Shown here: positions 1 through 64,000 of the stretch, piece after piece
Layout of the letters: each line of letters opens with the position of its first letter
Numbering within the stretch: the stretch's first letter is position 1
NCBI RefSeq assembly: GCF_031624395.1
Contig: NZ_JAMQON010000007.1
Location: forward strand, 124,001-188,000
Direction of reading: 5' to 3'
Length of the DNA: 64,000 nucleotides
DNA from: Halomicroarcula saliterrae
GTDB taxonomy: Archaea > Halobacteriota > Halobacteria > Halobacteriales > Haloarculaceae
Translations under genes and position numbers: made by a program
Notes under the pieces: generated by a model
Databases searched by the model: none
Seen by the model: only the letters and a program-made list of their open reading frames with translations
Told to the model about the DNA's origin: nothing

Positions 1-793
1 GGGCACGGTCCGCGATATCGTCGAGTGGGTCGACGCTCCCGAAGTCGGTCGTCCCCGCCGTCGCGACCAGCGCGAACGGGGTGCCATCGACGTCGGCGAG
101 GGTCGCATCGAGCGCGTCGAGGTCCATCCGGTGGCGCTCGTCGGTCGGGACCGTGACGACCGCGTCCTCCCCCAGTCCGAGGTGGTGGGCGGCCTGCTTG
201 CCGGTGAAGTGGGCCTCCGCCGAACAGACGATGCGTAGCTCCTCGGCTTCGGGCGGGAGCCCGCGTTGCTGGACGTCCCGGCCGAACGCCCGGCTGCAAA
301 AGCGGTCACGGGCGAGCAGGAGCGCCTGCACGTTCGACTGTGTCCCGCCGCTCGTGAACACGCCGTCGGCCATCGCCGGCAGGTCGAACAGCGAGCACAG
401 CGCGGTGACGACCCGCTCTTCGATGACCGTCGCCGCGGGGGCCTGGTCGAAGGAGTCGAGCGACTGGTTGGTCGCGGCGAGCATCGACTCGGCGGCCAGC
501 CCCGGAATTATCGGCGGACACTGGAGGTGGGCGACACAGTGGGGGTTCGAGGTCCCGACGGAGTGGGCGAGCACCGTCTCCGCGACCTCGTCGATGGCGC
601 TCGCCAGCCCCGTCCCCGTCTCGGGGATGACCGGCTCGTCGAACTGGTCGGCGAGTTCCTCGGGGGAAAAGCCCGAGTAGGGGTCCTCGTCGTCGGCGAA
701 CGACGACAGGACGGCGTCGGTCGCCCGCCCCATCGCCGCCCGGTAGGCCGACTCGCCGGCCTCGCCGCCAAGGAACAGCTCCGCGCTGCTCAT
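1..793 (-). CDS. ddc: L-2,4-diaminobutyrate decarboxylase (3' end outside window)
   Basis: PLP enzyme that decarboxylates L-2,4-diaminobutyrate to 1,3-diaminopropane, a building block of hydroxamate siderophores. The 264 visible residues are the N-terminal part of a group II PLP decarboxylase. SGGTQSN (about 148-154) is the phosphate-binding turn, the His in SAEAHFT (about 195) should stack on PLP, and TAGTTDFGS (about 245-253) matches the conserved segment before the Asp that contacts the PLP ring. The catalytic Lys lies beyond the window edge. The start ATG overlaps the stop of the aminotransferase gene as ATGA, so the two are translationally coupled. Family membership is clear; substrate specificity is inferred from the neighbouring aminotransferase. 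Confidence 0.9.
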   Translation of the reverse strand, partial: MSSAELFLGGEAGESAYRAAMGRATDAVLSSFADDEDPYSGFSPEELADQFDEPVIPETGTGLASAIDEVAETVLAHSVGTSNPHCVAHLQCPPIIPGLAAESMLAATNQSLDSFDQAPAATVIEERVVTALCSLFDLPAMADGVFTSGGTQSNVQALLLARDRFCSRAFGRDVQQRGLPPEAEELRIVCSAEAHFTGKQAAHHLGLGEDAVVTVPTDERHRMDLDALDATLADVDGTPFALVATAGTTDFGSVDPLDDIADRA

Positions 794-2151
794 GCCGTCG
801 CCTCCGGCCGGTCGGTCTCGGCCGCGACGGCCGCCACGGCCTCCTCGAAGATGGCGGCCACCTCGTCGGCCTGCTGGGCGGTCAGCACGAGCGGGGGGAG
901 GAACCGGGCAGTGGCGCCGCCCCGGCCCCCGAGTTCGATGATGAGCCCGCGGTCGAAACACGCCGACTGGACGGCGGTCGCAAAGTCGCTGTGGGGGGCG
1001 TGGGGCCCGGCGCCCTGCCAATCGGCGGCGGGGTCGACGAACTCGACGCCGAGCATCAGCCCGCGGCCGCGCACGTCGCCGACGACCTCGAAGCGCTCGG
1101 CCGTGGCGGCAAGCTCCGACCGGAGGCGCGCGCCGACGGCGGCGGCGTGGTCGTCGAGGTCGTTGTCCAGCACGTACTCGATGGTGGCCTCGCCGGCCGC
1201 CATCGCCAGCTGGTTCCCCCGGAAGGTGCCGGCGTGGGCGCCGGGCTCCCAGACGTCGAGGGACTCGTCGTAGACGACGACGGCCAGCGGGAGGCCGCCG
1301 CCGACGGCCTTCGAGAGCGTCACCACGTCGGGCGTGATATCCGCGTGCTCGAAGGCGTAGAGCTCGCCGGTCCGTCCGAGCCCGGCCTGTATCTCGTCGA
1401 GGACGAGCGGGATGTCCCGCTCGCGGGTGATGCGACGGATTTCCCGCAGCCACTCGTCGGGAGCCGGCAGCGCGCCGCCCTCGCCCTGTACCGGTTCGAG
1501 TATCATCCCGGCGGGCTCGGTGATGCCGCTCTCGGGGTCGTCCAGCACGTTCTCGACGTACCGGCTGGCCGTCCGGTGGCCCTCACCGTCGGTCCCGAAC
1601 GGACACCGGTAGTCGTAGGGGTACGGGAGGTGGTGGACGTCGTTCATCAGCCCCGGAATCGGCCCCTTGGCGTCCGTATCGCCCATCAGGGCGAGTGCCC
1701 CGCTCGTCATCCCGTGGTAGGCGCCCTGGAAACCCAGCACGCTCCGGTTGCCCGTCGCCGTCTTCACGAGTTTGAGCGCCGCCTCGACGGCGTCGGTCCC
1801 CGCCGGGCTACAGAACTGTATCTTCGCCCGGTCGCTGAACTCGTCGGGCAGGCTCGCAAACAGCGAGTCCACGAACCGCTCCTTGGCCGGCGTCGAGATG
1901 TCGAGGGTGTGGAGCGGTCGGTCGGCCTCGATGGCCGTCTCCATCGCCTCGACCACCGCGGGGTGGTTGTGGCCCAGCGCGAGCGTCCCCGCCCCGGCGA
2001 GACAGTCGTAGTACTCGTTGCCGTCCATATCGGTGACGACGACGCCGTCGGCCTCGCGTATCGCGAGTGGGAGATATCGCGGATAGGTCCGGGCGCTCGA
2101 CTCCCGACTGGCCTGCTGGGAGAGTATCGCGCGATTGCTCTGGTAGCTCAC
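790..2151 (-). CDS. dat: diaminobutyrate--2-oxoglutarate aminotransferase
   Basis: Class III PLP aminotransferase (453 aa) that makes L-2,4-diaminobutyrate from aspartate semialdehyde, the first step to 1,3-diaminopropane siderophores. Visible features are the N-terminal SRESSARTYPR segment typical of this subfamily, SPAGTDAVEAA (about 115-125), EPVQGEGG (about 219), LDEIQAGLGRTG (about 251-262) with the PLP-binding Asp, and TLSKAVGGG (about 278-286) with the Schiff-base Lys281. The start is GTG. A 21-codon leader ORF ends on it with a GTGA overlap. Both the gene and ddc downstream should be iron-controlled through the palindrome at 2218-2235. An EctB-like role in ectoine synthesis is the main alternative, but the ddc partner argues for siderophore synthesis. 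Confidence 0.92.
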   Translation of the reverse strand: MSYQSNRAILSQQASRESSARTYPRYLPLAIREADGVVVTDMDGNEYYDCLAGAGTLALGHNHPAVVEAMETAIEADRPLHTLDISTPAKERFVDSLFASLPDEFSDRAKIQFCSPAGTDAVEAALKLVKTATGNRSVLGFQGAYHGMTSGALALMGDTDAKGPIPGLMNDVHHLPYPYDYRCPFGTDGEGHRTASRYVENVLDDPESGITEPAGMILEPVQGEGGALPAPDEWLREIRRITRERDIPLVLDEIQAGLGRTGELYAFEHADITPDVVTLSKAVGGGLPLAVVVYDESLDVWEPGAHAGTFRGNQLAMAAGEATIEYVLDNDLDDHAAAVGARLRSELAATAERFEVVGDVRGRGLMLGVEFVDPAADWQGAGPHAPHSDFATAVQSACFDRGLIIELGGRGGATARFLPPLVLTAQQADEVAAIFEEAVAAVAAETDRPEATA

Positions 2152-2213
2152 GCCGGCCCACCTCCGGCGGCTGTGACCCGATACACCGGTTCTGTCGTGC
2201 TTGTCCGAGACAT
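2148..2213 (-). CDS. possible leader ORF coupled to dat (21 codons)
   Basis: An ATG sits right after the iron-box promoter and opens a frame of 21 codons (MSRTSTTEPVYRVTAAGGGPA). Its TGA stop overlaps the GTG start of dat as GTGA. With the TATA-like stretch at about 2236-2250, transcription should begin close to this ATG, so the leader would be read as a leaderless ORF and could feed ribosomes into dat. It may instead be the true N-terminus of dat, lost from frame by a single-base difference. I know of no homologue. Confidence 0.4.
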   Translation of the reverse strand: MSRTSTTEPVYRVTAAGGGPA

Positions 2214-2217
2214 GCGA

Positions 2218-2250
2218 TTTTAGGCTAGCCTAAAAATTATTTAAATTTAA
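2218..2250 (-). promoter_or_regulatory. iron-box operator overlapping the siderophore operon promoter
   Basis: TTTTAGGCTAGCCTAAAA at 2218-2235 is a perfect 18-bp palindrome matching the TTAGGnnnnnCCTAA-like core bound by DtxR/IdeR/SirR-family metal repressors. Immediately upstream on the minus strand is an AT stretch (TTTAAATAATTTTT, about 2236-2249) that serves as TATA box. The operator therefore covers the transcription start region, the expected place for Fe(II)-dependent repression of dat-ddc. Confidence 0.85.
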
Positions 2251-2381
2251 CGGACAGGTGTGTAATCTGGTACGTTAGCCGTCGCTCCCGGTGTCGCGAA
2301 TCCGTCGCCGGTGCCAATCCGGGACGGTGTCCGGCTCCTGTGGCCGTGTTTTGTTCGGGCCGTCGCGTGCTTCAGTTCATC

Positions 2382-2407
2382 TTTGGCCTGCCTAAAAAAT
2401 CATATAC
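2382..2407 (-). promoter_or_regulatory. second, degenerate iron box with its own TATA-like stretch
   Basis: On the plus strand TTTGGCCTGCCTAA (2382-2395) matches TTAGGCTAGCCTAA at 11 of 14 positions. Read on the minus strand it is preceded by TATATGATTTTTTAGG, the same TATA-then-box order as the main promoter 160 bp downstream. It may be a distal start for the siderophore operon or a second binding site for the same repressor. The rest of 2251-2524 shows no gene. Confidence 0.5.
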
Positions 2408-2524
2408 CTAACTACCAGTCCGTTGCCTGATAGGTAAAGCGACGACACCGCGGCGCCAGCGGTGTGGGCGGTCGGCACGGACGAGAGCGCGGTACTTTTG
2501 GGCGGGGGCCGACTCCTCTCAGGC

Positions 2525-2956
2525 ATGAGCAACCACGCCGAGTTTCTGGCGGGCGAGCGCGTCGACGACGTCCTCTTTTTCCTCCACGAGGACGCCGTCT
2601 CGAACCCCGAAGCGCTGGCCGACTACGCCGACCGCGTCGACGACGGGCAAGTCCTGGTCCTGCCGGGCGACCGGGGCCGCAGCGCCTTCCAGTCCGCGAC
2701 CGGCATCGACCCGATGGGGCTGGCCCAGCAGGCCATGAAGACCGAGGGCGAGGTCCACGACGACTGCACCGACGCGAACTGTCCCGTCGCCGAGGAAGAG
2801 CCCGAGGCAAACCACACGACGAAGTTCGTCTTCGCCTTCGCCGAGGCACAGAACGAGGAGGTCGGCGGCATGTACGCCGAGGGCGACGTCATCCACGCCT
2901 ACGCCGTCTGTGCCTGCGGCGAGCGGTACTCCGATAAGTGGGTCGTCGAGGTGTGA
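2525..2956 (+). CDS. uncharacterised haloarchaeal protein, DUF5807-like
   Basis: A soluble, acidic 143-aa protein of unknown function that I recognise only as a small family restricted to haloarchaea (probably DUF5807). The N-terminal half (residues 5-60) carries an LPGDRGRSAFQ segment. The C-terminal half has two Cys pairs (DDCTDANCPV near 80 and AVCACGERYS near 130), which could bind a metal. I chose ATG 2525 because the in-frame codons upstream encode an unconserved-looking GC-rich extension. It is transcribed away from the siderophore operon. Confidence 0.75.
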   Translation: MSNHAEFLAGERVDDVLFFLHEDAVSNPEALADYADRVDDGQVLVLPGDRGRSAFQSATGIDPMGLAQQAMKTEGEVHDDCTDANCPVAEEEPEANHTTKFVFAFAEAQNEEVGGMYAEGDVIHAYAVCACGERYSDKWVVEV

Positions 2957-3004
2957 CGAGTCCCACCGTCGACCGTCGGCACGCTGCAGGACGGTCGACA
3001 GCGG

Positions 3005-3235
3005 TCAGAACAGACCGACGACACCGAGCAGCAGGAGCACCAGCCCGAGCGCGACGAGCAGCTGGCCGCGGAGTTGAATCGACCGACGCGCCTGTGCCGC
3101 CGCGGCCTCGGGGTCCGATTCGATAGTGGCGGGCGACGCCCATCCCATGCCGAAACGGTCCGGGTAGTAGACGCCGATACCGCCGAGTACGACGAAGAAG
3201 ACCCCGAACAGTATCGCCGCCCCAGCGCCTGCCAT
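3005..3235 (-). CDS. small two-helix membrane protein
   Basis: 76 aa with a hydrophobic helix at about residues 4-24 and another at about 56-75, joined by an acidic cytoplasmic-type loop that begins with YYPDRFGMGW. This resembles short haloarchaeal membrane proteins in which YPDR follows the first helix. Function unknown. It runs convergent to the 2525 gene and lies 55 nt downstream of the next minus-strand gene, so the two may be cotranscribed. Confidence 0.7.
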   Translation of the reverse strand: MAGAGAAILFGVFFVVLGGIGVYYPDRFGMGWASPATIESDPEAAAAQARRSIQLRGQLLVALGLVLLLLGVVGLF

Positions 3236-3290
3236 GGGCGTTCGGTCGGCCCGTCACCACTTACCCGTAGTGGTCCCGGAACGGTACTTG

Positions 3291-3779
3291 CTACCGTTCC
3301 GTGTCGACACCGTCGCGATGGGCACCGTCGTCCCGCCGCCGAGCGAGTAACACGGGTTCAGCCAGCCTGACGAGCAACGCCTTCGGCAGACCGGTCAACA
3401 CGCTCCCGTCGTGGCGGTACGGCACGGCGACCTCCTCGCGCGTGACGCCGTGTCGGAGATGCTGGACGCCGTCGAGGAGGAACCAGCCGCCACAGAGGGC
3501 AAAGCCCGCGGCGAGCCACCACGACCCGCCCAACGAGACCAGGTATCCCGTGGCGACCAGAACCAGGAACCCCAACAGGACGTTGTCCGCGTAGTCGCCG
3601 ACGACGGCGCCGGCGAGGTCGGCCGATAGTTTCAGTGCGAGGAACCCGGCGGCCGACCCAGCGGCGTAGCCGAGCGAGCCGTCGACGACATAGATGGTCA
3701 CGCCGACGAGCAGGGCCGTGACGACGTTACCGGTGACATCGAGGTCGTCGGGAACAAGCCGGGGGAGGGCTGGTGACAT
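3291..3779 (-). CDS. uncharacterised membrane protein (4 predicted helices)
   Basis: 162 aa. Hydrophobic segments lie at about 15-33, 38-58, 68-85 and 88-103, followed by a charged C-terminal tail of about 55 residues (GVTREEV... to DGVDTER). I recognise no family. The tail contains a short hydrophobic patch (TGLPKALLVRLAEPVLL) that could be an amphipathic helix. Start is ATG. Neighbours give no functional hint. Confidence 0.65.
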   Translation of the reverse strand: MSPALPRLVPDDLDVTGNVVTALLVGVTIYVVDGSLGYAAGSAAGFLALKLSADLAGAVVGDYADNVLLGFLVLVATGYLVSLGGSWWLAAGFALCGGWFLLDGVQHLRHGVTREEVAVPYRHDGSVLTGLPKALLVRLAEPVLLARRRDDGAHRDGVDTER

Positions 3780-3891
3780 CAGCTTTCGTGTCGGAGACCG
3801 GACGTATCAGCGTTGCGGACCCCGAGGCCGGCCACCGACGCCGTACGGGTTCGCGTCGCTCACCGTTCCAGTTCGAGACGCGCGCCGCTCG

Positions 3892-4968
3892 CTACTCCTC
3901 GTCTTCCTCCTCGGGCAGCCGCTTGAACGCGTCGACGATAGCCTGTTTCGCAACCGCACCCTGTGTGGTCCAGTGGTGGGCGTAGTCCATCATGTCGTCG
4001 TAGATGTCGGGCTTGCAGCCGGCGGCCTTGGGGTGGCCGCCGCCGTTGACCTGCCGGGCGACCTCGTGGGCGCGCTCGAAGTCGTCGGTGCCACGAATCG
4101 AGGCCGAGCCGGCGGGCTTGACGATGACGGCGGCGTCGGCGCCCCGCTCGCGCAGCGCCTCGGCGACCTCGTTTTGCGAGCAGCGGCCGTAGGTGACGCC
4201 GACGGTCCACTCGCCGACCTCGCGCAGCTCCGCGCGCTCGACGGCCTTCTCGATGAGGGCCTCCTTCTCGACGCGCTTCTCCGCGAGGAACTCCCTGACT
4301 TCCGGCGAGAGGTCCGGCCCGTGCTCGGCGACGGCCTCGATGTACTCCTCGGGTTCGGCCCAGTAGGAGAAGTCGGCGAGGTCGTCGCTGCGCTCGTCGT
4401 CGCGAATCCAGAGGTCGTGGTCCCGCGTGACGGCGGCCAGTTGTGCCCACTGCTCGCCGAACTCGTGGTCGAGCTGTTCGAGGGCCACGTCGGCGGTACA
4501 GACCTCCTCGGAGTCGCCCACGGTTCGGGAAACGCCCGACTCGTCGACGAGCGCGCCGAGGTCGTCGTCCCACTGGTGGTGGTCGAACCACGTGACAGCG
4601 TCGACGTGGTCGACCAGGTCCGCGAGCGCGCCCAGGTCGTCCTCGCTGTCGGGACAGAGGTCACAGACGAACACCGCCGCGTCGGGCTCTGCGTACTCGG
4701 CGGCCCAGGCGAGCGCTTCCTGGAGGTTGTGCGGCCCGGCGGGCAGGAGTGCCCCGGCACCGTGGGCTTCGCGAACGAGCGCCGTACAGGCCAGCCCGTC
4801 GGCGTCCGGGTCGGCGATGACCACGACGCCCGCGCCGGTGAGCGTCTCGGCGGCCTCCGCCTCGCGCTGTTCCTCCTCGAACGAATCCGGATAGAAAAAG
4901 CCCTCACCGGGGAGCACTGATTTGCGGCCGATAGAGAGACGGTCGTCGTCGATGAGCCAGTCGTCCAT
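3892..4968 (-). CDS. DHH-superfamily phosphoesterase (RecJ-like) with DHHA1 domain
   Basis: 358-aa member of the DHH family, which includes single-strand exonucleases, oligoribonucleases and cyclic-dinucleotide phosphodiesterases. Metal-binding motifs are all present: DPDADG (about 53-58), VCDLCPD (about 101-107) and FDHHQ (about 128-132), with a further DHDLW near 200. The C-terminal DHHA1 substrate domain is marked by GGGHPKAAG (about 300). The N-terminal 40 residues (MDDWLIDDDRLSIGRK) look like a family-specific cap. Haloarchaea carry several paralogues of this type, so whether this one acts on DNA, short RNA or a nucleotide cannot be read from sequence. Confidence 0.88.
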   Translation of the reverse strand: MDDWLIDDDRLSIGRKSVLPGEGFFYPDSFEEEQREAEAAETLTGAGVVVIADPDADGLACTALVREAHGAGALLPAGPHNLQEALAWAAEYAEPDAAVFVCDLCPDSEDDLGALADLVDHVDAVTWFDHHQWDDDLGALVDESGVSRTVGDSEEVCTADVALEQLDHEFGEQWAQLAAVTRDHDLWIRDDERSDDLADFSYWAEPEEYIEAVAEHGPDLSPEVREFLAEKRVEKEALIEKAVERAELREVGEWTVGVTYGRCSQNEVAEALRERGADAAVIVKPAGSASIRGTDDFERAHEVARQVNGGGHPKAAGCKPDIYDDMMDYAHHWTTQGAVAKQAIVDAFKRLPEEEDEE

Positions 4969-5067
4969 GCCCGCATGTGCCAGTCAGCGGCAATGAACCC
5001 GGCGGTCCGGATTTCGCCACGCGAAATCCGGGGCACGGTGACCCGTGGGCGCGTCAGTCGCAGCGGC

Positions 5068-5532
5068 TCAGACCTCCTGGCGCTCGGGGTTGGCCTCGCC
5101 TTCGAGCTGGCGGACCGACAGCACCGGCATCGGCGCGTGGCGGACGATTTCCTCGGCGACGCTGCCGAGCAAGAACCCGTGGTCGCCGTGGCGGCCCCGG
5201 GTCCCGGTCGCGATGAGGTCGGCGTCCACGTCCTCGGCGTAGGTGCGTATCTCGTCGGCCGGATCGCCGTGGCGAACCGCCGTGACCACGTCGCCGTCGC
5301 CGTCGGCCTGGGCCGCCTCCCGGACGAAGGTGAGCGCGCGACCGCCGGTCGTCGCGAGGGCCCGCTCCAGTACGTCGCGGACATCGTCGGGCGTGGACTC
5401 GACTTCACCTTCGTCGACGACGTACAGCGCGTGGACGGTCGCGTCGAACTTCGCGGCGAGGTCGAGGGCGGCTTCGACGGCGCGCTGTGCGCTGCCCGAG
5501 CCGTCCGTCGCGATGACCACCGTGTCGAACAT
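5068..5532 (-). CDS. universal stress protein UspA family
   Basis: 154-aa single-domain Usp. It starts MFDTVVIATDGSG, and the ATP-binding loop is GTRGRHGDHGFLLGSV followed by the conserved APMPVLSV strand, so it should be of the nucleotide-binding subtype. I chose ATG 5532 rather than the 12-codon upstream extension, because MFDTVV is the family start and a TATA-like box sits about 24 nt upstream (5557-5573). It is divergent from another Usp gene at 5633 with a mirrored promoter. Confidence 0.93.
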   Translation of the reverse strand: MFDTVVIATDGSGSAQRAVEAALDLAAKFDATVHALYVVDEGEVESTPDDVRDVLERALATTGGRALTFVREAAQADGDGDVVTAVRHGDPADEIRTYAEDVDADLIATGTRGRHGDHGFLLGSVAEEIVRHAPMPVLSVRQLEGEANPERQEV

Positions 5533-5556
5533 ACGCCATGCTGGGCGGGCGACGCT

Positions 5557-5606
5557 CAAAAAGGCCACCCATCATCGCCCGCACCGAAAGCGATGGGTGG
5601 CTTTTT
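5557..5606. promoter_or_regulatory. mirror-symmetric divergent promoter of two usp genes
   Basis: The arm at 5557-5573 read on the minus strand is GATGGGTGGCCTTTTTG. The arm at 5592-5606 read on the plus strand is GATGGGTGGCTTTTTG. Each T-tract ends 24-26 nt before the start codon of its gene, the place of a haloarchaeal TATA box for leaderless mRNA. The GATGGGTG part recurs at 50621. Confidence 0.7.
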
Positions 5607-5632
5607 GCCGGGCGCGGTCACAGACAGTGGTG

Positions 5633-6070
5633 ATGGACATCGACCTCGTGCTCGTCCCGGTCGACGGGAGCGACCGGTCAGAGCAAGCAGCGGCGTACGC
5701 GACCGCCATCGCCGAGCGGTACGACGCCGGCCTCCACCTCTTGTTCGTGCTGGACGAACGACTGCGACGGGACCTCGATAAGGGGACTGTCGACGCGGAG
5801 TCGGTCGCACAGGACCACCGGGAGTTCACGCGACGGGTCCGCGAGCGGTCCCACGAACTGGGCCACGACGTGACGCTCGACACCTCGACGGCGACGGCGT
5901 TCTCGCAGAAACGGCTGCTACAAAATCCCGGGAGCGTCGTGCTCGACGTGGCCGAAGATATCGACGCGGAGTTCCTCGTCATCCCGCGGGCCGCGAGCAG
6001 CGACGACGCCGTCGGCCGGGCCGCCCTCTACGTGCTCGAATACGCCAGTCAGCCGGTGCTGTCGGTCTAG
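5633..6070 (+). CDS. universal stress protein UspA family
   Basis: 145-aa Usp with the N-terminal strand LVLVPVDGSDRSEQA and C-terminal ALYVLEYASQPVLSV. The glycine-rich ATP loop is degenerate: the expected G-2x-G-9x-GS pattern is replaced by PRAASSDDAVGRAA, so it is likely a non-nucleotide-binding Usp subtype. ATG 5633 is preferred over longer in-frame starts because it begins with the Usp strand and lies 26 nt after the promoter box. Its end overlaps the convergent acetyltransferase by 4 nt. Confidence 0.9.
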   Translation: MDIDLVLVPVDGSDRSEQAAAYATAIAERYDAGLHLLFVLDERLRRDLDKGTVDAESVAQDHREFTRRVRERSHELGHDVTLDTSTATAFSQKRLLQNPGSVVLDVAEDIDAEFLVIPRAASSDDAVGRAALYVLEYASQPVLSV

Positions 6071-6588
6071 AGTCGGATACTCATCTCTATCTCGAAGCTC
6101 TCGGCGCTGGTCGTCTCGAACCCGACCTTCTTGTACAGCGCGACCGCGGGGTCGTTCCACCGCTCGACGGTCAGCCACACCTTCTCCAGCCCCCGCGACT
6201 GACCGAGCCCCAGCAGCGCCTCGACGAGGTGGGTGCCGATACCGGCGCCCTGGAACGCCTGCAGGACGAAGATAGCGAGCTCGTGTTCGCCGTGGCGGTC
6301 CGGGACCAGCGTCGCGTGGCCGACGACGCTCCCCTGGTGGACCGCGACGACGTTCAGCGTCTCCTCGCTCAGAATCGTGTCGAGCCAGTCGTCGATGGCC
6401 GCCTCCCGTGCCGGCGGAATCCCCTGGGCCCGGTCGGCCGGGTCGAACGAGAGGTACATCTCCAGAACGCTCTCGCGGTCGGCCGCGTCGGCGGCCGCTA
6501 GCTCCACCTCGCGGCCCTCGCGGTCGGTGACGGTCCAGGGCGGTCGCGGGAAGTCGTCGGCCGGTTCGTCCGGATACTCGCGTGTCAT
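6067..6588 (-). CDS. GNAT-family N-acetyltransferase
   Basis: 173 aa. It carries the GNAT fold with acetyl-CoA binding motif A as QGAGIGTHLVEALLG (about 114-128), preceded by strand ELAIFVLQAF and followed by WLTVERWNDPAVALYKKVGF (about 140-160), a typical C-terminal GNAT segment. The substrate is unknown. Its ATG overlaps the stop of the Usp gene at 6585 as ATGA, so the two form an operon. Confidence 0.88.
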   Translation of the reverse strand: MTREYPDEPADDFPRPPWTVTDREGREVELAAADAADRESVLEMYLSFDPADRAQGIPPAREAAIDDWLDTILSEETLNVVAVHQGSVVGHATLVPDRHGEHELAIFVLQAFQGAGIGTHLVEALLGLGQSRGLEKVWLTVERWNDPAVALYKKVGFETTSAESFEIEMSIRL

Positions 6589-6956
6589 CGGATGAGAGTC
6601 ACCGGGGTCTGGGAGTTCAACAGGACGAACTCGACGATGGAACCGAGCTGTATCTTCCCGAGCGTCGAGCGCTCGCCGCCGCCCAGAACGATGCGGTCGA
6701 ACTCCTCGTTTTCGGCCAGCGCGATGAGTTCGCTCCCCGGCGAACCACCGTCGAGACGGCGTATCGGCGCCTCGAAGTCGGCTTCGGCGAGTGTCTCCTC
6801 GACCCGTTCCTGAATCTCGTCGGTGTCGGCGCTGACCTCTTCGTTGTGGAAGATAGCGACGGTCACGTCGTCGCCGGTCTCCTGTGCGCGGTCGATGGTC
6901 TCCTCCAGCGCGTGATACGACAGCTCACTCCCCCCAACACCGAGTAGAATGTCCAT
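6585..6956 (-). CDS. universal stress protein UspA family, compact
   Basis: 123-aa short Usp. It starts MDILLGVGGSELSYHAL and has an ATP loop GGGERSTLGKIQLGSIVEFVLL followed by SQTPVTLIR. It is the promoter-proximal gene of a two-gene operon with the acetyltransferase, with a coupled ATGA overlap. The box TGGCTTTTTG at 6980-6990 on the minus strand lies 23 nt before the start, as at the two other usp genes nearby. Confidence 0.92.
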   Translation of the reverse strand: MDILLGVGGSELSYHALEETIDRAQETGDDVTVAIFHNEEVSADTDEIQERVEETLAEADFEAPIRRLDGGSPGSELIALAENEEFDRIVLGGGERSTLGKIQLGSIVEFVLLNSQTPVTLIR

Positions 6957-6979
6957 GTATGGCCATCAGCGTCATCGGT

Positions 6980-6992
6980 CAAAAAGCCACAT
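6980..6992 (-). promoter_or_regulatory. TATA-like usp promoter box
   Basis: Read on the minus strand, CATGTGGCTTTTTGACCG ends 23 nt before the ATG at 6956. It shares GTGGCTTTTTG with the boxes at 5557-5573 and 5592-5606 and the similar one at 50621. It is probably the TATA region of a leaderless usp transcript. Confidence 0.55.
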
Positions 6993-7170
6993 GACGCTTA
7001 GGAGTCGGTACAGACCGGCCGGCCCGGGCGGAGGCGGTGGTCAGTTTCGGATACTGGGCCGACCCGTCGTGACGGCTACTAGGTGTTAAATTCGGTTTTA
7101 TTCATGGATATATGTAGTGTCTGATTGGACGAAATCTTCATATGATAGTTCGCCTCAGATGTGAGTGAGT

Positions 7171-7350
7171 ATGTCACACACTACTCTCAACACGGCGCTA
7201 CAGCTGTACCGCGACGGAACCTTCACGCTCGAGACGGCGTCGGCACAGAGCGACTGCTCCAGGGCGAAGCTGGTCGCGGAGCTCCAGTCACACGGTATCA
7301 GTCTCCGGGACGAGGACAAAGCGGCCCTCGCCGAGCGCGGGGCCTGCTGA
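7171..7350 (+). CDS. small HTH-like protein, haloarchaeal
   Basis: 59-aa soluble protein. The pattern TLNTALQLYRDGTFTLETAS...CSRAKLVAELQSHGI looks like a short helix-turn-helix of the kind seen in UPF0175-like antitoxins and similar haloarchaeal mini-regulators. ATG 7171 is preferred to GTG 7165. The TATA-like palindrome TCATATGA at 7138-7145 lies about 26 nt upstream. No toxin partner is adjacent. Function unknown. Confidence 0.6.
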   Translation: MSHTTLNTALQLYRDGTFTLETASAQSDCSRAKLVAELQSHGISLRDEDKAALAERGAC

Positions 7351-7419
7351 GCCCCGCGGTGGCGGCGTGGCCACGGCTGGGGCGATACGCTTTTTCGCCG
7401 GGGGCACACACTGACGGCC

Positions 7420-8070
7420 ATGACACCGCCGCCCGAAGACGAGGAGCCGACGCGGGTCGTCACGCCCCACGAGCCCGACGAGTCGGGCGAGGAACAGGGA
7501 GATATCGAGGGTCAGTCGACCGAGCCGGCTGGGACTGACGTGCCCGAAGACGTTCGGAAGTACGAGCGCTTTACCAAGATAGAGAGCGGGACCTACGACC
7601 GGGCCAACGAGTTCCTGCGCGAGCGGACCTACATCACGGCCCGCGAGTGGGCCATCGCCCGCCTCTGTGCGGATTTCCGCACCGAGACCGGCGTCGAGAT
7701 GACGAAGATCGGCGAGAACCTCCCCGAACTCGTGCCGTTCATGACCGACACCTACACGCCCCAGGCGGTCAATCAGGCCCGTGCCTCCTTCGAGGAGAAG
7801 GTCCGGAAAGCCGGTGCGACGTTCCTCTACGGCGCGATGTCGGACTTCTTCACCGCCGAGGAACTGGACGACGTGATGTACGAGTCGACGGAGGTCGCGA
7901 AGTTCCTGCTGGAAGTCGAGGGCGTCGACCTCGCCGTCGAGGACGAGATGGAGGCCGAGGACCGCATCTCGACGGTGATGCGGGAGGTCCGGGAACACTC
8001 GGCGGCACTGCGCCACGACGAGGTGTGTTGCCCCGAGTGTGGCCACGAGTTCGGTGTCGATGAGAAGTGA
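7420..8070 (+). CDS. uncharacterised haloarchaeal protein (DUF5806-like) with C-terminal zinc knuckle
   Basis: 216 aa. Residues 1-40 are an acidic, low-complexity tail. Residues 45-195 are a mainly helical conserved domain beginning VRKYERFTKIESGTYDRA. The C-terminus has CCPECGHEFG, a half zinc ribbon. I recognise it as a haloarchaea-specific family, probably DUF5806, of unknown function. A CTTTTTCG box about 24 nt upstream fits a leaderless start. Its end overlaps the next gene by 11 nt. Confidence 0.75.
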   Translation: MTPPPEDEEPTRVVTPHEPDESGEEQGDIEGQSTEPAGTDVPEDVRKYERFTKIESGTYDRANEFLRERTYITAREWAIARLCADFRTETGVEMTKIGENLPELVPFMTDTYTPQAVNQARASFEEKVRKAGATFLYGAMSDFFTAEELDDVMYESTEVAKFLLEVEGVDLAVEDEMEAEDRISTVMREVREHSAALRHDEVCCPECGHEFGVDEK

Positions 8071-8467
8071 GGAGCTGTCGGTCCTGAAATCCGACCTGTT
8101 CTTGTCGACCATCATGATCGGGGCCGGGGTGTTCAGCGACGGCGTCGAAGCCGTCCGCGCCGTTCCGGTCGTCACGGCGACCATCGCAGCGCTCATCGCC
8201 GTCGCGGTCTTTCTCGCCGAACACGACGTGGTACCGGGAGTCTACCCGGAGGTGGCCACGGTGGCTGCGTTTCTCGTCACCGTCGCCGTCGGCGTCGCCT
8301 TCGCCGTCCTGCTCGCGACGCCGGTCGCAGCCGTCAGCGCCGCGGGACTGACCGGTGGCGGCCTCGGCGTCGCCGCCTACCGGCTCGTCTTCGGCGTCGT
8401 CCTGCCGGTCCCCGACTATCGGCTAGAGAAAGGCGAGGAGCCCGAGGAGTCGGTAGAGCCCGAGTGA
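8060..8467 (+). CDS. uncharacterised membrane protein
   Basis: 135 aa. Four hydrophobic segments lie at about 12-32, 36-52, 62-83 and 85-110, with an acidic cytoplasmic-type tail (EKGEEPEESVEPE). ATG 8060 was chosen because it begins just inside the end of the preceding gene, giving an 11-nt overlap that suggests cotranscription. Longer in-frame starts would overlap further. No family recognised. Confidence 0.65.
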   Translation: MRSEELSVLKSDLFLSTIMIGAGVFSDGVEAVRAVPVVTATIAALIAVAVFLAEHDVVPGVYPEVATVAAFLVTVAVGVAFAVLLATPVAAVSAAGLTGGGLGVAAYRLVFGVVLPVPDYRLEKGEEPEESVEPE

Positions 8468-8527
8468 ACGGGGTCAGCGGACGCACAGCACGTCGCCACG
8501 GCGCAATCGGAAGGGCGCTGCACACAC

Positions 8528-9832
8528 TCACTCGACTAGTTCGCCGTCGGCGTCGCGGACGTTCTCGCCCGCGTGGTCGTAGAACACGTCGCCCTCGGGG
8601 TCGCGCTCGAACACCGTCGTCCCCCGGACCATCGTCCACTCGGGGAAGACGGCGTCGAAACCCTCGAAGGGCGTCCAGCCGCAGTCGGTGTGGCGCTCGT
8701 CAGCGCGTATCTCGGTGGTCTCGGTGGTGTCGACCAGCACGAGGTCGGCGTCCTTGCCGGGCTCGATAGCGCCCTTCTGGGGGATATCGAAGACGGCGGC
8801 GGGGTTCGTCGCCGTCAGGTCGCGCACTCGCTCGTAGCCGAGGTCGGTGTCGGGGTCGGCGGCCTCGGCAAGCATGAGCGGCAGGGCCGTCTCGACCCCG
8901 GGCACTCCGGAAGGAGCGTCCCAGATGCTGACGTCTTTCTCCTCTGGCGTGTGGGGCGCGTGGTCGGTCGCGATCATGTCGACGGTGCCGTCGGCGACCC
9001 GCTCGTACACCTCGCGGCGGCGCTTCTCGCGGCGCAAGGGCGGGTTCATCCGCCCGTAGGTGCCGAGGTCGCGGAGGTCCCGGCGGGAGAGCAGCAGGTG
9101 GTGGGGCGTCACCTCGGTCGTCATCCCCGCGTCGGCGGCGATGTCGATGCCCTCGGGCGTCGACGTGTGAGCGATGTGGATGCGGGCGCCGACCTGCTCC
9201 GCGGCCTCGCAGGCCCGGCGGACGGCGCGGTGCTCGGCCTCCGCGGTGCGGTAGGCGCTCCAGGCGTCGGCGTCCTCGCGGGCCATGGCGTCGTCGTTGA
9301 ACGAGTCCGCGTCCTCGGCGTGGACCGTCACCGTGACGCCGTGGTCGGTCGCCGCGGCGAGGGCCCGCTCGAAGAGCGCTCGCTCGATACCCATGTCGCC
9401 GGTCGAGTCGGCCAGAAACACCTCGCCCAGCGCGAAGAGCCGCCGGCTGAACAGGCTCTCGGGGTCCCAGTCGGCCGTGACGCCGCCGTTTATCCCCCAG
9501 TCGACGACGGCGTCGGCCGCGAAGTCGGCCTTCCCGTCGAAGGCCGCGCCGTCGACGGTCGGCGGGTCGGTGTTTGGCTGGTCGACGACGGTCGTCACGC
9601 CGCCCGCCGCCGCGGCGCGGGAGCCACTGGACCACGTCTCCTTGTGGGCGTAGCCGGGCTGTCGGAAGTGGACGTGTGTGTCTATCATCCCCGGGAACAA
9701 CCGTTTGCCGGAGACGTCGACGGTGCGCTCGTCCTCCGTCGAGAGGTCCCGACCGACCTGGGCGATGGTCTCGCCGCGCACCCGGACATCCCGTTGCCGG
9801 CCGTCGGCGAGTGTCGCGTTGCGGATGAGCAT
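8528..9832 (-). CDS. pyrC: dihydroorotase
   Basis: 434-aa class I dihydroorotase of pyrimidine biosynthesis, which cyclises N-carbamoyl-aspartate to dihydroorotate. It is an amidohydrolase TIM barrel with the first metal ligands in DTHVHFRQPG (His53, His55). HAED near 170 and IHIAHTST near 220 supply further metal histidines, and the catalytic Asp sits in TDHAPHTPEEK (about 305-315). The C-terminus GENVRDADGELVE is typical of archaeal PyrC. The gene is monocistronic, with its stop just after the end of the convergent membrane-protein gene. Confidence 0.94.
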   Translation of the reverse strand: MLIRNATLADGRQRDVRVRGETIAQVGRDLSTEDERTVDVSGKRLFPGMIDTHVHFRQPGYAHKETWSSGSRAAAAGGVTTVVDQPNTDPPTVDGAAFDGKADFAADAVVDWGINGGVTADWDPESLFSRRLFALGEVFLADSTGDMGIERALFERALAAATDHGVTVTVHAEDADSFNDDAMAREDADAWSAYRTAEAEHRAVRRACEAAEQVGARIHIAHTSTPEGIDIAADAGMTTEVTPHHLLLSRRDLRDLGTYGRMNPPLRREKRRREVYERVADGTVDMIATDHAPHTPEEKDVSIWDAPSGVPGVETALPLMLAEAADPDTDLGYERVRDLTATNPAAVFDIPQKGAIEPGKDADLVLVDTTETTEIRADERHTDCGWTPFEGFDAVFPEWTMVRGTTVFERDPEGDVFYDHAGENVRDADGELVE

Positions 9833-9885
9833 ACCGACTCTGGGCCGGGGGAACCCCTAAGTGTCCCGGATGCGGTCGCGGCCGG

Positions 9886-10536
9886 TCACGGGACGGCGCC
9901 CGCGAGTTCGGTCTCCAGCGCGTCGAGGAGGCCGTCACTATCGCCACCGGCCCGGACCACGCTGCCCACCGAGTCGGGGTCGAAGGGGACCCCGAGCGCG
10001 TCGTACACCGGGTCGAGCACAGCAGCGATGGCGGCGTGGTCGCGGACGACGACGACGCCGGCGGTCAGCGCCACGTCCTGGCGGACCCGCTGGGCGATAC
10101 CGACGAGTTTGCCGGTCGCTTGCAGCGAGTGGGCGCCGGGACAGAACGAGTCCGGTGGTTCGCCCTCGCTCGCGTCGACACCGACGGTTTCGAGGGCCCG
10201 CCGGACCGCCGCGGCCACGCGGTCGTACCGGGTAGCGATACCCCGGCGGCCCTGGTCCGGCGGTTCGGCCAGCGCGAACGCGACGGTGTTGCCCGTGTAG
10301 GCCACGGCGCGGCCGCCGACCTCGCGTTCGAGGACGGCGTACCCCCGTTCGGTCGCGGCTCCGTGGGCCCGCTCGTACCCCGCCTCGCGCCGGTCTCGGC
10401 GGCCGAAGGCGACCTGTCGGTGAGGTCGCCAGACCCGGAGCCCGGGGACCGCGTCGGCGGCGACGCGGTCGACCAGCTCGCGGGTGCGCTGGTAATCCCG
10501 CTCGTGGTCGCCGGCACGGCCCCGGAGGAGTCGCAT
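9886..10536 (-). CDS. lplA: lipoate--protein ligase A family protein
   Basis: 216-aa biotin/lipoate ligase-fold enzyme expected to attach lipoate or octanoate to E2 or GcvH proteins. Visible features are ERDYQRTRELV at the N-terminus, REVGGRAVAYTGNTVAFAL (about 75-93; the RxGGxAvYh-type substrate loop) and TGKLVGIAQRVRQDVAL (about 147-163; the conserved GKkisGxaQ lysine motif). The start ATG 10536 gives the compact family length, whereas the frame continues upstream without conservation. It is divergent from the MFS gene through an inverted repeat. A lipoyl-dependent enzyme component, dihydrolipoamide dehydrogenase, lies at 55.6 kb. Confidence 0.85.
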   Translation of the reverse strand: MRLLRGRAGDHERDYQRTRELVDRVAADAVPGLRVWRPHRQVAFGRRDRREAGYERAHGAATERGYAVLEREVGGRAVAYTGNTVAFALAEPPDQGRRGIATRYDRVAAAVRRALETVGVDASEGEPPDSFCPGAHSLQATGKLVGIAQRVRQDVALTAGVVVVRDHAAIAAVLDPVYDALGVPFDPDSVGSVVRAGGDSDGLLDALETELAGAVP

Positions 10537-10561
10537 GGGTCGGCTACGGTGTGGGCGAGCA

Positions 10562-10590
10562 AAACCGCTGTGCCGGAACAGCAGCGGTTT
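10562..10590. promoter_or_regulatory. inverted repeat forming a divergent promoter
   Basis: AAACCGCTG (10562-10570) and CAGCGGTTT (10582-10590) are a perfect 9-bp inverted repeat with an 11-nt spacer. Each arm places a CAGCGGTTT(T) box about 24-25 nt before a start codon: ATG 10536 on the minus strand and GTG 10616 on the plus strand. This supports both start choices. The repeat may be two back-to-back TATA elements, a repressor site, or both. Confidence 0.6.
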
Positions 10591-10615
10591 CCCTCGTCCG
10601 AGCGAGGGGGCCCAT

Positions 10616-11788
10616 GTGACGACGACACCGACCGGCGGCGTGCCGTGGGCGTCGAGAGTACTCCGCATCGCGCTGGTGAGTACGCTCGTCGGCGTGCTCG
10701 GTGTCACGCTCGTCAGCCCGCTGTTGCCGAGCATCGCCTCGGCGGTCGGCGTCGGCGACGAACAGGCGAGCCTGATAATCACGGTCTACACGCTGCCGGG
10801 CATCGTCCTCTCGCCGGTCGCCGGTGCGCTGGCCGACCGCTACGGCCGCCGACCAGTGCTCGTGGGGAGTCTGACACTGTACTCGCTGTGTGGGCTCGCC
10901 GTGGCCGCGGTGACGACGTTCGACGCGATTTTGCTGCTCCGGGCCGGACAGGGTGTCGCCGCGAGCGGCGTGTTCAGCCTCAGCGTGACGCTTCTGGGCG
11001 ACACCTTCGAGGGCGTAGAGCGCGCCGCAGCCCTCGGTGCCAACGCCGCGGCTATCTCCATCGGCGCAGCGGTGTACCCGCTGCTTGGCGGCGTGCTCGG
11101 CGCGCGCTCGTGGCAGACCCCGTTCCTCTGTTACGCCGTCGGACTCCCCGTTGCGCTGTGGGCGCTGCGACGGCTCGACGATCCGCCGGCCACCACCCGC
11201 GAGAACGGGCTGGCGTATCTCCGCAACAGCGTCGGGACGCTCCCGCGACGCACCGCGGCGACCGTCTTCGCCGCCTCCTTTACCGCCTACGTGCTGCTGT
11301 TCGGGGGCGTTCTCACCGCTGTCCCGTTCCTGCTTGCGGACTCGTTTGACCAGCCGCCGCTGGCCATCGGCGTCGTGCTCTCGGCCGCCGCGCTGTCGAC
11401 GGCCGCGGTCGCCCTCTCGGGCGGCCGGCTGGCCACGCGGCTCGCGCCGGCCCAGCTCGTCGCCGCCGGCTACTGCGCCTACGGTGTCGGCCTGCTGACC
11501 GTGTGGCTGGCCCCGGGGCCGCTGGTCGTGACGCTTGGCACGCTCGCGGTGGGCGCCGGTCAGGGCGCGGTGTTACCCGCTATCGACGGGCTCGTCAGCG
11601 GGATGGCCCGCGCGCGCTACCGGGCCGGCGTGTTCGGCCTGCGGACGAGCGTCGTCTCGCTGGGCGCGACCGTCGGTCCGGTCGGGTTCGCCGCCGCCGG
11701 CAGTCGCGTCGGCTACCGTCCCGCGCTGCTCGTCGGCGGAAGCGTCGCGCTCGTGGCCGGCGTGGTCGCGCTGTGGCGGACGGCGTGA
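10616..11788 (+). CDS. major facilitator superfamily transporter
   Basis: 390-aa MFS permease with 12 predicted membrane helices starting at about residue 20. The diagnostic loop 2-3 motif is GALADRYGRRPVL (about 70-82). A second, weaker loop occurs near LAYLRNSVGTLPRR in the middle. It resembles the drug-efflux (DHA1) branch, but the substrate cannot be assigned. I prefer GTG 10616 to the upstream ATG 10535, which would overlap the divergent ligase start, because the promoter box ends 25 nt before the GTG. Confidence 0.88.
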   Translation: MTTTPTGGVPWASRVLRIALVSTLVGVLGVTLVSPLLPSIASAVGVGDEQASLIITVYTLPGIVLSPVAGALADRYGRRPVLVGSLTLYSLCGLAVAAVTTFDAILLLRAGQGVAASGVFSLSVTLLGDTFEGVERAAALGANAAAISIGAAVYPLLGGVLGARSWQTPFLCYAVGLPVALWALRRLDDPPATTRENGLAYLRNSVGTLPRRTAATVFAASFTAYVLLFGGVLTAVPFLLADSFDQPPLAIGVVLSAAALSTAAVALSGGRLATRLAPAQLVAAGYCAYGVGLLTVWLAPGPLVVTLGTLAVGAGQGAVLPAIDGLVSGMARARYRAGVFGLRTSVVSLGATVGPVGFAAAGSRVGYRPALLVGGSVALVAGVVALWRTA

Positions 11789-12030
11789 CGTGAGAACGCC
11801 GCTCGCAGTGAGTCGAACGCCGGAGCGGCCCGTCCGCAGTCGGCAGCTACCGTGGGTAGAGCGGGCTGTACGCACTGCGGAATCCTCGCGTACGTGGTAC
11901 TGAATCGAACAGGCGACACGGCGCGTCGCGACGGGCTGTGTCGCGCTCCCGCTGGACCCGTCGCGGCGGTACTCAGCGCATACGCGACCGTGGTTTCGGC
12001 ATCGCTGATGAACCCTCGGACGACAGGCAC
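11789..12030. other. intergenic, no gene seen
   Basis: This 242-bp stretch between the MFS gene and the M23-fold gene contains short open frames without family resemblance. GAATCGAAC at 11902-11910 recalls a tRNA T-loop on the minus strand, but no stem pairs around it. I see no other signal. Confidence 0.5.
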
Positions 12031-12057
12031 ATGCTCGCCGGTGCCCAACCGACGGCA

Positions 12058-12894
12058 ATGGCCGTCACCGTCCCGCGAGCGGTGCTAGAACAGTACTACC
12101 GCTTCTCGCTGTACAACTCCCCCTTCGCCGCCCACGACAGGGGGTGTGCGATAGACCTCTACCCGGAGGGAGCGCGGGCCCCTTCACCGGTCGCCGGCGA
12201 AGTGGTCGACACGAAGACGGTTCGGGCGCCGCCGAAAGCCTACGCCGCCGAACACGACTATCTCATACTGGTCGACACCGGCGACCACGTCGCGCGCCTG
12301 CTCCACGTGAAACCGGGGGTCGAACCCGGGGACCGCGTCGCGGTTGGCGACGACCTCGGCGGACTCGTCCGGGCGGGCTTTTTCGCGCCGTGGGTCCCGA
12401 ACCACGTCCATCTGGGCTTTCGCTCGCACGACGCGAACCCCTACCGAGCGGGGGGCTCGCTCCCCGTCGAGGCGGGTGTCGACGTGGAACCGCTGGCGTG
12501 GGACGGCACCGGCATCGTCGTCGAAGCCGGCGAGACGTGGGCACGCCTCGATTCGCCAGCCCATCCCGCGCCCGGCGAGCGGTTCGTCGGGCTGGCGGGC
12601 GGGAACGGTGGTGCCGGCGTCCTCGACGGCGGTCTGTCGCACTACGACTGGGGCGGCCTGCTCGGCGGCGACGGCGGCGGGACGGCGCGACTAGCGGGTC
12701 AGCGGGTCGGCGTCGCCGAGGGGCGCACCGTCGCGTGGGACGACCTCGACGTGCTCGCGAACGGCGAGCCCGTCACCGGCGTGGCGCTGTTCTGTTCGCG
12801 CGACGACGCCGGCGTGAAACTGGTCGGCGAGGGCGTCGACCTCGCCGTGGGCGAACAGGTGACGGTCAGCGTCGAGCGGCGGGCGCCGTCGTAG
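12058..12894 (+). CDS. M23-fold (LytM/Gly-Gly peptidase-like) protein
   Basis: 278 aa. The N-terminal 125 residues follow the M23 metallopeptidase pattern closely: HDRGCAIDLYP (His26, Asp33), APSPVAGEVV, VARLLHVKPGVEPGDRV (His83) and NHVHLGFR (His116, His118). This reproduces the HxnD...H...HxH zinc ligand order. The remaining 150 residues are a beta-rich domain of unknown type ending in ERRAPS. No signal peptide is visible, so it is probably cytoplasmic. Haloarchaea lack peptidoglycan, so it may be a non-murein peptidase or a binding fold. ATG 12058 is preferred, with 12031 possible (nine residues longer). Confidence 0.75.
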   Translation: MAVTVPRAVLEQYYRFSLYNSPFAAHDRGCAIDLYPEGARAPSPVAGEVVDTKTVRAPPKAYAAEHDYLILVDTGDHVARLLHVKPGVEPGDRVAVGDDLGGLVRAGFFAPWVPNHVHLGFRSHDANPYRAGGSLPVEAGVDVEPLAWDGTGIVVEAGETWARLDSPAHPAPGERFVGLAGGNGGAGVLDGGLSHYDWGGLLGGDGGGTARLAGQRVGVAEGRTVAWDDLDVLANGEPVTGVALFCSRDDAGVKLVGEGVDLAVGEQVTVSVERRAPS

Positions 12895-12911
12895 GGCCGC
12901 GAGCGGCCGGC

Positions 12912-14318
12912 TCACCCCGCTGGCTCGATGTTCTGGTTGCGGTGGAACGCGTTCTCTGGGTCCCACTCGGCCTTGACCGCCGCGAGGCGCTCGTAGGTCT
13001 CCGCGTCGAACGCGTCGTGGACGCGCTCGCGCTCGTCGCGGCTGATGAAGTTGACGTACACGCCGCCGGTCGCGTGGGGCGTGAGCGCGTCGAAGGCGTC
13101 GCGGGCCCAGGCGACGTGCTCGTCGTCCTCGTCGGCCTCGCGCCAGCGTGACTGGATGTTCACGGCCCACTCGGCGTCGCGGTGCTGGTAGGGCGTCGCG
13201 TCGGCCCGCCGGCAGGCGATTTCGCCGCCCATCGCCATCATACCCAGCGTCGTCTCCGGCGACTCGATGTCGGCCGCGGCGCCACACATGGCGTCGATAG
13301 CCGCGTCGGAGAGCCTCGGGAGGTAGTGGGCTTTCCAGTAGTTCCGGGCCCCGGGAGCCGACGCCTCGTCGAACGCCGTCTGGAACACCGCGTACGGTTT
13401 CGGGCCGACAGCGTCCGCGATGGGGTCGCCGATGGCCCGGAGCGGGGCGAGCGCGTCCTCGCCGTCCGCCACGTCACCTGCGTACAGCAAGACGACGAGG
13501 AGGACGGGCGCACCGTGGACGTCGTCGGGGAGGAACGGCGCCGGCGGCGCTTGCCGCATGGCCACGAGGCAGGCGACCTCGTCGGAGGCCGCGTCGACGG
13601 CCGCGGTCAGCTCGCGCAGCACCGCCGGGGCGTCGTCGAGATGGTACGCGACCGGACCGGCCAGTATCGGCGAGGCGAGGTCGTGGAGGTCGAACTCGAA
13701 GGCCGTCACGACGCCGAAGTTGCCGCCGCCGCCCCGGAGCGCCCAGAACAGCTCCGAGTGCTCGTCCTCGCTGGCCCGGACGAACTCGCCGTCGGCGGTC
13801 ACCAGTTCAACCGAGCGGAGGCTGTCGACGGTCAGGCCGTGTTTGCGCGAGAGGTAGCCGAAACCGCCGCCCAGCGTCAGCCCGGCTATGCCGGTCGTGG
13901 AGACGAAGCCGGCCGGGACCGCGAGGTCGTGTGCCTGCGTCTCCACGTCGACGTCGTGGATACGAGCCCCGGGTTCGACCCACGCGCGCCTGGCGTCGGG
14001 GTCGACCCGGACGGAGTCCATCGGCGAGCAGTCGACGACGAGGCCGCCGTCGGCGACCGCAGTGCCGGCCACGTTGTGGCCGCCGCCGCGAACGGCGAGC
14101 TCCAGCCCGTGCTCGCGAGCGAAGGCGACCGCGGCCATCACGTCCGCGGCCCCCGCGACCCGGGCGACGACCGCGGGCCGTGCGTCTATCATCGCGTTCC
14201 AGACCGTCCGGGCCTCCTCGTACCCCTCGTCGTCCGGAACGAGCACCGTACCCCTGACCTGTGCTCGAAGCGTGTCGAGGGCCGCCTCGTCGGGCGGCGC
14301 GCTGGCTGACAGGGACAT
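12912..14318 (-). CDS. FAD-binding oxidoreductase, berberine-bridge/PCMH type
   Basis: 468-aa flavoprotein. The FAD-binding PCMH domain spans about residues 30-215. It carries AVRGGGHNVAG (about 75-85), whose His is the usual 8-alpha-FAD attachment site, followed by GGLVVDCSPM, GFVSTTGIAGLTLGGGFGYLSRKHGL (about 140-165) and WALRGGGGNFGVVTAFEF (about 195-212). The Cys that would give bicovalent FAD is absent from the GFGYLSRK loop. The C-terminal BBE segment holds the NPENAFH-type motif as WDPENAFHRNQNI. The substrate, possibly a sugar or aromatic alcohol, is unknown. ATG 14318 was chosen over an upstream ATG because MSLSASAPPDE is a typical soluble start. Confidence 0.88.
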   Translation of the reverse strand: MSLSASAPPDEAALDTLRAQVRGTVLVPDDEGYEEARTVWNAMIDARPAVVARVAGAADVMAAVAFAREHGLELAVRGGGHNVAGTAVADGGLVVDCSPMDSVRVDPDARRAWVEPGARIHDVDVETQAHDLAVPAGFVSTTGIAGLTLGGGFGYLSRKHGLTVDSLRSVELVTADGEFVRASEDEHSELFWALRGGGGNFGVVTAFEFDLHDLASPILAGPVAYHLDDAPAVLRELTAAVDAASDEVACLVAMRQAPPAPFLPDDVHGAPVLLVVLLYAGDVADGEDALAPLRAIGDPIADAVGPKPYAVFQTAFDEASAPGARNYWKAHYLPRLSDAAIDAMCGAAADIESPETTLGMMAMGGEIACRRADATPYQHRDAEWAVNIQSRWREADEDDEHVAWARDAFDALTPHATGGVYVNFISRDERERVHDAFDAETYERLAAVKAEWDPENAFHRNQNIEPAG

Positions 14319-14483
14319 CGTGTTCACCACTCGACAGTACAGTGTGACAACACATAACACGCTATGGCGTTTCCCTAGACATCCGCGGGTGATACGGTAA
14401 CGCGTCTGCGGTCGGAGATTGCGGCCATCGGGCCCAGCGGCAGTCGCGGGCTAGCCGAACGGGAACGAGAGCGGCGGCAGTCC

Positions 14484-14963
14484 TCAGTCCCCGCCGTAGC
14501 GCTCGCGGTGGGCGTCGACGGCCCGCGCGTAGGCCGGGTCCGCACGGACGCGGTCGAGGTGGAACCGGTAGATTCGGGCGATGCGGCGCTTTTCCGTGTC
14601 GTACCACCGCTCGGGCTCGCGTTCCTCGCCGTCGTCGTACTTCCGCCCGCCGGGGTACTTCGCGTAGCGCATCGCCCGCGTCCACCCCATCTGGAGGTAC
14701 TTTCGGGCCATGTCCATCCCGACGAACTCACCGTCGTCCCGGTAGCTCCGGTACCGGTCGTGGATGGTCTGGGCCGCCTCGGCGGCGGGCGTCAGGTCGC
14801 TGACGGTCCAGTCGGGCAGCAGTTCGCTCTTGTACGGTTCGATCTTGAACGCCCCCTGTTCGTCGGGCGTGTGTCGGTAGCGCTCGGGGTGGGCTCGGAA
14901 ATCGAGGTCGTACTCCGGGCCGTCACCGACCTCGGGGACCTCGCCGCGGACGGGGCCGCCCAT
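14484..14963 (-). CDS. DUF4385 family protein
   Basis: 159 aa. It is recognisable as DUF4385 by PEYDLDFRAHPERYR near the start, FKIEPYKSELLPDW (about 39-52), EFVGMDMARKYLQMGWTRAMRYAKYPGGRKY (about 79-108) and a final basic/aromatic helix. The family occurs in archaea, bacteria and their viruses and has no established role. It begins 1 nt after the stop of the upstream hydrolase gene, so the two are an operon. Confidence 0.88.
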   Translation of the reverse strand: MGGPVRGEVPEVGDGPEYDLDFRAHPERYRHTPDEQGAFKIEPYKSELLPDWTVSDLTPAAEAAQTIHDRYRSYRDDGEFVGMDMARKYLQMGWTRAMRYAKYPGGRKYDDGEEREPERWYDTEKRRIARIYRFHLDRVRADPAYARAVDAHRERYGGD

Positions 14964-14964
14964 C

Positions 14965-15537
14965 TCAGGCGAACGTCACCGCGTCCCGGTCGGCCACCTC
15001 GCCGAAGAGCCAGTCGGCGTGGTCCAGCGCGTACTCGTGGTGGCCCTCCTCGATGAAGCCGATGGCGTCCTCGGCGAGGACGGGGCGGAAGTCCCGCAGC
15101 CCCGCGCTGGACGCGGTGTGGAGGACGCAGACGTTCGCGAGCGTCCCGCAGATGACGAGGTCTTTGACGCCGTGGGCGTCGAGCCACCCCTCCAGTTGCG
15201 TCTCGTGGAAGGCGTCGTAGGTGTGTTTGACGACCACCAGTTCGTCTTCCCGGGGGACCAGTTCGTCGACGAGTTCGGCCTCCCACGAGCCCTCGACGAC
15301 GTGTTCGCCCCAGCGGTCGAACTCGTCGTAGTAGTGCGCGTCCTCGAACTGCTCGGGCGGGTGTACGTCGCGGGTGAAGACGACGCTGGCACCGGCGTCG
15401 CGGGCCCGCTCGACCAGTCCGGCGACGGGCTCGATGGCGGCCTCGCTGTCGGGCGCGTAGAGGCTCCCCTCCGGGTGACAGAAACCGTTCTGCATGTCGA
15501 CGACCACGAGGGCCGTCCGTGTCGGGTCCAGCTCCAT
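14965..15537 (-). CDS. isochorismatase-fold cysteine hydrolase, probable nicotinamidase
   Basis: 190 aa. The catalytic triad of the family is visible: Asp14 in VVVDMQNGF, Lys104 in VVVKHTYDAF and Cys137 in CGTLANVCVLHTA. The metal-site region FTRDVHPPEQFEDAHYYDEF resembles nicotinamidases (DWHPxxHxSF) but lacks the second His, so an isochorismatase-like or other amide substrate remains possible. ATG 15537 is the start; the frame stays open far upstream only because it is antisense to the lipoprotein genes. Nicotinate phosphoribosyltransferase 3 kb away would use its product. Confidence 0.82.
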   Translation of the reverse strand: MELDPTRTALVVVDMQNGFCHPEGSLYAPDSEAAIEPVAGLVERARDAGASVVFTRDVHPPEQFEDAHYYDEFDRWGEHVVEGSWEAELVDELVPREDELVVVKHTYDAFHETQLEGWLDAHGVKDLVICGTLANVCVLHTASSAGLRDFRPVLAEDAIGFIEEGHHEYALDHADWLFGEVADRDAVTFA

Positions 15538-15612
15538 ACGCGACTGTTCGGCCGCGACACGTACGAATGTTCGGGCGTGCGACTTTTCACCGTGCCCACC
15601 GAGAGTCCGGTA

Positions 15613-17112
15613 ATGCGACGTGAGTTTACTGCCGTACTCTGTGCCGTGGCCCTCCTGCTTGCGGGCTGTCAGGGGCTGGGGCCGGGGACGGACAGTGCGA
15701 CGCCGGGGCCGAACGCGACCGAGACGCCCGACGAAGTCGTCACGCCGGCGGTGGGCGAGGGGACCGAGCGCTCGGGGAACGCCACGGAGCGCCGGAGCGT
15801 CCGCCCGGACCCCGCGACCGACCGCCTGGGCTGGGAGAACGGCTACTGGCACGACGACCCGCTGGCGGTGAACAACACCGACGGGCTCAACGAGAGCGAG
15901 CTGTCGGCGGTCGTCAACCGGTCGATGGCCCGCGTCGAGCACGTCCGCGGGCTGGAGTTCGACGGGAGCGTTCCCGTCGAGACCGTCTCCCGGTCGGCCT
16001 ATCGAGCAAACAGTAGCAACGGGAGCTACGGCGACTCGCTGCGGACGTTCGACAACGCGAAGTTCGAGGCGCTGTTCCTCGTCGGCGAGGACCGAAGCTC
16101 CATCGAGACCCAGGAGAGCACGCTCGGCGACAGCGTCCAGGGGTACTACAGCCCGTCGAGGGACGCCATCGTCATCGTCACGAACTCCGAGACGCCCCGA
16201 ATCGGGGAGCGAACCCTCGCACACGAGCTCGTCCACGCCCTGCAGGACCAGCGATTCGGGCTCGACGGCAACGCCAGCACGCGCGACGCGGTACAGGGGC
16301 GCAACGGGCTCGTCGAGGGCGACGCCCGCACCGTCGACACGCTGTACACCGACCGGTGCGGGGCCGAGTGGACGTGTGTCACCGAGGCGACCGGCGGGAG
16401 CGGCGGGAGCGGCGGACCGGCCCACTACGGCGTCTTCTATCTGGTGTACTTCCCGTACAGCGACGGGTCGACGTTCGTCTCCGACCTCCGGGCCCGGGGC
16501 GGCTGGGCGGCGGTGAACGCCGCCTACGACGACGTGCCCGACGGCGCTCGCGAGGTCACGACCGCGGCCGACTACCCCGAGTGGGAGCCGCGCGCGGTGA
16601 CGATTCCGGCCACGCCGGGCGAGGAGTGGACGCAGGTGCGACCGTCGGCCGACCGCGACCGGCCCGACTACGCGACCGTCGGCCCGTCGGCCATCGCCGC
16701 GTCGATGGGGTACACGATGGGCGATAGCTACAACCGGTCGGCGGCCGTCGTGAGCCCGAGCCAGTTCTACAACTTCGACGGCGGCCAGCTCGACCGCACG
16801 GACCCGTACAACTACGACCTCCCCGCGACGCGCGACTGGGAGGGGGGCCGCATGCAGGTCTACACTAACGGTTCGGAGACCGGGTACGTCTGGCGGACCA
16901 CGTGGTCGGACGACACCGCCGCGGCGCGGTTCGCGTCCACGTGGGAGCGGGTCATCCAGCACTGGGGCGGGAGCCGGACCGCAGACGGGAACTGGGTCGT
17001 CGAACCCGGGAGCCCCTTCAGCGACGCGCTCGCCGTCCACGTCGAGGGTGACACTGTCACCGTGGTGAACGCTCCGACCGAGGCCGAACTGACCGAGCTC
17101 TACGATGCGTAG
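15613..17112 (+). CDS. Hvo_1808-family surface lipoprotein with HELVH motif
   Basis: 499-aa secreted protein. Residues 1-20 are a signal peptide ending in the lipobox LLAGC, so the Cys should be lipidated. A Thr/Pro-rich spacer follows to about residue 70. The core starts LGWENGYWHDDPL, contains DGLNESELSAVV and carries TLAHELVHALQDQRFGLDG (about 205-223), the HExxH zinc motif of metallopeptidases, near a conserved EGDA stretch that could supply the third ligand. It matches the Hvo_1808 surface-protein family as I know it; peptidase activity is an inference. The end overlaps the paralogue by 8 nt. Confidence 0.85.
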   Translation: MRREFTAVLCAVALLLAGCQGLGPGTDSATPGPNATETPDEVVTPAVGEGTERSGNATERRSVRPDPATDRLGWENGYWHDDPLAVNNTDGLNESELSAVVNRSMARVEHVRGLEFDGSVPVETVSRSAYRANSSNGSYGDSLRTFDNAKFEALFLVGEDRSSIETQESTLGDSVQGYYSPSRDAIVIVTNSETPRIGERTLAHELVHALQDQRFGLDGNASTRDAVQGRNGLVEGDARTVDTLYTDRCGAEWTCVTEATGGSGGSGGPAHYGVFYLVYFPYSDGSTFVSDLRARGGWAAVNAAYDDVPDGAREVTTAADYPEWEPRAVTIPATPGEEWTQVRPSADRDRPDYATVGPSAIAASMGYTMGDSYNRSAAVVSPSQFYNFDGGQLDRTDPYNYDLPATRDWEGGRMQVYTNGSETGYVWRTTWSDDTAAARFASTWERVIQHWGGSRTADGNWVVEPGSPFSDALAVHVEGDTVTVVNAPTEAELTELYDA

Positions 17113-18436
17113 GGCGCTCGTCCTCCTGCTCGCGGTTGGTTGCGTGGTTCTGGCCGGCTGTTCGATACCCTTCGTCGGCCATCCCGAGGAGCCACGCGGC
17201 GGGGACGCCATCGGCTGGGAGAACGGCTACTGGTACGACGACCCCGTGGACGTGACGACGAGCGACGGGCTCAACGAGAGCGAGCGCGAGGCCGTCACCG
17301 CCCGGACGATGGCCCGGATCGAGCGCATCCGCGACCGGGAGTTCACCTCGACCGTCCCGGTCGAAGTCGTCTCGCGGGCCGAGTACCGCGACCGCTCGCG
17401 GTCGAACGGGAGCGGCGCCGGCCCCGGCGGGGACCCGTGGAACGACCAGGTGTGGGAGTCGTTGTTGCTCGTCGGCGAGTCCGAGGGCAGCGACGAGGCC
17501 ATCAGCGACACGCGGGACAGTTCGGTGCTGGGGTACTACTCCCCGAGCGAGGACCGCATCGTCGTCGTCAGCCCCTCGGACACGCCGGTCATCGACCGGG
17601 GGACGCTGGCCCACGAGCTCGTCCACGCCCTGCAGGACCAGCAGTTCGGGCTCGACGGGTCGCCCGAGACACAGGACACCCAGCTGTCCAGAAACGGCGT
17701 CGTCGAGGGCGAGGCCAACTACGTCCAGCGGACCTACGAACAGCGGTGTCGGAACGGCTGGAGCTGCATCGAGCGGCCCGACAGCGACGGTGGGGGCGGC
17801 GGGAGCGGCGGCGGGCAGAACTCCGGCGTCTTCACCGTCATCATCCAGCCCTACGTCAGCGGGCCGGGCTTTATCGACACCGTCTACGACCGGGGCGGCT
17901 GGGGCGCCGTCGACGCGCTCCACGACGACTACCCCGACAGTTCCGAGCAGGTCATTCACCCCGAGCGCTACCCCGGCGAGACGCCCGTCGAGGTGACCGT
18001 CGCCGACCGCTCGAACGCCGAGTGGGAGCGCTTCGACCGCGACCCGGTCGGTGACACCGTCGGCGAGGCCTCCATCTTCGCGACGATGTACCACAACGAC
18101 CGGACCGCCGCCGACCGCTACAGCTTCGTGAGCCGCCCGTCCGAGGGGTGGGCCGGCGATACGGTCGTGCCCTACCGGAACGGGGACGGTGGCGGCGGCT
18201 ACGTCTGGGAGAGCCGCTGGGACAGCGAGCGCGACGCCCGGCAGTTCGCGAACGCCTATCGCGGTGCGCTGACCGGGGAACACGACGCCCGCAACCCGCG
18301 CGGGAACGTCTACGTGGTGCCGGAAGACAGCGAGTTCGCCGACGCGTTCCGTATCGTTCGGTCGGGGAGGACCGTCCGCATCGTCAACGGGCCGACCGTC
18401 GACGACCTGAGCGGAATTCACCGTTCGGGTGGCTGA
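17105..18436 (+). CDS. Hvo_1808-family surface lipoprotein, tandem paralogue
   Basis: 443 aa, an evident duplicate of the upstream gene. It has a signal peptide and lipobox VLAGC (Cys19), then IGWENGYWYDDPV, DGLNESEREAVTARTMARI and TLAHELVHALQDQQFGLDG with the same HELVH motif, then a VVEGEANYV segment. It lacks the Thr-rich stalk of its partner, so it should sit closer to the membrane. A Gly-rich GGGGGSGGG linker splits the middle. The overlap of 8 nt with the first copy implies cotranscription and perhaps a heteromeric pair. Confidence 0.85.
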   Translation: MRRALVLLLAVGCVVLAGCSIPFVGHPEEPRGGDAIGWENGYWYDDPVDVTTSDGLNESEREAVTARTMARIERIRDREFTSTVPVEVVSRAEYRDRSRSNGSGAGPGGDPWNDQVWESLLLVGESEGSDEAISDTRDSSVLGYYSPSEDRIVVVSPSDTPVIDRGTLAHELVHALQDQQFGLDGSPETQDTQLSRNGVVEGEANYVQRTYEQRCRNGWSCIERPDSDGGGGGSGGGQNSGVFTVIIQPYVSGPGFIDTVYDRGGWGAVDALHDDYPDSSEQVIHPERYPGETPVEVTVADRSNAEWERFDRDPVGDTVGEASIFATMYHNDRTAADRYSFVSRPSEGWAGDTVVPYRNGDGGGGYVWESRWDSERDARQFANAYRGALTGEHDARNPRGNVYVVPEDSEFADAFRIVRSGRTVRIVNGPTVDDLSGIHRSGG

Positions 18437-18614
18437 CGCGCTCGTATTTGGGTCGAGGGCGGCAGACAGCGACACGGCGGAGCAGCCAGACTGCGGGGAC
18501 GGCTCCGCTCTCGAATCGGCCCTTTCGGCTCAGGGTTGTGGGTCTCCGCGGTCGGGTCGTCGGGGGTGTCCGTCACCCGCTCGTTTTTTCCACCGCCGCG
18601 CTAAGACCGGGGTA

Positions 18615-19766
18615 ATGACCGAGGAATTCGACATCGTCCCGGCCGAGGCAATCGCGTCCGGGCGGGCGACTGACGCGTACTTCGACCGCACAGTCGAGGC
18701 GCTCGACCACGCCGGACGGAACCCGGACGTGGTCGCAGAGGTGACGGCCGACCAGTTCCCCACCGGCGAGTGGCACCTGCTGGCCGGATTAAAAGACGCC
18801 GCGACGCTGCTGTCGGGCCACTCGCTCGACGCCGATGCGTTGCCCGAGGGGACGCTGTTCGACGGGGGACCCGTGCTGCGAATCGAGGGGTCCTACCGGG
18901 AGTTCGGGCGGCTGGAGACCTCCCTGCTCGGCTTGCTCTCCCATCCGACCGGCGTCGCCACGCGGGCGCTCGAAGCCCGGCGGGCGGCCCCCGACTCGAC
19001 GGTGCTGTCCTTTGGCTCCCGGCACGTCCACCCGTCGCTGGGCGCGATGGTCGAGCGGGCGGCGCTGCTGGGCGGGTTCGACGGCTTCTCGAACGTCGCG
19101 GCCGGCGACATCCTCGGCCGCGAGGCCGGCGGGACGATGCCCCACGCGCTGCTGATCTGCTTCGGCCGAGGCGAGCAGGAGGCGGCGTGGCGGGCTTTCG
19201 ACGAGGCCGTCCCCGAGTCGACCCCGCGCATCGCGCTGGTCGACACCTACTCCGACGAGGTCGACGAGGCCCTGCGGGCGGCCGAGGCGGTCGAAGACCT
19301 CGCCGGTGTGCGTCTCGACACCACCGGCTCGCGCCGGGGCGACTTCCGCCACATCGCGCGGGAGGTCCGCTGGTCGCTGGACGCACACGGCCACGAGGAC
19401 GTGGACATCTTCTGCTCCGGCGGGCTCGGACCCGCACAGCTCCGGGAGCTGCGGGACGTGGCCGACGGTTTCGGCGTCGGCAGCTACGTCTCGAACGCCG
19501 ACCCGCTCGATTTCGCACTCGACATCGTGGAAGTCGACGGCGAGCCCGCGGCCAAGCGCGGGAAGCTCACCGGCAAGAAGTCCGTCTACCGGACCGCCGA
19601 CGGCGGTCACCACATCGGGCTGGCCGACCGCGAGGGGCCCGACGACGCCGAGTCGCTCATGGAACCCCTGCTTCGGGACGGCGAAATCGTCCGCGAGTTC
19701 GACCTCGACGCGGCCGCGGGTCGCGCGCGAACGGACGCGACAGCCGTCGGATTCGGCGACGAATAG
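18615..19766 (+). CDS. pncB: nicotinate phosphoribosyltransferase
   Basis: 383 aa. It converts nicotinate and PRPP to nicotinate mononucleotide in NAD salvage. The family landmarks are DAYFDRTVEAL (about 15-25), the FSFGSRHVHPS-like segment LSFGSRHVHPSLG (about 133-145), GGFDGFSNVAAGDILG, GTMPHALLICFG (about 175-186), LVDTYSDEVDEAL, LDTTGSRRGDF (PRPP contact) and FCSGGLGPAQL. The length fits the archaeal enzyme. ATG 18615 follows a long upstream open frame without conservation. The nicotinamidase-like gene at 14965 could supply the substrate. Confidence 0.93.
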   Translation: MTEEFDIVPAEAIASGRATDAYFDRTVEALDHAGRNPDVVAEVTADQFPTGEWHLLAGLKDAATLLSGHSLDADALPEGTLFDGGPVLRIEGSYREFGRLETSLLGLLSHPTGVATRALEARRAAPDSTVLSFGSRHVHPSLGAMVERAALLGGFDGFSNVAAGDILGREAGGTMPHALLICFGRGEQEAAWRAFDEAVPESTPRIALVDTYSDEVDEALRAAEAVEDLAGVRLDTTGSRRGDFRHIAREVRWSLDAHGHEDVDIFCSGGLGPAQLRELRDVADGFGVGSYVSNADPLDFALDIVEVDGEPAAKRGKLTGKKSVYRTADGGHHIGLADREGPDDAESLMEPLLRDGEIVREFDLDAAAGRARTDATAVGFGDE

Positions 19767-20086
19767 AGCCCGGAGACGCGGTTCGTCCGCAGCGACCGTC
19801 CGTGCACGCCGCACTGCGACCGGTGTTTTGAGCGACAGGTGTCCACTCCGTTTCGGAAAATGTGCACCAACAACGGACAATTTGTGCACCTGATGAGCAA
19901 AGATGCTCATGGCGCTACGGTGAAAAGTCCCACTCGCTATCGACCCCGCTCTCAGAACCGTCGATTAAATGCTTCATAACCGCATTATGCTGCTTTTTAC
20001 TGCGTTGTCAGGTAATATTTGCCGTGAACAATATCAGTCAACTAACCACATGATTTATAATGTGTGCAGTTTTTGTGCACATTTGT
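19767..20086 (+). promoter_or_regulatory. control region of the ABC importer operon
   Basis: The 320 bp hold no gene but several signals. TGTGCAC occurs at 19861-19867, 19883-19889 (22 bp apart, two helical turns) and 20074-20080. ATGAGCA/TGCTCAT is a 7-bp inverted repeat (19893-19910, 4-nt loop). A TATA box TTTATA at 20054-20059 lies 28-33 nt before ATG 20087. The TGTGCAC at 20074 falls between TATA box and start, a repressor position. The region is also visibly more AT-rich than its surroundings from about 19860 on. Confidence 0.65.
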
Positions 20087-21358
20087 ATGCAAAAGAACGG
20101 TAATCGAACTCGGCGAAGGTTCATCAAAGGCGCAGGCGTTGCCGGTTCTGTCGCGCTCGCTGGCTGTGGTGGTCTCACGGGGAGCGGATCGGAGTCCACG
20201 TCCGACAAAATCGTGTTCTACAACTCCGGGTCGCTGGAGTTCGACCCCGGAACGGCGGAGAACATCGACCGGTTCGAGCAAGAGACCGGTATCACCGTCG
20301 AGGTCAACGAAGTGCCGTGGAGCAACCTGAAGACCAGCCTCACCACTATCTGGCGGAATCAGGACAGCCAGGTCGACGTGTTCAACGGTCCGACGTGGTG
20401 GCTGGCGGACTTCGTCAGTTCGGAGTGGCTCGAACCGATCGACCTGGACAGCGACCACATGAACAAGTTCCCCGACCCGCTCGTGGACCTGGTCCAGTTC
20501 GACGACCAGACGTACATGGCCCCCGAGTTCGGGAAGTGGGGGACCTATCTCTACGACCAGCAGTATCTGGAACAGCAGGGCTTTGACTCCCCGCCGGGCA
20601 CCTGGGACGAGGTGCTCAGTCAGGGCGAGCAGCTCTCACAGGGCGAGAAGTCCGGCTTCGCGTTCACCTGGGCGGACAAATCGGTGTTCAGCTTCAAGCA
20701 GTTCCTCTACCAGGCCGGCGGCCAGCTGTTCAACGACAACAACGAGCCGGTGTTCCGCGAGGAGGGCGTGCAAGCCCTCGAGTTCTTCAGTGACCTTCGC
20801 GAGCGCGGCATCATTCCGGACGGGATATCCAGTCTCGGCGAGGGTGGCATCGGTGACAACTTCGTCGCCGGTCAGTACGCCACCGTCGAGTCGTGGACAC
20901 CGCTCGGTTCGCGGGCGATAGAGGAGTGGGAGGAGGGGCGCGTCGGCAGCGCTCGACCGCCCGAAGGGCCGGGCGGCCGCGCGACGTTCCAGGACACGAA
21001 CGGTATCAGCATCTCGGCGTTCTCCGAGCGCAAAGACGCCGCACAGCAGTTCGCCCGCTTCATGACGACCCGACAGTCCTGTAAGAACAACATGCTCGTC
21101 GAGGGCAACCCCTGTGTCGTGCCCGACGTCTACGACGACCAAGAGATCAAAGACGAGTACCCGTCCTGGTTGCTCGAAGACATGCGGTTCAACCTCGAAA
21201 ACGCCCAGAGCGAGACGTACATGGCACAGCCACAGGTCGACGACTTCCTCAACGAGCAGATCACGACGGCGCTGCTCGGGAACAAGGACCCCGAAACCGC
21301 CCTCAGCGACGCGCAAAGCAACATCGAGAACCTGTATCAGGATATCGGCCTCATCTGA
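20087..21358 (+). CDS. extracellular solute-binding protein of a carbohydrate ABC importer
   Basis: 423-aa secreted binding protein. A twin-arginine signal RTRRRFIKGAG leads to the lipobox ALAGC, so it is exported folded and lipid-anchored. The mature part has the family-1 (CUT1) solute-binding fold: FYNSGSLEFDPGTAENIDRFEQETG, WWLADFVSS (about 95-103) and a C-terminal DPETALSDAQSNIENL. Start ATG 20087 is supported by the TATA spacing; the upstream in-frame codons would destroy the Tat signal. It is the first gene of a five-gene operon. Sugar or glycerol-phosphate are both plausible ligands. Confidence 0.92.
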   Translation: MQKNGNRTRRRFIKGAGVAGSVALAGCGGLTGSGSESTSDKIVFYNSGSLEFDPGTAENIDRFEQETGITVEVNEVPWSNLKTSLTTIWRNQDSQVDVFNGPTWWLADFVSSEWLEPIDLDSDHMNKFPDPLVDLVQFDDQTYMAPEFGKWGTYLYDQQYLEQQGFDSPPGTWDEVLSQGEQLSQGEKSGFAFTWADKSVFSFKQFLYQAGGQLFNDNNEPVFREEGVQALEFFSDLRERGIIPDGISSLGEGGIGDNFVAGQYATVESWTPLGSRAIEEWEEGRVGSARPPEGPGGRATFQDTNGISISAFSERKDAAQQFARFMTTRQSCKNNMLVEGNPCVVPDVYDDQEIKDEYPSWLLEDMRFNLENAQSETYMAQPQVDDFLNEQITTALLGNKDPETALSDAQSNIENLYQDIGLI

Positions 21359-21385
21359 GAGAGTCGCTCCGATTCTTCACCCATA

Positions 21386-22324
21386 ATGTCAACAGAAAGG
21401 CAAGAGTGGCGGCGCAAACTCGACAAGCTGTTCGTCCCGTTGACCGTCGGGCCGACACTGCTGTGGATCGCTGCTATCATCGTCTATCCGACCGCCAAGC
21501 TGCTCATCAGTAGCTTCCAGTTCCGGAACCCCGTCACAAACGAGATGGAGTTCGTCGGCCTCCGGAACTTCAGGCGGCTCATACTGGCGCGTGAGGGCAG
21601 CAACGCGGCGTTCGGTCTCTTCAATCCGGACTTCGTGGCCTTCACCAGAAACACGGTCGTCTACGTCGGCTGCAGCGTGACGATCTCGTTTCTCCTCGGG
21701 CTGGGTATCGCGATACTGCTAAACAAGGACCTCAAGGGCAGAGGGTGGTTCCGAACGGCGGTAATCGTCCCGTGGATTCTGCCCTACGTGATGAGCGGCC
21801 TCATGTGGCGCTGGATGTTCCAGGCCGACTTCGGCGCGATAAACGGGCTATTACAACGGTTGGGCATCATCAGCGGAAACATCCCGTTTCTGTCCGACGG
21901 GGCGCTGGCGATGGTCGCGCTCATCATCGCCGACGTGTGGGTGTTCACACCGTTTATCATCATCATCCTGCTCGCGGGGCTCCAGAACGTCCCCGAGCAG
22001 CTGTATGACGCCGCCGAGGTGGACGGAGCGAGCCGCTGGTCGCGGTTCTGGAACGTCACGTATCCGTTCCTGAAACCGTCGATTCTGGTCGCACTGACCA
22101 TCCGCATCATCTTCGACATCCGCGCGCTCGACCTCGTCTGGGTGATGACCGGTGGCGGTCCCGGGAAGGCCACCGAGGTGTGGGCCTCCTGGCTGTACCG
22201 TACTGCACAGGTGTTCAACTCGCCCGGCTCCGGCGCGGCGCTGGGCGTCGTTCTACTGGCCGTGACGTTCGCCATCGTGGCCACGCTGTACAAGATATTC
22301 GGCGAATCACCCTACGAAGCATGA
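21386..22324 (+). CDS. carbohydrate ABC importer permease (UgpA/MalF type)
   Basis: 312-aa inner-membrane permease with six predicted helices, the first at about 22-42. The cytoplasmic EAA loop that docks the ATPase is YDAAEVDGASRWSRFWNVTYPFLKP (about 208-232). It lies 27 nt after the binding-protein gene, and its last bases overlap the second permease as ATGA. It would pair with that permease as a heterodimer, as in other CUT1 importers. Confidence 0.93.
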   Translation: MSTERQEWRRKLDKLFVPLTVGPTLLWIAAIIVYPTAKLLISSFQFRNPVTNEMEFVGLRNFRRLILAREGSNAAFGLFNPDFVAFTRNTVVYVGCSVTISFLLGLGIAILLNKDLKGRGWFRTAVIVPWILPYVMSGLMWRWMFQADFGAINGLLQRLGIISGNIPFLSDGALAMVALIIADVWVFTPFIIIILLAGLQNVPEQLYDAAEVDGASRWSRFWNVTYPFLKPSILVALTIRIIFDIRALDLVWVMTGGGPGKATEVWASWLYRTAQVFNSPGSGAALGVVLLAVTFAIVATLYKIFGESPYEA

Positions 22325-23241
22325 GCACGGAAAAATCGAGACTCAACCGCATCCGTCGGTCGCTGGGACTGGAGACGCAAAACGAGTGGCCGTCCGTCGT
22401 GCGCGAGCGACTGGGAACGTACCTGCTGCTCGGAATCTATCTCGTCGTCATCTGGTTCCCCATCTACTACATCTTCATTACCAGCCTCAAACCGACGAGT
22501 GAGGTGCTGTCACTCCCGATTACCTTCTTCCCACGGGACCCGACGGTCCAGAACTACGTAGACATCTTCACGAACCGGCCCTTCGAGTTCTACACGATGA
22601 ACAGTATGATAGTGGCGATAACGACCACTATCGTCTGTGTCACGCTCGGGACGCTCACGGGGTATTCGTTCTCCCGGCACGACTTCATGGGCAACAAGAC
22701 GCTCCTGTTGTCGATCGTCGGCGCGCGGATGATTCCGCCGATAGCGCTCATCGTCCCGTTCTTCCAGATCATGTCGAGCCCGCCGCTCATCGGGGGACTC
22801 ACGGGGAGCCTGTACGACACGCGCCTGGCGCTGATACTCACGTACACCTTCTTCAACCTCCCCTTCGCGGTCTGGATAATGAAGAACTACTTCGACGGCG
22901 TCCCCGAGTCCCTCGACGAGCAGGCCCGAATCGACGGCTGCTCGCGCTGGGAGGCGTTCTTCAAGATAATTCTCCCGATGGCCAAGCCCGGCATCGCGGC
23001 GACGGCCATTCTCGCCTTTATTTTCTCGTGGAACGAGTTCGTCTTCGCACTGGTCCTCACGTCCTCCGAGTCGGCACAGACGCTCCCGATTGCGGTGTCG
23101 CTGTTCGTCGCGGACGACTTCGTCGACTGGGCGCATCTGGCCGCCGGAGGGATGATAGCTGCGTTGCCCGGCATCCTGTTCGGGCTGTTCTTCCAGCAGT
23201 ACATCGTGAGCGGACTGACGCAGGGAGCGGTCAAGGAGTAA
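22321..23241 (+). CDS. carbohydrate ABC importer permease (UgpE/MalG type)
   Basis: 306-aa second permease with six helices, the first at about 33-53. The EAA loop is DEQARIDGCSRWEAFFKIILPMAKPGI (about 199-225), and the C-terminus YIVSGLTQGAVKE is typical of MalG-type subunits. ATG 22321 overlaps the stop of the upstream permease. The longer open frame that starts upstream is an artefact of overlap with that gene. Confidence 0.93.
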   Translation: MSTEKSRLNRIRRSLGLETQNEWPSVVRERLGTYLLLGIYLVVIWFPIYYIFITSLKPTSEVLSLPITFFPRDPTVQNYVDIFTNRPFEFYTMNSMIVAITTTIVCVTLGTLTGYSFSRHDFMGNKTLLLSIVGARMIPPIALIVPFFQIMSSPPLIGGLTGSLYDTRLALILTYTFFNLPFAVWIMKNYFDGVPESLDEQARIDGCSRWEAFFKIILPMAKPGIAATAILAFIFSWNEFVFALVLTSSESAQTLPIAVSLFVADDFVDWAHLAAGGMIAALPGILFGLFFQQYIVSGLTQGAVKE

Positions 23242-23246
23242 CAATC

Positions 23247-24377
<1,131 letters not shown>

Positions 24378-24379
24378 CA

Positions 24380-24550
24380 ATGGAGACCGAAACTCTTCGC
24401 GAGGCCCCTCCGACGACGCTCGCCGTGTTCGCCATCGCCCTCGGACTCGCAGTGATTGCCGCGTCCAACTACGCGACCGGAGTCTACGGCGGCGCGATAG
24501 TGAGCAGCATCGGCACCGTCGTCGTGACGCTGTTCGGGTTACTCACGTAG
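24380..24550 (+). CDS. small membrane protein at the end of the importer operon
   Basis: 56 aa, starting METETLREAPP, with two hydrophobic segments (about 14-30 and 38-56) around SNYATGVYGG. The ATG lies 2 nt after the ATPase stop, so it is cotranscribed and probably translated. I recognise no family. Candidate roles are a small accessory subunit of the permease or an unrelated membrane peptide. The position argues for a real gene, but the evidence is thin. Confidence 0.6.
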   Translation: METETLREAPPTTLAVFAIALGLAVIAASNYATGVYGGAIVSSIGTVVVTLFGLLT

Positions 24551-24559
24551 TCATGAGAC

Positions 24560-24598
24560 ACAGTATTTATCACTGGTACCACAGTATTATCAGTTACC
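24560..24598 (+). promoter_or_regulatory. imperfect direct repeat upstream of the DeoR-type regulator
   Basis: ACAGTATTTATCACTGGTACC (24560-24580) is followed directly by ACAGTATTATCAGTTACC (24581-24598). The two copies share ACAGTATT(T)ATCA and a (G)GTTACC/GGTACC end, 21 bp apart, so a protein could bind both on one face of the helix. The TATTTATC core may also be a TATA box. The 226 bp between the importer operon and the regulator hold no gene. Confidence 0.5.
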
Positions 24599-24776
24599 AG
24601 CGGTCGCTCCAAACGCCCGGATATCTCGATGATACGTGAAGCTCGGGTCGAGCGAAGCCGCGTTCGGACGCCGGTCTCGGGGGGTACACGGTGATACGCG
24701 CAAACGACGCTGAGTCGCACACGTCCGTCCGTCGCTGTGCGGTGTCGGCACGGAAGGAGCAGATTCGCCAGTAGAC

Positions 24777-25574
24777 ATGTTGCCAGACAAACGACGCAAA
24801 CGGATCGCCAAAATGGTGAACAACTCCGACAGAGTCACTGTCGAGGAGCTCACCGAGGAGTTCGGCGTGTCCGGTGCGACGATCAGACGGGACCTCGCGT
24901 CCCTCGCCGAGGACGGTCTCATCGAGCGGTTCCACGGCGGGGCTCTCCCGGCATCGAACGGCAGCACCGGCCGCACACAGGCACAGGAGACGGTCACGAA
25001 CCCGAGCGGCAAGCGGGCAATCGCGGAGCGCGCCGTCGGCGAACTCAGCGACGGCGACGCGGTGTTCTTCGACACCGGGCCCACGACGATGGAAGTGGCG
25101 AAGGTCCTCCCGGAGTCGCTCACCCTACTCGTGGCGACGAACTCACCCGAAAACGCGTTCGAGCTCCGTGAGACCTGTGGCGACGTGAAAGTCGTCGGGG
25201 ACTCGCTCCGTCGAACGTCCGACGCGCTCGTCGGCCCGAGCGCCGAGTCGTATCTCCGGAAGACGAACTTCGACGTGGTGTTCCTCGAAACGGACGCCAT
25301 CCAGTCCGACGGCGGGCTCTCGGTCTCCAACGAAGACGAGGCGCGCATCAAGTCCCTGCTGTGTGACGGCGGGCGGCTCGTCATCCTCGTCGCGGACGGG
25401 AGCAAAGTCGAGCGACAGAGCTTCAGGGAGTTCGCGAGCGTCGAGGACGTCGACATATTCGTGACGGACGCCCCGTTGAGCGAGGAGATGCGCGCCGTCT
25501 TCGACCGTGCCAACGTACAGGTCCTCGACGTGTTGAACGCGAACGGAACCCAGCGGTCGACGGACAGTCGTTAA
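24777..25574 (+). CDS. DeoR/GlpR-family transcriptional regulator
   Basis: 265 aa. The N-terminal winged HTH (about 1-60) reads LPDKRRKRIAKMV...VTVEELTEEFGVSGATIRRDLASL followed by IERFHGGA, the DeoR signature. The C-terminal DeoRC sensor domain (about 75-240) has the phosphosugar-binding DTGPTTMEVAK and LVADGSKV motifs. Haloarchaeal GlpR of this family represses sugar and glycerol catabolism. Lying directly behind a sugar-type importer, it is the obvious candidate to control it, with the TGTGCAC sites or the repeat at 24560 as targets. Confidence 0.92.
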   Translation: MLPDKRRKRIAKMVNNSDRVTVEELTEEFGVSGATIRRDLASLAEDGLIERFHGGALPASNGSTGRTQAQETVTNPSGKRAIAERAVGELSDGDAVFFDTGPTTMEVAKVLPESLTLLVATNSPENAFELRETCGDVKVVGDSLRRTSDALVGPSAESYLRKTNFDVVFLETDAIQSDGGLSVSNEDEARIKSLLCDGGRLVILVADGSKVERQSFREFASVEDVDIFVTDAPLSEEMRAVFDRANVQVLDVLNANGTQRSTDSR

Positions 25575-25598
25575 GTCGGCGCCTCCGAAAGCAGGCAT

Positions 25599-25883
25599 AT
25601 GGTAGACCGAATCATGACGGTCAACGCGTACACGACCTTCGACCTGCTCGACGGCGAGATAGAGGGCCACGGGTTCGACGAGGAGGCCCTGGCCGTGCTG
25701 AACGTCACCTCGCCGAAGAAGAACCCCGACCACGTCTCCCTCCAGCTCGAACTGGACAACACCCAACTGGACAGCGTGAAACCCCACGCCGACAAGGTGA
25801 CACTCACGCCGGCACAGGCCCGCGAGATGGCCGCCGAACTGGAGAAACACGCCGACAAGGTAGAGGCCGCCCAGTCCGAGTGA
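25599..25883 (+). CDS. uncharacterised haloarchaeal protein (possibly DUF6360)
   Basis: 94-aa acidic soluble protein, starting MVDRIMTVNAYTTFDLLDGEIEGHGFDEEALAVLNVTS. It has an N-terminal beta-rich half and a C-terminal amphipathic helix (TPAQAREMAAELEKHADKVEAAQ). I believe it belongs to a small haloarchaeal family of unknown function. It starts about 25 nt after the regulator, with a GTTAAG box inside the regulator's end as possible promoter. Confidence 0.7.
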   Translation: MVDRIMTVNAYTTFDLLDGEIEGHGFDEEALAVLNVTSPKKNPDHVSLQLELDNTQLDSVKPHADKVTLTPAQAREMAAELEKHADKVEAAQSE

Positions 25884-25939
25884 GGCGGTCCGTCGAACGA
25901 CCCGGTAGTTCTTTGATGTGTCGTGCCATACCACGGCAC

Positions 25940-26239
25940 ATGTCGACCGACACGCCCGGCAACCCCGCAGCGCGGGAACTGGGGTACTGCCCGTGTTGTG
26001 GCTATCAGACGCTGCCGGAGGGACAGCCGGGGTCCTACGAGGTCTGTCCGGTCTGTCACTGGCTCGACGACCCGACGCAGTTCGGCGACGACGACTACGT
26101 GGGCGAGAGCAACCACGTCTCCCTGTCGACAGCCCGGGAGAACTTTCGTGAATACGGCGCCTGCACGCCCGACGAGGCCGGGAGCTGTCTCGACCCGGAC
26201 GAGTTCGACCGGGACCCGAACTGGCCCTACGACAGGTAG
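25940..26239 (+). CDS. CPCC-type cysteine-rich zinc-binding protein
   Basis: 99 aa. It is marked by GYCPCCGYQTLPE (about 15-27) and YEVCPVCHWLDDPTQ (about 35-49), the paired CxxC pattern of the Pfam CPCC family, which should hold one zinc ion. The remainder (NHVSLSTARENFREYGAC) matches the conserved C-terminal part. Function is unknown. ATG 25940 is the natural start. Confidence 0.88.
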   Translation: MSTDTPGNPAARELGYCPCCGYQTLPEGQPGSYEVCPVCHWLDDPTQFGDDDYVGESNHVSLSTARENFREYGACTPDEAGSCLDPDEFDRDPNWPYDR

Positions 26240-26270
26240 GACCTATTAGTCGCCCGGCACACACGCCGGT

Positions 26271-27146
26271 ATGGTCGAGGAAGACCGGGCGGACATCTCG
26301 CCGGAGGCGGCGTTCGGGCTGGTGGGCCACGAACTGCGTATCGGCATCCTGCGCGAGCTGGGTGACGCCGACGAACAGCGCCTCTCGTTCTCGGCGCTGC
26401 GCGAGCGCGTCGGGGAGCGCGACAGCGGGAAGTTCAACTACCACCTCTCGAAGCTGGAGGGCCGTTTCGTCGCCAAGACCGGCTCGGGCGCCTACGCGCT
26501 GACCTACCCCGGCCACCGCGTCGTCGACGCCATCCACGACGGGGCCTTCCACCAGCAACACGGGGTCGAGCGCGAGCCCCTCTCGGGGTCCTGTATCGAC
26601 TGTGGCGGCGGCCTCGCGTTCACCTACGAGACTATCAGGGGCGGCCGCGTCGCCTGCGTGGCGTGTGGGCGGCGACACCTCCGGTACCCCTTCGACCCCG
26701 GCGGGCTGGTCGACCGCAGCGGCGACGAACTGGGGCGGGCGTTCGACCGGGTGGCGCGCTCGACGTGGGCGCGGGCCCGCGCCGACGTCTGTCCGGTGTG
26801 TTCCGGCCACGTCGAGGTCCGAGTCAGGGACGACGCGCCGCCGAAGGCGGTCGCCGTCCGGGGCCATCCCGTCACGGTCGGGTTCGACTGCGAGCAGTGC
26901 AGCTACCACGCCGACGTGCCGGCCGGGGCGATACTGCTCGACCACCCGGAAGTCCTGGGGTTCTGTTACGAGCACGGGGTGGACCTCCGCGAGCGCCCGC
27001 TCTGGGAGCTCCCGTTCGTCGTCGACCCCGGCGCCGTCGCGGTTCGGAACGACGACCCGTGGGAGGTCGCGGTGACGGTCACCGCCGGCGACGCCGAGCG
27101 CGTGGCCGTCCTCGACGAGTCGGGCACCGTCACGCGGTTCGACTAG
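26271..27146 (+). CDS. ArsR-like winged-helix protein with two zinc ribbons
   Basis: 291 aa. Residues 8-85 form a winged HTH (AAFGLVGHELRIGILRELG...FNYHLSKLEGRFV) of the kind common in haloarchaeal regulators. Two ribbons follow, CIDCGG...CVACGRRH (about 103-131) and CPVCSGH...CEQCSYH (about 173-206), and then a beta-rich domain. It is probably a transcription regulator with a metal-stabilised sensor part. The target is unknown. Its end overlaps the convergent FMN reductase by 4 nt. Confidence 0.85.
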   Translation: MVEEDRADISPEAAFGLVGHELRIGILRELGDADEQRLSFSALRERVGERDSGKFNYHLSKLEGRFVAKTGSGAYALTYPGHRVVDAIHDGAFHQQHGVEREPLSGSCIDCGGGLAFTYETIRGGRVACVACGRRHLRYPFDPGGLVDRSGDELGRAFDRVARSTWARARADVCPVCSGHVEVRVRDDAPPKAVAVRGHPVTVGFDCEQCSYHADVPAGAILLDHPEVLGFCYEHGVDLRERPLWELPFVVDPGAVAVRNDDPWEVAVTVTAGDAERVAVLDESGTVTRFD

Positions 27147-27718
27147 TCGTCGGTCGGGACGGGAGCGTCCGCGGCTGGCGGGCTGGGGTCGATAGCCGCG
27201 TAGGCGACGACCTGCTCGCCGAGTTCGTCGACCCGGTCCCGGTCGCCCTCGGGGAGTTCGTCGCCGATACTGTGGGAGTCGGTGACGGCCGCCTGGTGTG
27301 GGAGGACCCACGCGTCGAGGGCGCGACAGACCGCCCGGAGATGTTCGAGGGCGGGCAGCGGGAAGCCGCCGCCGGCGACGGCCAGCAGGCCGACAGTCGT
27401 CTCGTCGAACTCGTCGAAGCCGCAGTAGTCGAGCAGCGTCTTCAGGGGCGAGCTGTAGGAGCCGTGGTACATCGGTGTCCCGAGGACGACCGAATCGGCG
27501 GCCTCGATGCGGTCGGTCAGCGCTGCCACGTCGGCCGGCGGCTCCGCGTTCGGGTCGAACGTGGGGAGGGCGACCGCCCGCAGGTCCAGCAGTTCGGTGC
27601 GAGCGCCGCGCTGTCGGGCGGCTTCGAGGGCCCGTTCCGTGGCGATGCGAGTGACACTCTCGTCGTTCAGACTCCCGACGACGCCGACGACCAGCGGTCG
27701 CGGTTGCTTCGGTGGCAT
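27143..27718 (-). CDS. NADPH-dependent FMN reductase family
   Basis: 191-aa flavodoxin-fold oxidoreductase. VVGVVGSLNDESVTR (about 9-23) binds FMN phosphate, LGTPMYHGSYSSPLKTLLDY (about 78-97) is the family motif, and VGLLAVAGGGFP follows. It is likely a quinone, chromate or azo-type reductase; the physiological acceptor is unknown. I use ATG 27718 because the nine codons before it lack the family pattern. Confidence 0.88.
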   Translation of the reverse strand: MPPKQPRPLVVGVVGSLNDESVTRIATERALEAARQRGARTELLDLRAVALPTFDPNAEPPADVAALTDRIEAADSVVLGTPMYHGSYSSPLKTLLDYCGFDEFDETTVGLLAVAGGGFPLPALEHLRAVCRALDAWVLPHQAAVTDSHSIGDELPEGDRDRVDELGEQVVAYAAIDPSPPAADAPVPTDD

Positions 27719-27799
27719 ACGTGTAGCCAGCCGCGGGAGCCACATTACTGTTCGCAGAACGACAGTTCTGTTGGCCGCCTTACTGAAACTGAGTTCGGC

Positions 27800-28654
27800 T
27801 TACGCCGCGAGCGCGATGTCCAGATACAGCATGACGATAGTGCCGGCCATCAGCCCCAGGGTCGCCACCCGCTCGTAGCCGCTCCGGTGTGTCTCCGGGA
27901 TTATCTCGTCGGAGATGACGAAAAGCATCGCGCCCGCGGCAAAGCCCATCGCGTAGGGGAGCAGCGGTTCGACGGTAGCGACGGCGACCGCGCCCAGAAC
28001 GGCGAGGGGTATCTCGACCACACCCGCACGGATACCCGCGACGACGGCGTAGAGGCGGCGGTCCAGCCCCGCGTTGATGGCGGCGACCGACACCGCCAGC
28101 CCCTCGGGGATGTTCTGGATGCCGATGGCGAGCATCAGCGAGACGGCCGCGCCGAGCTGGCTGGGGTCGCTCGCCGCCGCGCCGAAGCCGACGCCGACGG
28201 CCAGCCCCTCGGGCATGTTGTGGAGCGTGATAGCGAGGATGAAGAGGACCACGCCCGCGAGCCGCTCCTCGTCGACGGGTAGCGACTCGCTGGGCCGGGC
28301 CGCGTCCTCGCGCTTGCTCCCGGTCAGTAGATAGTGGGCGTGGGGGAGAAAGCGGTCGGCCTGGTCGAGAAAGAGCGCGCCGAGACCGACGCCGACGAGC
28401 GTCGGGACCGGGTTGCCGCCGGAGTACTCCTCGATGCCGGGGATGATGAGGCTCGTGAAGGCCGCCGCGAGCATCACGCCCGCCGCGAAGCCAAGCGCCG
28501 CGTCGAGGGCGCGCTCGGAGGGGTTGCGCCACACCAGCACCAGCGACGCCCCAAAGAGGTTCATCGCGGCGATGACGAGCCCGCCCAGCAGCCCCAACAC
28601 TAGCGCGTCCGTGCCGACGAGCGACGTAATCGTCTCGGTGAATCCGGACTGCAT
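27800..28654 (-). CDS. ZIP-family divalent metal transporter
   Basis: 284-aa membrane protein with eight predicted helices. The metal path is marked by TLHNMPEGLAVGVGF in helix IV (about 155-170) and GIQNIPEGLAVS in helix V (about 190-201), the hallmark of ZIP importers of Zn/Fe. EIIPETH appears in the following helix, and a His-poor loop (SKREDAARPSES) lies between helices III and IV. The GufA-like branch fits best. No iron box is visible upstream, so zinc is more likely than iron. Confidence 0.9.
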   Translation of the reverse strand: MQSGFTETITSLVGTDALVLGLLGGLVIAAMNLFGASLVLVWRNPSERALDAALGFAAGVMLAAAFTSLIIPGIEEYSGGNPVPTLVGVGLGALFLDQADRFLPHAHYLLTGSKREDAARPSESLPVDEERLAGVVLFILAITLHNMPEGLAVGVGFGAAASDPSQLGAAVSLMLAIGIQNIPEGLAVSVAAINAGLDRRLYAVVAGIRAGVVEIPLAVLGAVAVATVEPLLPYAMGFAAGAMLFVISDEIIPETHRSGYERVATLGLMAGTIVMLYLDIALAA

Positions 28655-28718
28655 CGTCCAGTCGTGTGTGACCCGGGGTTTTGTAGCTACCGGCAGCGGG
28701 GCGCTCGGACCGACTGCG

Positions 28719-29855
28719 TCAGAACGGGCCGTCGGCCTGTGCCAGCCGGCGCATCTCCATCGCCGAGGAGAAGTCCTCGCGGGAGACGACGTGGGTCCCT
28801 TCGGCGCTCTCGACGAGGGCGGCAGTCGCCCGATTGGTGTCGAGTTCGACCAGCGCGTCGAAGGCGGACATCGCCGCGTCCAGTCGGGGGAGGTCCGTCA
28901 GCATCAGGTCCGCGACGGTATCGGCCTCTCGCTGGGCCGTCGAGAGCTCGCGGAAGTCGGCGACGGTGACGACGCCGACCACCTCGCCGCCCTGCGTGAC
29001 GGTGAACTCCGTCGCCCGCTCGGCGAACATCAGGTCGACCAGCTCCTCGACCGTGGCGTCGGCGTCGACGGTGAGCCGCGTCGGGCGTGCGATGTCGCCG
29101 ACGGTCAGGCCTTCGAGCAGGTCCGCCAGTGCGACGGTCCGTGACTCACCGCTCGCGGCGCCGTAGATGAACAGCGCGAGCAAGAGCAGCAGCGGCGAAA
29201 AGGAAATTACGCCGAAGACGGCGAACAGAATCGCGAAGTAGGTCCCCACGCGCGCCGCGATGCGCGTCGCGGAGGCGTAGGGGCGACTCCGGGCCAGCAG
29301 CGCCCGCAGGACCCGCCCGCCGTCCATCGGGAACGCCGGCAGCATGTTGAACACGGCGAGGATGATGTTCGTCACGGCGAGCCAGCCGACGACGAACAGG
29401 AGCACCGGCGCGCTGTCGGGCAACACGAGCAGTGCGGCGTAACAGCCCACGCCGGTGAGGATGCTCGTTATCGGCCCCGCGACGGCGATGGCGAGCTCGC
29501 GGTTCCACTCCCGGGGGAGCTGTTTGAAACTGGCCAGCCCGCCGAGAATCCACAGCGTGATGGACTCGACTTCGAGGTCGTAGCGCATCGCCGCCCAGGC
29601 GTGGCCCAGTTCGTGCAGCGTGACGCTGGCGAAGAGACCGACGGCGGCGAGTGTCCCGATGAGCCACGGCGTCGAACCGGCCCGCAGGACCGAGAGGTCC
29701 AGTTCCGTTCCGGCGAGGGCGCCGACGACGCCGGCGTAGGTCTCGATTTGCGTGCCGCTGCCGATGAGCCACGCAAGCACCGGTAGAAAGACCAGCAAGG
29801 AGATGTTGATCTTTATCGGGATACCCCATATCGTCGCGACGCGGAAGTTTCGCAC
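28719..29855 (-). CDS. site-2 protease family metalloprotease with CBS pair
   Basis: 378-aa intramembrane metalloprotease (M50). The zinc site is HELGHAWAAM (His81, Glu82, His85) plus FNMLPAFPMDGGR (about 169-181) with the third ligand Asp178. Six hydrophobic segments span about 15-235, and two CBS domains follow (about 245-375), which may sense a nucleotide. GTG 29855 gives the normal start VRNFRVATIWGIPIKINISLL. The upstream in-frame ATG would add an Arg/Ser-rich tail unlike the family. It sits back to back with the rhomboid gene. Confidence 0.9.
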   Translation of the reverse strand: MRNFRVATIWGIPIKINISLLVFLPVLAWLIGSGTQIETYAGVVGALAGTELDLSVLRAGSTPWLIGTLAAVGLFASVTLHELGHAWAAMRYDLEVESITLWILGGLASFKQLPREWNRELAIAVAGPITSILTGVGCYAALLVLPDSAPVLLFVVGWLAVTNIILAVFNMLPAFPMDGGRVLRALLARSRPYASATRIAARVGTYFAILFAVFGVISFSPLLLLLALFIYGAASGESRTVALADLLEGLTVGDIARPTRLTVDADATVEELVDLMFAERATEFTVTQGGEVVGVVTVADFRELSTAQREADTVADLMLTDLPRLDAAMSAFDALVELDTNRATAALVESAEGTHVVSREDFSSAMEMRRLAQADGPF

Positions 29856-29992
29856 GTGGGGACGGACGGCACGACGGGAGTAATAGTTTCGGCACTCGGA
29901 CCGTGAGTCGAGCCGGGCACGCGAACGGCTATTCTCACATCGAAAAAGGCGAAAGGAATTCAAGCGGGCGGACAGAAGCGACTGGCAAGCGA

Positions 29993-30619
29993 ATGGAGCT
30001 CTCGGTCAGGCGGCTGGTGGGGTACGTTCCGGTGACGGTCGTCGGCGTCGCGGTGGTGAGCGGGGTGCTCGCGGCCAACGGCGTCCGGTTCGACGACGTC
30101 TTCGGGCTACCTGGGGTCCCCTACCTGTTCAACCCCTTCAACTACACCGTAAACATGCTCTTTCACGCTGGCTGGGGCCACTACGCCGGGAACATGCGGC
30201 TGTGGCTCCCCGTCGGAATCGTGTTGACGTGGTTGACGAGCAACCGCCACGTCCTCTGGCTGGTTATCGCCGTGGGGGTCGGAAAGACGGCGACGGGTAT
30301 CCTCATTCAGGGGCCGACGGTCGGCATGAGCGGCGTCGTCTTCGGAGTCGCCGCCGCCGCGCTCGTGCGGTCGACTGACTACGCACTGCAGGACGCATCG
30401 CTCGAAACAGTCCAGACCGTCGTCGCCGGCCTCATGATACCGCTCGCGACCGGCTTCTTTCTCATCGTGATACTGGCCGGTCCCAGATGGATTGCGGACT
30501 TCTCGCATTTCCTCGGATTCCTCTTTGGCGGGGCCATCGAAGCGATGTACGTCTTCAGCGAGCGCGAGGGCGGCCGCGAGAGCGACGCGCGCTCGGTTCC
30601 GAGAAACATCGGCCGGTGA
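29993..30619 (+). CDS. rhomboid-family intramembrane serine protease
   Basis: 208 aa, six predicted helices. The catalytic dyad is visible: Ser113 in VGMSGVVFG and His172 in FSHFLGFLFGG. The oxyanion-side motif HAGWGHYAGNMRLW (His58, His63, Asn67) is in helix 2. It therefore has all residues for activity. ATG 29993 follows a TATA-poor region; longer frames upstream are Arg-rich and unlikely. A site-2 protease lies divergent to it, so two intramembrane proteases are neighbours. Confidence 0.88.
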   Translation: MELSVRRLVGYVPVTVVGVAVVSGVLAANGVRFDDVFGLPGVPYLFNPFNYTVNMLFHAGWGHYAGNMRLWLPVGIVLTWLTSNRHVLWLVIAVGVGKTATGILIQGPTVGMSGVVFGVAAAALVRSTDYALQDASLETVQTVVAGLMIPLATGFFLIVILAGPRWIADFSHFLGFLFGGAIEAMYVFSEREGGRESDARSVPRNIGR

Positions 30620-30681
30620 CAGACGAGTTCGGGCACGGCGGAGACAAAAGAGTCAGGGCCGCAACGGCCCCACGAACAGCT

Positions 30682-31347
30682 ATGCCCGACTGGAGCGTCT
30701 ATCTGGTGACCGGCGAGTCGCTGTCGGCGGGACGAACCACCCGCGAAATCGTCGCGGCCGCCATCGAGGGGGGCGTCGGCGTCGTGCAACTGCGCGAGAA
30801 AGACCGCACCGTCCGCGAGCGCTACGAGATGGGCCGGGAGATACGGGCGCAGTGCCGCGAGGCCGGCGTCGCCTTCGTCGTCAACGACCGGGTCGACCTC
30901 GCACGGGCGCTCGACGCCGACGGGGTCCATCTGGGCGACGACGACCTGCCGGTGCCGGTCGCCCGCGAGCTACTGGGCGCCGAGGCCGTCATCGGCCGCT
31001 CGGTGTCGACGGTCGAGGCCGCCGAGGCCGCCGCGGACGCCGGTGCCGACTATCTCGGCGTCGGGACCGTCTACCGCACACAGTCGAAAGACGACATCCC
31101 GGAGGCGGACCACGGCGTGGGACCCGAGCGCGTGGCCGAGATAGCCGACGCGGTCGACATCCCCCTCGTGGGCATCGGCGGCATCACGGCCGAGAACGCC
31201 GGCGAGGTCGCCGCGGCCGGCGCCGACGGCGTAGCCGTCATCACCGCGATTACGCGGGCCGACGACCCCGGGGCGGCGACGGCGTCGCTGGGTGAGGCGG
31301 TCGCCGAGGGGAAGCGGGAGCGGACGTCCGGTCCGAGCCAGCGGTGA
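30682..31347 (+). CDS. thiE: thiamine-phosphate synthase
   Basis: 221-aa TIM-barrel enzyme joining HMP-PP and HET-P to thiamine phosphate. Landmarks are GVGVVQLREKD (about 30-40; pyrophosphate Arg/Lys), FVVNDRVDLARALDADGVHLGDDDLP (about 72-97; Mg site), IGRSVST, YLGVGTVYRTQSKDD (about 130-144) and LVGIGGIT...GADGVAVITAI. The length is normal. The short intergenic space before it carries a GGGCCG/CGGCCC hairpin but nothing like a TPP riboswitch. Confidence 0.94.
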   Translation: MPDWSVYLVTGESLSAGRTTREIVAAAIEGGVGVVQLREKDRTVRERYEMGREIRAQCREAGVAFVVNDRVDLARALDADGVHLGDDDLPVPVARELLGAEAVIGRSVSTVEAAEAAADAGADYLGVGTVYRTQSKDDIPEADHGVGPERVAEIADAVDIPLVGIGGITAENAGEVAAAGADGVAVITAITRADDPGAATASLGEAVAEGKRERTSGPSQR

Positions 31348-31394
31348 GTGCGGTCGCCATTACAGCTATTACACTCGATTACATACGTCCGGCT

Positions 31395-31748
31395 ATGCCG
31401 ATTGACATCGACCGCTTCGAGGAGGGACCGGTCGAAGAACTCCGTGCTGGCGGCCCGACGAACGCCGAGGAGATACTCGGGTTTCTCGGGGCCCATCCGG
31501 ACCGGGCGTACACGCCCAGCGAGATACACGAGGCCACTGACGTCGCGCGCGGGAGCGTCGGTGTCGTGCTCTCGCGGCTCGAAGGTCGCGACCTCGTTCG
31601 CCACCGGGGCGACTACTGGGCCATCGGTGATGCAGACGACGTGGAGACGACACTCGCTTCGATGGGCGTCGCACGGGCCGTCACCGAACGGTTCGGACCC
31701 GAGGACCCCGACGAGTGGGGACCAGGAGTGGACGCGGAGACGGAGTGA
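31395..31748 (+). CDS. winged-helix protein, probable antitoxin/repressor of the MazF-like partner
   Basis: 117 aa with a MarR-like winged helix at about 20-75 (TNAEEILGFLGAHPDRAYTPSEIHEATDVARGSVGVVLSRLEGRDLV). A C-terminal tail of 40 acidic residues could wrap a toxin. Its TGA overlaps the next ATG as TGATG, so the two are coupled. In this arrangement with a PemK/MazF-type gene it is most simply an antitoxin that also represses its promoter. A TTACAT element about 24 nt upstream may be the TATA box. Confidence 0.75.
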   Translation: MPIDIDRFEEGPVEELRAGGPTNAEEILGFLGAHPDRAYTPSEIHEATDVARGSVGVVLSRLEGRDLVRHRGDYWAIGDADDVETTLASMGVARAVTERFGPEDPDEWGPGVDAETE

Positions 31749-32086
31749 TGAGCGACGAACAGGGGGAGGTCTGGTGGGGCCCGGCACCGCATAAATCGGG
31801 GCCCGCATACAGACCGTGGGTCGTCGTCAGCGACGGGACACAGCCGTTCGCTGATACCGAGTGTATCGGACTTGCGATGACGACACAGAAGCACGAGTCG
31901 GGAATCGCCGTCCCCGAGGACGCCTGGGTTCGAGGCGGGTCCCAGAAGCAGTCGTACGTCTCGCCGTGGTACACGGCGACGCTCAAGCATCGGGACCTGG
32001 ACAGACAACAGGGAGTTCTGAACGCTGCGCTCGTCGCGACGGTAATCGAAGCGTTCCATGGGTACACCGCGACTACGAACACGTGA
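31748..32086 (+). CDS. PemK/MazF-like protein, probable toxin
   Basis: 112-aa SH3-barrel-type protein. The N-terminus (EVWWGPAPHKSGPAYRPWVVVSDGTQPF) and GLAMTTQKHESGIAVPEDAWVRGGSQKQSYVSPW follow the PemK/MazF pattern of an early GDVWW-like strand, a central T/S-rich strand and a YVxPW motif. Known members cut mRNA. It is coupled to the winged-helix gene. Whether it is an active endoribonuclease is an inference. Confidence 0.75.
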   Translation: MSDEQGEVWWGPAPHKSGPAYRPWVVVSDGTQPFADTECIGLAMTTQKHESGIAVPEDAWVRGGSQKQSYVSPWYTATLKHRDLDRQQGVLNAALVATVIEAFHGYTATTNT

Positions 32087-32107
32087 AGCCGGTTCTCACA
32101 GTGCTGC

Positions 32108-32356
32108 TCACTCCGTCAGCTTCCGGCGCAACCGCGCTTCGTCCACCCGATATTTGAACGCCGGTGAGCCGTCCAGCAGGACGTAGGGCACGCGCTCGCC
32201 GTACTCCTCCCGGAGCTCCTCGTCCGTGTCCACGTCCACGAGGTCCATATCGACTGCGACGCCTTCCTCGTCGGCGACGCGTTCGATAGTGTCGACGGCC
32301 TGCGCACAGAGGTGGCAGTTCTCGCGGGTGTAGACGGTGACCGAAACGTCGCTCAT
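32108..32356 (-). CDS. glutaredoxin-family protein
   Basis: 82-aa thioredoxin-fold protein. It has YTRENCHLCAQAVDTI (about 9-24) with the redox CHLC site, RVPYVLLDG (about 55-63) with the cis-Pro, and FKYRVDEARLRRKL at the end. It is a DUF836-like glutaredoxin of the kind that reduces disulfides or binds glutathione-like thiols (gamma-glutamylcysteine in haloarchaea). Convergent with the MazF-like gene. Confidence 0.88.
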   Translation of the reverse strand: MSDVSVTVYTRENCHLCAQAVDTIERVADEEGVAVDMDLVDVDTDEELREEYGERVPYVLLDGSPAFKYRVDEARLRRKLTE

Positions 32357-32434
32357 CGCCCGGCGGTACGGGCCCGAGCGACAAAGGCGTACAGATTGCG
32401 AGGGGTTTCTGTGTCTGCAGTCCCAAATCGGGGT

Positions 32435-33367
32435 ATGTCAGGCTGGACCGCCGACGAGATGCCGGCGATGGACGGAGAGACGGTGGTCGTCACCGGGGCC
32501 AACAGCGGCCTCGGCTACGAGGGGGCGAAGGCGTTCGCCGACGCGGGCGCGACGGTCGTGATGGCGTGTCGGAGCGCGGAGCGCGGCGAGGCGGCCGCGA
32601 CGGATATCCGCCGGACCGTCCGGGGCGGCGCGCTCAACGTCCACGTGTGTGACCTGGCCGACCTCGACAGCGTCGCGGCCTTCGCCGAGGAGGCCATCGA
32701 GACCTACGACGGCATCGACGTGCTCTGTAACAACGCCGGCGTGATGGCCATCCCGCGACAGGAGACGGCCGACGGCTTCGAGATGCAACTCGGCGTGAAC
32801 CACCTCGGCCACTTCGCGCTGACGGGGCAGCTGCTGTCGGCGCTCCGGGCGAGCGAGGGCGAGAGCCGTATCGTCACGCAGTCCTCGCAGGCCCACACCG
32901 CCGGCGAGATGGACTTTTCTGACCTGCAGTCGGAGCGGGACTACGGGAAGTGGTCGGCCTACGGCCGGTCGAAACTGGCGAATCTCCTCTTTGCCTACGA
33001 GCTCCAGCGGCGGCTGCGCGAGGCCGACGCGGACGTCGTCAGCGTCGCCTGCCACCCCGGCTACGCGGACACCGACCTGCAGTTTCGCGGCCCCCGGGAG
33101 ATGGGGTCGAGCGTCCGGATGGGCGTGATGAAAGTCGCCAACGCCGTGTTCGGGCAGTCGGCCGCGCAGGGGGCGCTGCCGATGCTGTACGCCGCCGTCA
33201 GCGACGACGTCATCGGCGGCGAGTACGTCGGCCCGGGCGGGTTCCTGGACATGCGAGGCGCGCCCGAGTTCCAGACGTCCAACGCCGCTTCGCAAGACGA
33301 GGCCGACGCCGAGCGGCTGTGGACGGTGTCCGAAGAGTTGACAGGCGTCAGCTACGACTTCGGGTAA
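32435..33367 (+). CDS. short-chain dehydrogenase/reductase (retinol dehydrogenase-like)
   Basis: 310-aa SDR. The cofactor site is VVVTGANSGLGYEGA (about 17-31), DLADLDSV binds the adenine side, CNNAGVMA (about 92-99) follows, and the active site is Ser/Tyr/Lys with SSQAHT (about 152) and SAYGRSKLANLLFA (about 172-185). An extended C-terminus (to YDFG) resembles the oxidoreductases called retinol dehydrogenase or WW-domain oxidoreductase. The substrate is unknown. Confidence 0.92.
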   Translation: MSGWTADEMPAMDGETVVVTGANSGLGYEGAKAFADAGATVVMACRSAERGEAAATDIRRTVRGGALNVHVCDLADLDSVAAFAEEAIETYDGIDVLCNNAGVMAIPRQETADGFEMQLGVNHLGHFALTGQLLSALRASEGESRIVTQSSQAHTAGEMDFSDLQSERDYGKWSAYGRSKLANLLFAYELQRRLREADADVVSVACHPGYADTDLQFRGPREMGSSVRMGVMKVANAVFGQSAAQGALPMLYAAVSDDVIGGEYVGPGGFLDMRGAPEFQTSNAASQDEADAERLWTVSEELTGVSYDFG

Positions 33368-33415
33368 CCGAACCATCAGGTTTTCAGGCGACGACACGGA
33401 ACCCACGGTCAGCCT

Positions 33416-34501
33416 ATGCAACCGGTCGAGATCACCGTCAGACTGCTGGCCGGGCTCGCGCTCATCCTCGCCAACGGCTTCTTCGTCGCCATCGAGTTCG
33501 CGCTGACCCGGGCGCGACAGTTCACCGAGTCGGAGTTCGTCGGCGACGGGAACCCCGCGCTCGAACGGGCCTGGGAGATGACGAGCGAACTGGAGATATA
33601 TCTGACCAGCTGTCAGGTCGGCATCACGGCCTCCTCCATCGCCGTCGGTATCGTCGCCGAACCGGCGCTCGCGGCGCTGTTCGAGCCGGCCTTCGCTGGG
33701 TCGCGGCTGGCGGGTATCGGCCTCGGGGCCGCCATCGCCTTCGCCATCATCAACCTCGTGCACCTCACCCACGGCGAGCAGACGCCGACGTATCTGGGCG
33801 TCGAGCGCTCTCGCTTCGTCTGTCGGTACGGCGCGACGCCGCTGTACTGGTTCGCGAAGCTCATCTCGCCGCTCATCTCCGTCGGCGACAGGGTCGCGAA
33901 GTGGACCCTGGGCCTCTTCGGCGTCGAGATGTCCGGCGCGTGGCTCGAAGCCGAGGAGGACGTCATCGAGACGCAGGCCGACCTCCGCAACAAGCTCCAC
34001 GCGACTCTCGACGAGAGCGACCTCTCCGACGAGCGACGCGAGGAGGTGCTCGCGGCGCTGCACGCCGGCGACCAGCAGGTCCGTGACGTGATGGTCCCCG
34101 CCGGGAGCGTCGTCGCGCTCTCGACGGCCGACAGCGACGCCGAGAACGCTCGGAAGGTCGCCGAGACGCCCCACACCCGGTATCCGCTGACCGGTGCGGA
34201 CAGCGACGACCTGCTCGGCACCGTCTACGTCCCCGAACTGCTCCGGGCGGCGGCCGACACCGCGAGCGAGGGCGACCTGCTGGCCGGGGTGGACCTCGAA
34301 GCCGTCGCCGCCCCGCCCATGACGATGTCGGCCGACACGAGCGTCAGCGACGCCATCGACCGGTTCCAGGCCGAGAGTCAGGAGCTGGCAGTCGTGCTCG
34401 AAGACGGCGAGGTGTTGGGCCTGCTCACCGTCACCGACGCGCTGGAAGCCGTCGTGGGTGACATCCGCGACCCGATGGACGAACAGGCTGGAGTGGCATA
34501 G
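33416..34501 (+). CDS. CNNM/CorC-type membrane protein (DUF21 + CBS pair)
   Basis: 361 aa. The N-terminal DUF21/CNNM transmembrane domain (about 1-140, three to four helices) begins with ALILANGFFVAIEFAL. A linker helix and two CBS domains follow (about 205-350: RDVMVPAGSVVALS...MTMSADTSVSDAIDRFQAE). The family (HlyC/CorC, CNNM) is linked to Mg2+ or Na+ export and regulation. The C-terminal transporter-associated domain of many bacterial members is missing. The stop is followed directly by a perfect hairpin. Confidence 0.9.
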   Translation: MQPVEITVRLLAGLALILANGFFVAIEFALTRARQFTESEFVGDGNPALERAWEMTSELEIYLTSCQVGITASSIAVGIVAEPALAALFEPAFAGSRLAGIGLGAAIAFAIINLVHLTHGEQTPTYLGVERSRFVCRYGATPLYWFAKLISPLISVGDRVAKWTLGLFGVEMSGAWLEAEEDVIETQADLRNKLHATLDESDLSDERREEVLAALHAGDQQVRDVMVPAGSVVALSTADSDAENARKVAETPHTRYPLTGADSDDLLGTVYVPELLRAAADTASEGDLLAGVDLEAVAAPPMTMSADTSVSDAIDRFQAESQELAVVLEDGEVLGLLTVTDALEAVVGDIRDPMDEQAGVA

Positions 34502-34530
34502 CGAGGCGGCGAGCGACGCTCGCCGCCTCG
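34502..34530 (+). terminator. perfect hairpin after the CNNM-type gene
   Basis: CGAGGCGGCGAGCG (34502-34515) pairs perfectly with CGCTCGCCGCCTCG (34517-34530), beginning the base after the stop codon. It lacks a T-tract, so it may be a stability or processing hairpin rather than a classic terminator. Confidence 0.5.
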
Positions 34531-34610
34531 AAAGCGACGCGGCGACCATCGGGAGCCGCGGAGCAGTAGCGAGGTTCCTCACTCCGTTCAGACCCTCGAA
34601 AGCGACGCGG
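34526..34610. repeat. 17-bp direct repeat pair
   Basis: CCTCGAAAGCGACGCGG occurs at 34526-34542 and again at 34594-34610, 68 bp apart. The first copy overlaps the right arm of the hairpin. Both lie in the gap between two genes pointing at each other. It could be a remnant of a duplicated 3' region. Confidence 0.6.
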
Positions 34611-34645
34611 TGAGAGCGAGGCGCGAAGCGCGCGAGCCGGCGGCG

Positions 34646-34948
34646 CTATCTGGGCGGCGTGTAGAAGTTCACCGTCTCCAGTGGCTCGTCGCCGTCGTTC
34701 TCGATGCCGTGGCGCTCGCCGGCCTCGATGCGGAGCAGGTCGCCCGCGTCGATGCGCTCGTCGGCACCGTCCACCGTTGCGACGCCCGTCCCCGAGACGA
34801 CGAACAGCCACTGGTCGCTGTCGGCGTGGTAGTTCTCCGGCCCGCCGACGCTCCGGCCGGGTTCGACGGTCATCTCGGCGGCCTGTGCCTCCTCGGTCGC
34901 CATAGCGACCTCGAAGTAGCGGTCGAACTCCAGATGGGTTCGCTCCAT
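34646..34948 (-). CDS. cupin-domain protein
   Basis: 100-aa single cupin. Motif 1 is GPENYHADSDQWLFVVSGTG (about 35-54) and motif 2 is GDLLRIEAGERHGIENDGDEPL (about 69-90). Metal ligand positions are partly filled (His, Glu/Gln, His). Small cupins of this kind can be mannose-6-phosphate isomerase-like or storage domains; activity is unknown. ATG 34948 (MERTHLEFDRYF) is preferred over a much longer open frame that runs antisense to the next gene. Confidence 0.85.
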   Translation of the reverse strand: MERTHLEFDRYFEVAMATEEAQAAEMTVEPGRSVGGPENYHADSDQWLFVVSGTGVATVDGADERIDAGDLLRIEAGERHGIENDGDEPLETVNFYTPPR

Positions 34949-35065
34949 GCGGGTGAGTGGGGCGGCGTCGTGGAGTCGGTTTCGACGGCGAGCGACCGGC
35001 GTCACACGGACGCCAGACGGCCGTCTGACGAGGGTATTTATCCGGGCGGCACCTGCCCAAAACCC

Positions 35066-35227
35066 ATGGACGAAGCGTTCCTCAACCTCGAGGAGGTCGA
35101 CGTCGAGTTGGACGAGGCGTTGCTCGATGCGGTCGACGAGAAGGCCTTCGCGGACCACCGGGACAACCGGGACGCCGCCATCCGCGACCTGCTGGACGAG
35201 TGGTTGAAACAGCGGGACGGGGACTGA
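35066..35227 (+). CDS. small ribbon-helix-helix-like protein
   Basis: 53 aa: MDEAFLNLEEVDVELDEALLDAVDEKAFADHRDNRDAAIRDLLDEWLKQR. It resembles a CopG-like RHH with an N-terminal strand (VDVELDE) and the NRDAAIRDLLDEW helix pair, as seen in haloarchaeal VapB-like or stand-alone DNA-binding proteins. A TATTTAT box at 35035-35041 lies about 25 nt upstream, which fixes this ATG as a leaderless start. No toxin is adjacent. Confidence 0.65.
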   Translation: MDEAFLNLEEVDVELDEALLDAVDEKAFADHRDNRDAAIRDLLDEWLKQRDGD

Positions 35228-35236
35228 GTACGCCGT

Positions 35237-36469
35237 TCAGAGCCGTACCGTCTCGCCCAGCGTCGGTGCCGAGGCCTCGAACCCCTCCGCCCGTAGCTCC
35301 TCGGCGAACGCGGCGGTCCGGTCGCCGTGGACTGCCAGCACGGGCGTGTCGCGGTAGTTGTCGAGGAAGCCGACCAGTCCGTCGCGGTCGGCGTGGGCCG
35401 AGAACTCGTGGAGTTCGACCTGCGCGCTGACGGGCATCACGCGGCCGTCGAGTTCGGCGCTGCCGGTGTCGAGCAGGGAGCGGCCCGGCGTTCCCTCGAC
35501 CTGGTAGCCCGTCAGCGCGACCTTGTTTGTGGGATGGTGGCGAATCGCCGGAACGTAGGTCATCGCGGGCCCGCCGTTGAGCATTCCCGACGTGGTGATA
35601 ATCACGGTGTTCTGCTCGGCGATGCGCTTTCGCTGGCCGTCCCGCCCGGTCACGAACCGCGCGCTCGACGTGGCCCCGCGCAACGCATCGGCGTCCCGAA
35701 GGAACTCGGGATGGCGTTTCAGCTGTTTCGTGACCCGCTGGCCCATCCCGTCGACGTAGCAGTCGATATCGTGAGCGTTACAGACTAACATCGCCTCCTG
35801 CGTTCGGCCGATAGCGAACGCCGGAACCACGACGGTGCCGCCCTCCCACACCGTCTGTTGCACGCTCTCGGCGAAGCGCTGTTCGACCGTCTCGCGGACC
35901 TCGTGAGTGACGTCCGAGTACGTCGACTCGCAGATGACCGCGTCGGCCTCGGGTCGAGCGGTCGAGGGCGCGACCAGTCGCTGGTCACCGGTGTGGAAGT
36001 CGCCGGTGTAGAGCAAGCGAGTCTCCCCATCGTCCACCAGCACGTGGGCGCTGCCGGGGATGTGACCGGCGTTGTAGAACGTCACCTCGTAGCCCGCGGC
36101 CTCGAAGGACTCGTCGTAGCCGTGGGTCTCCGAAGCCTGTGTCAGCCGTCGGACGTCAGTATCGGTAAAGGGACAGCGCGGCGTCGAGCCGTGGAGTTTC
36201 AGCGTGTCCTCGGCCAGCGTCGTCGCCAGGTCCCGCGTCGGCGGGGTCCAGTGGACCGGCGGCAGGTCGCCACTGGACATGAGCGCCGGCACCGCGCCGG
36301 CGTGGTCCAGATGGCCGTGGCTCACCACGACGGCGTCGGGGTCGACGTCGCCGACCGGGTACTGTGGCGGGGACTCGCTGGCCATGCCGTAGTCGAGCAG
36401 TAGCGACTCGTCTACGAGGACGGCGCTGCGCCCGATTTCGTCGGCCCCACCCAGGAACTGGACCTCCAT
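35237..36469 (-). CDS. beta-CASP metallo-beta-lactamase-fold ribonuclease
   Basis: 410-aa RNA-processing-type nuclease of the CPSF73/RNase J superfamily. MBL motif 2 is SHGHLDHAGAV (about 51-61), and GHIPGSAHVLV and LYTGDF (about 130-165) give motifs 3 and 4. The beta-CASP insert carries VVVPAFAIGRTQE (motif A region) and motif B/C is EFSAHADRDGLV (about 355-366). No KH domains are present, which separates it from aCPSF1 and suggests an aCPSF2-like or Int11-like role. ATG 36469 (MEVQFLGGADEIG) is the family start. The structured element at 36551-36801 lies directly upstream. Confidence 0.92.
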   Translation of the reverse strand: MEVQFLGGADEIGRSAVLVDESLLLDYGMASESPPQYPVGDVDPDAVVVSHGHLDHAGAVPALMSSGDLPPVHWTPPTRDLATTLAEDTLKLHGSTPRCPFTDTDVRRLTQASETHGYDESFEAAGYEVTFYNAGHIPGSAHVLVDDGETRLLYTGDFHTGDQRLVAPSTARPEADAVICESTYSDVTHEVRETVEQRFAESVQQTVWEGGTVVVPAFAIGRTQEAMLVCNAHDIDCYVDGMGQRVTKQLKRHPEFLRDADALRGATSSARFVTGRDGQRKRIAEQNTVIITTSGMLNGGPAMTYVPAIRHHPTNKVALTGYQVEGTPGRSLLDTGSAELDGRVMPVSAQVELHEFSAHADRDGLVGFLDNYRDTPVLAVHGDRTAAFAEELRAEGFEASAPTLGETVRL

Positions 36470-36532
36470 TGAACTCTCATAGACCGCGACGTGGTTTGCC
36501 TTCGTCGGTTCAGGGCGGCAGTCCTTAGTACG

Positions 36533-36804
36533 GAGAGCCAGACCGCAAACAGCCAGAAAGCCCCCGTGTTCTCGACTCGCGCGGCTCGCTGCGCTCCTCG
36601 GCCTTTGGCCTGCGGTGCTTGTGTCGCCGTGCTTCGTCGAGAACACGGCCCCTTTCAGTCCCGCCCATGCCGGCTGACCAACCGGCTACGGGCGGAATGA
36701 AAGGGGCGGCTGGCTTCGGGAACCCCGACGAAGCAAGCACGTGAGCAAAGCGAGCGCGCACAGCGAGTCGCGGGACCGAAGCCAGCCGGGGCTTTCTGGC
36801 TCTC
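36533..36804. other. nested inverted repeats forming a near-gapless four-way junction
   Basis: No gene lies in 36470-36839. The outer stem AGCCAGAAAGCCCC (36551-36564) pairs perfectly with 36788-36801. Inside, three hairpins abut each other. Stem A is 36565-36576 with 36636-36647 (12 bp, perfect). Stem B is 36649-36666 with 36690-36706 (about 16 bp, one bulge) and has its own GCCGG/CCGGC inner pairing. Stem C is 36708-36719 with 36776-36787 (12 bp, perfect). Only one unpaired base separates neighbouring stems, giving a cloverleaf. GAGAGCC (36533-36539) can extend the outer stem with 36798-36804. It may be a structured RNA, a cruciform site or a relic repeat. It lies between a kinase gene end and a nuclease gene start, both on the minus strand. 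Confidence 0.8.
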
Positions 36805-36839
36805 TGCATGGTTCCAGTAAACACGGCTGTACGCTCGGG

Positions 36840-38789
36840 CTACCGCAACAGCGCCGTCGGCCGTCGTGCGGCGTCCGCGAGAGACTGGCCCTCCCCGACG
36901 GCCGGCAGGCGGAGCGTGGCGACGGTCCCCTCTTCCGAAGCGAGCTGGAACGAGCCGCCGTACTGCGTGACGACCCAGTTGACGAGCCAGAGCCCGAGCC
37001 CTTTGCCGTGTTCCAGCGGCGTCTCCTGACCCGCCTCGACGACCGCGACCTCCATCTGCGGGATGCCGGGGCCGTCGTCGCTGACGGTCACGACGACCCA
37101 GTCGCCGTCGTCGCGGGCGGAAAGCGAGACGGTCGTGTCGCCGTCGGTGTCGTGGGTGATGGCGTTGGTCACCAGTTCGCCGATGGCGGTCTCGAGTTCG
37201 GTCCCGGCACAGATGTCCCGGCCGGTGTCGACGGCGACCTCGACCGTCGCGGCCGGGAACTCCTCGCGGTGTCTGTCGGCGACAGCCGTCAGGACGGTGG
37301 ACGGGTCGAGCCGGACCGGCTGGTGGGCCCGCTTTGCGAGCTTCTCCAGTTCGCGGGCCCGCTCGCTGAGCGACACCAGCCGGCGGAGCGGCCGGCGGAT
37401 TTTGGCCTGGACGTCGATCCCCTCTGGAGGGTCGTGGATGAAGTCCGTGTACCCCTCGATGACGGTGAGTTCGTTGCGGAGGTTGTGCCGGAGCACGCGG
37501 TTCAGTAGCTCCACGAGACGCGTGATGCGCTGTTGCTCGGTCACGTCCTGCTGGAAGCCGAGGTAGTGCGTCACCGTCCCGGTCTCGTCCTCGATGGGGG
37601 TCACCGTGATGCGGTTCCAGAACGGCGTCCCGTCGCGGCGGTAGTTCAGAATCCGGGTCGTGGCGGGCTGATTCGTTTCGATGCCCTCCCGCAACACCGC
37701 CACTCCCTCGGGGTCGGTGCCCGGTCCCTGAAGCATCCGGCAGTTGTGCCCGAGTATCTGGGCTTCGCTGTAGCCGGTGACCGTCTCGAAAGCGTCGTTG
37801 ACGTAGACGATGGGGTTGTCCGGCTCCGTCGCGTCGGCCATGGTGATGGGGACCTCGGCCGCATCCATCGCCCGCGTCCGGAGGCGAATCTCGGATTCGC
37901 GCTCCTTGCGCTCGGTGATGTCCCGGGCGACGCCCTGTATCGCCGTCACCGAACCCCCGTTCGTGATGGGCGTCGCGTTGATTTCCATCGGCACCTCCCG
38001 GCCGTCGCGGTGGAGGAACGTGAGTTCGAGCTGTTGGACCGTCTGCCCGTCGAGGAGCCGACCGAACGCGTCGAGCGCATCTGGCGTCGTGGCGTCGGAG
38101 ATGTGCGTCGCGAAGTTATCGCCGACGAGCGCTGCCGGCCCGTAGCCCAGCGCCCGCTCGACGGCCTCGGAGACGTAGGTGAACTGCCCGGCGGTGTCGA
38201 TGCGGTAGATGACGTCGAAGCTGTTCCGGGCGATGCCCTCGAACCGGGATTTCTCGGCCCGCAGCTGGGCCGTCCGTTCGGCCTGTTCGCGCTCGTACTC
38301 CCGGCGCTCGATGGCACGGCCGGCCAGCCGGGCGACGAGTTCGACGAACAGCTGTTCGGCCTCCGAGAAGGGGCGCTCACGCGGGTCCTCGTCGGCGAAA
38401 CAGACCGTGCCGTACACCGCATCGCCAGCGACTATTTTACAGCCGATGTACGACCCCAGACCGAAGGCCTCGTAGGCGCGCTCGGGGACGTCCGGTGACA
38501 CCCGCGCGTCCTGAACGCTCAGATGGCCCTCCAGCTGGACGGTCCGCCGACAGTACGCCTCGTCCAGCGGGCACTGCTCCCCGGGCTGGATATCGGCGTG
38601 TCCGCCGACGGCGTGCTCGATATACTGGGTCCCGTCCTCGATTCGCGTCAGGAAGCCGATGCCGGCGCCGAGCCGGCCCGTCCCGGCAGTGAGTGCCGCC
38701 TCCACCGCCGTCGGGAACGGCCGGCTCCGGTCGGCGAAGGCCTCGTACACCCGCTCACGGTAGTCCGCCGACGAGTCTGCGCCGGTCAT
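36840..38789 (-). CDS. LOV-domain sensor histidine kinase (GAF-PAS-LOV-HATPase)
   Basis: 649-aa soluble sensor kinase. A GAF domain spans about 20-160, PAS 1 about 181-295, and a second PAS about 305-418 with the LOV signature GHNCRMLQGPGTDPEGV; Cys350 is the expected FMN-adduct residue, and FWNRITVTP (about 390-398) and YLGFQQDVT supply the other conserved LOV residues (Asn, Gln). The phosphoacceptor box RVLRHNLRNELTVIEGY (His435) is the haloarchaeal HisKA variant, followed by a HATPase with N, G1 (DDGPGIP) and G2 (GKGLGLWLV) boxes. No membrane helix or receiver domain is present. Blue-light sensing is a strong inference. The output partner is not in this window. Confidence 0.9.
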   Translation of the reverse strand: MTGADSSADYRERVYEAFADRSRPFPTAVEAALTAGTGRLGAGIGFLTRIEDGTQYIEHAVGGHADIQPGEQCPLDEAYCRRTVQLEGHLSVQDARVSPDVPERAYEAFGLGSYIGCKIVAGDAVYGTVCFADEDPRERPFSEAEQLFVELVARLAGRAIERREYEREQAERTAQLRAEKSRFEGIARNSFDVIYRIDTAGQFTYVSEAVERALGYGPAALVGDNFATHISDATTPDALDAFGRLLDGQTVQQLELTFLHRDGREVPMEINATPITNGGSVTAIQGVARDITERKERESEIRLRTRAMDAAEVPITMADATEPDNPIVYVNDAFETVTGYSEAQILGHNCRMLQGPGTDPEGVAVLREGIETNQPATTRILNYRRDGTPFWNRITVTPIEDETGTVTHYLGFQQDVTEQQRITRLVELLNRVLRHNLRNELTVIEGYTDFIHDPPEGIDVQAKIRRPLRRLVSLSERARELEKLAKRAHQPVRLDPSTVLTAVADRHREEFPAATVEVAVDTGRDICAGTELETAIGELVTNAITHDTDGDTTVSLSARDDGDWVVVTVSDDGPGIPQMEVAVVEAGQETPLEHGKGLGLWLVNWVVTQYGGSFQLASEEGTVATLRLPAVGEGQSLADAARRPTALLR

Positions 38790-38886
38790 GGTTCGAGACG
38801 TGTGATGGCTACAGTTAGCGTTCGAGCAATATAGTTACACTGGCAGGAGACAGTCATAAACGGCCACTGCGACGGGAGCCGCCGAG

Positions 38887-39522
38887 TCAGTCGACGGAAA
38901 GCGTCGTCGGGTCGATATCGACCGCGACCTCGTTGTGCCGCATGAACGGCGGGGTCCACGGGTCGTTGTACTGGAGGACGACCGGGTCGCCCAGCGCCTC
39001 GACGCCGTCGGCCGCGAGCGTCCCGAGCAGTCGCTCGCGGGCGCGACCGACGCGGCGGGCGGTCGCGTACCAGCCGAACTCGCGGACGGCGGCCGTCCGT
39101 GGTGGCTCGACGACCAGACTGACGCGGGGGTCGGTCGGCACGGGAGCGGTCGCGGGAGTGTACGACGCGGGGAGCCAGAACGTCATCGTCACGCCGTCCC
39201 CGTCCGTGTCGGTCCGCACCGGCGCCGTCATCGCGACGGTGGCGCCGTCGGTCCGAACCGGTGCCGTCATCTCGACACGCTTCTCGCCCTCGTTCGCCCC
39301 GGAGAGGTAGCCAAACAGCCGGCGGAAGGCCTCGCCGGCCGTCGGCGCCGTCGTTTCGACGAGGACGGTCTGTGGGTACTGGCGTATCTCGACGCCGTCC
39401 AGTTCGTCGACAGTCTCGAACGGGACCCGCGCCGTCGTCCGGGTGACGTACAGTCCCCACGCGACCCAGAGCGTGACCGCCGCCCCGAGGGCGGCAAGCA
39501 GCGGCCGGAGACGGGAGCGCAT
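38887..39522 (-). CDS. SOUL-family heme-binding protein
   Basis: 211 aa. An N-terminal membrane anchor (about 6-26) is followed by the SOUL domain: VPFETVDELDGVEIRQYPQTVLVET (about 33-57), FRRLFGYLSGANEG (about 66-79), VEMTAPVRT repeated twice (about 84 and 97), and the C-terminal YNDPWTPPFMRHNEVAVDI. The family binds heme or tetrapyrroles in eukaryotes; in archaea its role is unknown. It lies next to the LOV kinase but is separately transcribed. Confidence 0.9.
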   Translation of the reverse strand: MRSRLRPLLAALGAAVTLWVAWGLYVTRTTARVPFETVDELDGVEIRQYPQTVLVETTAPTAGEAFRRLFGYLSGANEGEKRVEMTAPVRTDGATVAMTAPVRTDTDGDGVTMTFWLPASYTPATAPVPTDPRVSLVVEPPRTAAVREFGWYATARRVGRARERLLGTLAADGVEALGDPVVLQYNDPWTPPFMRHNEVAVDIDPTTLSVD

Positions 39523-39667
39523 GGTGTGACTGACGCGACCGGCGGGGAAAAGTATTGTTCAGACTATAGCTTCGGCCCGGACATGTGACGTGGTAGCATC
39601 GCTTTTGTGGGCTGGTAACACTACTACATAAACAATTATTATGATTGCCGAACAAGGTGAACTCGTC

Positions 39668-39787
39668 ATGGCAACACGCCAGCAATCCCCGACCACGTAC
39701 CACACGTGCAGCTGCGGCGAGGAGTTCGACACGACACAGGAGCTCCTCGACCACGCACGAGAGGCTCACGGGCTCTCAGTATTCTGA
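39668..39787 (+). CDS. micro-protein with C2H2-type zinc finger
   Basis: 39 aa: a short lead, then HTCSCGEEFDTTQELLDHAREAHG, where CxC and HxxxxH could bind one zinc. I prefer ATG 39668 because AGGTGA lies 7 nt upstream. An in-frame ATG at 39641 would add nine residues (MIAEQGELV) behind an AT-rich stretch that may hold the promoter. Such tiny zinc-finger proteins are common in haloarchaea and mostly uncharacterised. Confidence 0.7.
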   Translation: MATRQQSPTTYHTCSCGEEFDTTQELLDHAREAHGLSVF

Positions 39788-39802
39788 GGCTGGCGCTCGT
39801 TT

Positions 39803-40084
39803 TCAGGACTGCGTGTCCACGTCCGGCCGCACGCTAAAACGCGTGTATCCGCCGTGTGAGAGGTCCAGCGCCCCCAGCCACCAGTTCCATCGCTCGGCGA
39901 GCGAGTAGTCGGCGGGGGCGTCCTGCAGGTTCGCGACGACGATATCGACCGTGAGCTCGCCGTCGAAGTCCGCGTCGTACTGCCCCCCGTCGGCCATGTC
40001 GCCGGCCTGTCGCGCCACCACCCCGGCCGCCCCCGCGTCGTCGAACGTCTCGCGCAGCACGCGTTCGAGTTCCTGTCGGTCCAC
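39803..40084 (-). CDS. uncharacterised haloarchaeal protein
   Basis: 93 aa with GTG start, beginning VDRQELERVLRETFDDAGAAGVVARQAGDMADGG, a helical first half, then a beta-rich LTVDIVVANLQDAP and WNWWLGALDLSHGGYTRFSV. It is soluble and acidic. I do not recognise a family. Convergent with the micro-protein at 39668, 15 nt apart. Confidence 0.6.
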   Translation of the reverse strand: MDRQELERVLRETFDDAGAAGVVARQAGDMADGGQYDADFDGELTVDIVVANLQDAPADYSLAERWNWWLGALDLSHGGYTRFSVRPDVDTQS

Positions 40085-40230
40085 ACCTCTGTGTGGCGTG
40101 CTATCGTCTTGAATCTACGGCTCGGCATACGACCAGTGCCACAGAACTCACCACGCCAGCGGGGCGGTTCTCGAATCTCGGCACCGAACCGATAGAAAAG
40201 TTAACCCAGTTTCGTACACAACTGTTCGGT

Positions 40231-40506
40231 ATGGCTACGGCTGTCAAGATGGACGAGGAGACGAAATCCCAGCTTGAGGAGTTGCAAGCCGAAATCAAAC
40301 TCAAAACGGGGACCAAAGTGACCCAGCAGGAGTTGCTGGCCCGTCTGGTCGAGTCGGCTGTCGAATCGCGGACAGCGTTCGTCGATTCGTTCCGCGACGG
40401 CACGGCGACACTCAGTGATGGAGAACTCGCTGCGTTCAATGAGGGCCAGATTAGCTCGGGTGTCGAGACGACAGAAGACGATATCGACGACATCCTCTAC
40501 GGATGA
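40231..40506 (+). CDS. vapB: VapB-type antitoxin
   Basis: 91-aa partner of the PIN protein downstream. The N-terminal half (VKMDEETKSQLEELQAEIKLKTGTKVTQQELLARLVESAV) is an RHH-like DNA-binding segment. The acidic C-terminal half (about 50-91) with DGTATLSDGELAAF...DDIDDILYG would occupy the toxin groove. It overlaps vapC by 4 nt as ATGA. A TTCGTACACAACTGTTCGGT sequence precedes the ATG with no obvious TATA box. Confidence 0.85.
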   Translation: MATAVKMDEETKSQLEELQAEIKLKTGTKVTQQELLARLVESAVESRTAFVDSFRDGTATLSDGELAAFNEGQISSGVETTEDDIDDILYG

Positions 40507-40943
40507 GCGTCTTTGTCGATACAGGCGTATTCTACGCACACCACGACACCGACGCTAGCCGGCATGCTGTCGGGATGGATGCGCTGAACACCGTGCTCAA
40601 ATCGCCCGAGTACGGATACGTGCTGACGAGCGACTACGTGTACGACGAAGTCGTGACACTCACTCACCGGCGAACTGGCGATATTGCTGCCGGAATCGAG
40701 GTTGGCCGACGTATTCGCGGCGAGGGATATCCCGACGCTATCGAGGTCCTACACGGCTCACGGCAGCAGTTCGCAGATGCTGTTACCGTTCATCAGGAGT
40801 ATGCCGACCACAGGCTCAGCTTCACCGATGCGATGACAGTCACGCTGGTCGATTACCACGATATAGACACAGTTCTGAGCTTCGACGATGACTTCGACGG
40901 CGTCGTTGATCGCCTCGATCCAGCGACGATTGCCGCTCCCTGA
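40503..40943 (+). CDS. vapC: VapC-type PIN-domain ribonuclease toxin
   Basis: 146-aa PIN domain. The acidic catalytic residues are visible: Asp6 in SVFVDTGVFYA, Asp/Glu in SDYVYDEVVTL (about 44-54), Asp in LSFTDAMTV (about 100-108) and the LSFDDDFDGV C-terminal patch. It is expected to cleave a tRNA or rRNA when freed from the antitoxin. The cassette has less GC bias than its neighbours, in keeping with a mobile toxin-antitoxin module. Confidence 0.9.
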   Translation: MSVFVDTGVFYAHHDTDASRHAVGMDALNTVLKSPEYGYVLTSDYVYDEVVTLTHRRTGDIAAGIEVGRRIRGEGYPDAIEVLHGSRQQFADAVTVHQEYADHRLSFTDAMTVTLVDYHDIDTVLSFDDDFDGVVDRLDPATIAAP

Positions 40944-41092
40944 TACCGCCGGCTATCCCATTTTGAGCGAATTCGATGTCCCGCGGGTCCCGTTCTCGAC
41001 GCGAACTGCTACGCCGGTCTCTCTAGCCGCGTCTGGTACCAACTCCCCGACCAACGCACGAAAAAATCAGCGAGTTTGAGACCGACTGGCTG

Positions 41093-41192
41093 CCCTTCTC
41101 TGCAAGAAGGGAACCGCAGTCTCGCGCTGAAACGCTCACGGGCGGTGACCCGCCCGTTCGCAAATCGAGGTCTTCCCGACGGTCAGACCTCG
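41093..41192. terminator. three consecutive hairpins between vapC and rhodanese gene ends
   Basis: Stem 1 is CCCTTCT/AGAAGGG (41093-41111, 5-nt loop). Stem 2 is ACGGGCGG/CCGCCCGT (41138-41157, 4-nt loop). Stem 3 is CGAGGTCT/AGACCTCG (41166-41192, 11-nt loop). They lie where vapC and the minus-strand rhodanese gene converge and could stop transcription in both directions. 40944-41092 holds no gene. Confidence 0.55.
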
Positions 41193-41206
41193 CGACGCTC
41201 GACCGG

Positions 41207-42061
41207 TCAGTTGCCCTTCTCGATGGGCGCGCCGACGAGGTTGCCCCACTCGGTCCAGGAGCCGTCGTAGTTGACGGTGTCGTCGTAGCCCAGCAGTTCG
41301 TGGAGCGCGAACCACGCGACCGAGGAGCGCTCGCCGATGCGGCAGTAGGCGACGGTCGTGGAGTCGCCGTCGATGCCGTACTCGCCGTAGAGCTCTTCGA
41401 GCTCGTCGTAGCTCTTGAAGGTGCCGTCGTCGTTGGTGACGGCGGCCCACGAGATGTTCTGTGCGCCGGGGACGTGGCCGCCGCGCTGGGCGGTCTCCTG
41501 GAGTCCGGGCGGCGCGAGAATCTCGCCGGAGAACTCCTCGGGCGAGCGGACATCGACCAGCGGCAGTTCCTTGTCGACGGCGTTCTCGACGTCGTCTCGG
41601 TAGGCGCGGATGGACTCGCGCGGGCCGGACGCCTCGTACTCGGCCTCGGAGAACTCGGGGACCTCGTCGGTCGTCTCGTAGTCGTTCTCGATCCAGTACT
41701 CGCGGCCGCCGTCGAGGAGCTTCACGTCGTCGTGGCCGTAGTACTTGAACTGCCAGTAGGTGTAGGCGGCGAACCAGTTGGAGTTGTCACCGTACAGCAC
41801 GACGGTGTCGTCCTCGCTGATACCGGCGGCACCCATCGTCGCCTCGAACTCGTCCTTCGAGAGGATGTCGCGTGTGGTCTGGTCCTGCAGGTCCGTCTCC
41901 CAGTTGAAGCCGATGGCACCGGGCGCGTGGGCCTCGTCGTAGGCTTCCGTGTCGACGTCGACTTCGACCAGTCGGAGGTCGGAGTCGTCGTCCTGGAACT
42001 CGTCTAAGTGCTCGCTGGCCCAGTCGGCCGAGACGAGCACGTCGTTGGCGTAATCAGTCAT
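41207..42061 (-). CDS. thiosulfate sulfurtransferase (two rhodanese domains)
   Basis: 284 aa. An N-terminal inactive rhodanese domain (about 5-130; no Cys at the active-site loop, which reads VVLYGDNSNW) is followed by a catalytic domain with Cys240 in YCRIGERSSVAW and DVRSPEEFSG. The CRxGxR loop fits thiosulfate rather than mercaptopyruvate. The gene is divergent from a second rhodanese gene, and a TAATATATGG TATA box lies near 42091-42100. Confidence 0.92.
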   Translation of the reverse strand: MTDYANDVLVSADWASEHLDEFQDDDSDLRLVEVDVDTEAYDEAHAPGAIGFNWETDLQDQTTRDILSKDEFEATMGAAGISEDDTVVLYGDNSNWFAAYTYWQFKYYGHDDVKLLDGGREYWIENDYETTDEVPEFSEAEYEASGPRESIRAYRDDVENAVDKELPLVDVRSPEEFSGEILAPPGLQETAQRGGHVPGAQNISWAAVTNDDGTFKSYDELEELYGEYGIDGDSTTVAYCRIGERSSVAWFALHELLGYDDTVNYDGSWTEWGNLVGAPIEKGN

Positions 42062-42317
42062 AGTGCGTTGAACCGTTAGTCTACCAGCCATATATTACCA
42101 CGAGTGTCGGCATGGACGGCCACTCCTCCCCTGTGACGGCATATGTTGCCCCTACAACAGGAGTGGCGAATGTCAACGTTACACATCATGTCGGCCTGAA
42201 GGGACAGGCGTGAGGCGCCCGTCGGGGAGACAGTCTGAGAGAGTCAGCAACTGCTGCCGGTATCTTCGAGGAGCGCTTTCCGAGTTTTCAAGCGGCCCGA
42301 GCGGGAACGACCCGGTA

Positions 42318-43100
42318 ATGACCGATATCGTCTCCGCGGAGTGGGTGGCGGACAACGTCGACCGGCTCCGCATCGTCGACGTGCGCGACGGCTGGGAGTA
42401 CGACGCGATGGCCCATCTGCCGGGGGCCGTGAGCGTCCCGTTCGACAGTTTCCGGACCGGGTCGAGCGACAGCGAGGGCATGCTGCCGAGCCGTGAGGAG
42501 TGGGGCGACCTGCTCTCGGCGGCCGGTGTCAGCGCCGACAGCGAGCTCGTGGCCTACGACGACCACCACGGCGTCTTCGCCGCGCGGTTCCTCGTGACGG
42601 CCGAGCTGCTGGGCCACGACCCCGCGGCGCTCCACCTGCTCGACGGCGACTTCTCCAGCTGGCAGCTCGAACACCCGACGAGCGGCGAGACGCCCGCGGT
42701 CGAACCGACCGACTACAGTGTCGACCCGCCGGAGACGACGCCGCTGGTCGATTCCGACACTGTGGCCGCCGCGGCCGACGACCCCGACGCCGTCCTCGTC
42801 GACACGCGCGACGAATCGGAGTACGCCGAGGGGCACATCCCCGGTGCGCGACTGCTCGACTGGCGGGAGCTCGTCGACGACGAGACACGTGGCCTGCTGG
42901 CGCGCGAGGACGCCCTCGCCGTGCTCGAAGCGGCCGGTATCGTCCCCGAAAAGCGCGTCGTGTTGTACTGCAACACCGCCAGACGCATCAGCCACACCTA
43001 CGTCGTCCTCCGGCATCTGGGCTTCGAGACCGTCGAGTTCTACGAGGGGAGCCTCACCGAGTGGGAGGCACAGGACCGACCGCTGGAGACAGAGCGCTAA
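42318..43100 (+). CDS. sulfurtransferase with two rhodanese domains, paralogue
   Basis: 260-aa second rhodanese, divergent from the first. The first domain (about 5-120) has VAYDDHHGVFAARFLV in place of the Cys loop. The second carries Cys218 in VVLYCNTARRISHTYVVL with DTRDESEYAEGHIPGA. The loop CNTARRIS differs from the CRIGERS of its neighbour, which suggests a different acceptor. The end overlaps the convergent transporter by 4 nt. Confidence 0.9.
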   Translation: MTDIVSAEWVADNVDRLRIVDVRDGWEYDAMAHLPGAVSVPFDSFRTGSSDSEGMLPSREEWGDLLSAAGVSADSELVAYDDHHGVFAARFLVTAELLGHDPAALHLLDGDFSSWQLEHPTSGETPAVEPTDYSVDPPETTPLVDSDTVAAAADDPDAVLVDTRDESEYAEGHIPGARLLDWRELVDDETRGLLAREDALAVLEAAGIVPEKRVVLYCNTARRISHTYVVLRHLGFETVEFYEGSLTEWEAQDRPLETER

Positions 43101-44095
43101 CTCGACTCCGTCGGCCCGTGCTCCGCGGCCAGCAGATTGACCGCCTCAACCAGCAGTGCGATGACGACCGGGCCGGCGATGAACCCGATGAGGCCCATCG
43201 AGAGGATGCCGCCGGTGAAGCCGACGAAGTAGAGGCTGGCGGGCATCCCGGTCGTGTAGCGGGCCAGCCGCGGCCGGATGACCGCATCGGGGAGAAAGCC
43301 GACGAGCGTGAGTCCGAGCACGGTGACGACGACCGCGCCGACGGCGTCCCCAGCGACGGCCTTCGCGGCGGCGATGGCGAGGATGACGACGCTGGGGCCG
43401 ACGACGGGGACGAACTGCAGGATGCCGGCGGCGACCGCCAGCGCGAACGCGCCGTTGTAGCCAAGCAGGGCAAAGAGGACCCAAGCCACGAGGAAGGTGC
43501 CAAAGGCCGTCGCCGCTTGCAGGACGTAGATGGCGTACAGCGTCGAGCGCAGCCGCTTGTGAAAGCGGCTGACGACGTCGTGGTAGGGCTTCGGGACGGT
43601 CCGATAGACGACTGCGCTCGGTGCGTTCGGTCGCCAGAGCATCGCGTAGACGAGGAGGGTGAAGAGGACGGCTTTCAGGGCCAAGATTGGCGTCTCGCTC
43701 GCGAACCCCACCGCCACGTCAGCGGTCCCATCACGGAGTGCCACCAGCGCCGCCTGCACGTCGACGACGTAGGTGAACTCGCCCACGGAGAGCAGAATCT
43801 CGTCGGGGAGCCGCACAAAGAACGCAAAGAGGTCCCGCCGACGCCGGTAGACGACGAAGACCAGCGGAAGCAGCACCAGCGAGCCCGCGACGAACGCGAT
43901 ACCCGTCGAGACAGCGGCAGCGATACGCTTCGAGAGCCCCTGGTCGACGAACCACTCGGACAGCGGAAAGAGGACGTACGCGACCGTGATAGCGAAGAAG
44001 ACGGTCGCCAGCACGCTCGACAGCAACACCATCGAAAGCGATACCAGCAGGACGAGCAGGCCTGCGAGGACGTACGTCCGCTGTCGAGTCGGCAC
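43097..44095 (-). CDS. AI-2E family membrane transporter
   Basis: 332 aa, GTG start. About eight hydrophobic segments are arranged as in the AI-2E/PerM family: two near the N-terminus (VLAGLLVLLVSLSMVLLSSVLATVF), a large central loop, then SRFHKRLRSTLYAIYVLQAATAF and AVAAGILQFVPVVGPSVVILAIA (the conserved P-G-P loop). The family exports small molecules or Na+; here the substrate is unknown. Confidence 0.88.
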   Translation of the reverse strand: MPTRQRTYVLAGLLVLLVSLSMVLLSSVLATVFFAITVAYVLFPLSEWFVDQGLSKRIAAAVSTGIAFVAGSLVLLPLVFVVYRRRRDLFAFFVRLPDEILLSVGEFTYVVDVQAALVALRDGTADVAVGFASETPILALKAVLFTLLVYAMLWRPNAPSAVVYRTVPKPYHDVVSRFHKRLRSTLYAIYVLQAATAFGTFLVAWVLFALLGYNGAFALAVAAGILQFVPVVGPSVVILAIAAAKAVAGDAVGAVVVTVLGLTLVGFLPDAVIRPRLARYTTGMPASLYFVGFTGGILSMGLIGFIAGPVVIALLVEAVNLLAAEHGPTESS

Positions 44096-44161
44096 GGCCT
44101 ACCTTGTCGAGTGGTTACCAAAAGGGTTCCTCCGACAGCGAGAGCGAGTCGCGAAACAGTG

Positions 44162-44842
44162 TCAGGGCGCGACGCCGACGGTCACGAGCGTCCCGAACTC
44201 CCGGTAGCGCTCGACCATCGCCTCGCGCGTGTCCCACTCCTCGGTGGGGAACTCGCCCGCCGGCGGAATCTCGATGTCGCGGTCCGGAACGTTGTCCTGG
44301 ACGGCGACGGCCATCCCCGCCTCGCGGAACGCGCGGCGGTACTCCGGCCCGCTCCAGCGGGTCATGGGCACGTCGACCAGCTCGTCCCACGCGTGGGAGT
44401 GGACGTTCTCTTCGTAGTAGTTCACCGCACAGTGGAAGCTGCCGCCGGGTCGGAGGACGCGGGCCACCTCGTCGAGGACCGCGTGGGGGTCCTCGGCGTA
44501 GTAGAACGCCTCCATCGAGAAGCAGTGGTCGACGCTGTCGGTCGCGAAGGGGAGTCGCTCGAAATCGCCCACGAGGAACCCGACGGCGCCGTCGTCGGTG
44601 TACGACCGGGCGTTTTCCGCCATCGCCGGGGAGGCGTCGATACCGTAGGCCCGCCCCGCGTCGGCGGTCTCTTTCAGCGCGCGGCCGGCGTAGCCGCTTC
44701 CGGACCCGAGGTCCAGCACCGTGTCGCCCGATTCGACGGGCATCCGCGCGAGGACGTGCTTTGCGGTGTGCCAGTGGCGGTCTTCCATCCCGCGGTCCTT
44801 CCCGCGGGCGGCCCAGTCGTCGAACTCGTCGCTGACGCTCAT
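44162..44842 (-). CDS. class I SAM-dependent methyltransferase
   Basis: 226 aa. SAM motif I is VLDLGSGSGYAGRAL (about 42-56), motif II is YGIDASPAMAENAR (about 65-78), motif post-II is GDFERLPFATDSVD (about 92-105), and EVARVLRPGGSFHCAV is the typical motif III. The N-terminus FDDWAARGKDRGMEDRHW resembles ubiquinone/menaquinone or arsenite-type small-molecule methyltransferases. The substrate is unknown. Confidence 0.9.
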   Translation of the reverse strand: MSVSDEFDDWAARGKDRGMEDRHWHTAKHVLARMPVESGDTVLDLGSGSGYAGRALKETADAGRAYGIDASPAMAENARSYTDDGAVGFLVGDFERLPFATDSVDHCFSMEAFYYAEDPHAVLDEVARVLRPGGSFHCAVNYYEENVHSHAWDELVDVPMTRWSGPEYRRAFREAGMAVAVQDNVPDRDIEIPPAGEFPTEEWDTREAMVERYREFGTLVTVGVAP

Positions 44843-45002
44843 ACGACCGCTGAGAGCGGCGCGGCAAAACCCCCTTCGGCTCGGTCACGTGTCGCCGGTT
44901 CGGGCGGGAGCGTCTCGGGGTGTGTGGCAACACCCGACGGCAAGCTCCCTGCAGACGCGGCAAATGCCCGAAAGTTATCCCCGTGGCTACAGACGGGGAG
45001 GT

Positions 45003-45443
45003 ATGGCCCGACGACGACGCTACCGAATCGCGGACACCGCCCAGCAGGTGGTCGGCGGCTTCCTGCTGGCGGGCCCCTTCGTCGTCACCGAGGAGGTGTG
45101 GGTGCTGGCGGCGAACATGAGCGGCTACCACGCCGCCGCCGTCGCTGCCATCGTCTTCACCATCGGCTACGGCGCGCTGTACAAGGCCGACGACGACCGC
45201 GACCTCGAACGCGAGGCCGAGGTGGCCGGCGTGCCGATTCGGTTCGTCTCCCTGATGGTCGTCGCCTTCGGCTCCGTCGCGGTGCTGGCGCTGGTGTTTA
45301 CCGCCCCCGAGGCCTTCCTCGTCGAGGGCGGCATCCTCCCGAACCCGACGCCGACGACCGTCGCCCTGACGACGCTCAAGGCGGTCACCGTCGGCGCTAT
45401 CTTTTCCGTCGTCGGCGCGGCGACGGCCGACAGCGTGTTCTGA
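45003..45443 (+). CDS. DUF2391 family membrane protein
   Basis: 146 aa, four hydrophobic segments (about 13-33, 39-59, 81-101, 120-143). The segment YRIADTAQQVVGGFLLAGPFVVTEEVWVLA matches the family start. The family is widespread in haloarchaea and cyanobacteria, with no known role. AAGTTATCC at about 44972-44981 is a likely TATA box. Confidence 0.82.
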   Translation: MARRRRYRIADTAQQVVGGFLLAGPFVVTEEVWVLAANMSGYHAAAVAAIVFTIGYGALYKADDDRDLEREAEVAGVPIRFVSLMVVAFGSVAVLALVFTAPEAFLVEGGILPNPTPTTVALTTLKAVTVGAIFSVVGAATADSVF

Positions 45444-45495
45444 CCCGGCGCGCCCTCGCAAAAGTTAATGTCCGTCGTCCCGCCCGTTCTGGCAT

Positions 45496-46074
45496 ATGGA
45501 CTATACGCTGGCCATCGACAACACGCCAGACACCGTCGAAGGTGGCACCGGGATCCTCCTCGTCCACCCCAGTACCGGTGCGACGGACCGACTCGACACC
45601 GACTTCCTCTCGACGGACACGGACGCGATGCTGGTCATCTCGACGCGGACGACCGCCCGCGAGGTCAAACAGAAACTGGAGTACTACGAGGTCGACGAGG
45701 AGAGCGCCACCATCCTCGATACGCTGTCGGTCGAGCGGGGGTACACCCGCCGCCAGTCCGACAACGTCCGCTACGTCTCCGCGCCCGACGACCTCGAGGG
45801 CATCGTCGAGGAGACCGAGCAGTTCCTCGCGACCCACGACGGGAAACTGCGCGTGAGCTTCGACTCGGTGACCGAGCTCATCTACTACGCCGACGAGGAG
45901 CGGGCGATAGCGGCCGTCGGCGACATCCTCGACCTCCTCTCCGAGTACGACGCCGTCGGGATGTTCCACCTCGCACAGGGCGTCCACGACGAGGAGACCG
46001 TCGCCGCCTTCCGCGAACTGTTCGACGGCGTCGTCGAACTCGGCGAAGACGACGCCGTGACGAGCGATTTCTGA
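45496..46074 (+). CDS. uncharacterised haloarchaeal protein, RecA/KaiC-like fold without Walker A
   Basis: 192 aa. The order of strands (ILLVHPSTGATDRLDTDFL, DAMLVISTRTTAREVKQKLEYY, KLRVSFDSVTELIYYADEERA, VGMFHLAQGVHDEETVAAF) resembles the RecA/KaiC-type core used by several haloarchaeal HTR-like proteins. The P-loop is replaced by HPSTGATD, so it should not hydrolyse ATP. I recall a haloarchaeal DUF (7090) of this sort. An AAAGTTAATG box about 25 nt upstream is a good TATA. Confidence 0.7.
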   Translation: MDYTLAIDNTPDTVEGGTGILLVHPSTGATDRLDTDFLSTDTDAMLVISTRTTAREVKQKLEYYEVDEESATILDTLSVERGYTRRQSDNVRYVSAPDDLEGIVEETEQFLATHDGKLRVSFDSVTELIYYADEERAIAAVGDILDLLSEYDAVGMFHLAQGVHDEETVAAFRELFDGVVELGEDDAVTSDF

Positions 46075-46138
46075 CCAGGTGTGTCACGCTACACCACGAC
46101 ACCACAATTAAGACGATATAACCCGTCCTCTGGGGTGT

Positions 46139-46294
46139 ATGCCGGAATGCCAGAACTGTGAGAATTTTGTAACTGCCGCATACGCGCGGGTCTTTACGCC
46201 AAACGGCGTCGAGAAACCACGGGTCTGCCCGCAGTGTGAGGACAAGATACGCGACGGGGCCGACATCCGGGACGCCCGGTCGACGCGTAGATAA
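46139..46294 (+). CDS. small zinc-finger protein (DUF7563-like)
   Basis: 51 aa: MPECQNCENFVTAAYARVFTPNGVEKPRVCPQCEDKIRDG..., with CxxC at 4-7 and CPQC at 30-33 forming one zinc site. It belongs to a group of haloarchaeal micro-proteins starting MPEC; a second one lies at 50031. A TTAAGACGATATA stretch (46108-46120) about 19-30 nt upstream is the promoter of a leaderless mRNA. Confidence 0.82.
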   Translation: MPECQNCENFVTAAYARVFTPNGVEKPRVCPQCEDKIRDGADIRDARSTRR

Positions 46295-46339
46295 CCGACG
46301 CATACCCCCGTGACTGGGTCGGTCGCGGGGACACCCCCG

Positions 46340-47656
46340 TTACTTGCGAGCGTCCGCCAGACAGTCGCGAGCCACGGCCAGCACCTCGTCTGCTCGGGAC
46401 GCCTCGCGGGCCTCGGCGGTCACGCGCACGAGCGACTGGGTCCCGCTGGCTCGCAGCAGGAACCACGCGTCGCCCAGGTCGACGCGTACCCCATCGAGGG
46501 TCGTCACGTCGTCGTACTCGGCGAGCACCTGCTCGCGGACCCGCTCCATCACCGCCGCCTTCGCCTCGACCGCGACGCTGTCCCGGCGGATGGGGTAGGT
46601 CGGCACCTCGGCGATGCGCTCCCCGAGGGGGCGGTCGGCGTCGAGCGCCGCGATGGTACAGGCCGCGAGCGGCCCGTCCGGACAGAGCGTGTGGTCGGGC
46701 CATATCCACGCGCCGCTTGGCTCCCCGCCGAAGGCCACGTCGGGGGCCTCGGCGGCCTCGGCGACGTAGACGTCGCCGACCGGCGTGTACTCAACGCCGA
46801 CGTCGATCTCCGCGAGGTAGTCCGCGACCGCCAGACTGGTGTCGACCGGAACGGCGACGCGCTGGCCGGCCTCGGCGGCGGCCCGGGCGAACAGCGCGAG
46901 CGTGGCGTCGCCGGTGAGGTAGGTGCCGTCGGCGGCCACCGCGCGCATCCGGTCGGCGTCGCCGTCGTGGGCGATACCGATGTCCGCGTCGCTCGCCCCG
47001 ACCAGCGTGGACAGGGACTGGCAGTTCTCGGCCGTCGGCTCGCTGGGCCGCCCGGGGAACGCCCCGTCGGGCTGGCCGTTGAGCGTCTCGACGTGACAGC
47101 CCATCGCCTGCAGCACGTCGACGGTGACACCGCCGGCGCCGTTGCCCACGTCGACGACGACGCGGCTGTCCATCGACTCGCGGTCGAGTTCGGCCCGGAT
47201 GGCCTCGGCGTGGCGACTGCGGGCGTTCCACGTCTCGACGCTGCCGGCGTCGTCCCACGCGGCCGGCTCGAACGCCCCGTCGGCGAGGCGCCCCTCGATC
47301 CGCTCCTGCCCCTCGCCGTCGAAGGCCTGCCCCGACGGTTGCCAGAGCTTCAGGCCGTTGTCCTCCGGCGGGTTGTGGCTCGCGGTTATCGAGACGCCGG
47401 CGTCGGCGTCGCGCCATCCCACCGCGCGACCGACGGTCGGCGTCGCCGCCACGCCCACGTCGACGACGTCGGTACCGCTCTCGCGCAGGCCGGCGACCAG
47501 CGCCGACTGGAGGAACTCGCCGCTCGCTCTCGGGTCCCGACCGACGACGACGCGAGCACAGTCGACGCCCAGCGCCCGGCCCACGGACAGCGCCAGGTCG
47601 GCCGTCACTGTCTCGCCGACTGGACCCCTGATACCGCTCGTCCCGAAGAGTGTCAT
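46340..47656 (-). CDS. glmM: phosphoglucosamine mutase / phosphohexomutase
   Basis: 438-aa alpha-D-phosphohexomutase. MTLFGTSGIRG starts the family, the catalytic phosphoserine is Ser93 in SITASHNPPEDNG, the Mg loop is HDGDADRM (about 230-237), the sugar loop is GGEPSGAWIWPD (about 299-310), and the phosphate loop is LLRASGTQSLVR near the C-terminus. The GGEPSG loop fits GlmM-like enzymes that make N-acetylglucosamine or mannose-1-phosphate intermediates. Haloarchaea have several of these, and another is at 50660. Confidence 0.9.
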   Translation of the reverse strand: MTLFGTSGIRGPVGETVTADLALSVGRALGVDCARVVVGRDPRASGEFLQSALVAGLRESGTDVVDVGVAATPTVGRAVGWRDADAGVSITASHNPPEDNGLKLWQPSGQAFDGEGQERIEGRLADGAFEPAAWDDAGSVETWNARSRHAEAIRAELDRESMDSRVVVDVGNGAGGVTVDVLQAMGCHVETLNGQPDGAFPGRPSEPTAENCQSLSTLVGASDADIGIAHDGDADRMRAVAADGTYLTGDATLALFARAAAEAGQRVAVPVDTSLAVADYLAEIDVGVEYTPVGDVYVAEAAEAPDVAFGGEPSGAWIWPDHTLCPDGPLAACTIAALDADRPLGERIAEVPTYPIRRDSVAVEAKAAVMERVREQVLAEYDDVTTLDGVRVDLGDAWFLLRASGTQSLVRVTAEAREASRADEVLAVARDCLADARK

Positions 47657-47686
47657 ACACAGACGGCGCAGGGAGGCGAAAAAAGG

Positions 47687-47866
47687 CTACCGCTCACCCG
47701 CCGGCGACCAGTGACAGGCCGTGCCCGTCGTCAGCCCCGCGGTCTCGACGTGTGCCGACAGGCAGCCGTAGTTACAGAACTGGCTGGTGGGCTCGTCGCC
47801 CGGCTCCCGGGAGAGATACACCGGGTCGTGGGCTTCGACAGCACAGCCACAGTACGTGCAGTCCAT
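47687..47866 (-). CDS. small zinc-binding protein
   Basis: 59 aa: MDCTYCGCAVEAHDPVYLS...FCNYGCLSAHVETAG, with CxxC at 3-6 and CNYGC at 31-35, the latter with a following His that could complete the site. It resembles small haloarchaeal YHS/zinc-ribbon proteins. It is divergent from rpiA through a promoter with a central AAACGTTT palindrome. Confidence 0.75.
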   Translation of the reverse strand: MDCTYCGCAVEAHDPVYLSREPGDEPTSQFCNYGCLSAHVETAGLTTGTACHWSPAGER

Positions 47867-47888
47867 ACGACTCGTTCCGTCCGGGAGA

Positions 47889-47901
47889 ACAAACGTTTTG
47901 T
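47889..47901. promoter_or_regulatory. central palindrome of a divergent promoter
   Basis: The core AAACGTTT (47891-47898) lies at the exact middle of two start codons, 47866 on the minus strand and 47924 on the plus strand, about 29 nt from each. A single TATA-like palindrome may serve both the zinc protein and rpiA. The spacing fits leaderless transcripts in both directions. Confidence 0.6.
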
Positions 47902-47923
47902 CCGCGTCGGCGGAGGGTCAGGT

Positions 47924-48604
47924 ATGAAACAGGGCGGCTCCGACGCGGCGAAACGGGCGGCCGGCGAGTCAGCGGCCGAAGCGGTCGAGGACGGGATGGT
48001 CGTCGGGCTGGGCACCGGGAGTACGACGGCACACGCCATCCGGGCCATCGGGCGGCGGGTCGACGCCGGCCTCGATATCGTCGGCGTCCCGACCTCCTTC
48101 CAGTCGCGGGAACTCGCTCGCGAGGTCGGCATCCCGCTGACCGAACTCGACGACGCCAGTGTGGACCTGGCCATCGACGGCGCCGACGAGGTGGCCGGCG
48201 CCGACCTGATAAAAGGCGGCGGGGCGGCCCACGCCCGCGAGAAAATCGTCGACGCGAGCGCGGACCGATTTCTCGTCGTCGCCGACCCGACGAAGACCGC
48301 CGAGACGCTCTCACACCCGGTGCCGGTGGAGGTGCTGCCGGCCGCACGGACCACAGTGGCCGCGTCGGTACGGCAGACGGGCGGCGAGCCGACGCTCCGG
48401 CAGGCCGAGCGCAAGGACGGCCCCGTCGTCACCGACAACGGGAACCTCGTGCTGGACTGCGACTTCGGCGATATCGACGACCCGGCGGCTCTGGGGCAGA
48501 CCCTCGCGTCGCTCCCCGGCGTCGTCGAACACGGGCTGTTCGTCGGGCTGGCCGACGAGGTCCACGTCGGCAGTGAGGACGGCGTGACGGTCCGAGAGCT
48601 GTAG
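47924..48604 (+). CDS. rpiA: ribose-5-phosphate isomerase A
   Basis: 226 aa, interconverting ribose-5-phosphate and ribulose-5-phosphate. It has VVGLGTGSTTAHAI (about 26-39), VPTSFQSRELA (about 55-65), LAIDGADEVAGADLIKGGGAAHAREK (about 82-107; catalytic Asp/Lys) and DNGNLVLDCDFG near the C-terminus. The length is normal for archaeal RpiA. It provides ribose for nucleotide synthesis; pyrC lies elsewhere in the window but is not linked. Confidence 0.95.
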   Translation: MKQGGSDAAKRAAGESAAEAVEDGMVVGLGTGSTTAHAIRAIGRRVDAGLDIVGVPTSFQSRELAREVGIPLTELDDASVDLAIDGADEVAGADLIKGGGAAHAREKIVDASADRFLVVADPTKTAETLSHPVPVEVLPAARTTVAASVRQTGGEPTLRQAERKDGPVVTDNGNLVLDCDFGDIDDPAALGQTLASLPGVVEHGLFVGLADEVHVGSEDGVTVREL

Positions 48605-48680
48605 CTGTCCGGGTGTTGTCGCTGTCGAGTGGCGCCGCCGCTACGCGGTTCGCTGAAAGAAAAATCGGGTGGCGGCGACC

Positions 48681-48848
48681 TTACAGGTCTCGCGGCTGAA
48701 CGGTCTTTCGGTCGTTGGCGTCAGCTCGTCGAGCGGCGTCGGCGAGCAGTTCCTCGACCTCGGCGTCGAGTGCATCGTAGAAGTCCGACGCAACGTTCAT
48801 GTCATCGAGCTCTTCCTTAACGGCGGCTTTGACGATTAGGTCTGCCAT
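48681..48848 (-). CDS. DUF1931 small histone-fold protein
   Basis: 55 aa: MADLIVKAAVKEELDDMNVASDFYDALDAEVEELLADAARRADANDRKTVQPRDL. This is the short single-histone-fold (DUF1931/CBFD-NFYB-like) protein known in haloarchaea. One or two copies form a dimer that may bind DNA. A GTTTAAATAC TATA box (48873-48882) lies about 25 nt upstream of the ATG. Confidence 0.9.
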   Translation of the reverse strand: MADLIVKAAVKEELDDMNVASDFYDALDAEVEELLADAARRADANDRKTVQPRDL

Positions 48849-48872
48849 ACACTGCGTTTCTGCGAAGGGATT

Positions 48873-48882
48873 GTTTAAATAC
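48873..48882 (-). promoter_or_regulatory. TATA box of the DUF1931 gene
   Basis: Minus-strand GTATTTAAAC ends about 25 nt before ATG 48848, a textbook haloarchaeal TATA position for a leaderless transcript. Confidence 0.75.
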
Positions 48883-49180
48883 TTTCCCCAATGAGTCCGC
48901 TCTCGGCGGTACTAACGGGGGTTTGAGACGGTTTCGGACAACAGCACCCATATAAATAAGGTACGTTAGCGGGCGGAAATTCCCCGTTCGGCCAAACAGT
49001 TGATAAGGGATGAGCTGTCGCGCTATCTCGCCGTCTCGCGCGCGCTGGGGCCCGGATAGGGAATCGTCGCACTCCGTGTCCGGATATCGCCGACGCTCGG
49101 GTCGACGAGTACCGGCACATCGGGACGACGACCGCACTGAGACCGACGGATAAGAGTAGCCGGCCCACGGAGGAGCCAGC
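48883..49180. other. gap without a recognised gene
   Basis: About 300 bp hold no coding frame that I can support. CATATAAATAAGG at about 48950-48961 looks like a strong TATA box on the plus strand, but no ORF starts within the next 60 bp, so it might drive a small RNA. The region after it is less GC-rich than the surroundings for about 50 bp. I see no further signal. Confidence 0.5.
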
Positions 49181-49951
49181 ATGCGCGAGATACTGGACGC
49201 GGTCGCGGCGGGCGAACTCACCCCCGCCGAGGCCGAGACGGCGCTCTCGGGGTACGCGACGACCGGTGCCGGCCGGTTCGACGCCGCCCGGGAGCGCCGG
49301 TCGGGCGTCCCCGAGGCAGTGCTGGGGGCGGGCAAGACAGCTGCGGAGATAGCCGACCTCGCGGCGACGGCCGTCGAGACGACCGGCCGGGCCATCGTCA
49401 CGCGAATCGACGGCAGCGAAGCTGGGGCCGTCCGGCGGGAGCTGGCGGGCCTCGACACCGACGCGTCGGTCCGCTGGTCCGAGCGGTCGGACTGGCTCGT
49501 GGCCACGGCGTCGGGGTTCGAGCGGCCCGCTGTCGACGCCAGCGTCGGCGTCGTCACCGCCGGGACCTCGGACGCCGTTCCGGCCGGCGAGGCGGCGATG
49601 ATGGCCCGCGAGATGGGGGCCGACGTGACGAGAATCGACGACGTGGGCGTCGCGAGCCTCGCACGGACCGTCGACGCGGTCGACCGGTTGCGCACGCACG
49701 ACGTGCTGGTCGTCGCTGCGGGCCGAGAGGGCGCCCTGCCCACCGTCGTCGCGGGCCTCGTCGACGTGCCGGTCGTCGCACTCCCCGTCTCGACGGGCTA
49801 CGGTCACGGCGGCGACGGCGAGGCCGCCCTCTCCGGGATGTTGCAGTCCTGTACCGCGCTGTCGGTGGTCAACATCGACGCGGGCTTTACCGCGGGCACA
49901 CAGGCCGGGCTCATCGCCAGACAGGTCGGGGCCGCGCGGGGGGGCAAATGA
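49181..49951 (+). CDS. larB: nickel-pincer cofactor synthase LarB
   Basis: 256 aa. It carboxylates and hydrolyses nicotinate adenine dinucleotide in the pincer-nucleotide pathway that makes the Ni cofactor of lactate racemase. The C-terminal two thirds are the PurE-like domain: VVTAGTSDAVPAGEAAMMARE (about 124-144), VVVAAGREGALPTVVAGLVDVPVVALPVSTGYG (about 182-214), and SCTALSVVNIDAGFTAG (about 228-244). The N-terminal lid begins MREILDAVAAGELTPAEAE. LarC and LarE are not in the window. Confidence 0.92.
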   Translation: MREILDAVAAGELTPAEAETALSGYATTGAGRFDAARERRSGVPEAVLGAGKTAAEIADLAATAVETTGRAIVTRIDGSEAGAVRRELAGLDTDASVRWSERSDWLVATASGFERPAVDASVGVVTAGTSDAVPAGEAAMMAREMGADVTRIDDVGVASLARTVDAVDRLRTHDVLVVAAGREGALPTVVAGLVDVPVVALPVSTGYGHGGDGEAALSGMLQSCTALSVVNIDAGFTAGTQAGLIARQVGAARGGK

Positions 49952-50030
49952 GGGCGCGTGCACCTGTCAGCTACCGTGGATACCAAACCATTTGGGTAAA
50001 GGAATATAGGACTAGAACACCTCTGATTGT

Positions 50031-50210
50031 ATGTCGGCGGTGGTGTCGCCGACGAACACGATGCCCGAATGCAATCACTGCGGCGCGCACGTTTCAGACC
50101 AGTTCGCCCGTGTGTTCGCGGACGAGTACGGACACATCCGGGCCTGCCCGAACTGCTCGGCGAACGCTGGCATCGCCGAGGTGTCGAAAGAGCGCGCCCA
50201 CCAAGCGTGA
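50031..50210 (+). CDS. small zinc-finger protein (MPEC family)
   Basis: 59 aa if started at ATG 50031 (MSAVVSPTNTMPECNHCGAHVS...). The core repeats the family of the 46139 gene: CNHC (14-17) and CPNC further on. A GGAATATAGG box at 50001-50010 lies about 25 nt before 50031, pointing to this leaderless start. The family start would be the in-frame ATG at 50061 (49 aa). The paralogue at 46139 shares MPEC and a RVFxxxG segment. Confidence 0.8.
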   Translation: MSAVVSPTNTMPECNHCGAHVSDQFARVFADEYGHIRACPNCSANAGIAEVSKERAHQA

Positions 50211-50297
50211 TACGGATGGTTGTAGTCCCGCCCCGGGACTACCGGGAAACAGCTACAACCAACCGTACGAGGCCCACTGGGCCACCCGCATCGTGCG

Positions 50298-50594
50298 ATG
50301 ACCACCACGCGGAGCCCTGTTCACTACGCCTACGTGCTGCGGTGTAGTGACGGAAGCTTTTACACCGGCTACACGACCGACGTGGAGCGCCGGGTGCGTG
50401 AACACGACGACGGGGACGGCGCGAAGTACACCCGCGGCCGGACGCCCGTCGAACTCGTCCACGTCGAGCGTTTCGAGTCGAAGTCGGCGGCGATGAGCCG
50501 CGAGTACGAGATAAAACAGCTGTCGCGGGCCGAGAAAGAGACACTCGTCGAGGGCGACGGCCCCCGACGGGACGGGAGCCACAGCGACCCGTAG
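50298..50594 (+). CDS. GIY-YIG nuclease family protein (UPF0213-like)
   Basis: 98 aa. The GIY-YIG fold appears as YAYVLRCSDGSFYTGYTTDVERRVREHDDG (about 10-39), with catalytic Tyr and Arg visible. ESKSAAMSREYEIKQLSRAEKETLV ends the domain. Stand-alone members (UPF0213) have unknown biological function, perhaps DNA repair. The following promoter box is for the next gene. Confidence 0.9.
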   Translation: MTTTRSPVHYAYVLRCSDGSFYTGYTTDVERRVREHDDGDGAKYTRGRTPVELVHVERFESKSAAMSREYEIKQLSRAEKETLVEGDGPRRDGSHSDP

Positions 50595-50620
50595 AGCGGG
50601 CCGCGCTCGACCCCTGAAAG

Positions 50621-50636
50621 ATGGGTGACTTTTTGA
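50621..50636 (+). promoter_or_regulatory. GATGGGTGACTTTTTG promoter box
   Basis: GATGGGTGACTTTTTG lies 23 nt before ATG 50660. It is nearly identical to the boxes at the two divergent usp genes (5557-5606). It fixes the start of the phosphohexomutase and suggests shared control. Confidence 0.65.
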
Positions 50637-50659
50637 CCGCCCCACGTGAGTGGTCGACT

Positions 50660-52048
50660 ATGGACGAAGACGATGCCGCAGCGATAAGCTTCGGAACGGA
50701 CGGCTGGCGAGCGACCCTCGACGTGTTCACGGAACCGCGGGTGCGCATCGTCGGGCAGGCCATCGCCACGACGCTACGGGAGCGCGACGAGGGCGACTCG
50801 GTCGTCGTCGGCTACGACGCCCGCAACACCTCGCGCGGCTTCGCCGAGGAACTGGCCCGCGTGCTGTGTGCTAACGGCTTCGACGTGCTCCTGCCCGAGC
50901 GGGACACGCCGACACCCGTCGTCGCGTGGACGGCCAAGGAGGGTGACCACGCCGGGGCGCTCCAGATCACGGCGAGTCACAACCCGCCCGAGTACAACGG
51001 CGTGAAGTTCATCCCCGGGCAGGGCGCCCCCGCGCTGCCCGACATCACCGAGGACGTGGTGTCGAACCTCGCGGAGCCGGAGAGCCTCCCCGAGGACGAA
51101 CACGGCGAGGTCACCGAGCGCGACCTCGTCGCCGACTACGCCGACCACGCCATCGACTACGCCGACGCCGACCTCGACGGGCTCACCGTGGCCTACGACG
51201 CGATGTACGGCAGCGGCCGCGGCGTCACGGACGCCCTGCTCGAACGCGCCGGCGCCGACGTCACCGCGATGCGGGACTATCTCGACCCCGAGTTCGGCGG
51301 CGGCTCGCCGGAACCGACCGCCGAGAAGGTCGGCGAACTCATCGAGGCGGTCACCGAGGGCGGCGCCGACATCGGCTTCGTCAACGACGGCGACGCCGAC
51401 CGACTCGGTATCGTCACGCCCGAGCGGGGCTTTCTCGACCCGAACCTGTTCCTGGCCGCGATGTACGACTACCTGCTGGAAACGCGTGAGGGCGACGTGG
51501 TCCGGACCGTCTCCACGTCCAGCATCGTCGACGAGGTCGCCCACGACCACGGTCAGGACGTCCACGAGACCGCCGTCGGCTTCAAGTGGGTCGCCGAGGC
51601 GATGGCCGAACACGACGCCCTCTTCGGCGGCGAGGAATCGGGCGGCTTCGGCCTGACCGACCACCTCCGGAACAAGGACGGCGTCCTGCTGGCGCTGGTC
51701 GCCGCGGCCGCGGAGAGCGAGACGTCGCTCGATTCCCGCGTCGACGGCCTCATCGAAGCGTACGGCGAAATCCACCAGTCCCGAATCAGCGTCGATTGCC
51801 CCGACGACCGCAAGGAGCCGGTGCTCTCGGACCTGGAGACCGAACTCCCCGACGCCGTCGCCGGCGTCGCCGTCGACGGCATCAACACCGTCGACGGGTT
51901 CAAGGTGCGCCTCGAAGACGGCACGTGGCTGCTGATGCGACCCTCCGGCACCGAGCCGAAGCTCCGCATCTACGCCGAGGCGGGCAGCGAGGAGCGCGTC
52001 GAGGAACTGCTCGAAGCCGGCCGCGAACTCGTCGAGCCGCTGGTCTGA
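50660..52048 (+). CDS. phosphohexomutase (phosphoglucomutase/phosphomannomutase)
   Basis: 462 aa. ISFGTDGWRA starts the family, Ser106 in QITASHNPPEYNG is the phosphoserine, NDGDADRLGI (about 247-256) is the metal loop, GGEESGGFG (about 324-332) the sugar loop, and RPSGTEPKLRIYAE the phosphate loop. The GEESGG loop fits PGM/PMM enzymes. ATG 50660 is preferred over the 13 upstream codons because of the promoter box. The substrate (glucose-, mannose- or glucosamine-phosphate) is uncertain. Confidence 0.92.
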   Translation: MDEDDAAAISFGTDGWRATLDVFTEPRVRIVGQAIATTLRERDEGDSVVVGYDARNTSRGFAEELARVLCANGFDVLLPERDTPTPVVAWTAKEGDHAGALQITASHNPPEYNGVKFIPGQGAPALPDITEDVVSNLAEPESLPEDEHGEVTERDLVADYADHAIDYADADLDGLTVAYDAMYGSGRGVTDALLERAGADVTAMRDYLDPEFGGGSPEPTAEKVGELIEAVTEGGADIGFVNDGDADRLGIVTPERGFLDPNLFLAAMYDYLLETREGDVVRTVSTSSIVDEVAHDHGQDVHETAVGFKWVAEAMAEHDALFGGEESGGFGLTDHLRNKDGVLLALVAAAAESETSLDSRVDGLIEAYGEIHQSRISVDCPDDRKEPVLSDLETELPDAVAGVAVDGINTVDGFKVRLEDGTWLLMRPSGTEPKLRIYAEAGSEERVEELLEAGRELVEPLV

Positions 52049-52145
52049 GCGGTAGAGATACTGCCGGACGACATACCGACTGGCTGTTCTCGGTGTCCGG
52101 GAACAGCGTTACGTACTTACCATCTAGTTAGTCGTATATTCTCGT

Positions 52146-52700
52146 ATGTCGTCACAGGAAGTGTCTCTTCGAAGCACCGTCGGCGGACTCACCGCGGAAG
52201 GCAGACTGCACACGCTCTCCGTCTGGTTCATCCTCGCCTTGCGTATCATGATGGGCGTGGCGTTCTTCCAGAGCGGGTTCGATAAGGTGCTGTCCGGGGG
52301 CTTCAGCGCGTCCGGCTACCTCACGAACGCCCCGCAGGCCAACGGGAGCCCCGCGGCCGGGCTCTTCACCGCGATGGGGTCGGCGCCGTGGTTCGTCGAC
52401 TTCGTGAACGTCGCCGTCCCGTGGGGCGAGTTGCTCATCGGACTCGGGCTCATCGTCGGCGCGCTCACCCGCCTCGCGGCGTTCTGGGGCGCAGCCATGA
52501 TGCTCCTGTTCTACCTCGGGAACTGGGACATCGCCCACGGCTACATCAACGGCGACTTCGCGTACATGCTCGTGTTCCTCTCGGTCGCGGCCTTCGGCGC
52601 GGGCCGAATCATGGGGCTCGACCAGTACATCGAGCGCTACGAGGTCGGCGGCGTGCCCCTGACCGAGCGGTTCCCGTGGATGCGGTACCTCCTTGGCTGA
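52146..52700 (+). CDS. DoxX-family membrane protein
   Basis: 184 aa with four predicted helices (about 25-45, 90-110, 115-130, 138-155). The segment LRIMMGVAFFQSGFDKVLSGGFSASGYL and VPWGELLIGLGLIVGALTRLAAFWGAAMMLLFY match DoxX/SURF4-like quinone-related membrane proteins. A TATATT stretch at 52135-52140 (10-12 nt upstream) and TAGTTAGTCG further upstream mark the promoter region. Function unknown. Confidence 0.88.
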   Translation: MSSQEVSLRSTVGGLTAEGRLHTLSVWFILALRIMMGVAFFQSGFDKVLSGGFSASGYLTNAPQANGSPAAGLFTAMGSAPWFVDFVNVAVPWGELLIGLGLIVGALTRLAAFWGAAMMLLFYLGNWDIAHGYINGDFAYMLVFLSVAAFGAGRIMGLDQYIERYEVGGVPLTERFPWMRYLLG

Positions 52701-52772
52701 CCCAGTCTACGGAGTTCGGTGCCGCCGCCGGGCGAGCCAGTGACTTAACATGTCAGCGAACGTAGGCCTGCC

Positions 52773-53225
52773 ATGGACCCCGACGCCCAGTTTGCCTACA
52801 CCAGGGCCATGAGCGAGCCAGAGGTCGAATCACACCTGCAACGCGTGGACCACGGCGTCCTCGCGCTGGCCGACAGTAACACCAGCTACGCTGTTCCGCT
52901 GTATCACCACTACGAGGACGGGCGGCTCTTTTTCCGGCTCGGCGAGACGCCCGACAACAGGAAAGCCGAGTACATCGAGACGACCGAGGCGGCGACCTAC
53001 GTCGTCTTCGAGACCGAGGAGACGGCCGGCCCGGCGGAGGAACGCGGCTGGAGCGTCGTCGCTCGCGGCCCCATCGAGCAGGTGCCACAGAGTCATCCGG
53101 CCTACGACATCGAGTCCATCAACGAGCGGTTCCCACCCATCCGGCTGTTCGACGAGGCCCACGACGAGGTCGAGCTGACGCTGTACGAACTCGACGTCGA
53201 GCAGCTCTCGGGGCGGCGGAACTGA
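52773..53225 (+). CDS. pyridoxamine 5'-phosphate oxidase-like flavin-binding protein
   Basis: 150 aa split-barrel protein. VDHGVLALADSNTSYAVPLYHHYEDGRLFFRLGETPDNRKAEYIETT (about 25-70) is the FMN-binding pattern of the PNPOx-like family. It is not a vitamin B6 enzyme by evidence; most haloarchaeal relatives are uncharacterised and may bind F420 or FMN. ACTTAACATG upstream acts as TATA box. It runs convergent with the RDD gene, 3 nt apart. Confidence 0.88.
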   Translation: MDPDAQFAYTRAMSEPEVESHLQRVDHGVLALADSNTSYAVPLYHHYEDGRLFFRLGETPDNRKAEYIETTEAATYVVFETEETAGPAEERGWSVVARGPIEQVPQSHPAYDIESINERFPPIRLFDEAHDEVELTLYELDVEQLSGRRN

Positions 53226-53228
53226 CCG

Positions 53229-53777
53229 TCAGAGCGATTCCTCGACGACGAGGGTCCCCGCGACCCGGTCGCCGAGGCGCTGTGCGTCCTCGTCGAGCAC
53301 GAGCACGGCGGCTTCGACGAGGAGCCAGACGGTCATCAGAAACAGCGCGATGAAAAAGCCCACGAGGGGGACGAGCACGCTCGAAAGCGCCATCAGCGGC
53401 AGCGGCGCGAGGAGCACTGCGGTCCGTTCGAGCGCCTGTTGTCGTGTTATCGCGGTGCCGTCCTCGCTCACCACCACGAGGTCGAGCAGCCGCATCCCGA
53501 GCGTCTGGCCTTTCAGCTGGAGCTGGACGACGAAGTAGCCGCCGACCACGAGGGCGATGAGGAGCCACAGGGCGAAACCCAGCGCCAGATCCAACAGGCT
53601 GGAGCCGACCATCGCCGCCGTCCCGGGCGAATCGGCGGCCACCGCGCCCAGCGACGAACCCACACCGACGAGCGTTCGGATGACAGCGAACACGAACCAC
53701 AGCGTCGCGGCCACGACGCTCGACAGCGTGAAGTCGACGAGAAATGCCACCGTCCGGATCACCCGGACCGACGCCAT
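53229..53777 (-). CDS. RDD-family membrane protein
   Basis: 182 aa. Three or four hydrophobic segments; the family signature R..AFLVDFTLSS (about 5-18; R-D positions) and KGQTLGMRLLDLVVVSEDG (about 88-106) are present. The RDD family is found in bacteria and archaea without a confirmed role. ATG 53777 is preferred over GTG 53801 because MASVRVIRT begins the conserved helix. Confidence 0.85.
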   Translation of the reverse strand: MASVRVIRTVAFLVDFTLSSVVAATLWFVFAVIRTLVGVGSSLGAVAADSPGTAAMVGSSLLDLALGFALWLLIALVVGGYFVVQLQLKGQTLGMRLLDLVVVSEDGTAITRQQALERTAVLLAPLPLMALSSVLVPLVGFFIALFLMTVWLLVEAAVLVLDEDAQRLGDRVAGTLVVEESL

Positions 53778-53855
53778 ACCGGAAGGGTCTATCGCAGACA
53801 CAGTTGTCTCGGAGTGGATACGGACACAGTAAAAACTGCTGTTCGGGGGGAGAAA

Positions 53856-54227
53856 CTAACGCTCGCCCCGAAAACGGCCGGATTCGTCGGCCGGTTCCAG
53901 CGTGAATCCCAGCCCCTCGTAGAACGGGCGCAGGTCCGCGTCGAAGGCCGCCGTCAGGCGCTCTCGCCGGTCGGCGGCCGCCTCGACCAGTTCGGTCCCG
54001 ATGCCCTGCCCGCGTCGGCGCCGACGGACCGCGACGGCGTCGACGTGGTCCCCGTCGAGCACGAGCGCGCCGAGGACCCGCTCCCCGTCCCCGGAGACGG
54101 CCACGAGCACGTCGTCGTCGGCGATGGCGTCCCGGACGGCGGCCGCGTCCGCTTCGAGCACCGCGCCGTCGAGGACGTTCATCACGTCCGGCAGGTCCGC
54201 GACAGCGGCTTCGCGGACGGCGGTCAT
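53856..54227 (-). CDS. GNAT-family N-acetyltransferase
   Basis: 123 aa, compact GNAT. Motif A is RRRRRGQGIGTELVEAA (about 69-85), the preceding strand is DAVAVRR, and the C-terminal segment ADLRPFYEGLGFTLEP completes the fold. The start ATG overlaps the redoxin stop as ATGA, so the two are coupled. The substrate is unknown. Confidence 0.87.
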   Translation of the reverse strand: MTAVREAAVADLPDVMNVLDGAVLEADAAAVRDAIADDDVLVAVSGDGERVLGALVLDGDHVDAVAVRRRRRGQGIGTELVEAAADRRERLTAAFDADLRPFYEGLGFTLEPADESGRFRGER

Positions 54228-54724
54228 GCGTCGCGGGCGTCGTCGATGGCCGACAGCAGGTCGTCGACGCTGGGCCGATCGAACGTCGACTTGCCGCGGT
54301 ACTGCCAGACGACTGCCGGCTCGTCCCGCAGGTCGACGAGCACGGCTTCGGGCATCCGCCCGAGGAAGTCGCTCCAGTCGCCCAGGAAGCCAAAGCGAAC
54401 GGGCTGGTCGTAGGCGTCGCCGGCCGTCGTCTCGGGGTCCGCGACCAGCGGATAGGGGAGGTCGTAGCTGTCCTGCCACTCGCGGACCGTCTCCGGCGGC
54501 TCGGGGACGATGGAGACCACCTCGGTGTTCCGGCCGGCGAACTCGTCGTAGCGGCCCGCGACGGTCTGGACCTGCTTTCGGCAGTTCGTGCAGTAGTGGT
54601 CCCGCTGGAACAGGAGGAGGGCGAAGTCGTGGTCGGCGGCGAGTCCGGACAGCGACAGCGGGTCGGGACCCGGCCCGACGTTGGGCAGGGAGAAGTCGGT
54701 CGCCTCGATGGACATGGCAGTCAT
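54224..54724 (-). CDS. peroxiredoxin/redoxin family protein
   Basis: 166-aa thioredoxin-fold protein. FALLLFQRDHYCTNCRKQVQTV (about 34-55) carries a CxxC rather than the single-Cys (PVCT) peroxidatic site, so it looks more like a thiol-disulfide redoxin of the AhpC/TSA family. SIVPEPPETVREWQDSYDLPYPLVADP (about 71-97) is typical. Starts at residue 1 or 4 are both possible. First gene of an operon with the acetyltransferase. Confidence 0.85.
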   Translation of the reverse strand: MTAMSIEATDFSLPNVGPGPDPLSLSGLAADHDFALLLFQRDHYCTNCRKQVQTVAGRYDEFAGRNTEVVSIVPEPPETVREWQDSYDLPYPLVADPETTAGDAYDQPVRFGFLGDWSDFLGRMPEAVLVDLRDEPAVVWQYRGKSTFDRPSVDDLLSAIDDARDA

Positions 54725-54820
54725 AGACTCTCGACGGGCAAAAACGAGGGGTTACGGAGTGGTGACCAAACACCGTCACGGCGACCGCGCATTTTTCACT
54801 CGGGTCGCCCACGTCCCGGT

Positions 54821-55225
54821 ATGGACGATGCGGCGCGCGAGAAGCTCCTGCGACGTGTCAACCGCCAGAGCGCGACGGTCGGAGTGTCGCTGCCGGAGAC
54901 GGTCACTGTCGGCGGCGAGGAACTACCGCTGGCGGAGTTCGTCATCGAGACCCGGACGGTCCCGGGGGTCCCACCGGAGAGTCGGGGCCTGCTCGCTAGC
55001 GCCAAAGAGACGCTGCGAACCGAGCGCGCCGAGCGGCTGGAACGGCTGGAGTCCGCGCCGCTGGACCGCGAGGAGGCGGAGACGCTGGCCGACGAGATTA
55101 TCGGTATCGACCGGGCGCTGCACGCCCTGGAGAACATCAGACAGCCGGACTACGGCGAGACGGCACGGACGGCCGACGTCGAGGACCACAAACGGTGGTC
55201 GGCGTTTCTCGACCAGCTCAGCTAG
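54821..55225 (+). CDS. uncharacterised haloarchaeal protein (DUF5788-like)
   Basis: 134 aa, soluble. It starts MDDAAREKLLRRVNRQSATVGVSLPETVTVGGEELPLAEFVIETR; the second half is a charged helical region (TERAERLERLESAPLDREEAETLADEIIGIDRALHALENI). I recognise it as a haloarchaeal family of unknown role, often near the SAMP2 gene. An ATTTTTCAC box 22 nt upstream supports the start. Confidence 0.75.
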   Translation: MDDAAREKLLRRVNRQSATVGVSLPETVTVGGEELPLAEFVIETRTVPGVPPESRGLLASAKETLRTERAERLERLESAPLDREEAETLADEIIGIDRALHALENIRQPDYGETARTADVEDHKRWSAFLDQLS

Positions 55226-55244
55226 CCAGTGGCCGTCGCGGCGC

Positions 55245-55445
55245 TCAGCCGCCCTTGATGAGCCGGACGACGCGGACGTGTTCGCTCTCGACCGGCTGGT
55301 TCGTCGGGACCGTTCGGTCCCCGACCATCACCGACACCTCGTGCGGTGAGAGTTCGAGCGGACCGAGCAGGTCGGCGTAGGTGGCGTCCTCTGGGACGGT
55401 GACCTCGTGGGTCTCTTCGCCGGCCACCTCGACGGTGACGTGCAT
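55245..55445 (-). CDS. samp2: ubiquitin-like small archaeal modifier SAMP2
   Basis: 66 aa with beta-grasp fold: MHVTVEVAGEETHEVTVPEDATYADLLGPLELSPHEVSVMVGDR... ending in RLIKGG. The C-terminal Gly-Gly is activated by UbaA and attached to lysines or used as sulfur carrier for tRNA thiolation. It matches the Haloferax SAMP2 pattern (SPHEV, RLIKGG). Convergent with the DUF5788-like gene. Confidence 0.93.
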   Translation of the reverse strand: MHVTVEVAGEETHEVTVPEDATYADLLGPLELSPHEVSVMVGDRTVPTNQPVESEHVRVVRLIKGG

Positions 55446-55503
55446 GTCGATGTCATTCGTGATGGCGGGCTTCAGTGTGTCGGCTGGGAACGGACGTGGC
55501 TGT

Positions 55504-55522
55504 GCGGAGCCTCCGGCTCCGC
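55504..55522. terminator. hairpin in the SAMP2-lpd gap
   Basis: GCGGAGCC (55504-55511) pairs with GGCTCCGC (55515-55522) across a 3-nt loop. It has no T-tract. It lies between SAMP2 and lpd and may be a structural or processing signal. The TATA element of lpd (CTTTATC, 55616-55622) follows about 25 nt before its ATG. Confidence 0.45.
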
Positions 55523-55646
55523 GAGGGGCAGAATGTGCGAAGCGCCTTCGGGGCTTTCCGGCTGTTCGCAGTGGCGGTGCCGAACGCAGTGTCCGCGACG
55601 GCTCCTAGCTCGGCCCCTTTATCCGGGCGGGCGTCGAGACACGCGT

Positions 55647-57068
55647 ATGGTCGTTGGAGACGTTACCACGGGAACGGAGTTACTGGTCATCGGTGGCGGG
55701 CCGGGCGGCTACGTCGCCGCCATCAGAGGCGCCCAGCTGGGCCTCGATACGACGCTGGTCGAACGGGACGCCTACGGGGGGACCTGTCTCAACCACGGCT
55801 GTATCCCCTCGAAAGCGCTCATCTCGGCGGCCGACGTGGCCCACGACGCCCGGGAGGCCGAGGGGATGGGCGTCTTCGCGGACCCCGCCGTCGACATGAA
55901 CGCGATGACGGAGTGGAAAGACGGGGTGGTCACCCGGCTGACGCGGGGCGTCGAGTCGCTGTGTAAGTCCGCGGGGGTCAATCTCGTCGAGGGGACCGCC
56001 GAGTTCGTCGACGAGGAGACGGTCCGGGTGGCCCACGGCGGCGAGGGGCAGGGCTCCGAGACCGTCGCCTTCGAGCACGCCGTCGTCGCGACCGGGAGCC
56101 GGCCCATCGAGGTACCGGACCTGCCCTTCGACGGCGAGCAGATCCTCTCCTCGCGCGAGGCGCTGGCCCTCGAAACGGTGCCCGACGACCTGCTCGTCGT
56201 CGGGGCGGGCTACATCGGGATGGAGCTGTCGACGGTGTTCGCGAAGCTCGGCGCGGACGTGACCGTCGTCGAGATGCTGGACGACGTGTTGCCGGGCTAC
56301 GAGGACGACGTGGCCGCCGTGGTGCGCGAGCGCGCCGAGTCGCTGGGCGTCGGCTTCGCCTTCGGCGAGGCCGCGAGCGGCTGGGAGCCCCTCGACGACG
56401 GGCGCATCCGCGTGGCGACGACCGACGAGGACGACGGCATCGAGGAGTACCACGCCGAGAAGGCCCTCGTGGCCGTCGGTCGCGAACCGGTCACCGACAC
56501 GCTCGGCCTCGACAACGTCGACCTCGACCCCGACGGGGACGGGTTCCTCGCGACGGACGAGCAGGCCCGGACCGAGCTGGACGGCGTCTTCGCCGTCGGC
56601 GACGTGGCCGGTGAGCCGATGCTGGCCCACAAGGCGATGGCCGAGGGCGAGGTGGCCGCCGAGGTCGCGGCGGGCGAGCCGTCGGCCCTGGACCACCAGG
56701 CCGTCCCCGCCGCCGTCTTCACCGACCCCGAAATCGGGACCGTCGGCATGACGTACGCCGAGGCCCGCGAGGCCGGCTTCGACCCCGTCGTCGGCGAGAT
56801 GCCGCTCAGAGCGAGCGGCCGGGCGCTGACGCTCGACGAGCGCGAGGGGTTCGTCCGGCTCGTCGCCGACGCGGATACGGAGTTCCTGCTCGGGGCCCAG
56901 ATTGTCGGCCCCGAGGCCTCCGAACTCGTCGCCGAGGTCGGGCTGGCCATCGAACTGGGCGCGCGACTCGAAGATATCGCGGGGACGATACACACCCATC
57001 CCACGCTCTCCGAGGCCGTCCACGAGGCCGCCAAGGCCGCTCGCGGCGAGGCCATCCACACGCAGTGA
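55647..57068 (+). CDS. lpdA: dihydrolipoyl dehydrogenase
   Basis: 473 aa, the E3 flavoprotein of 2-oxoacid dehydrogenases. The N-terminal FAD loop is VIGGGPGGYVAAIRG (about 14-28), the redox disulfide is Cys47-Cys52 in GGTCLNHGCIPSKA, the NAD loop is VVGAGYIGMELSTVF (about 185-199), and the C-terminal HTHPTLSEAVHEAA contains the catalytic His/Glu pair. ATG 55647 is fixed by the CTTTATC box. No E1 or E2 genes are adjacent, so it is a lone E3, whereas the lipoate ligase is at 9.9 kb. Confidence 0.95.
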   Translation: MVVGDVTTGTELLVIGGGPGGYVAAIRGAQLGLDTTLVERDAYGGTCLNHGCIPSKALISAADVAHDAREAEGMGVFADPAVDMNAMTEWKDGVVTRLTRGVESLCKSAGVNLVEGTAEFVDEETVRVAHGGEGQGSETVAFEHAVVATGSRPIEVPDLPFDGEQILSSREALALETVPDDLLVVGAGYIGMELSTVFAKLGADVTVVEMLDDVLPGYEDDVAAVVRERAESLGVGFAFGEAASGWEPLDDGRIRVATTDEDDGIEEYHAEKALVAVGREPVTDTLGLDNVDLDPDGDGFLATDEQARTELDGVFAVGDVAGEPMLAHKAMAEGEVAAEVAAGEPSALDHQAVPAAVFTDPEIGTVGMTYAEAREAGFDPVVGEMPLRASGRALTLDEREGFVRLVADADTEFLLGAQIVGPEASELVAEVGLAIELGARLEDIAGTIHTHPTLSEAVHEAAKAARGEAIHTQ

Positions 57069-57150
57069 GGAGCCCACGAGGGCAGCCTCAAAAGCAGTCA
57101 CAAAAGTTATATTCTCGCTTGGGAAACCACCGCCAGAACCGGCAAGATAT

Positions 57151-57780
57151 ATGACCACCGACACTCCGTCAGACGACCACATCACGAGCGCGATTCTCTC
57201 CGGTAGTACGTACGAACGCGTCCGCTACGAACGCCACGCCTTCCTCCGCCAGTCGGTCCCGCGCACGCTGACGCTCCAGAGCGCGCTGCTCGGACTGCTC
57301 GCGGTACTGCTCCCGGTGTACGGGCTCTTCCCGCAGAGCGTCGCCGGCTTCCTCCCCGCGACCGACCCCGGCACCGCCTCGCCGAAGGTACTGCTGTTGG
57401 GCGTGTTCGGCGGGCTGTTGGAACTGCTCGGCGCGGCGCTGCTCGTCGGGACGGCGCTGTACCGCCTCCGGCAGGCGCCGCTGTCGGAATCGCAGGCTCA
57501 CACGGCGCTCGACGTCGAGGACTTCGCCAGATACGTCGGGCTCGGCACCGGCGGGCTGGCCATCCTGCTGACGGTCTGTCTGTTCGCCGTGGGCCTCGGC
57601 GGCGAGGCGGCCCTCAGTAGCTACATCGCGACGGCAGGGGCCAACCCCTTCGTCGCCTCTGGTATCGGCCTCCCCGTCGCCACGGTCTCGCTGGTGGCTT
57701 TCAGCGCCAGCGTCGCCGTCTTCTACGCGGGGAGCTATCTCTCCGTGCGGCTGTCGCTGGCCCGGCAACGCGGCGAGTGA
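57151..57780 (+). CDS. uncharacterised membrane protein
   Basis: 209 aa. Four hydrophobic segments (about 42-60, 78-102, 133-152, 172-195) follow an N-terminal soluble part with SGSTYERVRYERHAFLRQS. I see no family. ATG 57151 lies after AGATATATG, which may include a TATA. It ends about 42 nt before the aldo/keto reductase. Confidence 0.65.
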   Translation: MTTDTPSDDHITSAILSGSTYERVRYERHAFLRQSVPRTLTLQSALLGLLAVLLPVYGLFPQSVAGFLPATDPGTASPKVLLLGVFGGLLELLGAALLVGTALYRLRQAPLSESQAHTALDVEDFARYVGLGTGGLAILLTVCLFAVGLGGEAALSSYIATAGANPFVASGIGLPVATVSLVAFSASVAVFYAGSYLSVRLSLARQRGE

Positions 57781-57821
57781 CTACCCCGGCCACCTTTCAG
57801 CCTCGCCCGCCAGATTGGGGC

Positions 57822-58652
57822 ATGGCCAACGACACCTTCGACATCGGTGGCGACCTGACGGTCAACCGACTCGGCTTCGGCGCGATGCGCCTCACCGGCG
57901 ACGGCGTCATCGGCGAGCCGGACGACGTCGGGAACGCTCACGACGTACTGCGACGGACCGTCGAACTCGGCGTCGACTTCATCGACACCGCCGACTCCTA
58001 CGGCCCCGGCGTCTCCGAACGGCTCATCGGCGAGGCGCTCGACCCCGGCCGCGAGGATCTCGTCGTCGCGACGAAAGGGGGCCTGCTGCGCAACACCGAC
58101 GGCGACTGGCTCGCCCACGGCGACCCCGACTACCTCCGCAACGCCCACCTCTGTTCGCTGGACCGGCTGGGCGTCGACACCATCGACCTCTACCAGCTCC
58201 ACCGGCCCGACCCGGACACCCCCTTCGAGGACTCCGTCCACGCGCTGGCGGAGCTGAAAGACGAGGGGCTGATTCGCCACGTCGGCCTCTCGAACGTCAG
58301 CGTCGACCAGCTGGAGACGGCCCGCGATATCGTCGACGTGGCGACGGTCCAGAACCAGTACAACGTCGCCAACCGCGACGCCCAGGCAGTCCTCGACGCG
58401 TGTGAGAACTACGGCGTCGGCTTCATCCCGTGGTTCCCGCTCGCGGCCGGGGACCTCGATGAGGTCGACGGCATCGGCGATATCGCCGACGCCCACGAGG
58501 CCACGCCCCACCAGATAGCGCTGGCGTGGCTCCTGCGGTCCTCCGAGGTGACGCTGCCGATTCCGGGGACCGCCGACATCGCGCATCTGGAGCAGAACGT
58601 CGCCGCCGCCGACATCGAACTCACGGACGCGGAACTGGCGACGCTCAGCTGA
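57822..58652 (+). CDS. aldo/keto reductase
   Basis: 276-aa TIM-barrel NADPH reductase. NRLGFGAMRLTG starts the family, DTADSYGPGVSERLIGEAL (about 61-79) holds catalytic Asp and Tyr, VATKGG supplies the Lys, YQLHRPD the His (about 125), and IPGTADIAHLEQNV (about 245-260) the NADP loop. The substrate is unknown. A CCTTTCAG box about 24 nt upstream supports ATG 57822. Confidence 0.92.
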   Translation: MANDTFDIGGDLTVNRLGFGAMRLTGDGVIGEPDDVGNAHDVLRRTVELGVDFIDTADSYGPGVSERLIGEALDPGREDLVVATKGGLLRNTDGDWLAHGDPDYLRNAHLCSLDRLGVDTIDLYQLHRPDPDTPFEDSVHALAELKDEGLIRHVGLSNVSVDQLETARDIVDVATVQNQYNVANRDAQAVLDACENYGVGFIPWFPLAAGDLDEVDGIGDIADAHEATPHQIALAWLLRSSEVTLPIPGTADIAHLEQNVAAADIELTDAELATLS

Positions 58653-58693
58653 CGACCACCGTCCTTTTGTCCCCGAACGGAGTACCGCTCCAC

Positions 58694-59506
58694 ATGACGA
58701 CTATCACGCTGGGGCCGTCCGGGACGTACTCCCACCGGGCCGCCCGGGCAGTCGCCGACGACGGCGACATCGCCTTCGCCGAATCGATGACCGCTATCGT
58801 CGAGGCCGTCGCCGACGGCGAGGCCGACCGCGGCGTCGTCCCCGTCGAGAACAGCATCGAGGGGTCGGTCACGGAGTCGCTCGACGCGTTCACCAACCAC
58901 GACGTGGCCGTCGTCCGGGAGATAATCACGCCCATCCGCCACGCCCTGCTGGCACAGGACGACTCGTTCTCGCTCGTCGCCAGCCACGCACAGGCGCTGG
59001 CCCAGTGTCGCGGCTGGCTGGAGGAACACTACCCCGGCGTCGACGTGGAGGCCGTCGCCTCGACGGCCCGCGGCGTCGAGCGCGCCCGCGAGGACCCCGA
59101 CGTGGCCGCCATCGGCCACCCGGACAACGCCGGCGACGGCCTCCAGTTGCTGGCCGAGGACATCCAGGACCAGTCCTCGAACGCGACCCGCTTCGTCGCC
59201 GTCGCGCCGACCAGCGAGCGCGCCGAAGGCGGCGGCAAGACCTCCTTCATCGTCTACCCCAACGCCGACTACCCCGGACTGTTGCTCGAACTGCTGGAAC
59301 CCTTCGCCGACCGCGACATCAATCTCACGCGCGTCGAATCGCGCCCAAGCGGCGAGCGACTCGGCGACTACGTCTTCCACATCGACGTCGCCGCCGGGCT
59401 CTACGAGGAGCGCACCCAGAAGGCGCTGGCGGACATCGAAGCACTCGCGGAGAAGGGCTGGGTCCGTCATCTCGGCTCCTACGACACCGAGACCGTGATA
59501 GATTAG
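58694..59506 (+). CDS. pheA: prephenate dehydratase
   Basis: 270 aa, phenylalanine biosynthesis. LGPSGTYSHRAARAVA starts the PDT domain, VPVENSIEGSVTESLD (about 48-63) and SNATRFVAVA (about 160-169; catalytic Thr region) follow, and a C-terminal ACT domain (about 185-270; KTSFIVYPNADYPGLLLELLEPFADRDINLTRVESRPS) would bind phenylalanine as feedback inhibitor. A CCTTTTGTCC box about 24 nt before the ATG is its TATA. Confidence 0.94.
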   Translation: MTTITLGPSGTYSHRAARAVADDGDIAFAESMTAIVEAVADGEADRGVVPVENSIEGSVTESLDAFTNHDVAVVREIITPIRHALLAQDDSFSLVASHAQALAQCRGWLEEHYPGVDVEAVASTARGVERAREDPDVAAIGHPDNAGDGLQLLAEDIQDQSSNATRFVAVAPTSERAEGGGKTSFIVYPNADYPGLLLELLEPFADRDINLTRVESRPSGERLGDYVFHIDVAAGLYEERTQKALADIEALAEKGWVRHLGSYDTETVID

Positions 59507-59602
59507 ACGGGGTGGGCGTCAGCGTCCGGTTGTTCGGCCCGGTCTGTCTCGTTCGGTGAGACGTTCCGGCGGCGGCGGTGCTGGATACAGGGCGCGTTTC
59601 GG

Positions 59603-60037
59603 TCACTCTGGCTGATATGGGTTTGTTGCGATGTCGAGGCGGTAGACGTCCTCGGCAGCGTCGAAATCATCGTCGAACGCGTAGAGATACCCGAGTCCCT
59701 CTGCTTGCATATGTGCGACGATACAGGAGTCGACGAACGAAAAGCGCTCGTGGTGTCGAAAGAGCGCTTTCGCTGTGGCAAACCCGTCCGCCGTCAACGA
59801 GTCGATGTGGAATCGCGTGTTCTCTTCGACCCGATCGAGAAAGTCGACAGCGGCGCCATGACCAGCGTGTGTTGTTAATCCATTGAGTGTCTCGGCGAGC
59901 ACGTAATCGAGGACAACCGCTTCCGGCAGAGCAGCGGTATCGATTCCCTTGAGGATAGGGAGAGCAGCATCGTGAGCGCTGTCTCGGCGGTACGTCGCCG
60001 CGAAGAGAACAGTCGTATCGACGAGTACGCGCGGCAT
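59603..60037 (-). CDS. PIN-domain toxin (VapC type)
   Basis: 144-aa PIN ribonuclease. The acidic residues are present in RVLVDTTVLFAA (Asp7), LAETLNGL (about 47-54), FVDSCIVAHM (about 98-107) and AFDDDFDAAE (about 119-128). It starts directly after the AbrB antitoxin stop with no gap. An RNA target is expected but unknown. Confidence 0.9.
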   Translation of the reverse strand: MPRVLVDTTVLFAATYRRDSAHDAALPILKGIDTAALPEAVVLDYVLAETLNGLTTHAGHGAAVDFLDRVEENTRFHIDSLTADGFATAKALFRHHERFSFVDSCIVAHMQAEGLGYLYAFDDDFDAAEDVYRLDIATNPYQPE

Positions 60038-60289
60038 CTATTCGGAATCTACGCCCCAGTTATCGTGTTCGCTCTCGACCGCTGTCGCCTCACCGCCCTC
60101 GTAGCCGTCGAAGTCACTGAACGTACCGCTACGTTGCTGGACAACCTGCACACGGAGCGTCCCGCTGTCCTCGATGTGCCAGCGGAGTTTGTCACCATCG
60201 TCGATGTCGAGCTCCCGACGGATGCGGGCGGGAATGTTCGCCTGGTTCCCCGAAACCTTGCTCTCGGAGTCGACGCTATCACTACTCAT
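60038..60289 (-). CDS. SpoVT/AbrB-type antitoxin
   Basis: 83 aa. The AbrB swapped-hairpin fold is SKVSGNQANIPARIRRELDIDDGDKLRWHIED (about 10-41), with an acidic C-terminal part (SGTFSDFDGYEGGEATAVESEHDNWGVDSE) that would neutralise the PIN toxin. It probably binds the palindrome TAGTGTG-CGCC-CACACTA upstream of its own TATA box. Confidence 0.88.
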   Translation of the reverse strand: MSSDSVDSESKVSGNQANIPARIRRELDIDDGDKLRWHIEDSGTLRVQVVQQRSGTFSDFDGYEGGEATAVESEHDNWGVDSE

Positions 60290-60308
60290 ATATCGGACTA
60301 CGAGACCA

Positions 60309-60340
60309 TCCCGGATAAACTATAGTGTGCGCCCACACTA
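60309..60340 (-). promoter_or_regulatory. promoter and palindromic operator of the AbrB/PIN operon
   Basis: CACACTA/TAGTGTG arms (60323-60329 and 60334-60340, 4-nt spacer) form a perfect 7-bp inverted repeat. Directly downstream on the minus strand, TAGTTTATCC (about 60313-60322) is the TATA box, about 24 nt before ATG 60289. The repeat is placed as an autoregulatory operator. Confidence 0.75.
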
Positions 60341-60550
60341 GCTCGCCTCGGCTGAAACATACACCCTCTGTATTCAGCACGGCCTTCGTGTCAGCCCCAT
60401 CGACAGAGCCGATGCTGCCTGACGAGGCGGCCTGAACGGCCCGGGGGATACATGCGGCGAGGGGACGTTCTGACGACCGACGGAGAGGAACCGCACTAAC
60501 TCCGGCTGAACGCTCAAGTCCTTAAGTTCCGGGAGCGTGTACACTCGCCC

Positions 60551-60955
60551 ATGAGCGACCGCGACCCACTCGGAGAGATAGAGCGCGCCTTCGACGTGCT
60601 GGGCGACCAGTTCGGCGTCGCCGCCGGCACCGTCCCGACCGACGTCGTCGACGAGGGCGACAGCTTCGTCGTCCACGCCGACCTCCCCGGCTACGACAGC
60701 GACGACATCGACGTCCAGCTGGCCGAGGGACGAACCCTCACTATCAGCGCGGAGCAAAGCGAGGAGAGCGAGGTCGAGAGCGGAACCTACGTCCAGCGCG
60801 AGCGCCGCCGGCAGTCGACGAGCCGGACGGTCAGGCTCCCCGAAGCGGTCGAGGAGAGCGAGACGGCCGCGAGCTACGAAGGGGGCGTGCTCACGGTCAC
60901 GCTGCCGAAAGTCACCGCCGAGGACGACGGCGGGACCAACATCCCGGTGAACTGA
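60551..60955 (+). CDS. Hsp20/alpha-crystallin family small heat-shock protein
   Basis: 134 aa. The alpha-crystallin domain spans about 28-125: DEGDSFVVHADLPGYDSDDIDVQLAEGRTLTISAE and YEGGVLTVTLPKV, plus the terminal IPV motif (NIPVN) that docks oligomers. A CTTAAG-containing box at 60520-60526 about 25 nt upstream is its TATA. It is followed after 1 nt by the peroxiredoxin gene, a stress operon. Confidence 0.93.
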   Translation: MSDRDPLGEIERAFDVLGDQFGVAAGTVPTDVVDEGDSFVVHADLPGYDSDDIDVQLAEGRTLTISAEQSEESEVESGTYVQRERRRQSTSRTVRLPEAVEESETAASYEGGVLTVTLPKVTAEDDGGTNIPVN

Positions 60956-60956
60956 G

Positions 60957-61406
60957 ATGGTGCTCGAACCCGGCGAGTCGGTCCCCGACGTCGTCGCCGA
61001 GAACCAGCGCGGCGAGCGGGTCCGCCCCGACTTCGCGACGCCGACGGTGCTGTACTTCTACCCGAAAGACGACACGCCGGGCTGTGCCACCGAGGCCAGG
61101 GAGTTCGAGGACGAGGCCGACCGCTACGAGGAGTACGGCGTCTCGGTGTACGGCGTCTCGACCGACGACGTCGAGAGCCACGCCGCCTTCGCCGAGAGCG
61201 AGAACGTCTCCTTCGACCTGCTCGCTGACTCCGACGGCAACGTCGCCGAGGCGTTCGGCGTGGAACTCGTCGACGGCCACGCCCGGCGGACGACGTTCGT
61301 CATCGCCCACAACCAGGTCGTCGGGCTGTACGAGGGCGTGCGGCCGGACGGCCACGCGAGCGACGTGCTCCGGGACCTCGGCGAAGCGGGGTTGCTCCGG
61401 ACGTAG
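60957..61406 (+). CDS. bcp: thiol peroxidase (Bcp/PrxQ-type peroxiredoxin)
   Basis: 149 aa. YFYPKDDTPGCATEAREFED (about 33-52) carries the peroxidatic Cys43. The usual resolving Cys five residues later is replaced (TPGC-ATEA), so it would be a 1-Cys or atypical PrxQ. SVYGVSTDDVESHAAFAE and FDLLADSDGNVAEAFGVE are family segments. It is coupled with Hsp20, 1 nt apart. Confidence 0.92.
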   Translation: MVLEPGESVPDVVAENQRGERVRPDFATPTVLYFYPKDDTPGCATEAREFEDEADRYEEYGVSVYGVSTDDVESHAAFAESENVSFDLLADSDGNVAEAFGVELVDGHARRTTFVIAHNQVVGLYEGVRPDGHASDVLRDLGEAGLLRT

Positions 61407-61416
61407 TCACGACAGC

Positions 61417-61635
61417 CTACGACGCGAGCACCACACTGGTCAGCGTACCGGCGACGACGGCCCCGACGATTTTGAAGAGCATCCTCGAGACGAACCCGAA
61501 GGCCGCGACGAGCAGAAATCCGAGACCCGCATCGGGCGCGAGAACCAAGTTCGTGAGGGTCCCGACGACCACGCCGAGCGAGAACGTGTTTCCGGTCGGT
61601 CGTGAGCCCCCCTCGCAACTCCGAATCCCCTGCAC
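61417..61635 (-). CDS. small membrane protein, possibly frameshifted
   Basis: 72 aa as it reads, with two hydrophobic segments (about 20-38 and 40-72). The first dozen residues (MQGIRSCEGGSR) look unlike a protein start. A better start is ATG 61648 (MTRESAGDSELRGG), which has a TTTCATTTCG box about 27 nt upstream but is one base out of frame. Removing one G from the G6 run (61607-61612, C6 on the plus strand) joins MTRESAGDSELRGGSRPTGNTFSLGVVVG. Sequencing error, phase-variable tract or recent pseudogene are all possible. Confidence 0.5.
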   Translation of the reverse strand: MQGIRSCEGGSRPTGNTFSLGVVVGTLTNLVLAPDAGLGFLLVAAFGFVSRMLFKIVGAVVAGTLTSVVLAS

Positions 61636-61734
61636 TCTCGCGAGTCATATGCGCTACTCGGTTGTCCGGCGAAATGAAACCTGGCGGACAGCGCCGACCA
61701 ACGCGAGACCGGCGGAAGGCCGGATAGCCCGCAG

Positions 61735-64000
61735 TTACGCCTCGATGTCGATAGCGGGCCGACCCGGTTCGGCTTTCGACGCGAGGCTGTCGTCGGCCTC
61801 CTCGGCCGACTGAACCACCACGTCGGCGCCGAACTCGCGCTCGACGAGCCACGCGGCCCGCCGGAGCGCGCTCAGTTCGCGCTCGGGCGGCAGGTGTTCG
61901 TCGATGTTGGCCCGGCCGGCCAGCGTCTTCGCGAAGTCGGCGGCGGCCTCGCCGTGGCGCTGGAGCTCCTCGTTTTGCATCACCGCGGGGACGACGTTGT
62001 CGGCCTCGCGAGCTATCGAGACGACCTCGTGCTTCCAGTCGGGCGCCACCGCGAGCGTGATGGTCTCGGGGTTCTCGATGCCGACCGTGTCGACGATGTC
62101 CCGGACGTCCTCGCGGGTGTTCTCGACCAGCCGGCGCTCGATGTCGTAGTCGGCGGGTGCCTCGGCGCTGGGCCACTCGGTCTCGGCGATCAGTCCGTCA
62201 CCGTCCAGTTGCTGCCACAGCTCCTCGCCGACGTGGGGCGCGACCGGCGCCAGCAGTTTGGCGGCGGTCACCAGCCCGCGCTCGAAGGTCGCCCGGTCGG
62301 GGTCCGTGGCCTCCCGGTACCGGCGCAGCAGGGAGACCAGTTCACGCACCGCCTGCAGAGCGTGGTTGAAGCGGAACCGCTCGTACTCCTCGGTGGCGCG
62401 GGCGGCCGTGGCGTCGATTTCGCGGGCGACGTACTCCGCAATCTCGCCCCCTTCTCCGAACGTGATCTCGCCGTCCGCGAACTCGTCGACCAGCCGGTAG
62501 ACGTTCTGCAGGAAGCTGTGGGCCGACTGCACCCCCTCGGCGCTCCAGGCGAACTCCTTCTCGGGCTGGGCGGCCTCCATGATGAACAGCCGGGCGGTGT
62601 CGGCGCCGTACTCGTCGATGATTCGCTGTGGCGAGACGCCGTTGCCGCGGCTCTTGGACATCTTGTTGCCGTTCTCGCCCAGCACCATCCCCTGGTTCGT
62701 GAGGTTCACGAACGGCTCGCGAACGCCGTCGAGCAGGTCGACGTCGTCGAGCACCTTCGTGAAGAAGCGGGCGTACAGCAGGTGCATCACGGCGTGTTCG
62801 ATGCCGCCGACGTACTGGTCGACGGGCATCCAGTCGCTCGCCCGCGCGGTGTCGAAGGGCGCGTCGGCGAGCTCGGGCGAGACGTACCGCAGGAAGTACC
62901 ACGAGGAGTCGACGAACGTGTCCATCGTGTCGGTCTCCCGAACGGCGCTGCCCCCACAGTCCGGACAGCTCGTCTGTTTCCACTCCTCGGCCGCATCGAG
63001 GGGGTTGCCGGTGGTGTGGACGAACTCCGGCAGTTCGACCGGCAGGTCCTCGTCGGGGACTTCGACGTAGCCACAGTCCTCGCAGTGAATCATCGGAATC
63101 GGGGTGCCCCAGTAGCGCTGTCGCGAGATACCCCAGTCACGCAGGTTGTACTCCGTTCGGTGTTCGCCGTCGAACACCTCGACGAACTCCTCGCGGGCCT
63201 CCGCGCTCGTGAGCCCGTCGAACTCGCCGCTGTTGACCAGCAGGCCGTCTTCGGTGTAGGCCGCCTCCTGAACGTCGACGTCCTCGGGATCCACGTCGGC
63301 ATCGGCGACGGGCTCGACGACCTGCTCGATATCGATATCGTGGTGCTGTGCGAACTCGTGGTCGCGGTCGTCGTGGGCCGGCACCGCATAGAGCGCGCCG
63401 GTGCCCACGTCGGTCAGGACGTAGTCGGCGACGTAGACCGGAATCTCCTCGCCGGTCGCCGGATTCGTCGCGTACTCGCCGGTGAAGACGCCGGAGGTGA
63501 CTTCCAAGTCGTCCGCCTCGGCCTGCTCGGCCATCTCGACGTAGTCGGCCACCTCGTCGTTCTCCTCGGCGATTTCCCGAGCGACCGGGTGGCCCGGCGC
63601 CAGCGAGAAGTAGGTCGCGCCGTGGATGGTGTCCAGCCGCGTCGTGAAGATGTCGACTTCGCCGTACTCGGAGACCTCGAAGGCGACGCTGGCGCCCTCC
63701 TGCTTGCCGATCCAGTTGCGCTGCATCTCCCGGACGTTGTTGGGCCAACCCTCCAGACCGTCCAGCCCGTCCAGTAGCTCCTCGGCGTAGTCGGTGATGG
63801 TGAGGAACCACTGGTCCATCTCGCGGTGTTCGATGGGGGTGTCACACCGCCAGCACAGTTCCGCCTCGCCCTCGACCTGCTCGTCCGCCAGCACCGTCTC
63901 ACAGGAGGGACACCAGTTCAGCTCTGCCGCCTGGCGCTCGACCAGACCGGCCTCGCGGAACTGCTTGAACAGCCACTGGTTCCACTGGTAGTACTCCGGT
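61735..64000 (-). CDS. leuS: leucyl-tRNA synthetase (5' end outside window)
   Basis: 754 residues of the C-terminal 80 percent or so. The visible start is EYYQWNQWLFKQFREAGLVER, with a zinc site WCPSCETVLA...LCWRCD (about 30-60) and the editing domain at about 90-290 (ATGEEIPVYVADYVLTDVGTGALYAVPAHDDRDHEFA). KMSKSRGNG closes the active site (near 480), and an anticodon-binding helical domain and C-terminal tail follow. The HIGH motif lies upstream, outside the window. This is the bacterial-type LeuRS arrangement seen in haloarchaea. Confidence 0.95.
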   Translation of the reverse strand, partial: PEYYQWNQWLFKQFREAGLVERQAAELNWCPSCETVLADEQVEGEAELCWRCDTPIEHREMDQWFLTITDYAEELLDGLDGLEGWPNNVREMQRNWIGKQEGASVAFEVSEYGEVDIFTTRLDTIHGATYFSLAPGHPVAREIAEENDEVADYVEMAEQAEADDLEVTSGVFTGEYATNPATGEEIPVYVADYVLTDVGTGALYAVPAHDDRDHEFAQHHDIDIEQVVEPVADADVDPEDVDVQEAAYTEDGLLVNSGEFDGLTSAEAREEFVEVFDGEHRTEYNLRDWGISRQRYWGTPIPMIHCEDCGYVEVPDEDLPVELPEFVHTTGNPLDAAEEWKQTSCPDCGGSAVRETDTMDTFVDSSWYFLRYVSPELADAPFDTARASDWMPVDQYVGGIEHAVMHLLYARFFTKVLDDVDLLDGVREPFVNLTNQGMVLGENGNKMSKSRGNGVSPQRIIDEYGADTARLFIMEAAQPEKEFAWSAEGVQSAHSFLQNVYRLVDEFADGEITFGEGGEIAEYVAREIDATAARATEEYERFRFNHALQAVRELVSLLRRYREATDPDRATFERGLVTAAKLLAPVAPHVGEELWQQLDGDGLIAETEWPSAEAPADYDIERRLVENTREDVRDIVDTVGIENPETITLAVAPDWKHEVVSIAREADNVVPAVMQNEELQRHGEAAADFAKTLAGRANIDEHLPPERELSALRRAAWLVEREFGADVVVQSAEEADDSLASKAEPGRPAIDIEA

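What the first reader, a model, noticed from the sequence alone, without database searches (positions are those of the whole stretch)
36533..36804. Gapless four-way-junction element between a LOV kinase and a beta-CASP nuclease
Outer stem 36551-36564/36788-36801 (14 bp, perfect) encloses three hairpins that abut each other: 36565-36576/36636-36647 (12 bp, perfect), 36649-36666/36690-36706 (one bulge) and 36708-36719/36776-36787 (12 bp, perfect). One base at most separates the stems. Such tight nesting over 250 bp is most unlikely by chance and is not coding. It could be a structured RNA, the 5' leader of the nuclease mRNA (a possible self-regulatory target), a cruciform site or a relic mobile repeat.
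Basis: partly seen in the sequence, partly recalled or inferred. Interest (0 to 1): 0.85.

Follow-up and report, generated by a model that had tools for sequence, protein, structure and literature searches.

The report
Mobile cloverleaf repeat of salt-loving archaea
The odd cloverleaf-shaped DNA between two genes is one copy of a small jumping repeat, built from hairpins found all over the genomes of salt-loving archaea, whose stems change sequence freely yet stay perfectly paired, which points to the folded DNA shape itself being kept.

Summary
In detail: a 14-bp stem encloses three abutting hairpins at 36551-36801 (fold z = -11). It is not a private feature of this gene pair. The window genome (genus Haloarcula by inference) carries about 25 related loci. 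A covariance model of its ~105-nt hairpin unit finds it in 82 of 117 genomes of the order and in none sampled outside it. The core is two inverted copies of that unit. Across 42 full copies the arms differ in sequence but stay paired (97% of cells; 499 double-change cells against 161 in shuffles). G-U pairs are almost absent, and the two hairpins of one copy avoid resembling each other. Around many copies lie inverted repeats GGYNGTGTTTAGTTA and 8-bp target duplications, as on a 697-bp IS6-family insertion sequence that is intact in the same genome. Relatives have empty sites at the window locus. So it is an IS6-mobilised, non-autonomous element (MITE) whose cloverleaf is kept at the DNA level, old and without a duplication in this copy; it is not a leader evolved for the nuclease. 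A second class of copies, ending in CTAG, has an unexplained, non-coding 3-nt phase in its flanks. No earlier description was found in the open library searched.

The parts
36517..36531 (+). left terminal inverted repeat, degenerate (GGCAGTCCTTAGTAC; family GGYNGTGTTTAGTTA)
   Evidence: 36 nt before the core as in intact sister copies; the G009 orthologue (L131) reads GGCAGTGTTTAGGAA at this place
36551..36564 (+). outer stem, 5' arm AGCCAGAAAGCCCC
   Evidence: nearly invariant in 42 copies, paired in 98.7% of cells
36556..36658 (+). hairpin unit 1 (covariance model R1)
   Evidence: 109.6 bits, E 1e-24
36565..36647 (+). hairpin H1: 12-bp variable arms around a conserved loop (CTCGCTGCGC...GTGCTTGTGTCG)
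   Evidence: all 12 arm pairs show double changes across copies
36649..36706 (+). central hairpin H2 at the dyad centre, conserved stem CCCCTTTCAGTCCCGCCC
   Evidence: 99.6% of stem cells paired, little variation
36697..36796 (-). hairpin unit 2, inverted copy of unit 1 (covariance model R1)
   Evidence: 100.6 bits, E 2e-22
36708..36787 (+). hairpin H3: 12-bp variable arms, inverted homologue of H1
   Evidence: 11 of 12 arm pairs show double changes
36788..36801 (+). outer stem, 3' arm GGGGCTTTCTGGCT
36814..36827 (-). right terminal inverted repeat, degenerate (GCCGTGTTTACTGG read on -)
   Evidence: sequence; same in the G009 orthologue
35237..36469 (-). beta-CASP/MBL nuclease gene downstream (likely start ATG 36467-36469); neighbour, not part of the element
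   Evidence: Pfam Beta-Casp, Lactamase_B, RMMBL; conserved through the genus
36840..38789 (-). PAS/LOV histidine kinase gene upstream; neighbour, not part of the element
   Evidence: Pfam PAS_9, HATPase_c; blue-light (LOV) histidine-kinase models below cutoff; adjacent to the nuclease in empty-site genomes

Best explanation
The element at 36517-36827 is an old copy of a non-autonomous transposable element (MITE) of Haloarcula. Its ends are moved in trans by an IS6-family transposase, of which an intact 697-bp copy remains in the same genome (ends and duplications shown for sister copies; inferred for this one, whose ends are degenerate and which shows no target duplication). Its core is an inverted duplication of a ~105-nt hairpin unit spread through the order Halobacteriales, and it folds as a four-armed cloverleaf. 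The arms change sequence fast but stay Watson-Crick paired, with almost no G-U, and the two side hairpins of a copy avoid resembling each other. Hence I infer that the cloverleaf is maintained at the DNA level: the single strand or an extruded cruciform folds during replication or transposition, mismatches within an arm are corrected from its partner, and copies whose side hairpins could mispair into one long unstable palindrome are lost or selected against. At this locus it arrived before the split of the three species that have it, between a kinase and a nuclease gene that are adjacent in relatives. Any effect on the nuclease is a by-product of insertion upstream of its start.
For: Dispersed copies in the own genome and in 31 of 41 relatives. 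Empty orthologous sites in G044, G024, G020, G013 and G012, filled in G000, G002 and G009. Autonomous IS of about 697 bp: IS6 transposase by NCBIfam NF033587 (189 bits, cutoff 125) and Pfam DDE_Tnp_IS240; 19 of 49 copies have exact 8-bp duplications; intact copy in the own genome, L291. Hairpin MITEs with the same ends and exact 8-bp duplications: L004 in the own genome (GAGTAGCC), L065, L158, L162-L164. Covariation: 97.0% of cells paired against 79.9% shuffled and 38-45% slid; 499 against 161 double-change cells. Arms: 971 of 1008 Watson-Crick, 6 G-U, 12 A-C. H1 and H3 arms of one copy are less alike than random pairs, 5.7 against 6.7 of 13, p = 0.0002. Hairpin gain and loss at the orthologous site.
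Against: This copy has no recognisable 8-bp duplication and its left repeat is eroded. A second, numerous class of copies ends in CTAG without IS6-type repeats and has no identified transposase. Solitary units upstream of a conserved OB-fold gene on plasmids look retained rather than parasitic. Absence of G-U does not by itself exclude an RNA role if the strand read differs between copies. The H1/H3 dissimilarity could come from instability of long palindromes alone. Formation of a cruciform or folded single strand was not measured.
Confidence: 0.72

Rival explanations
1. Passive relic: the element is an IS6 MITE, but its structure has no use. Palindrome correction (template switching between arms) keeps stems perfect, and long near-perfect palindromes are deleted, so only cloverleafs survive.
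For: Exact Watson-Crick arms with few intermediates; hairpins precisely lost or gained at one locus; dissimilar H1/H3 arms are also what palindrome instability predicts.
Against: Loop motifs (CTCGCTGCG, GTGCTTGCGTCG) and the H2 stem are nearly invariant through the genus and recognisable through the order; homogenisation should also act between the inverted H1 and H3 arms, which are instead unusually unlike.
Confidence: 0.3
2. RNA element: the unit is transcribed and works as a structured RNA or promoter-proximal regulator of neighbouring genes.
For: Strong fold on both strands; 39 of 41 copies lie upstream of at least one gene and only 2 lie between convergent genes, against 60 of 275 background pairs; solitary units sit on the coding strand about 450-800 nt upstream of an OB-fold gene.
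Against: No Rfam match; G-U pairs nearly absent in arms; the window insertion is missing in most relatives; the gene calling is my own and intergenic length was not corrected for.
Confidence: 0.15
3. Plasmid origin: the hairpin unit is a transfer or replication signal of haloarchaeal conjugative plasmids (an oriT-like or Frpo-like single-strand promoter hairpin upstream of an OB-fold gene), and the chromosomal MITEs have captured it twice in inverted orientation.
For: In at least ten plasmids of different genera a solitary unit lies at a fixed place upstream of an OB-fold DNA-binding protein gene; most are typed MPF_T, and two of the three plasmids read more widely have VirB4/ATPase, primase or ArdC-like genes nearby.
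Against: Some chromosomes of other families carry 30 or more units with no plasmid context; direction of descent was not tested; transfer function is recalled analogy only.
Confidence: 0.15
4. Ancestral regulatory leader of the nuclease mRNA.
For: The element lies 82 nt upstream of the nuclease start (sequence).
Against: Empty sites with both genes in place in at least five congeners; about 25 related loci beside other genes.
Confidence: 0.03

Closest known systems
MITEs of the IS6 family (PMC7986276: 8-bp duplications, haloarchaeal members 700-750 bp, two MITEs of 227 and 336 bp listed)
   Same: Ends GG..GTGTTTAGTT, 8-bp duplications, 90-480 bp, no ORF, parent IS of about 697 bp in the same genus and genome
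   Different: The interior is a conserved multi-hairpin cloverleaf with covarying arms, not a remnant of the parent IS; hairpins are gained and lost as modules. Whether the two listed MITEs share it could not be checked
PATE and SMR-A elements of Haloquadratum walsbyi (PMC3119063)
   Same: Palindromic, transposase-free, many copies; PATEs have a variable 20-50 bp end beyond the palindrome and a short conserved terminal oligonucleotide, like the CTAG class here; SMR-A are about 110 bp with inverted repeats
   Different: PATEs lack terminal inverted repeats and target duplications and derive from IS605-type elements; the TIR class here has both. Sequences were not compared
REP/BIME and REPIN elements of bacteria
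   Same: Dispersed palindromic intergenic repeats kept by structure
   Different: REPs are 20-40 bp and tied to Y1 (TnpA_REP) transposases; here the unit is about 105 nt and the linked enzyme is a DDE IS6 transposase
Integron attC sites (recalled, not tested)
   Same: Arms vary freely while folded single-strand shape is kept
   Different: No integrase or gene cassettes were sought or seen

Membership tests
IS6-family MITE | Terminal inverted repeats matching an IS6 element | tested here: met
   L060, L063, L065, L091, L158, L161-L164, L166, L004 share GGYNGTGTTTAGTTA ends with the 697-bp IS; in the window copy the ends are degenerate but alignable
IS6-family MITE | 8-bp target-site duplication | tested here: met
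   Exact 8/8 in 6 of 16 TIR-bearing MITEs including L004 in the own genome, more with 1-base offset; not seen at the window copy itself
IS6-family MITE | Parent transposase is IS6 and present | tested here: met
   NF033587 equivalog above cutoff; L291 intact in the own genome
IS6-family MITE | Moved in trans by that transposase | not testable with these tools
   needs a transposition assay
PATE (IS605-type, palindrome-associated) | No terminal inverted repeats and no target duplication | tested here: not met
   for the TIR class, to which the window copy belongs; the CTAG class was not resolved
REP/REPIN | 20-40 bp palindrome linked to a Y1 REP transposase | tested here: not met
   unit is about 105 nt and core about 250 bp; a Y1 enzyme was not searched for
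Known structured RNA | Match to an Rfam family at gathering score | tested here: not met
   no match in the whole window
Functional RNA in general | Transcription of the element | not testable with these tools
   no expression data
Cruciform/folded-DNA element | Pairing conserved by compensatory change | tested here: met
Cruciform/folded-DNA element | Extrusion or single-strand folding in the cell | not testable with these tools
   needs chemical probing

The most novel reading that the evidence does not exclude
The ~105-nt unit is a lineage-wide DNA hairpin signal of halophilic archaea, read by shape rather than sequence (as attC sites are), used by a host or plasmid system still unknown and carried by several kinds of mobile ends. 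The CTAG-ended class adds a non-coding flank built on a strict 3-nt purine phase, which no mechanism known to me explains.
Probability: 0.2. Interest if true: 0.85.

Novelty: new variant of a known kind. Interest (0 to 1): 0.6.

Why it matters
It turns a single odd palindrome into a countable mobile family with a named transposase, and gives an unusually clean natural experiment. More than 80 hairpin arms have diverged while staying exactly paired, with neighbours kept unlike. That makes it directly testable whether archaeal cells maintain DNA secondary structure by correction or by selection. The solitary unit at a fixed place on conjugative-type plasmids is a lead to an archaeal transfer or leading-region signal.

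Tried and rejected
Rfam: nothing. Phage records: nothing. A private nuclease leader: rejected by empty sites. Protein-coding flanks in the CTAG class: the 3-nt phase suggested codons, but in-frame stops are as frequent as expected (30 against 28) and substitution rates do not differ by codon position, so rejected. Pairing between left and right flanks: no excess. A large transposon with the plasmid unit as one end: no inverted partner within 20 kb. IS630 or Helitron relation of the CTAG ends: considered from memory, not tested. Terminator-like placement: only 2 of 41 copies lie between convergent genes.

Full report
Observation. On + the energy is -179.6 kcal/mol (shuffled mean -122.1, z = -11.2), on - it is -185.1 (z = -10.9), with no shuffle as good.

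A dispersed family. A blastn search of the own genome with the 331-bp region gives 43 matches at about 25 loci. Of 41 genomes sampled among relatives, 31 have matches, some with 40-50. The phage collection has none. Twenty-eight plasmid records of diverse haloarchaea match, mostly the first hairpin only. The genus is Haloarcula by inference: G012 has a contig of the same length as the Halomicroarcula sp. SYNS111 chromosome, and GTDB groups these.

Covarying cloverleaf. Forty-two full cores were aligned (A1). RNAalifold predicts the same cloverleaf, with 38 of 74 pairs showing double changes. With that structure, 97.0% of cells pair, against 79.9% (sd 0.5) when partners are shuffled among sequences and 38-45% when partners are slid. 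Double-change cells number 499 against 161. The outer and H2 stems hardly vary; all 12 pairs of the H1 arm and 11 of 12 of the H3 arm carry double changes. The independent arm test agrees: 12.6 and 12.8 of 13 positions pair, against 8.3 and 8.5 with arms swapped between copies. Of 1008 arm cells, 971 are Watson-Crick, 6 are G-U and 12 are A-C. An RNA under slow compensatory evolution usually shows G-U intermediates (general knowledge), so this points to DNA. Within one copy the H1 and H3 arms, which are inverted homologues, are less alike than randomly paired arms (5.7 against 6.7 of 13, p = 0.0002). That favours the cloverleaf over one long hairpin.

The unit. The core is dyad-symmetric: outer arm, H1, half of H2, then the inverse. 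A covariance model of the unit (R1, 107 positions) finds two units in the window, one on each strand. In a sample of the order it finds units in 82 of 117 genomes and 36 of 48 genera, up to the reporting cap of about 33 per genome. In a phylum-wide sample all 17 genomes with matches belong to this order. Other families hold both inverted pairs and solitary units.

Ends and transposase. Thirty-six nt outside the core many Haloarcula copies carry GGYNGTGTTTAGTTA in inverted orientation. A pattern search led to IS copies of about 697 bp with the same ends, a transposase of about 211 aa and exact 8-bp duplications. The protein is IS6 family by NCBIfam (189 bits, cutoff 125) and passes Pfam DDE_Tnp_IS240. 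The published features of archaeal IS6 elements (700-750 bp, 8-bp repeats, GG tips; PMC7986276) fit. Hairpin MITEs with these ends have exact 8-bp duplications in 6 of 16 cases, including L004 in the own genome; 19 of 49 IS copies do. The own genome keeps one intact IS (L291) and a decayed one. Minimal MITEs with little or no hairpin core exist (L161, 90 bp; L158, 122 bp).

The window copy. Its left repeat (36517-36531) is eroded, its right repeat (36814-36827) is recognisable, and its length of 311 bp matches intact MITEs of 313-315 bp. The flanking octets differ, so there is no duplication left. At the orthologous junction G002 and G009 also carry the element. G044, G024, G020, G013 and G012 have the two genes adjacent without it. 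G009 lacks exactly the H1 hairpin; G002 has two blocks of extra small hairpins inside H1. Hairpins therefore behave as modules.

A second class. Many other copies end in CTAG instead, with empty sites in relatives. The distance from CTAG to the core is 2 mod 3 in 91 of 109 cases. A purine phase of period 3 runs only between CTAG and core (0.73 against 0.42 and 0.39; outside, 0.54, 0.52 and 0.49). It is not coding and the two flanks do not pair. I have no explanation.

Plasmid units. In at least ten plasmids a solitary unit lies about 450-800 nt upstream, on the same strand, of an OB-fold 'DNA-binding protein' gene, with a long conserved non-coding leader between. Most of these plasmids are typed MPF_T, and two of the three read more widely carry VirB4/ATPase, primase or ArdC-like genes. 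A link to plasmid transfer is a hypothesis only.

Mechanism and limits. Shown: dispersal, empty sites, shared ends and duplications with an IS6 element, covariation, module gain and loss. Inferred: mobilisation in trans, folding as DNA in the cell, and arm maintenance by correction plus loss of mispairing copies. Not tested: transcription, protein binding, effect on the nuclease. The genomes searched are one per species, so recent single insertions are under-sampled. Gene orientation around copies (25 tandem, 14 divergent, 2 convergent; background 155, 60, 60) rests on my own ORF scoring and is not corrected for spacer length. The literature search was limited to an open-licence library; Haloquadratum PATE, SMR and MITE elements (PMC3119063) are the nearest described relatives in kind.

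Noticed in passing
L093, L094, L096, L097, L099-L101, L103, L104, L106, L107 (plasmids): A ~450-nt strongly conserved non-coding leader plus a solitary hairpin unit precede an OB-fold DNA-binding protein gene on plasmids of many haloarchaeal genera; candidate leading-region or replication signal.
   Followed up: partly
CTAG-class copies, e.g. L053, L075, L082, L168-L173: Strict, non-coding 3-nt purine phase between the terminal CTAG and the core, and CTAG in register (91 of 109).
   Followed up: partly
L130, L159, L166: Extra perfect small hairpins, in pairs around TGATCA or similar, nested inside the H1 or H3 loops; their stems also differ between copies.
   Followed up: no
L016, L055, L064, L069, L076: Tandem repeats of about 45-48 bp made of one outer-stem half, its flank and CTAG.
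   Followed up: no
window 35237-36646: The long beta-CASP ORF is over-extended into the element; homology begins at the ATG at 36467-36469.
   Followed up: yes
L075 and L082: The same locus in two species holds the element in opposite orientation with different stems, like the 'switch repeats' reported for Haloquadratum.
   Followed up: no
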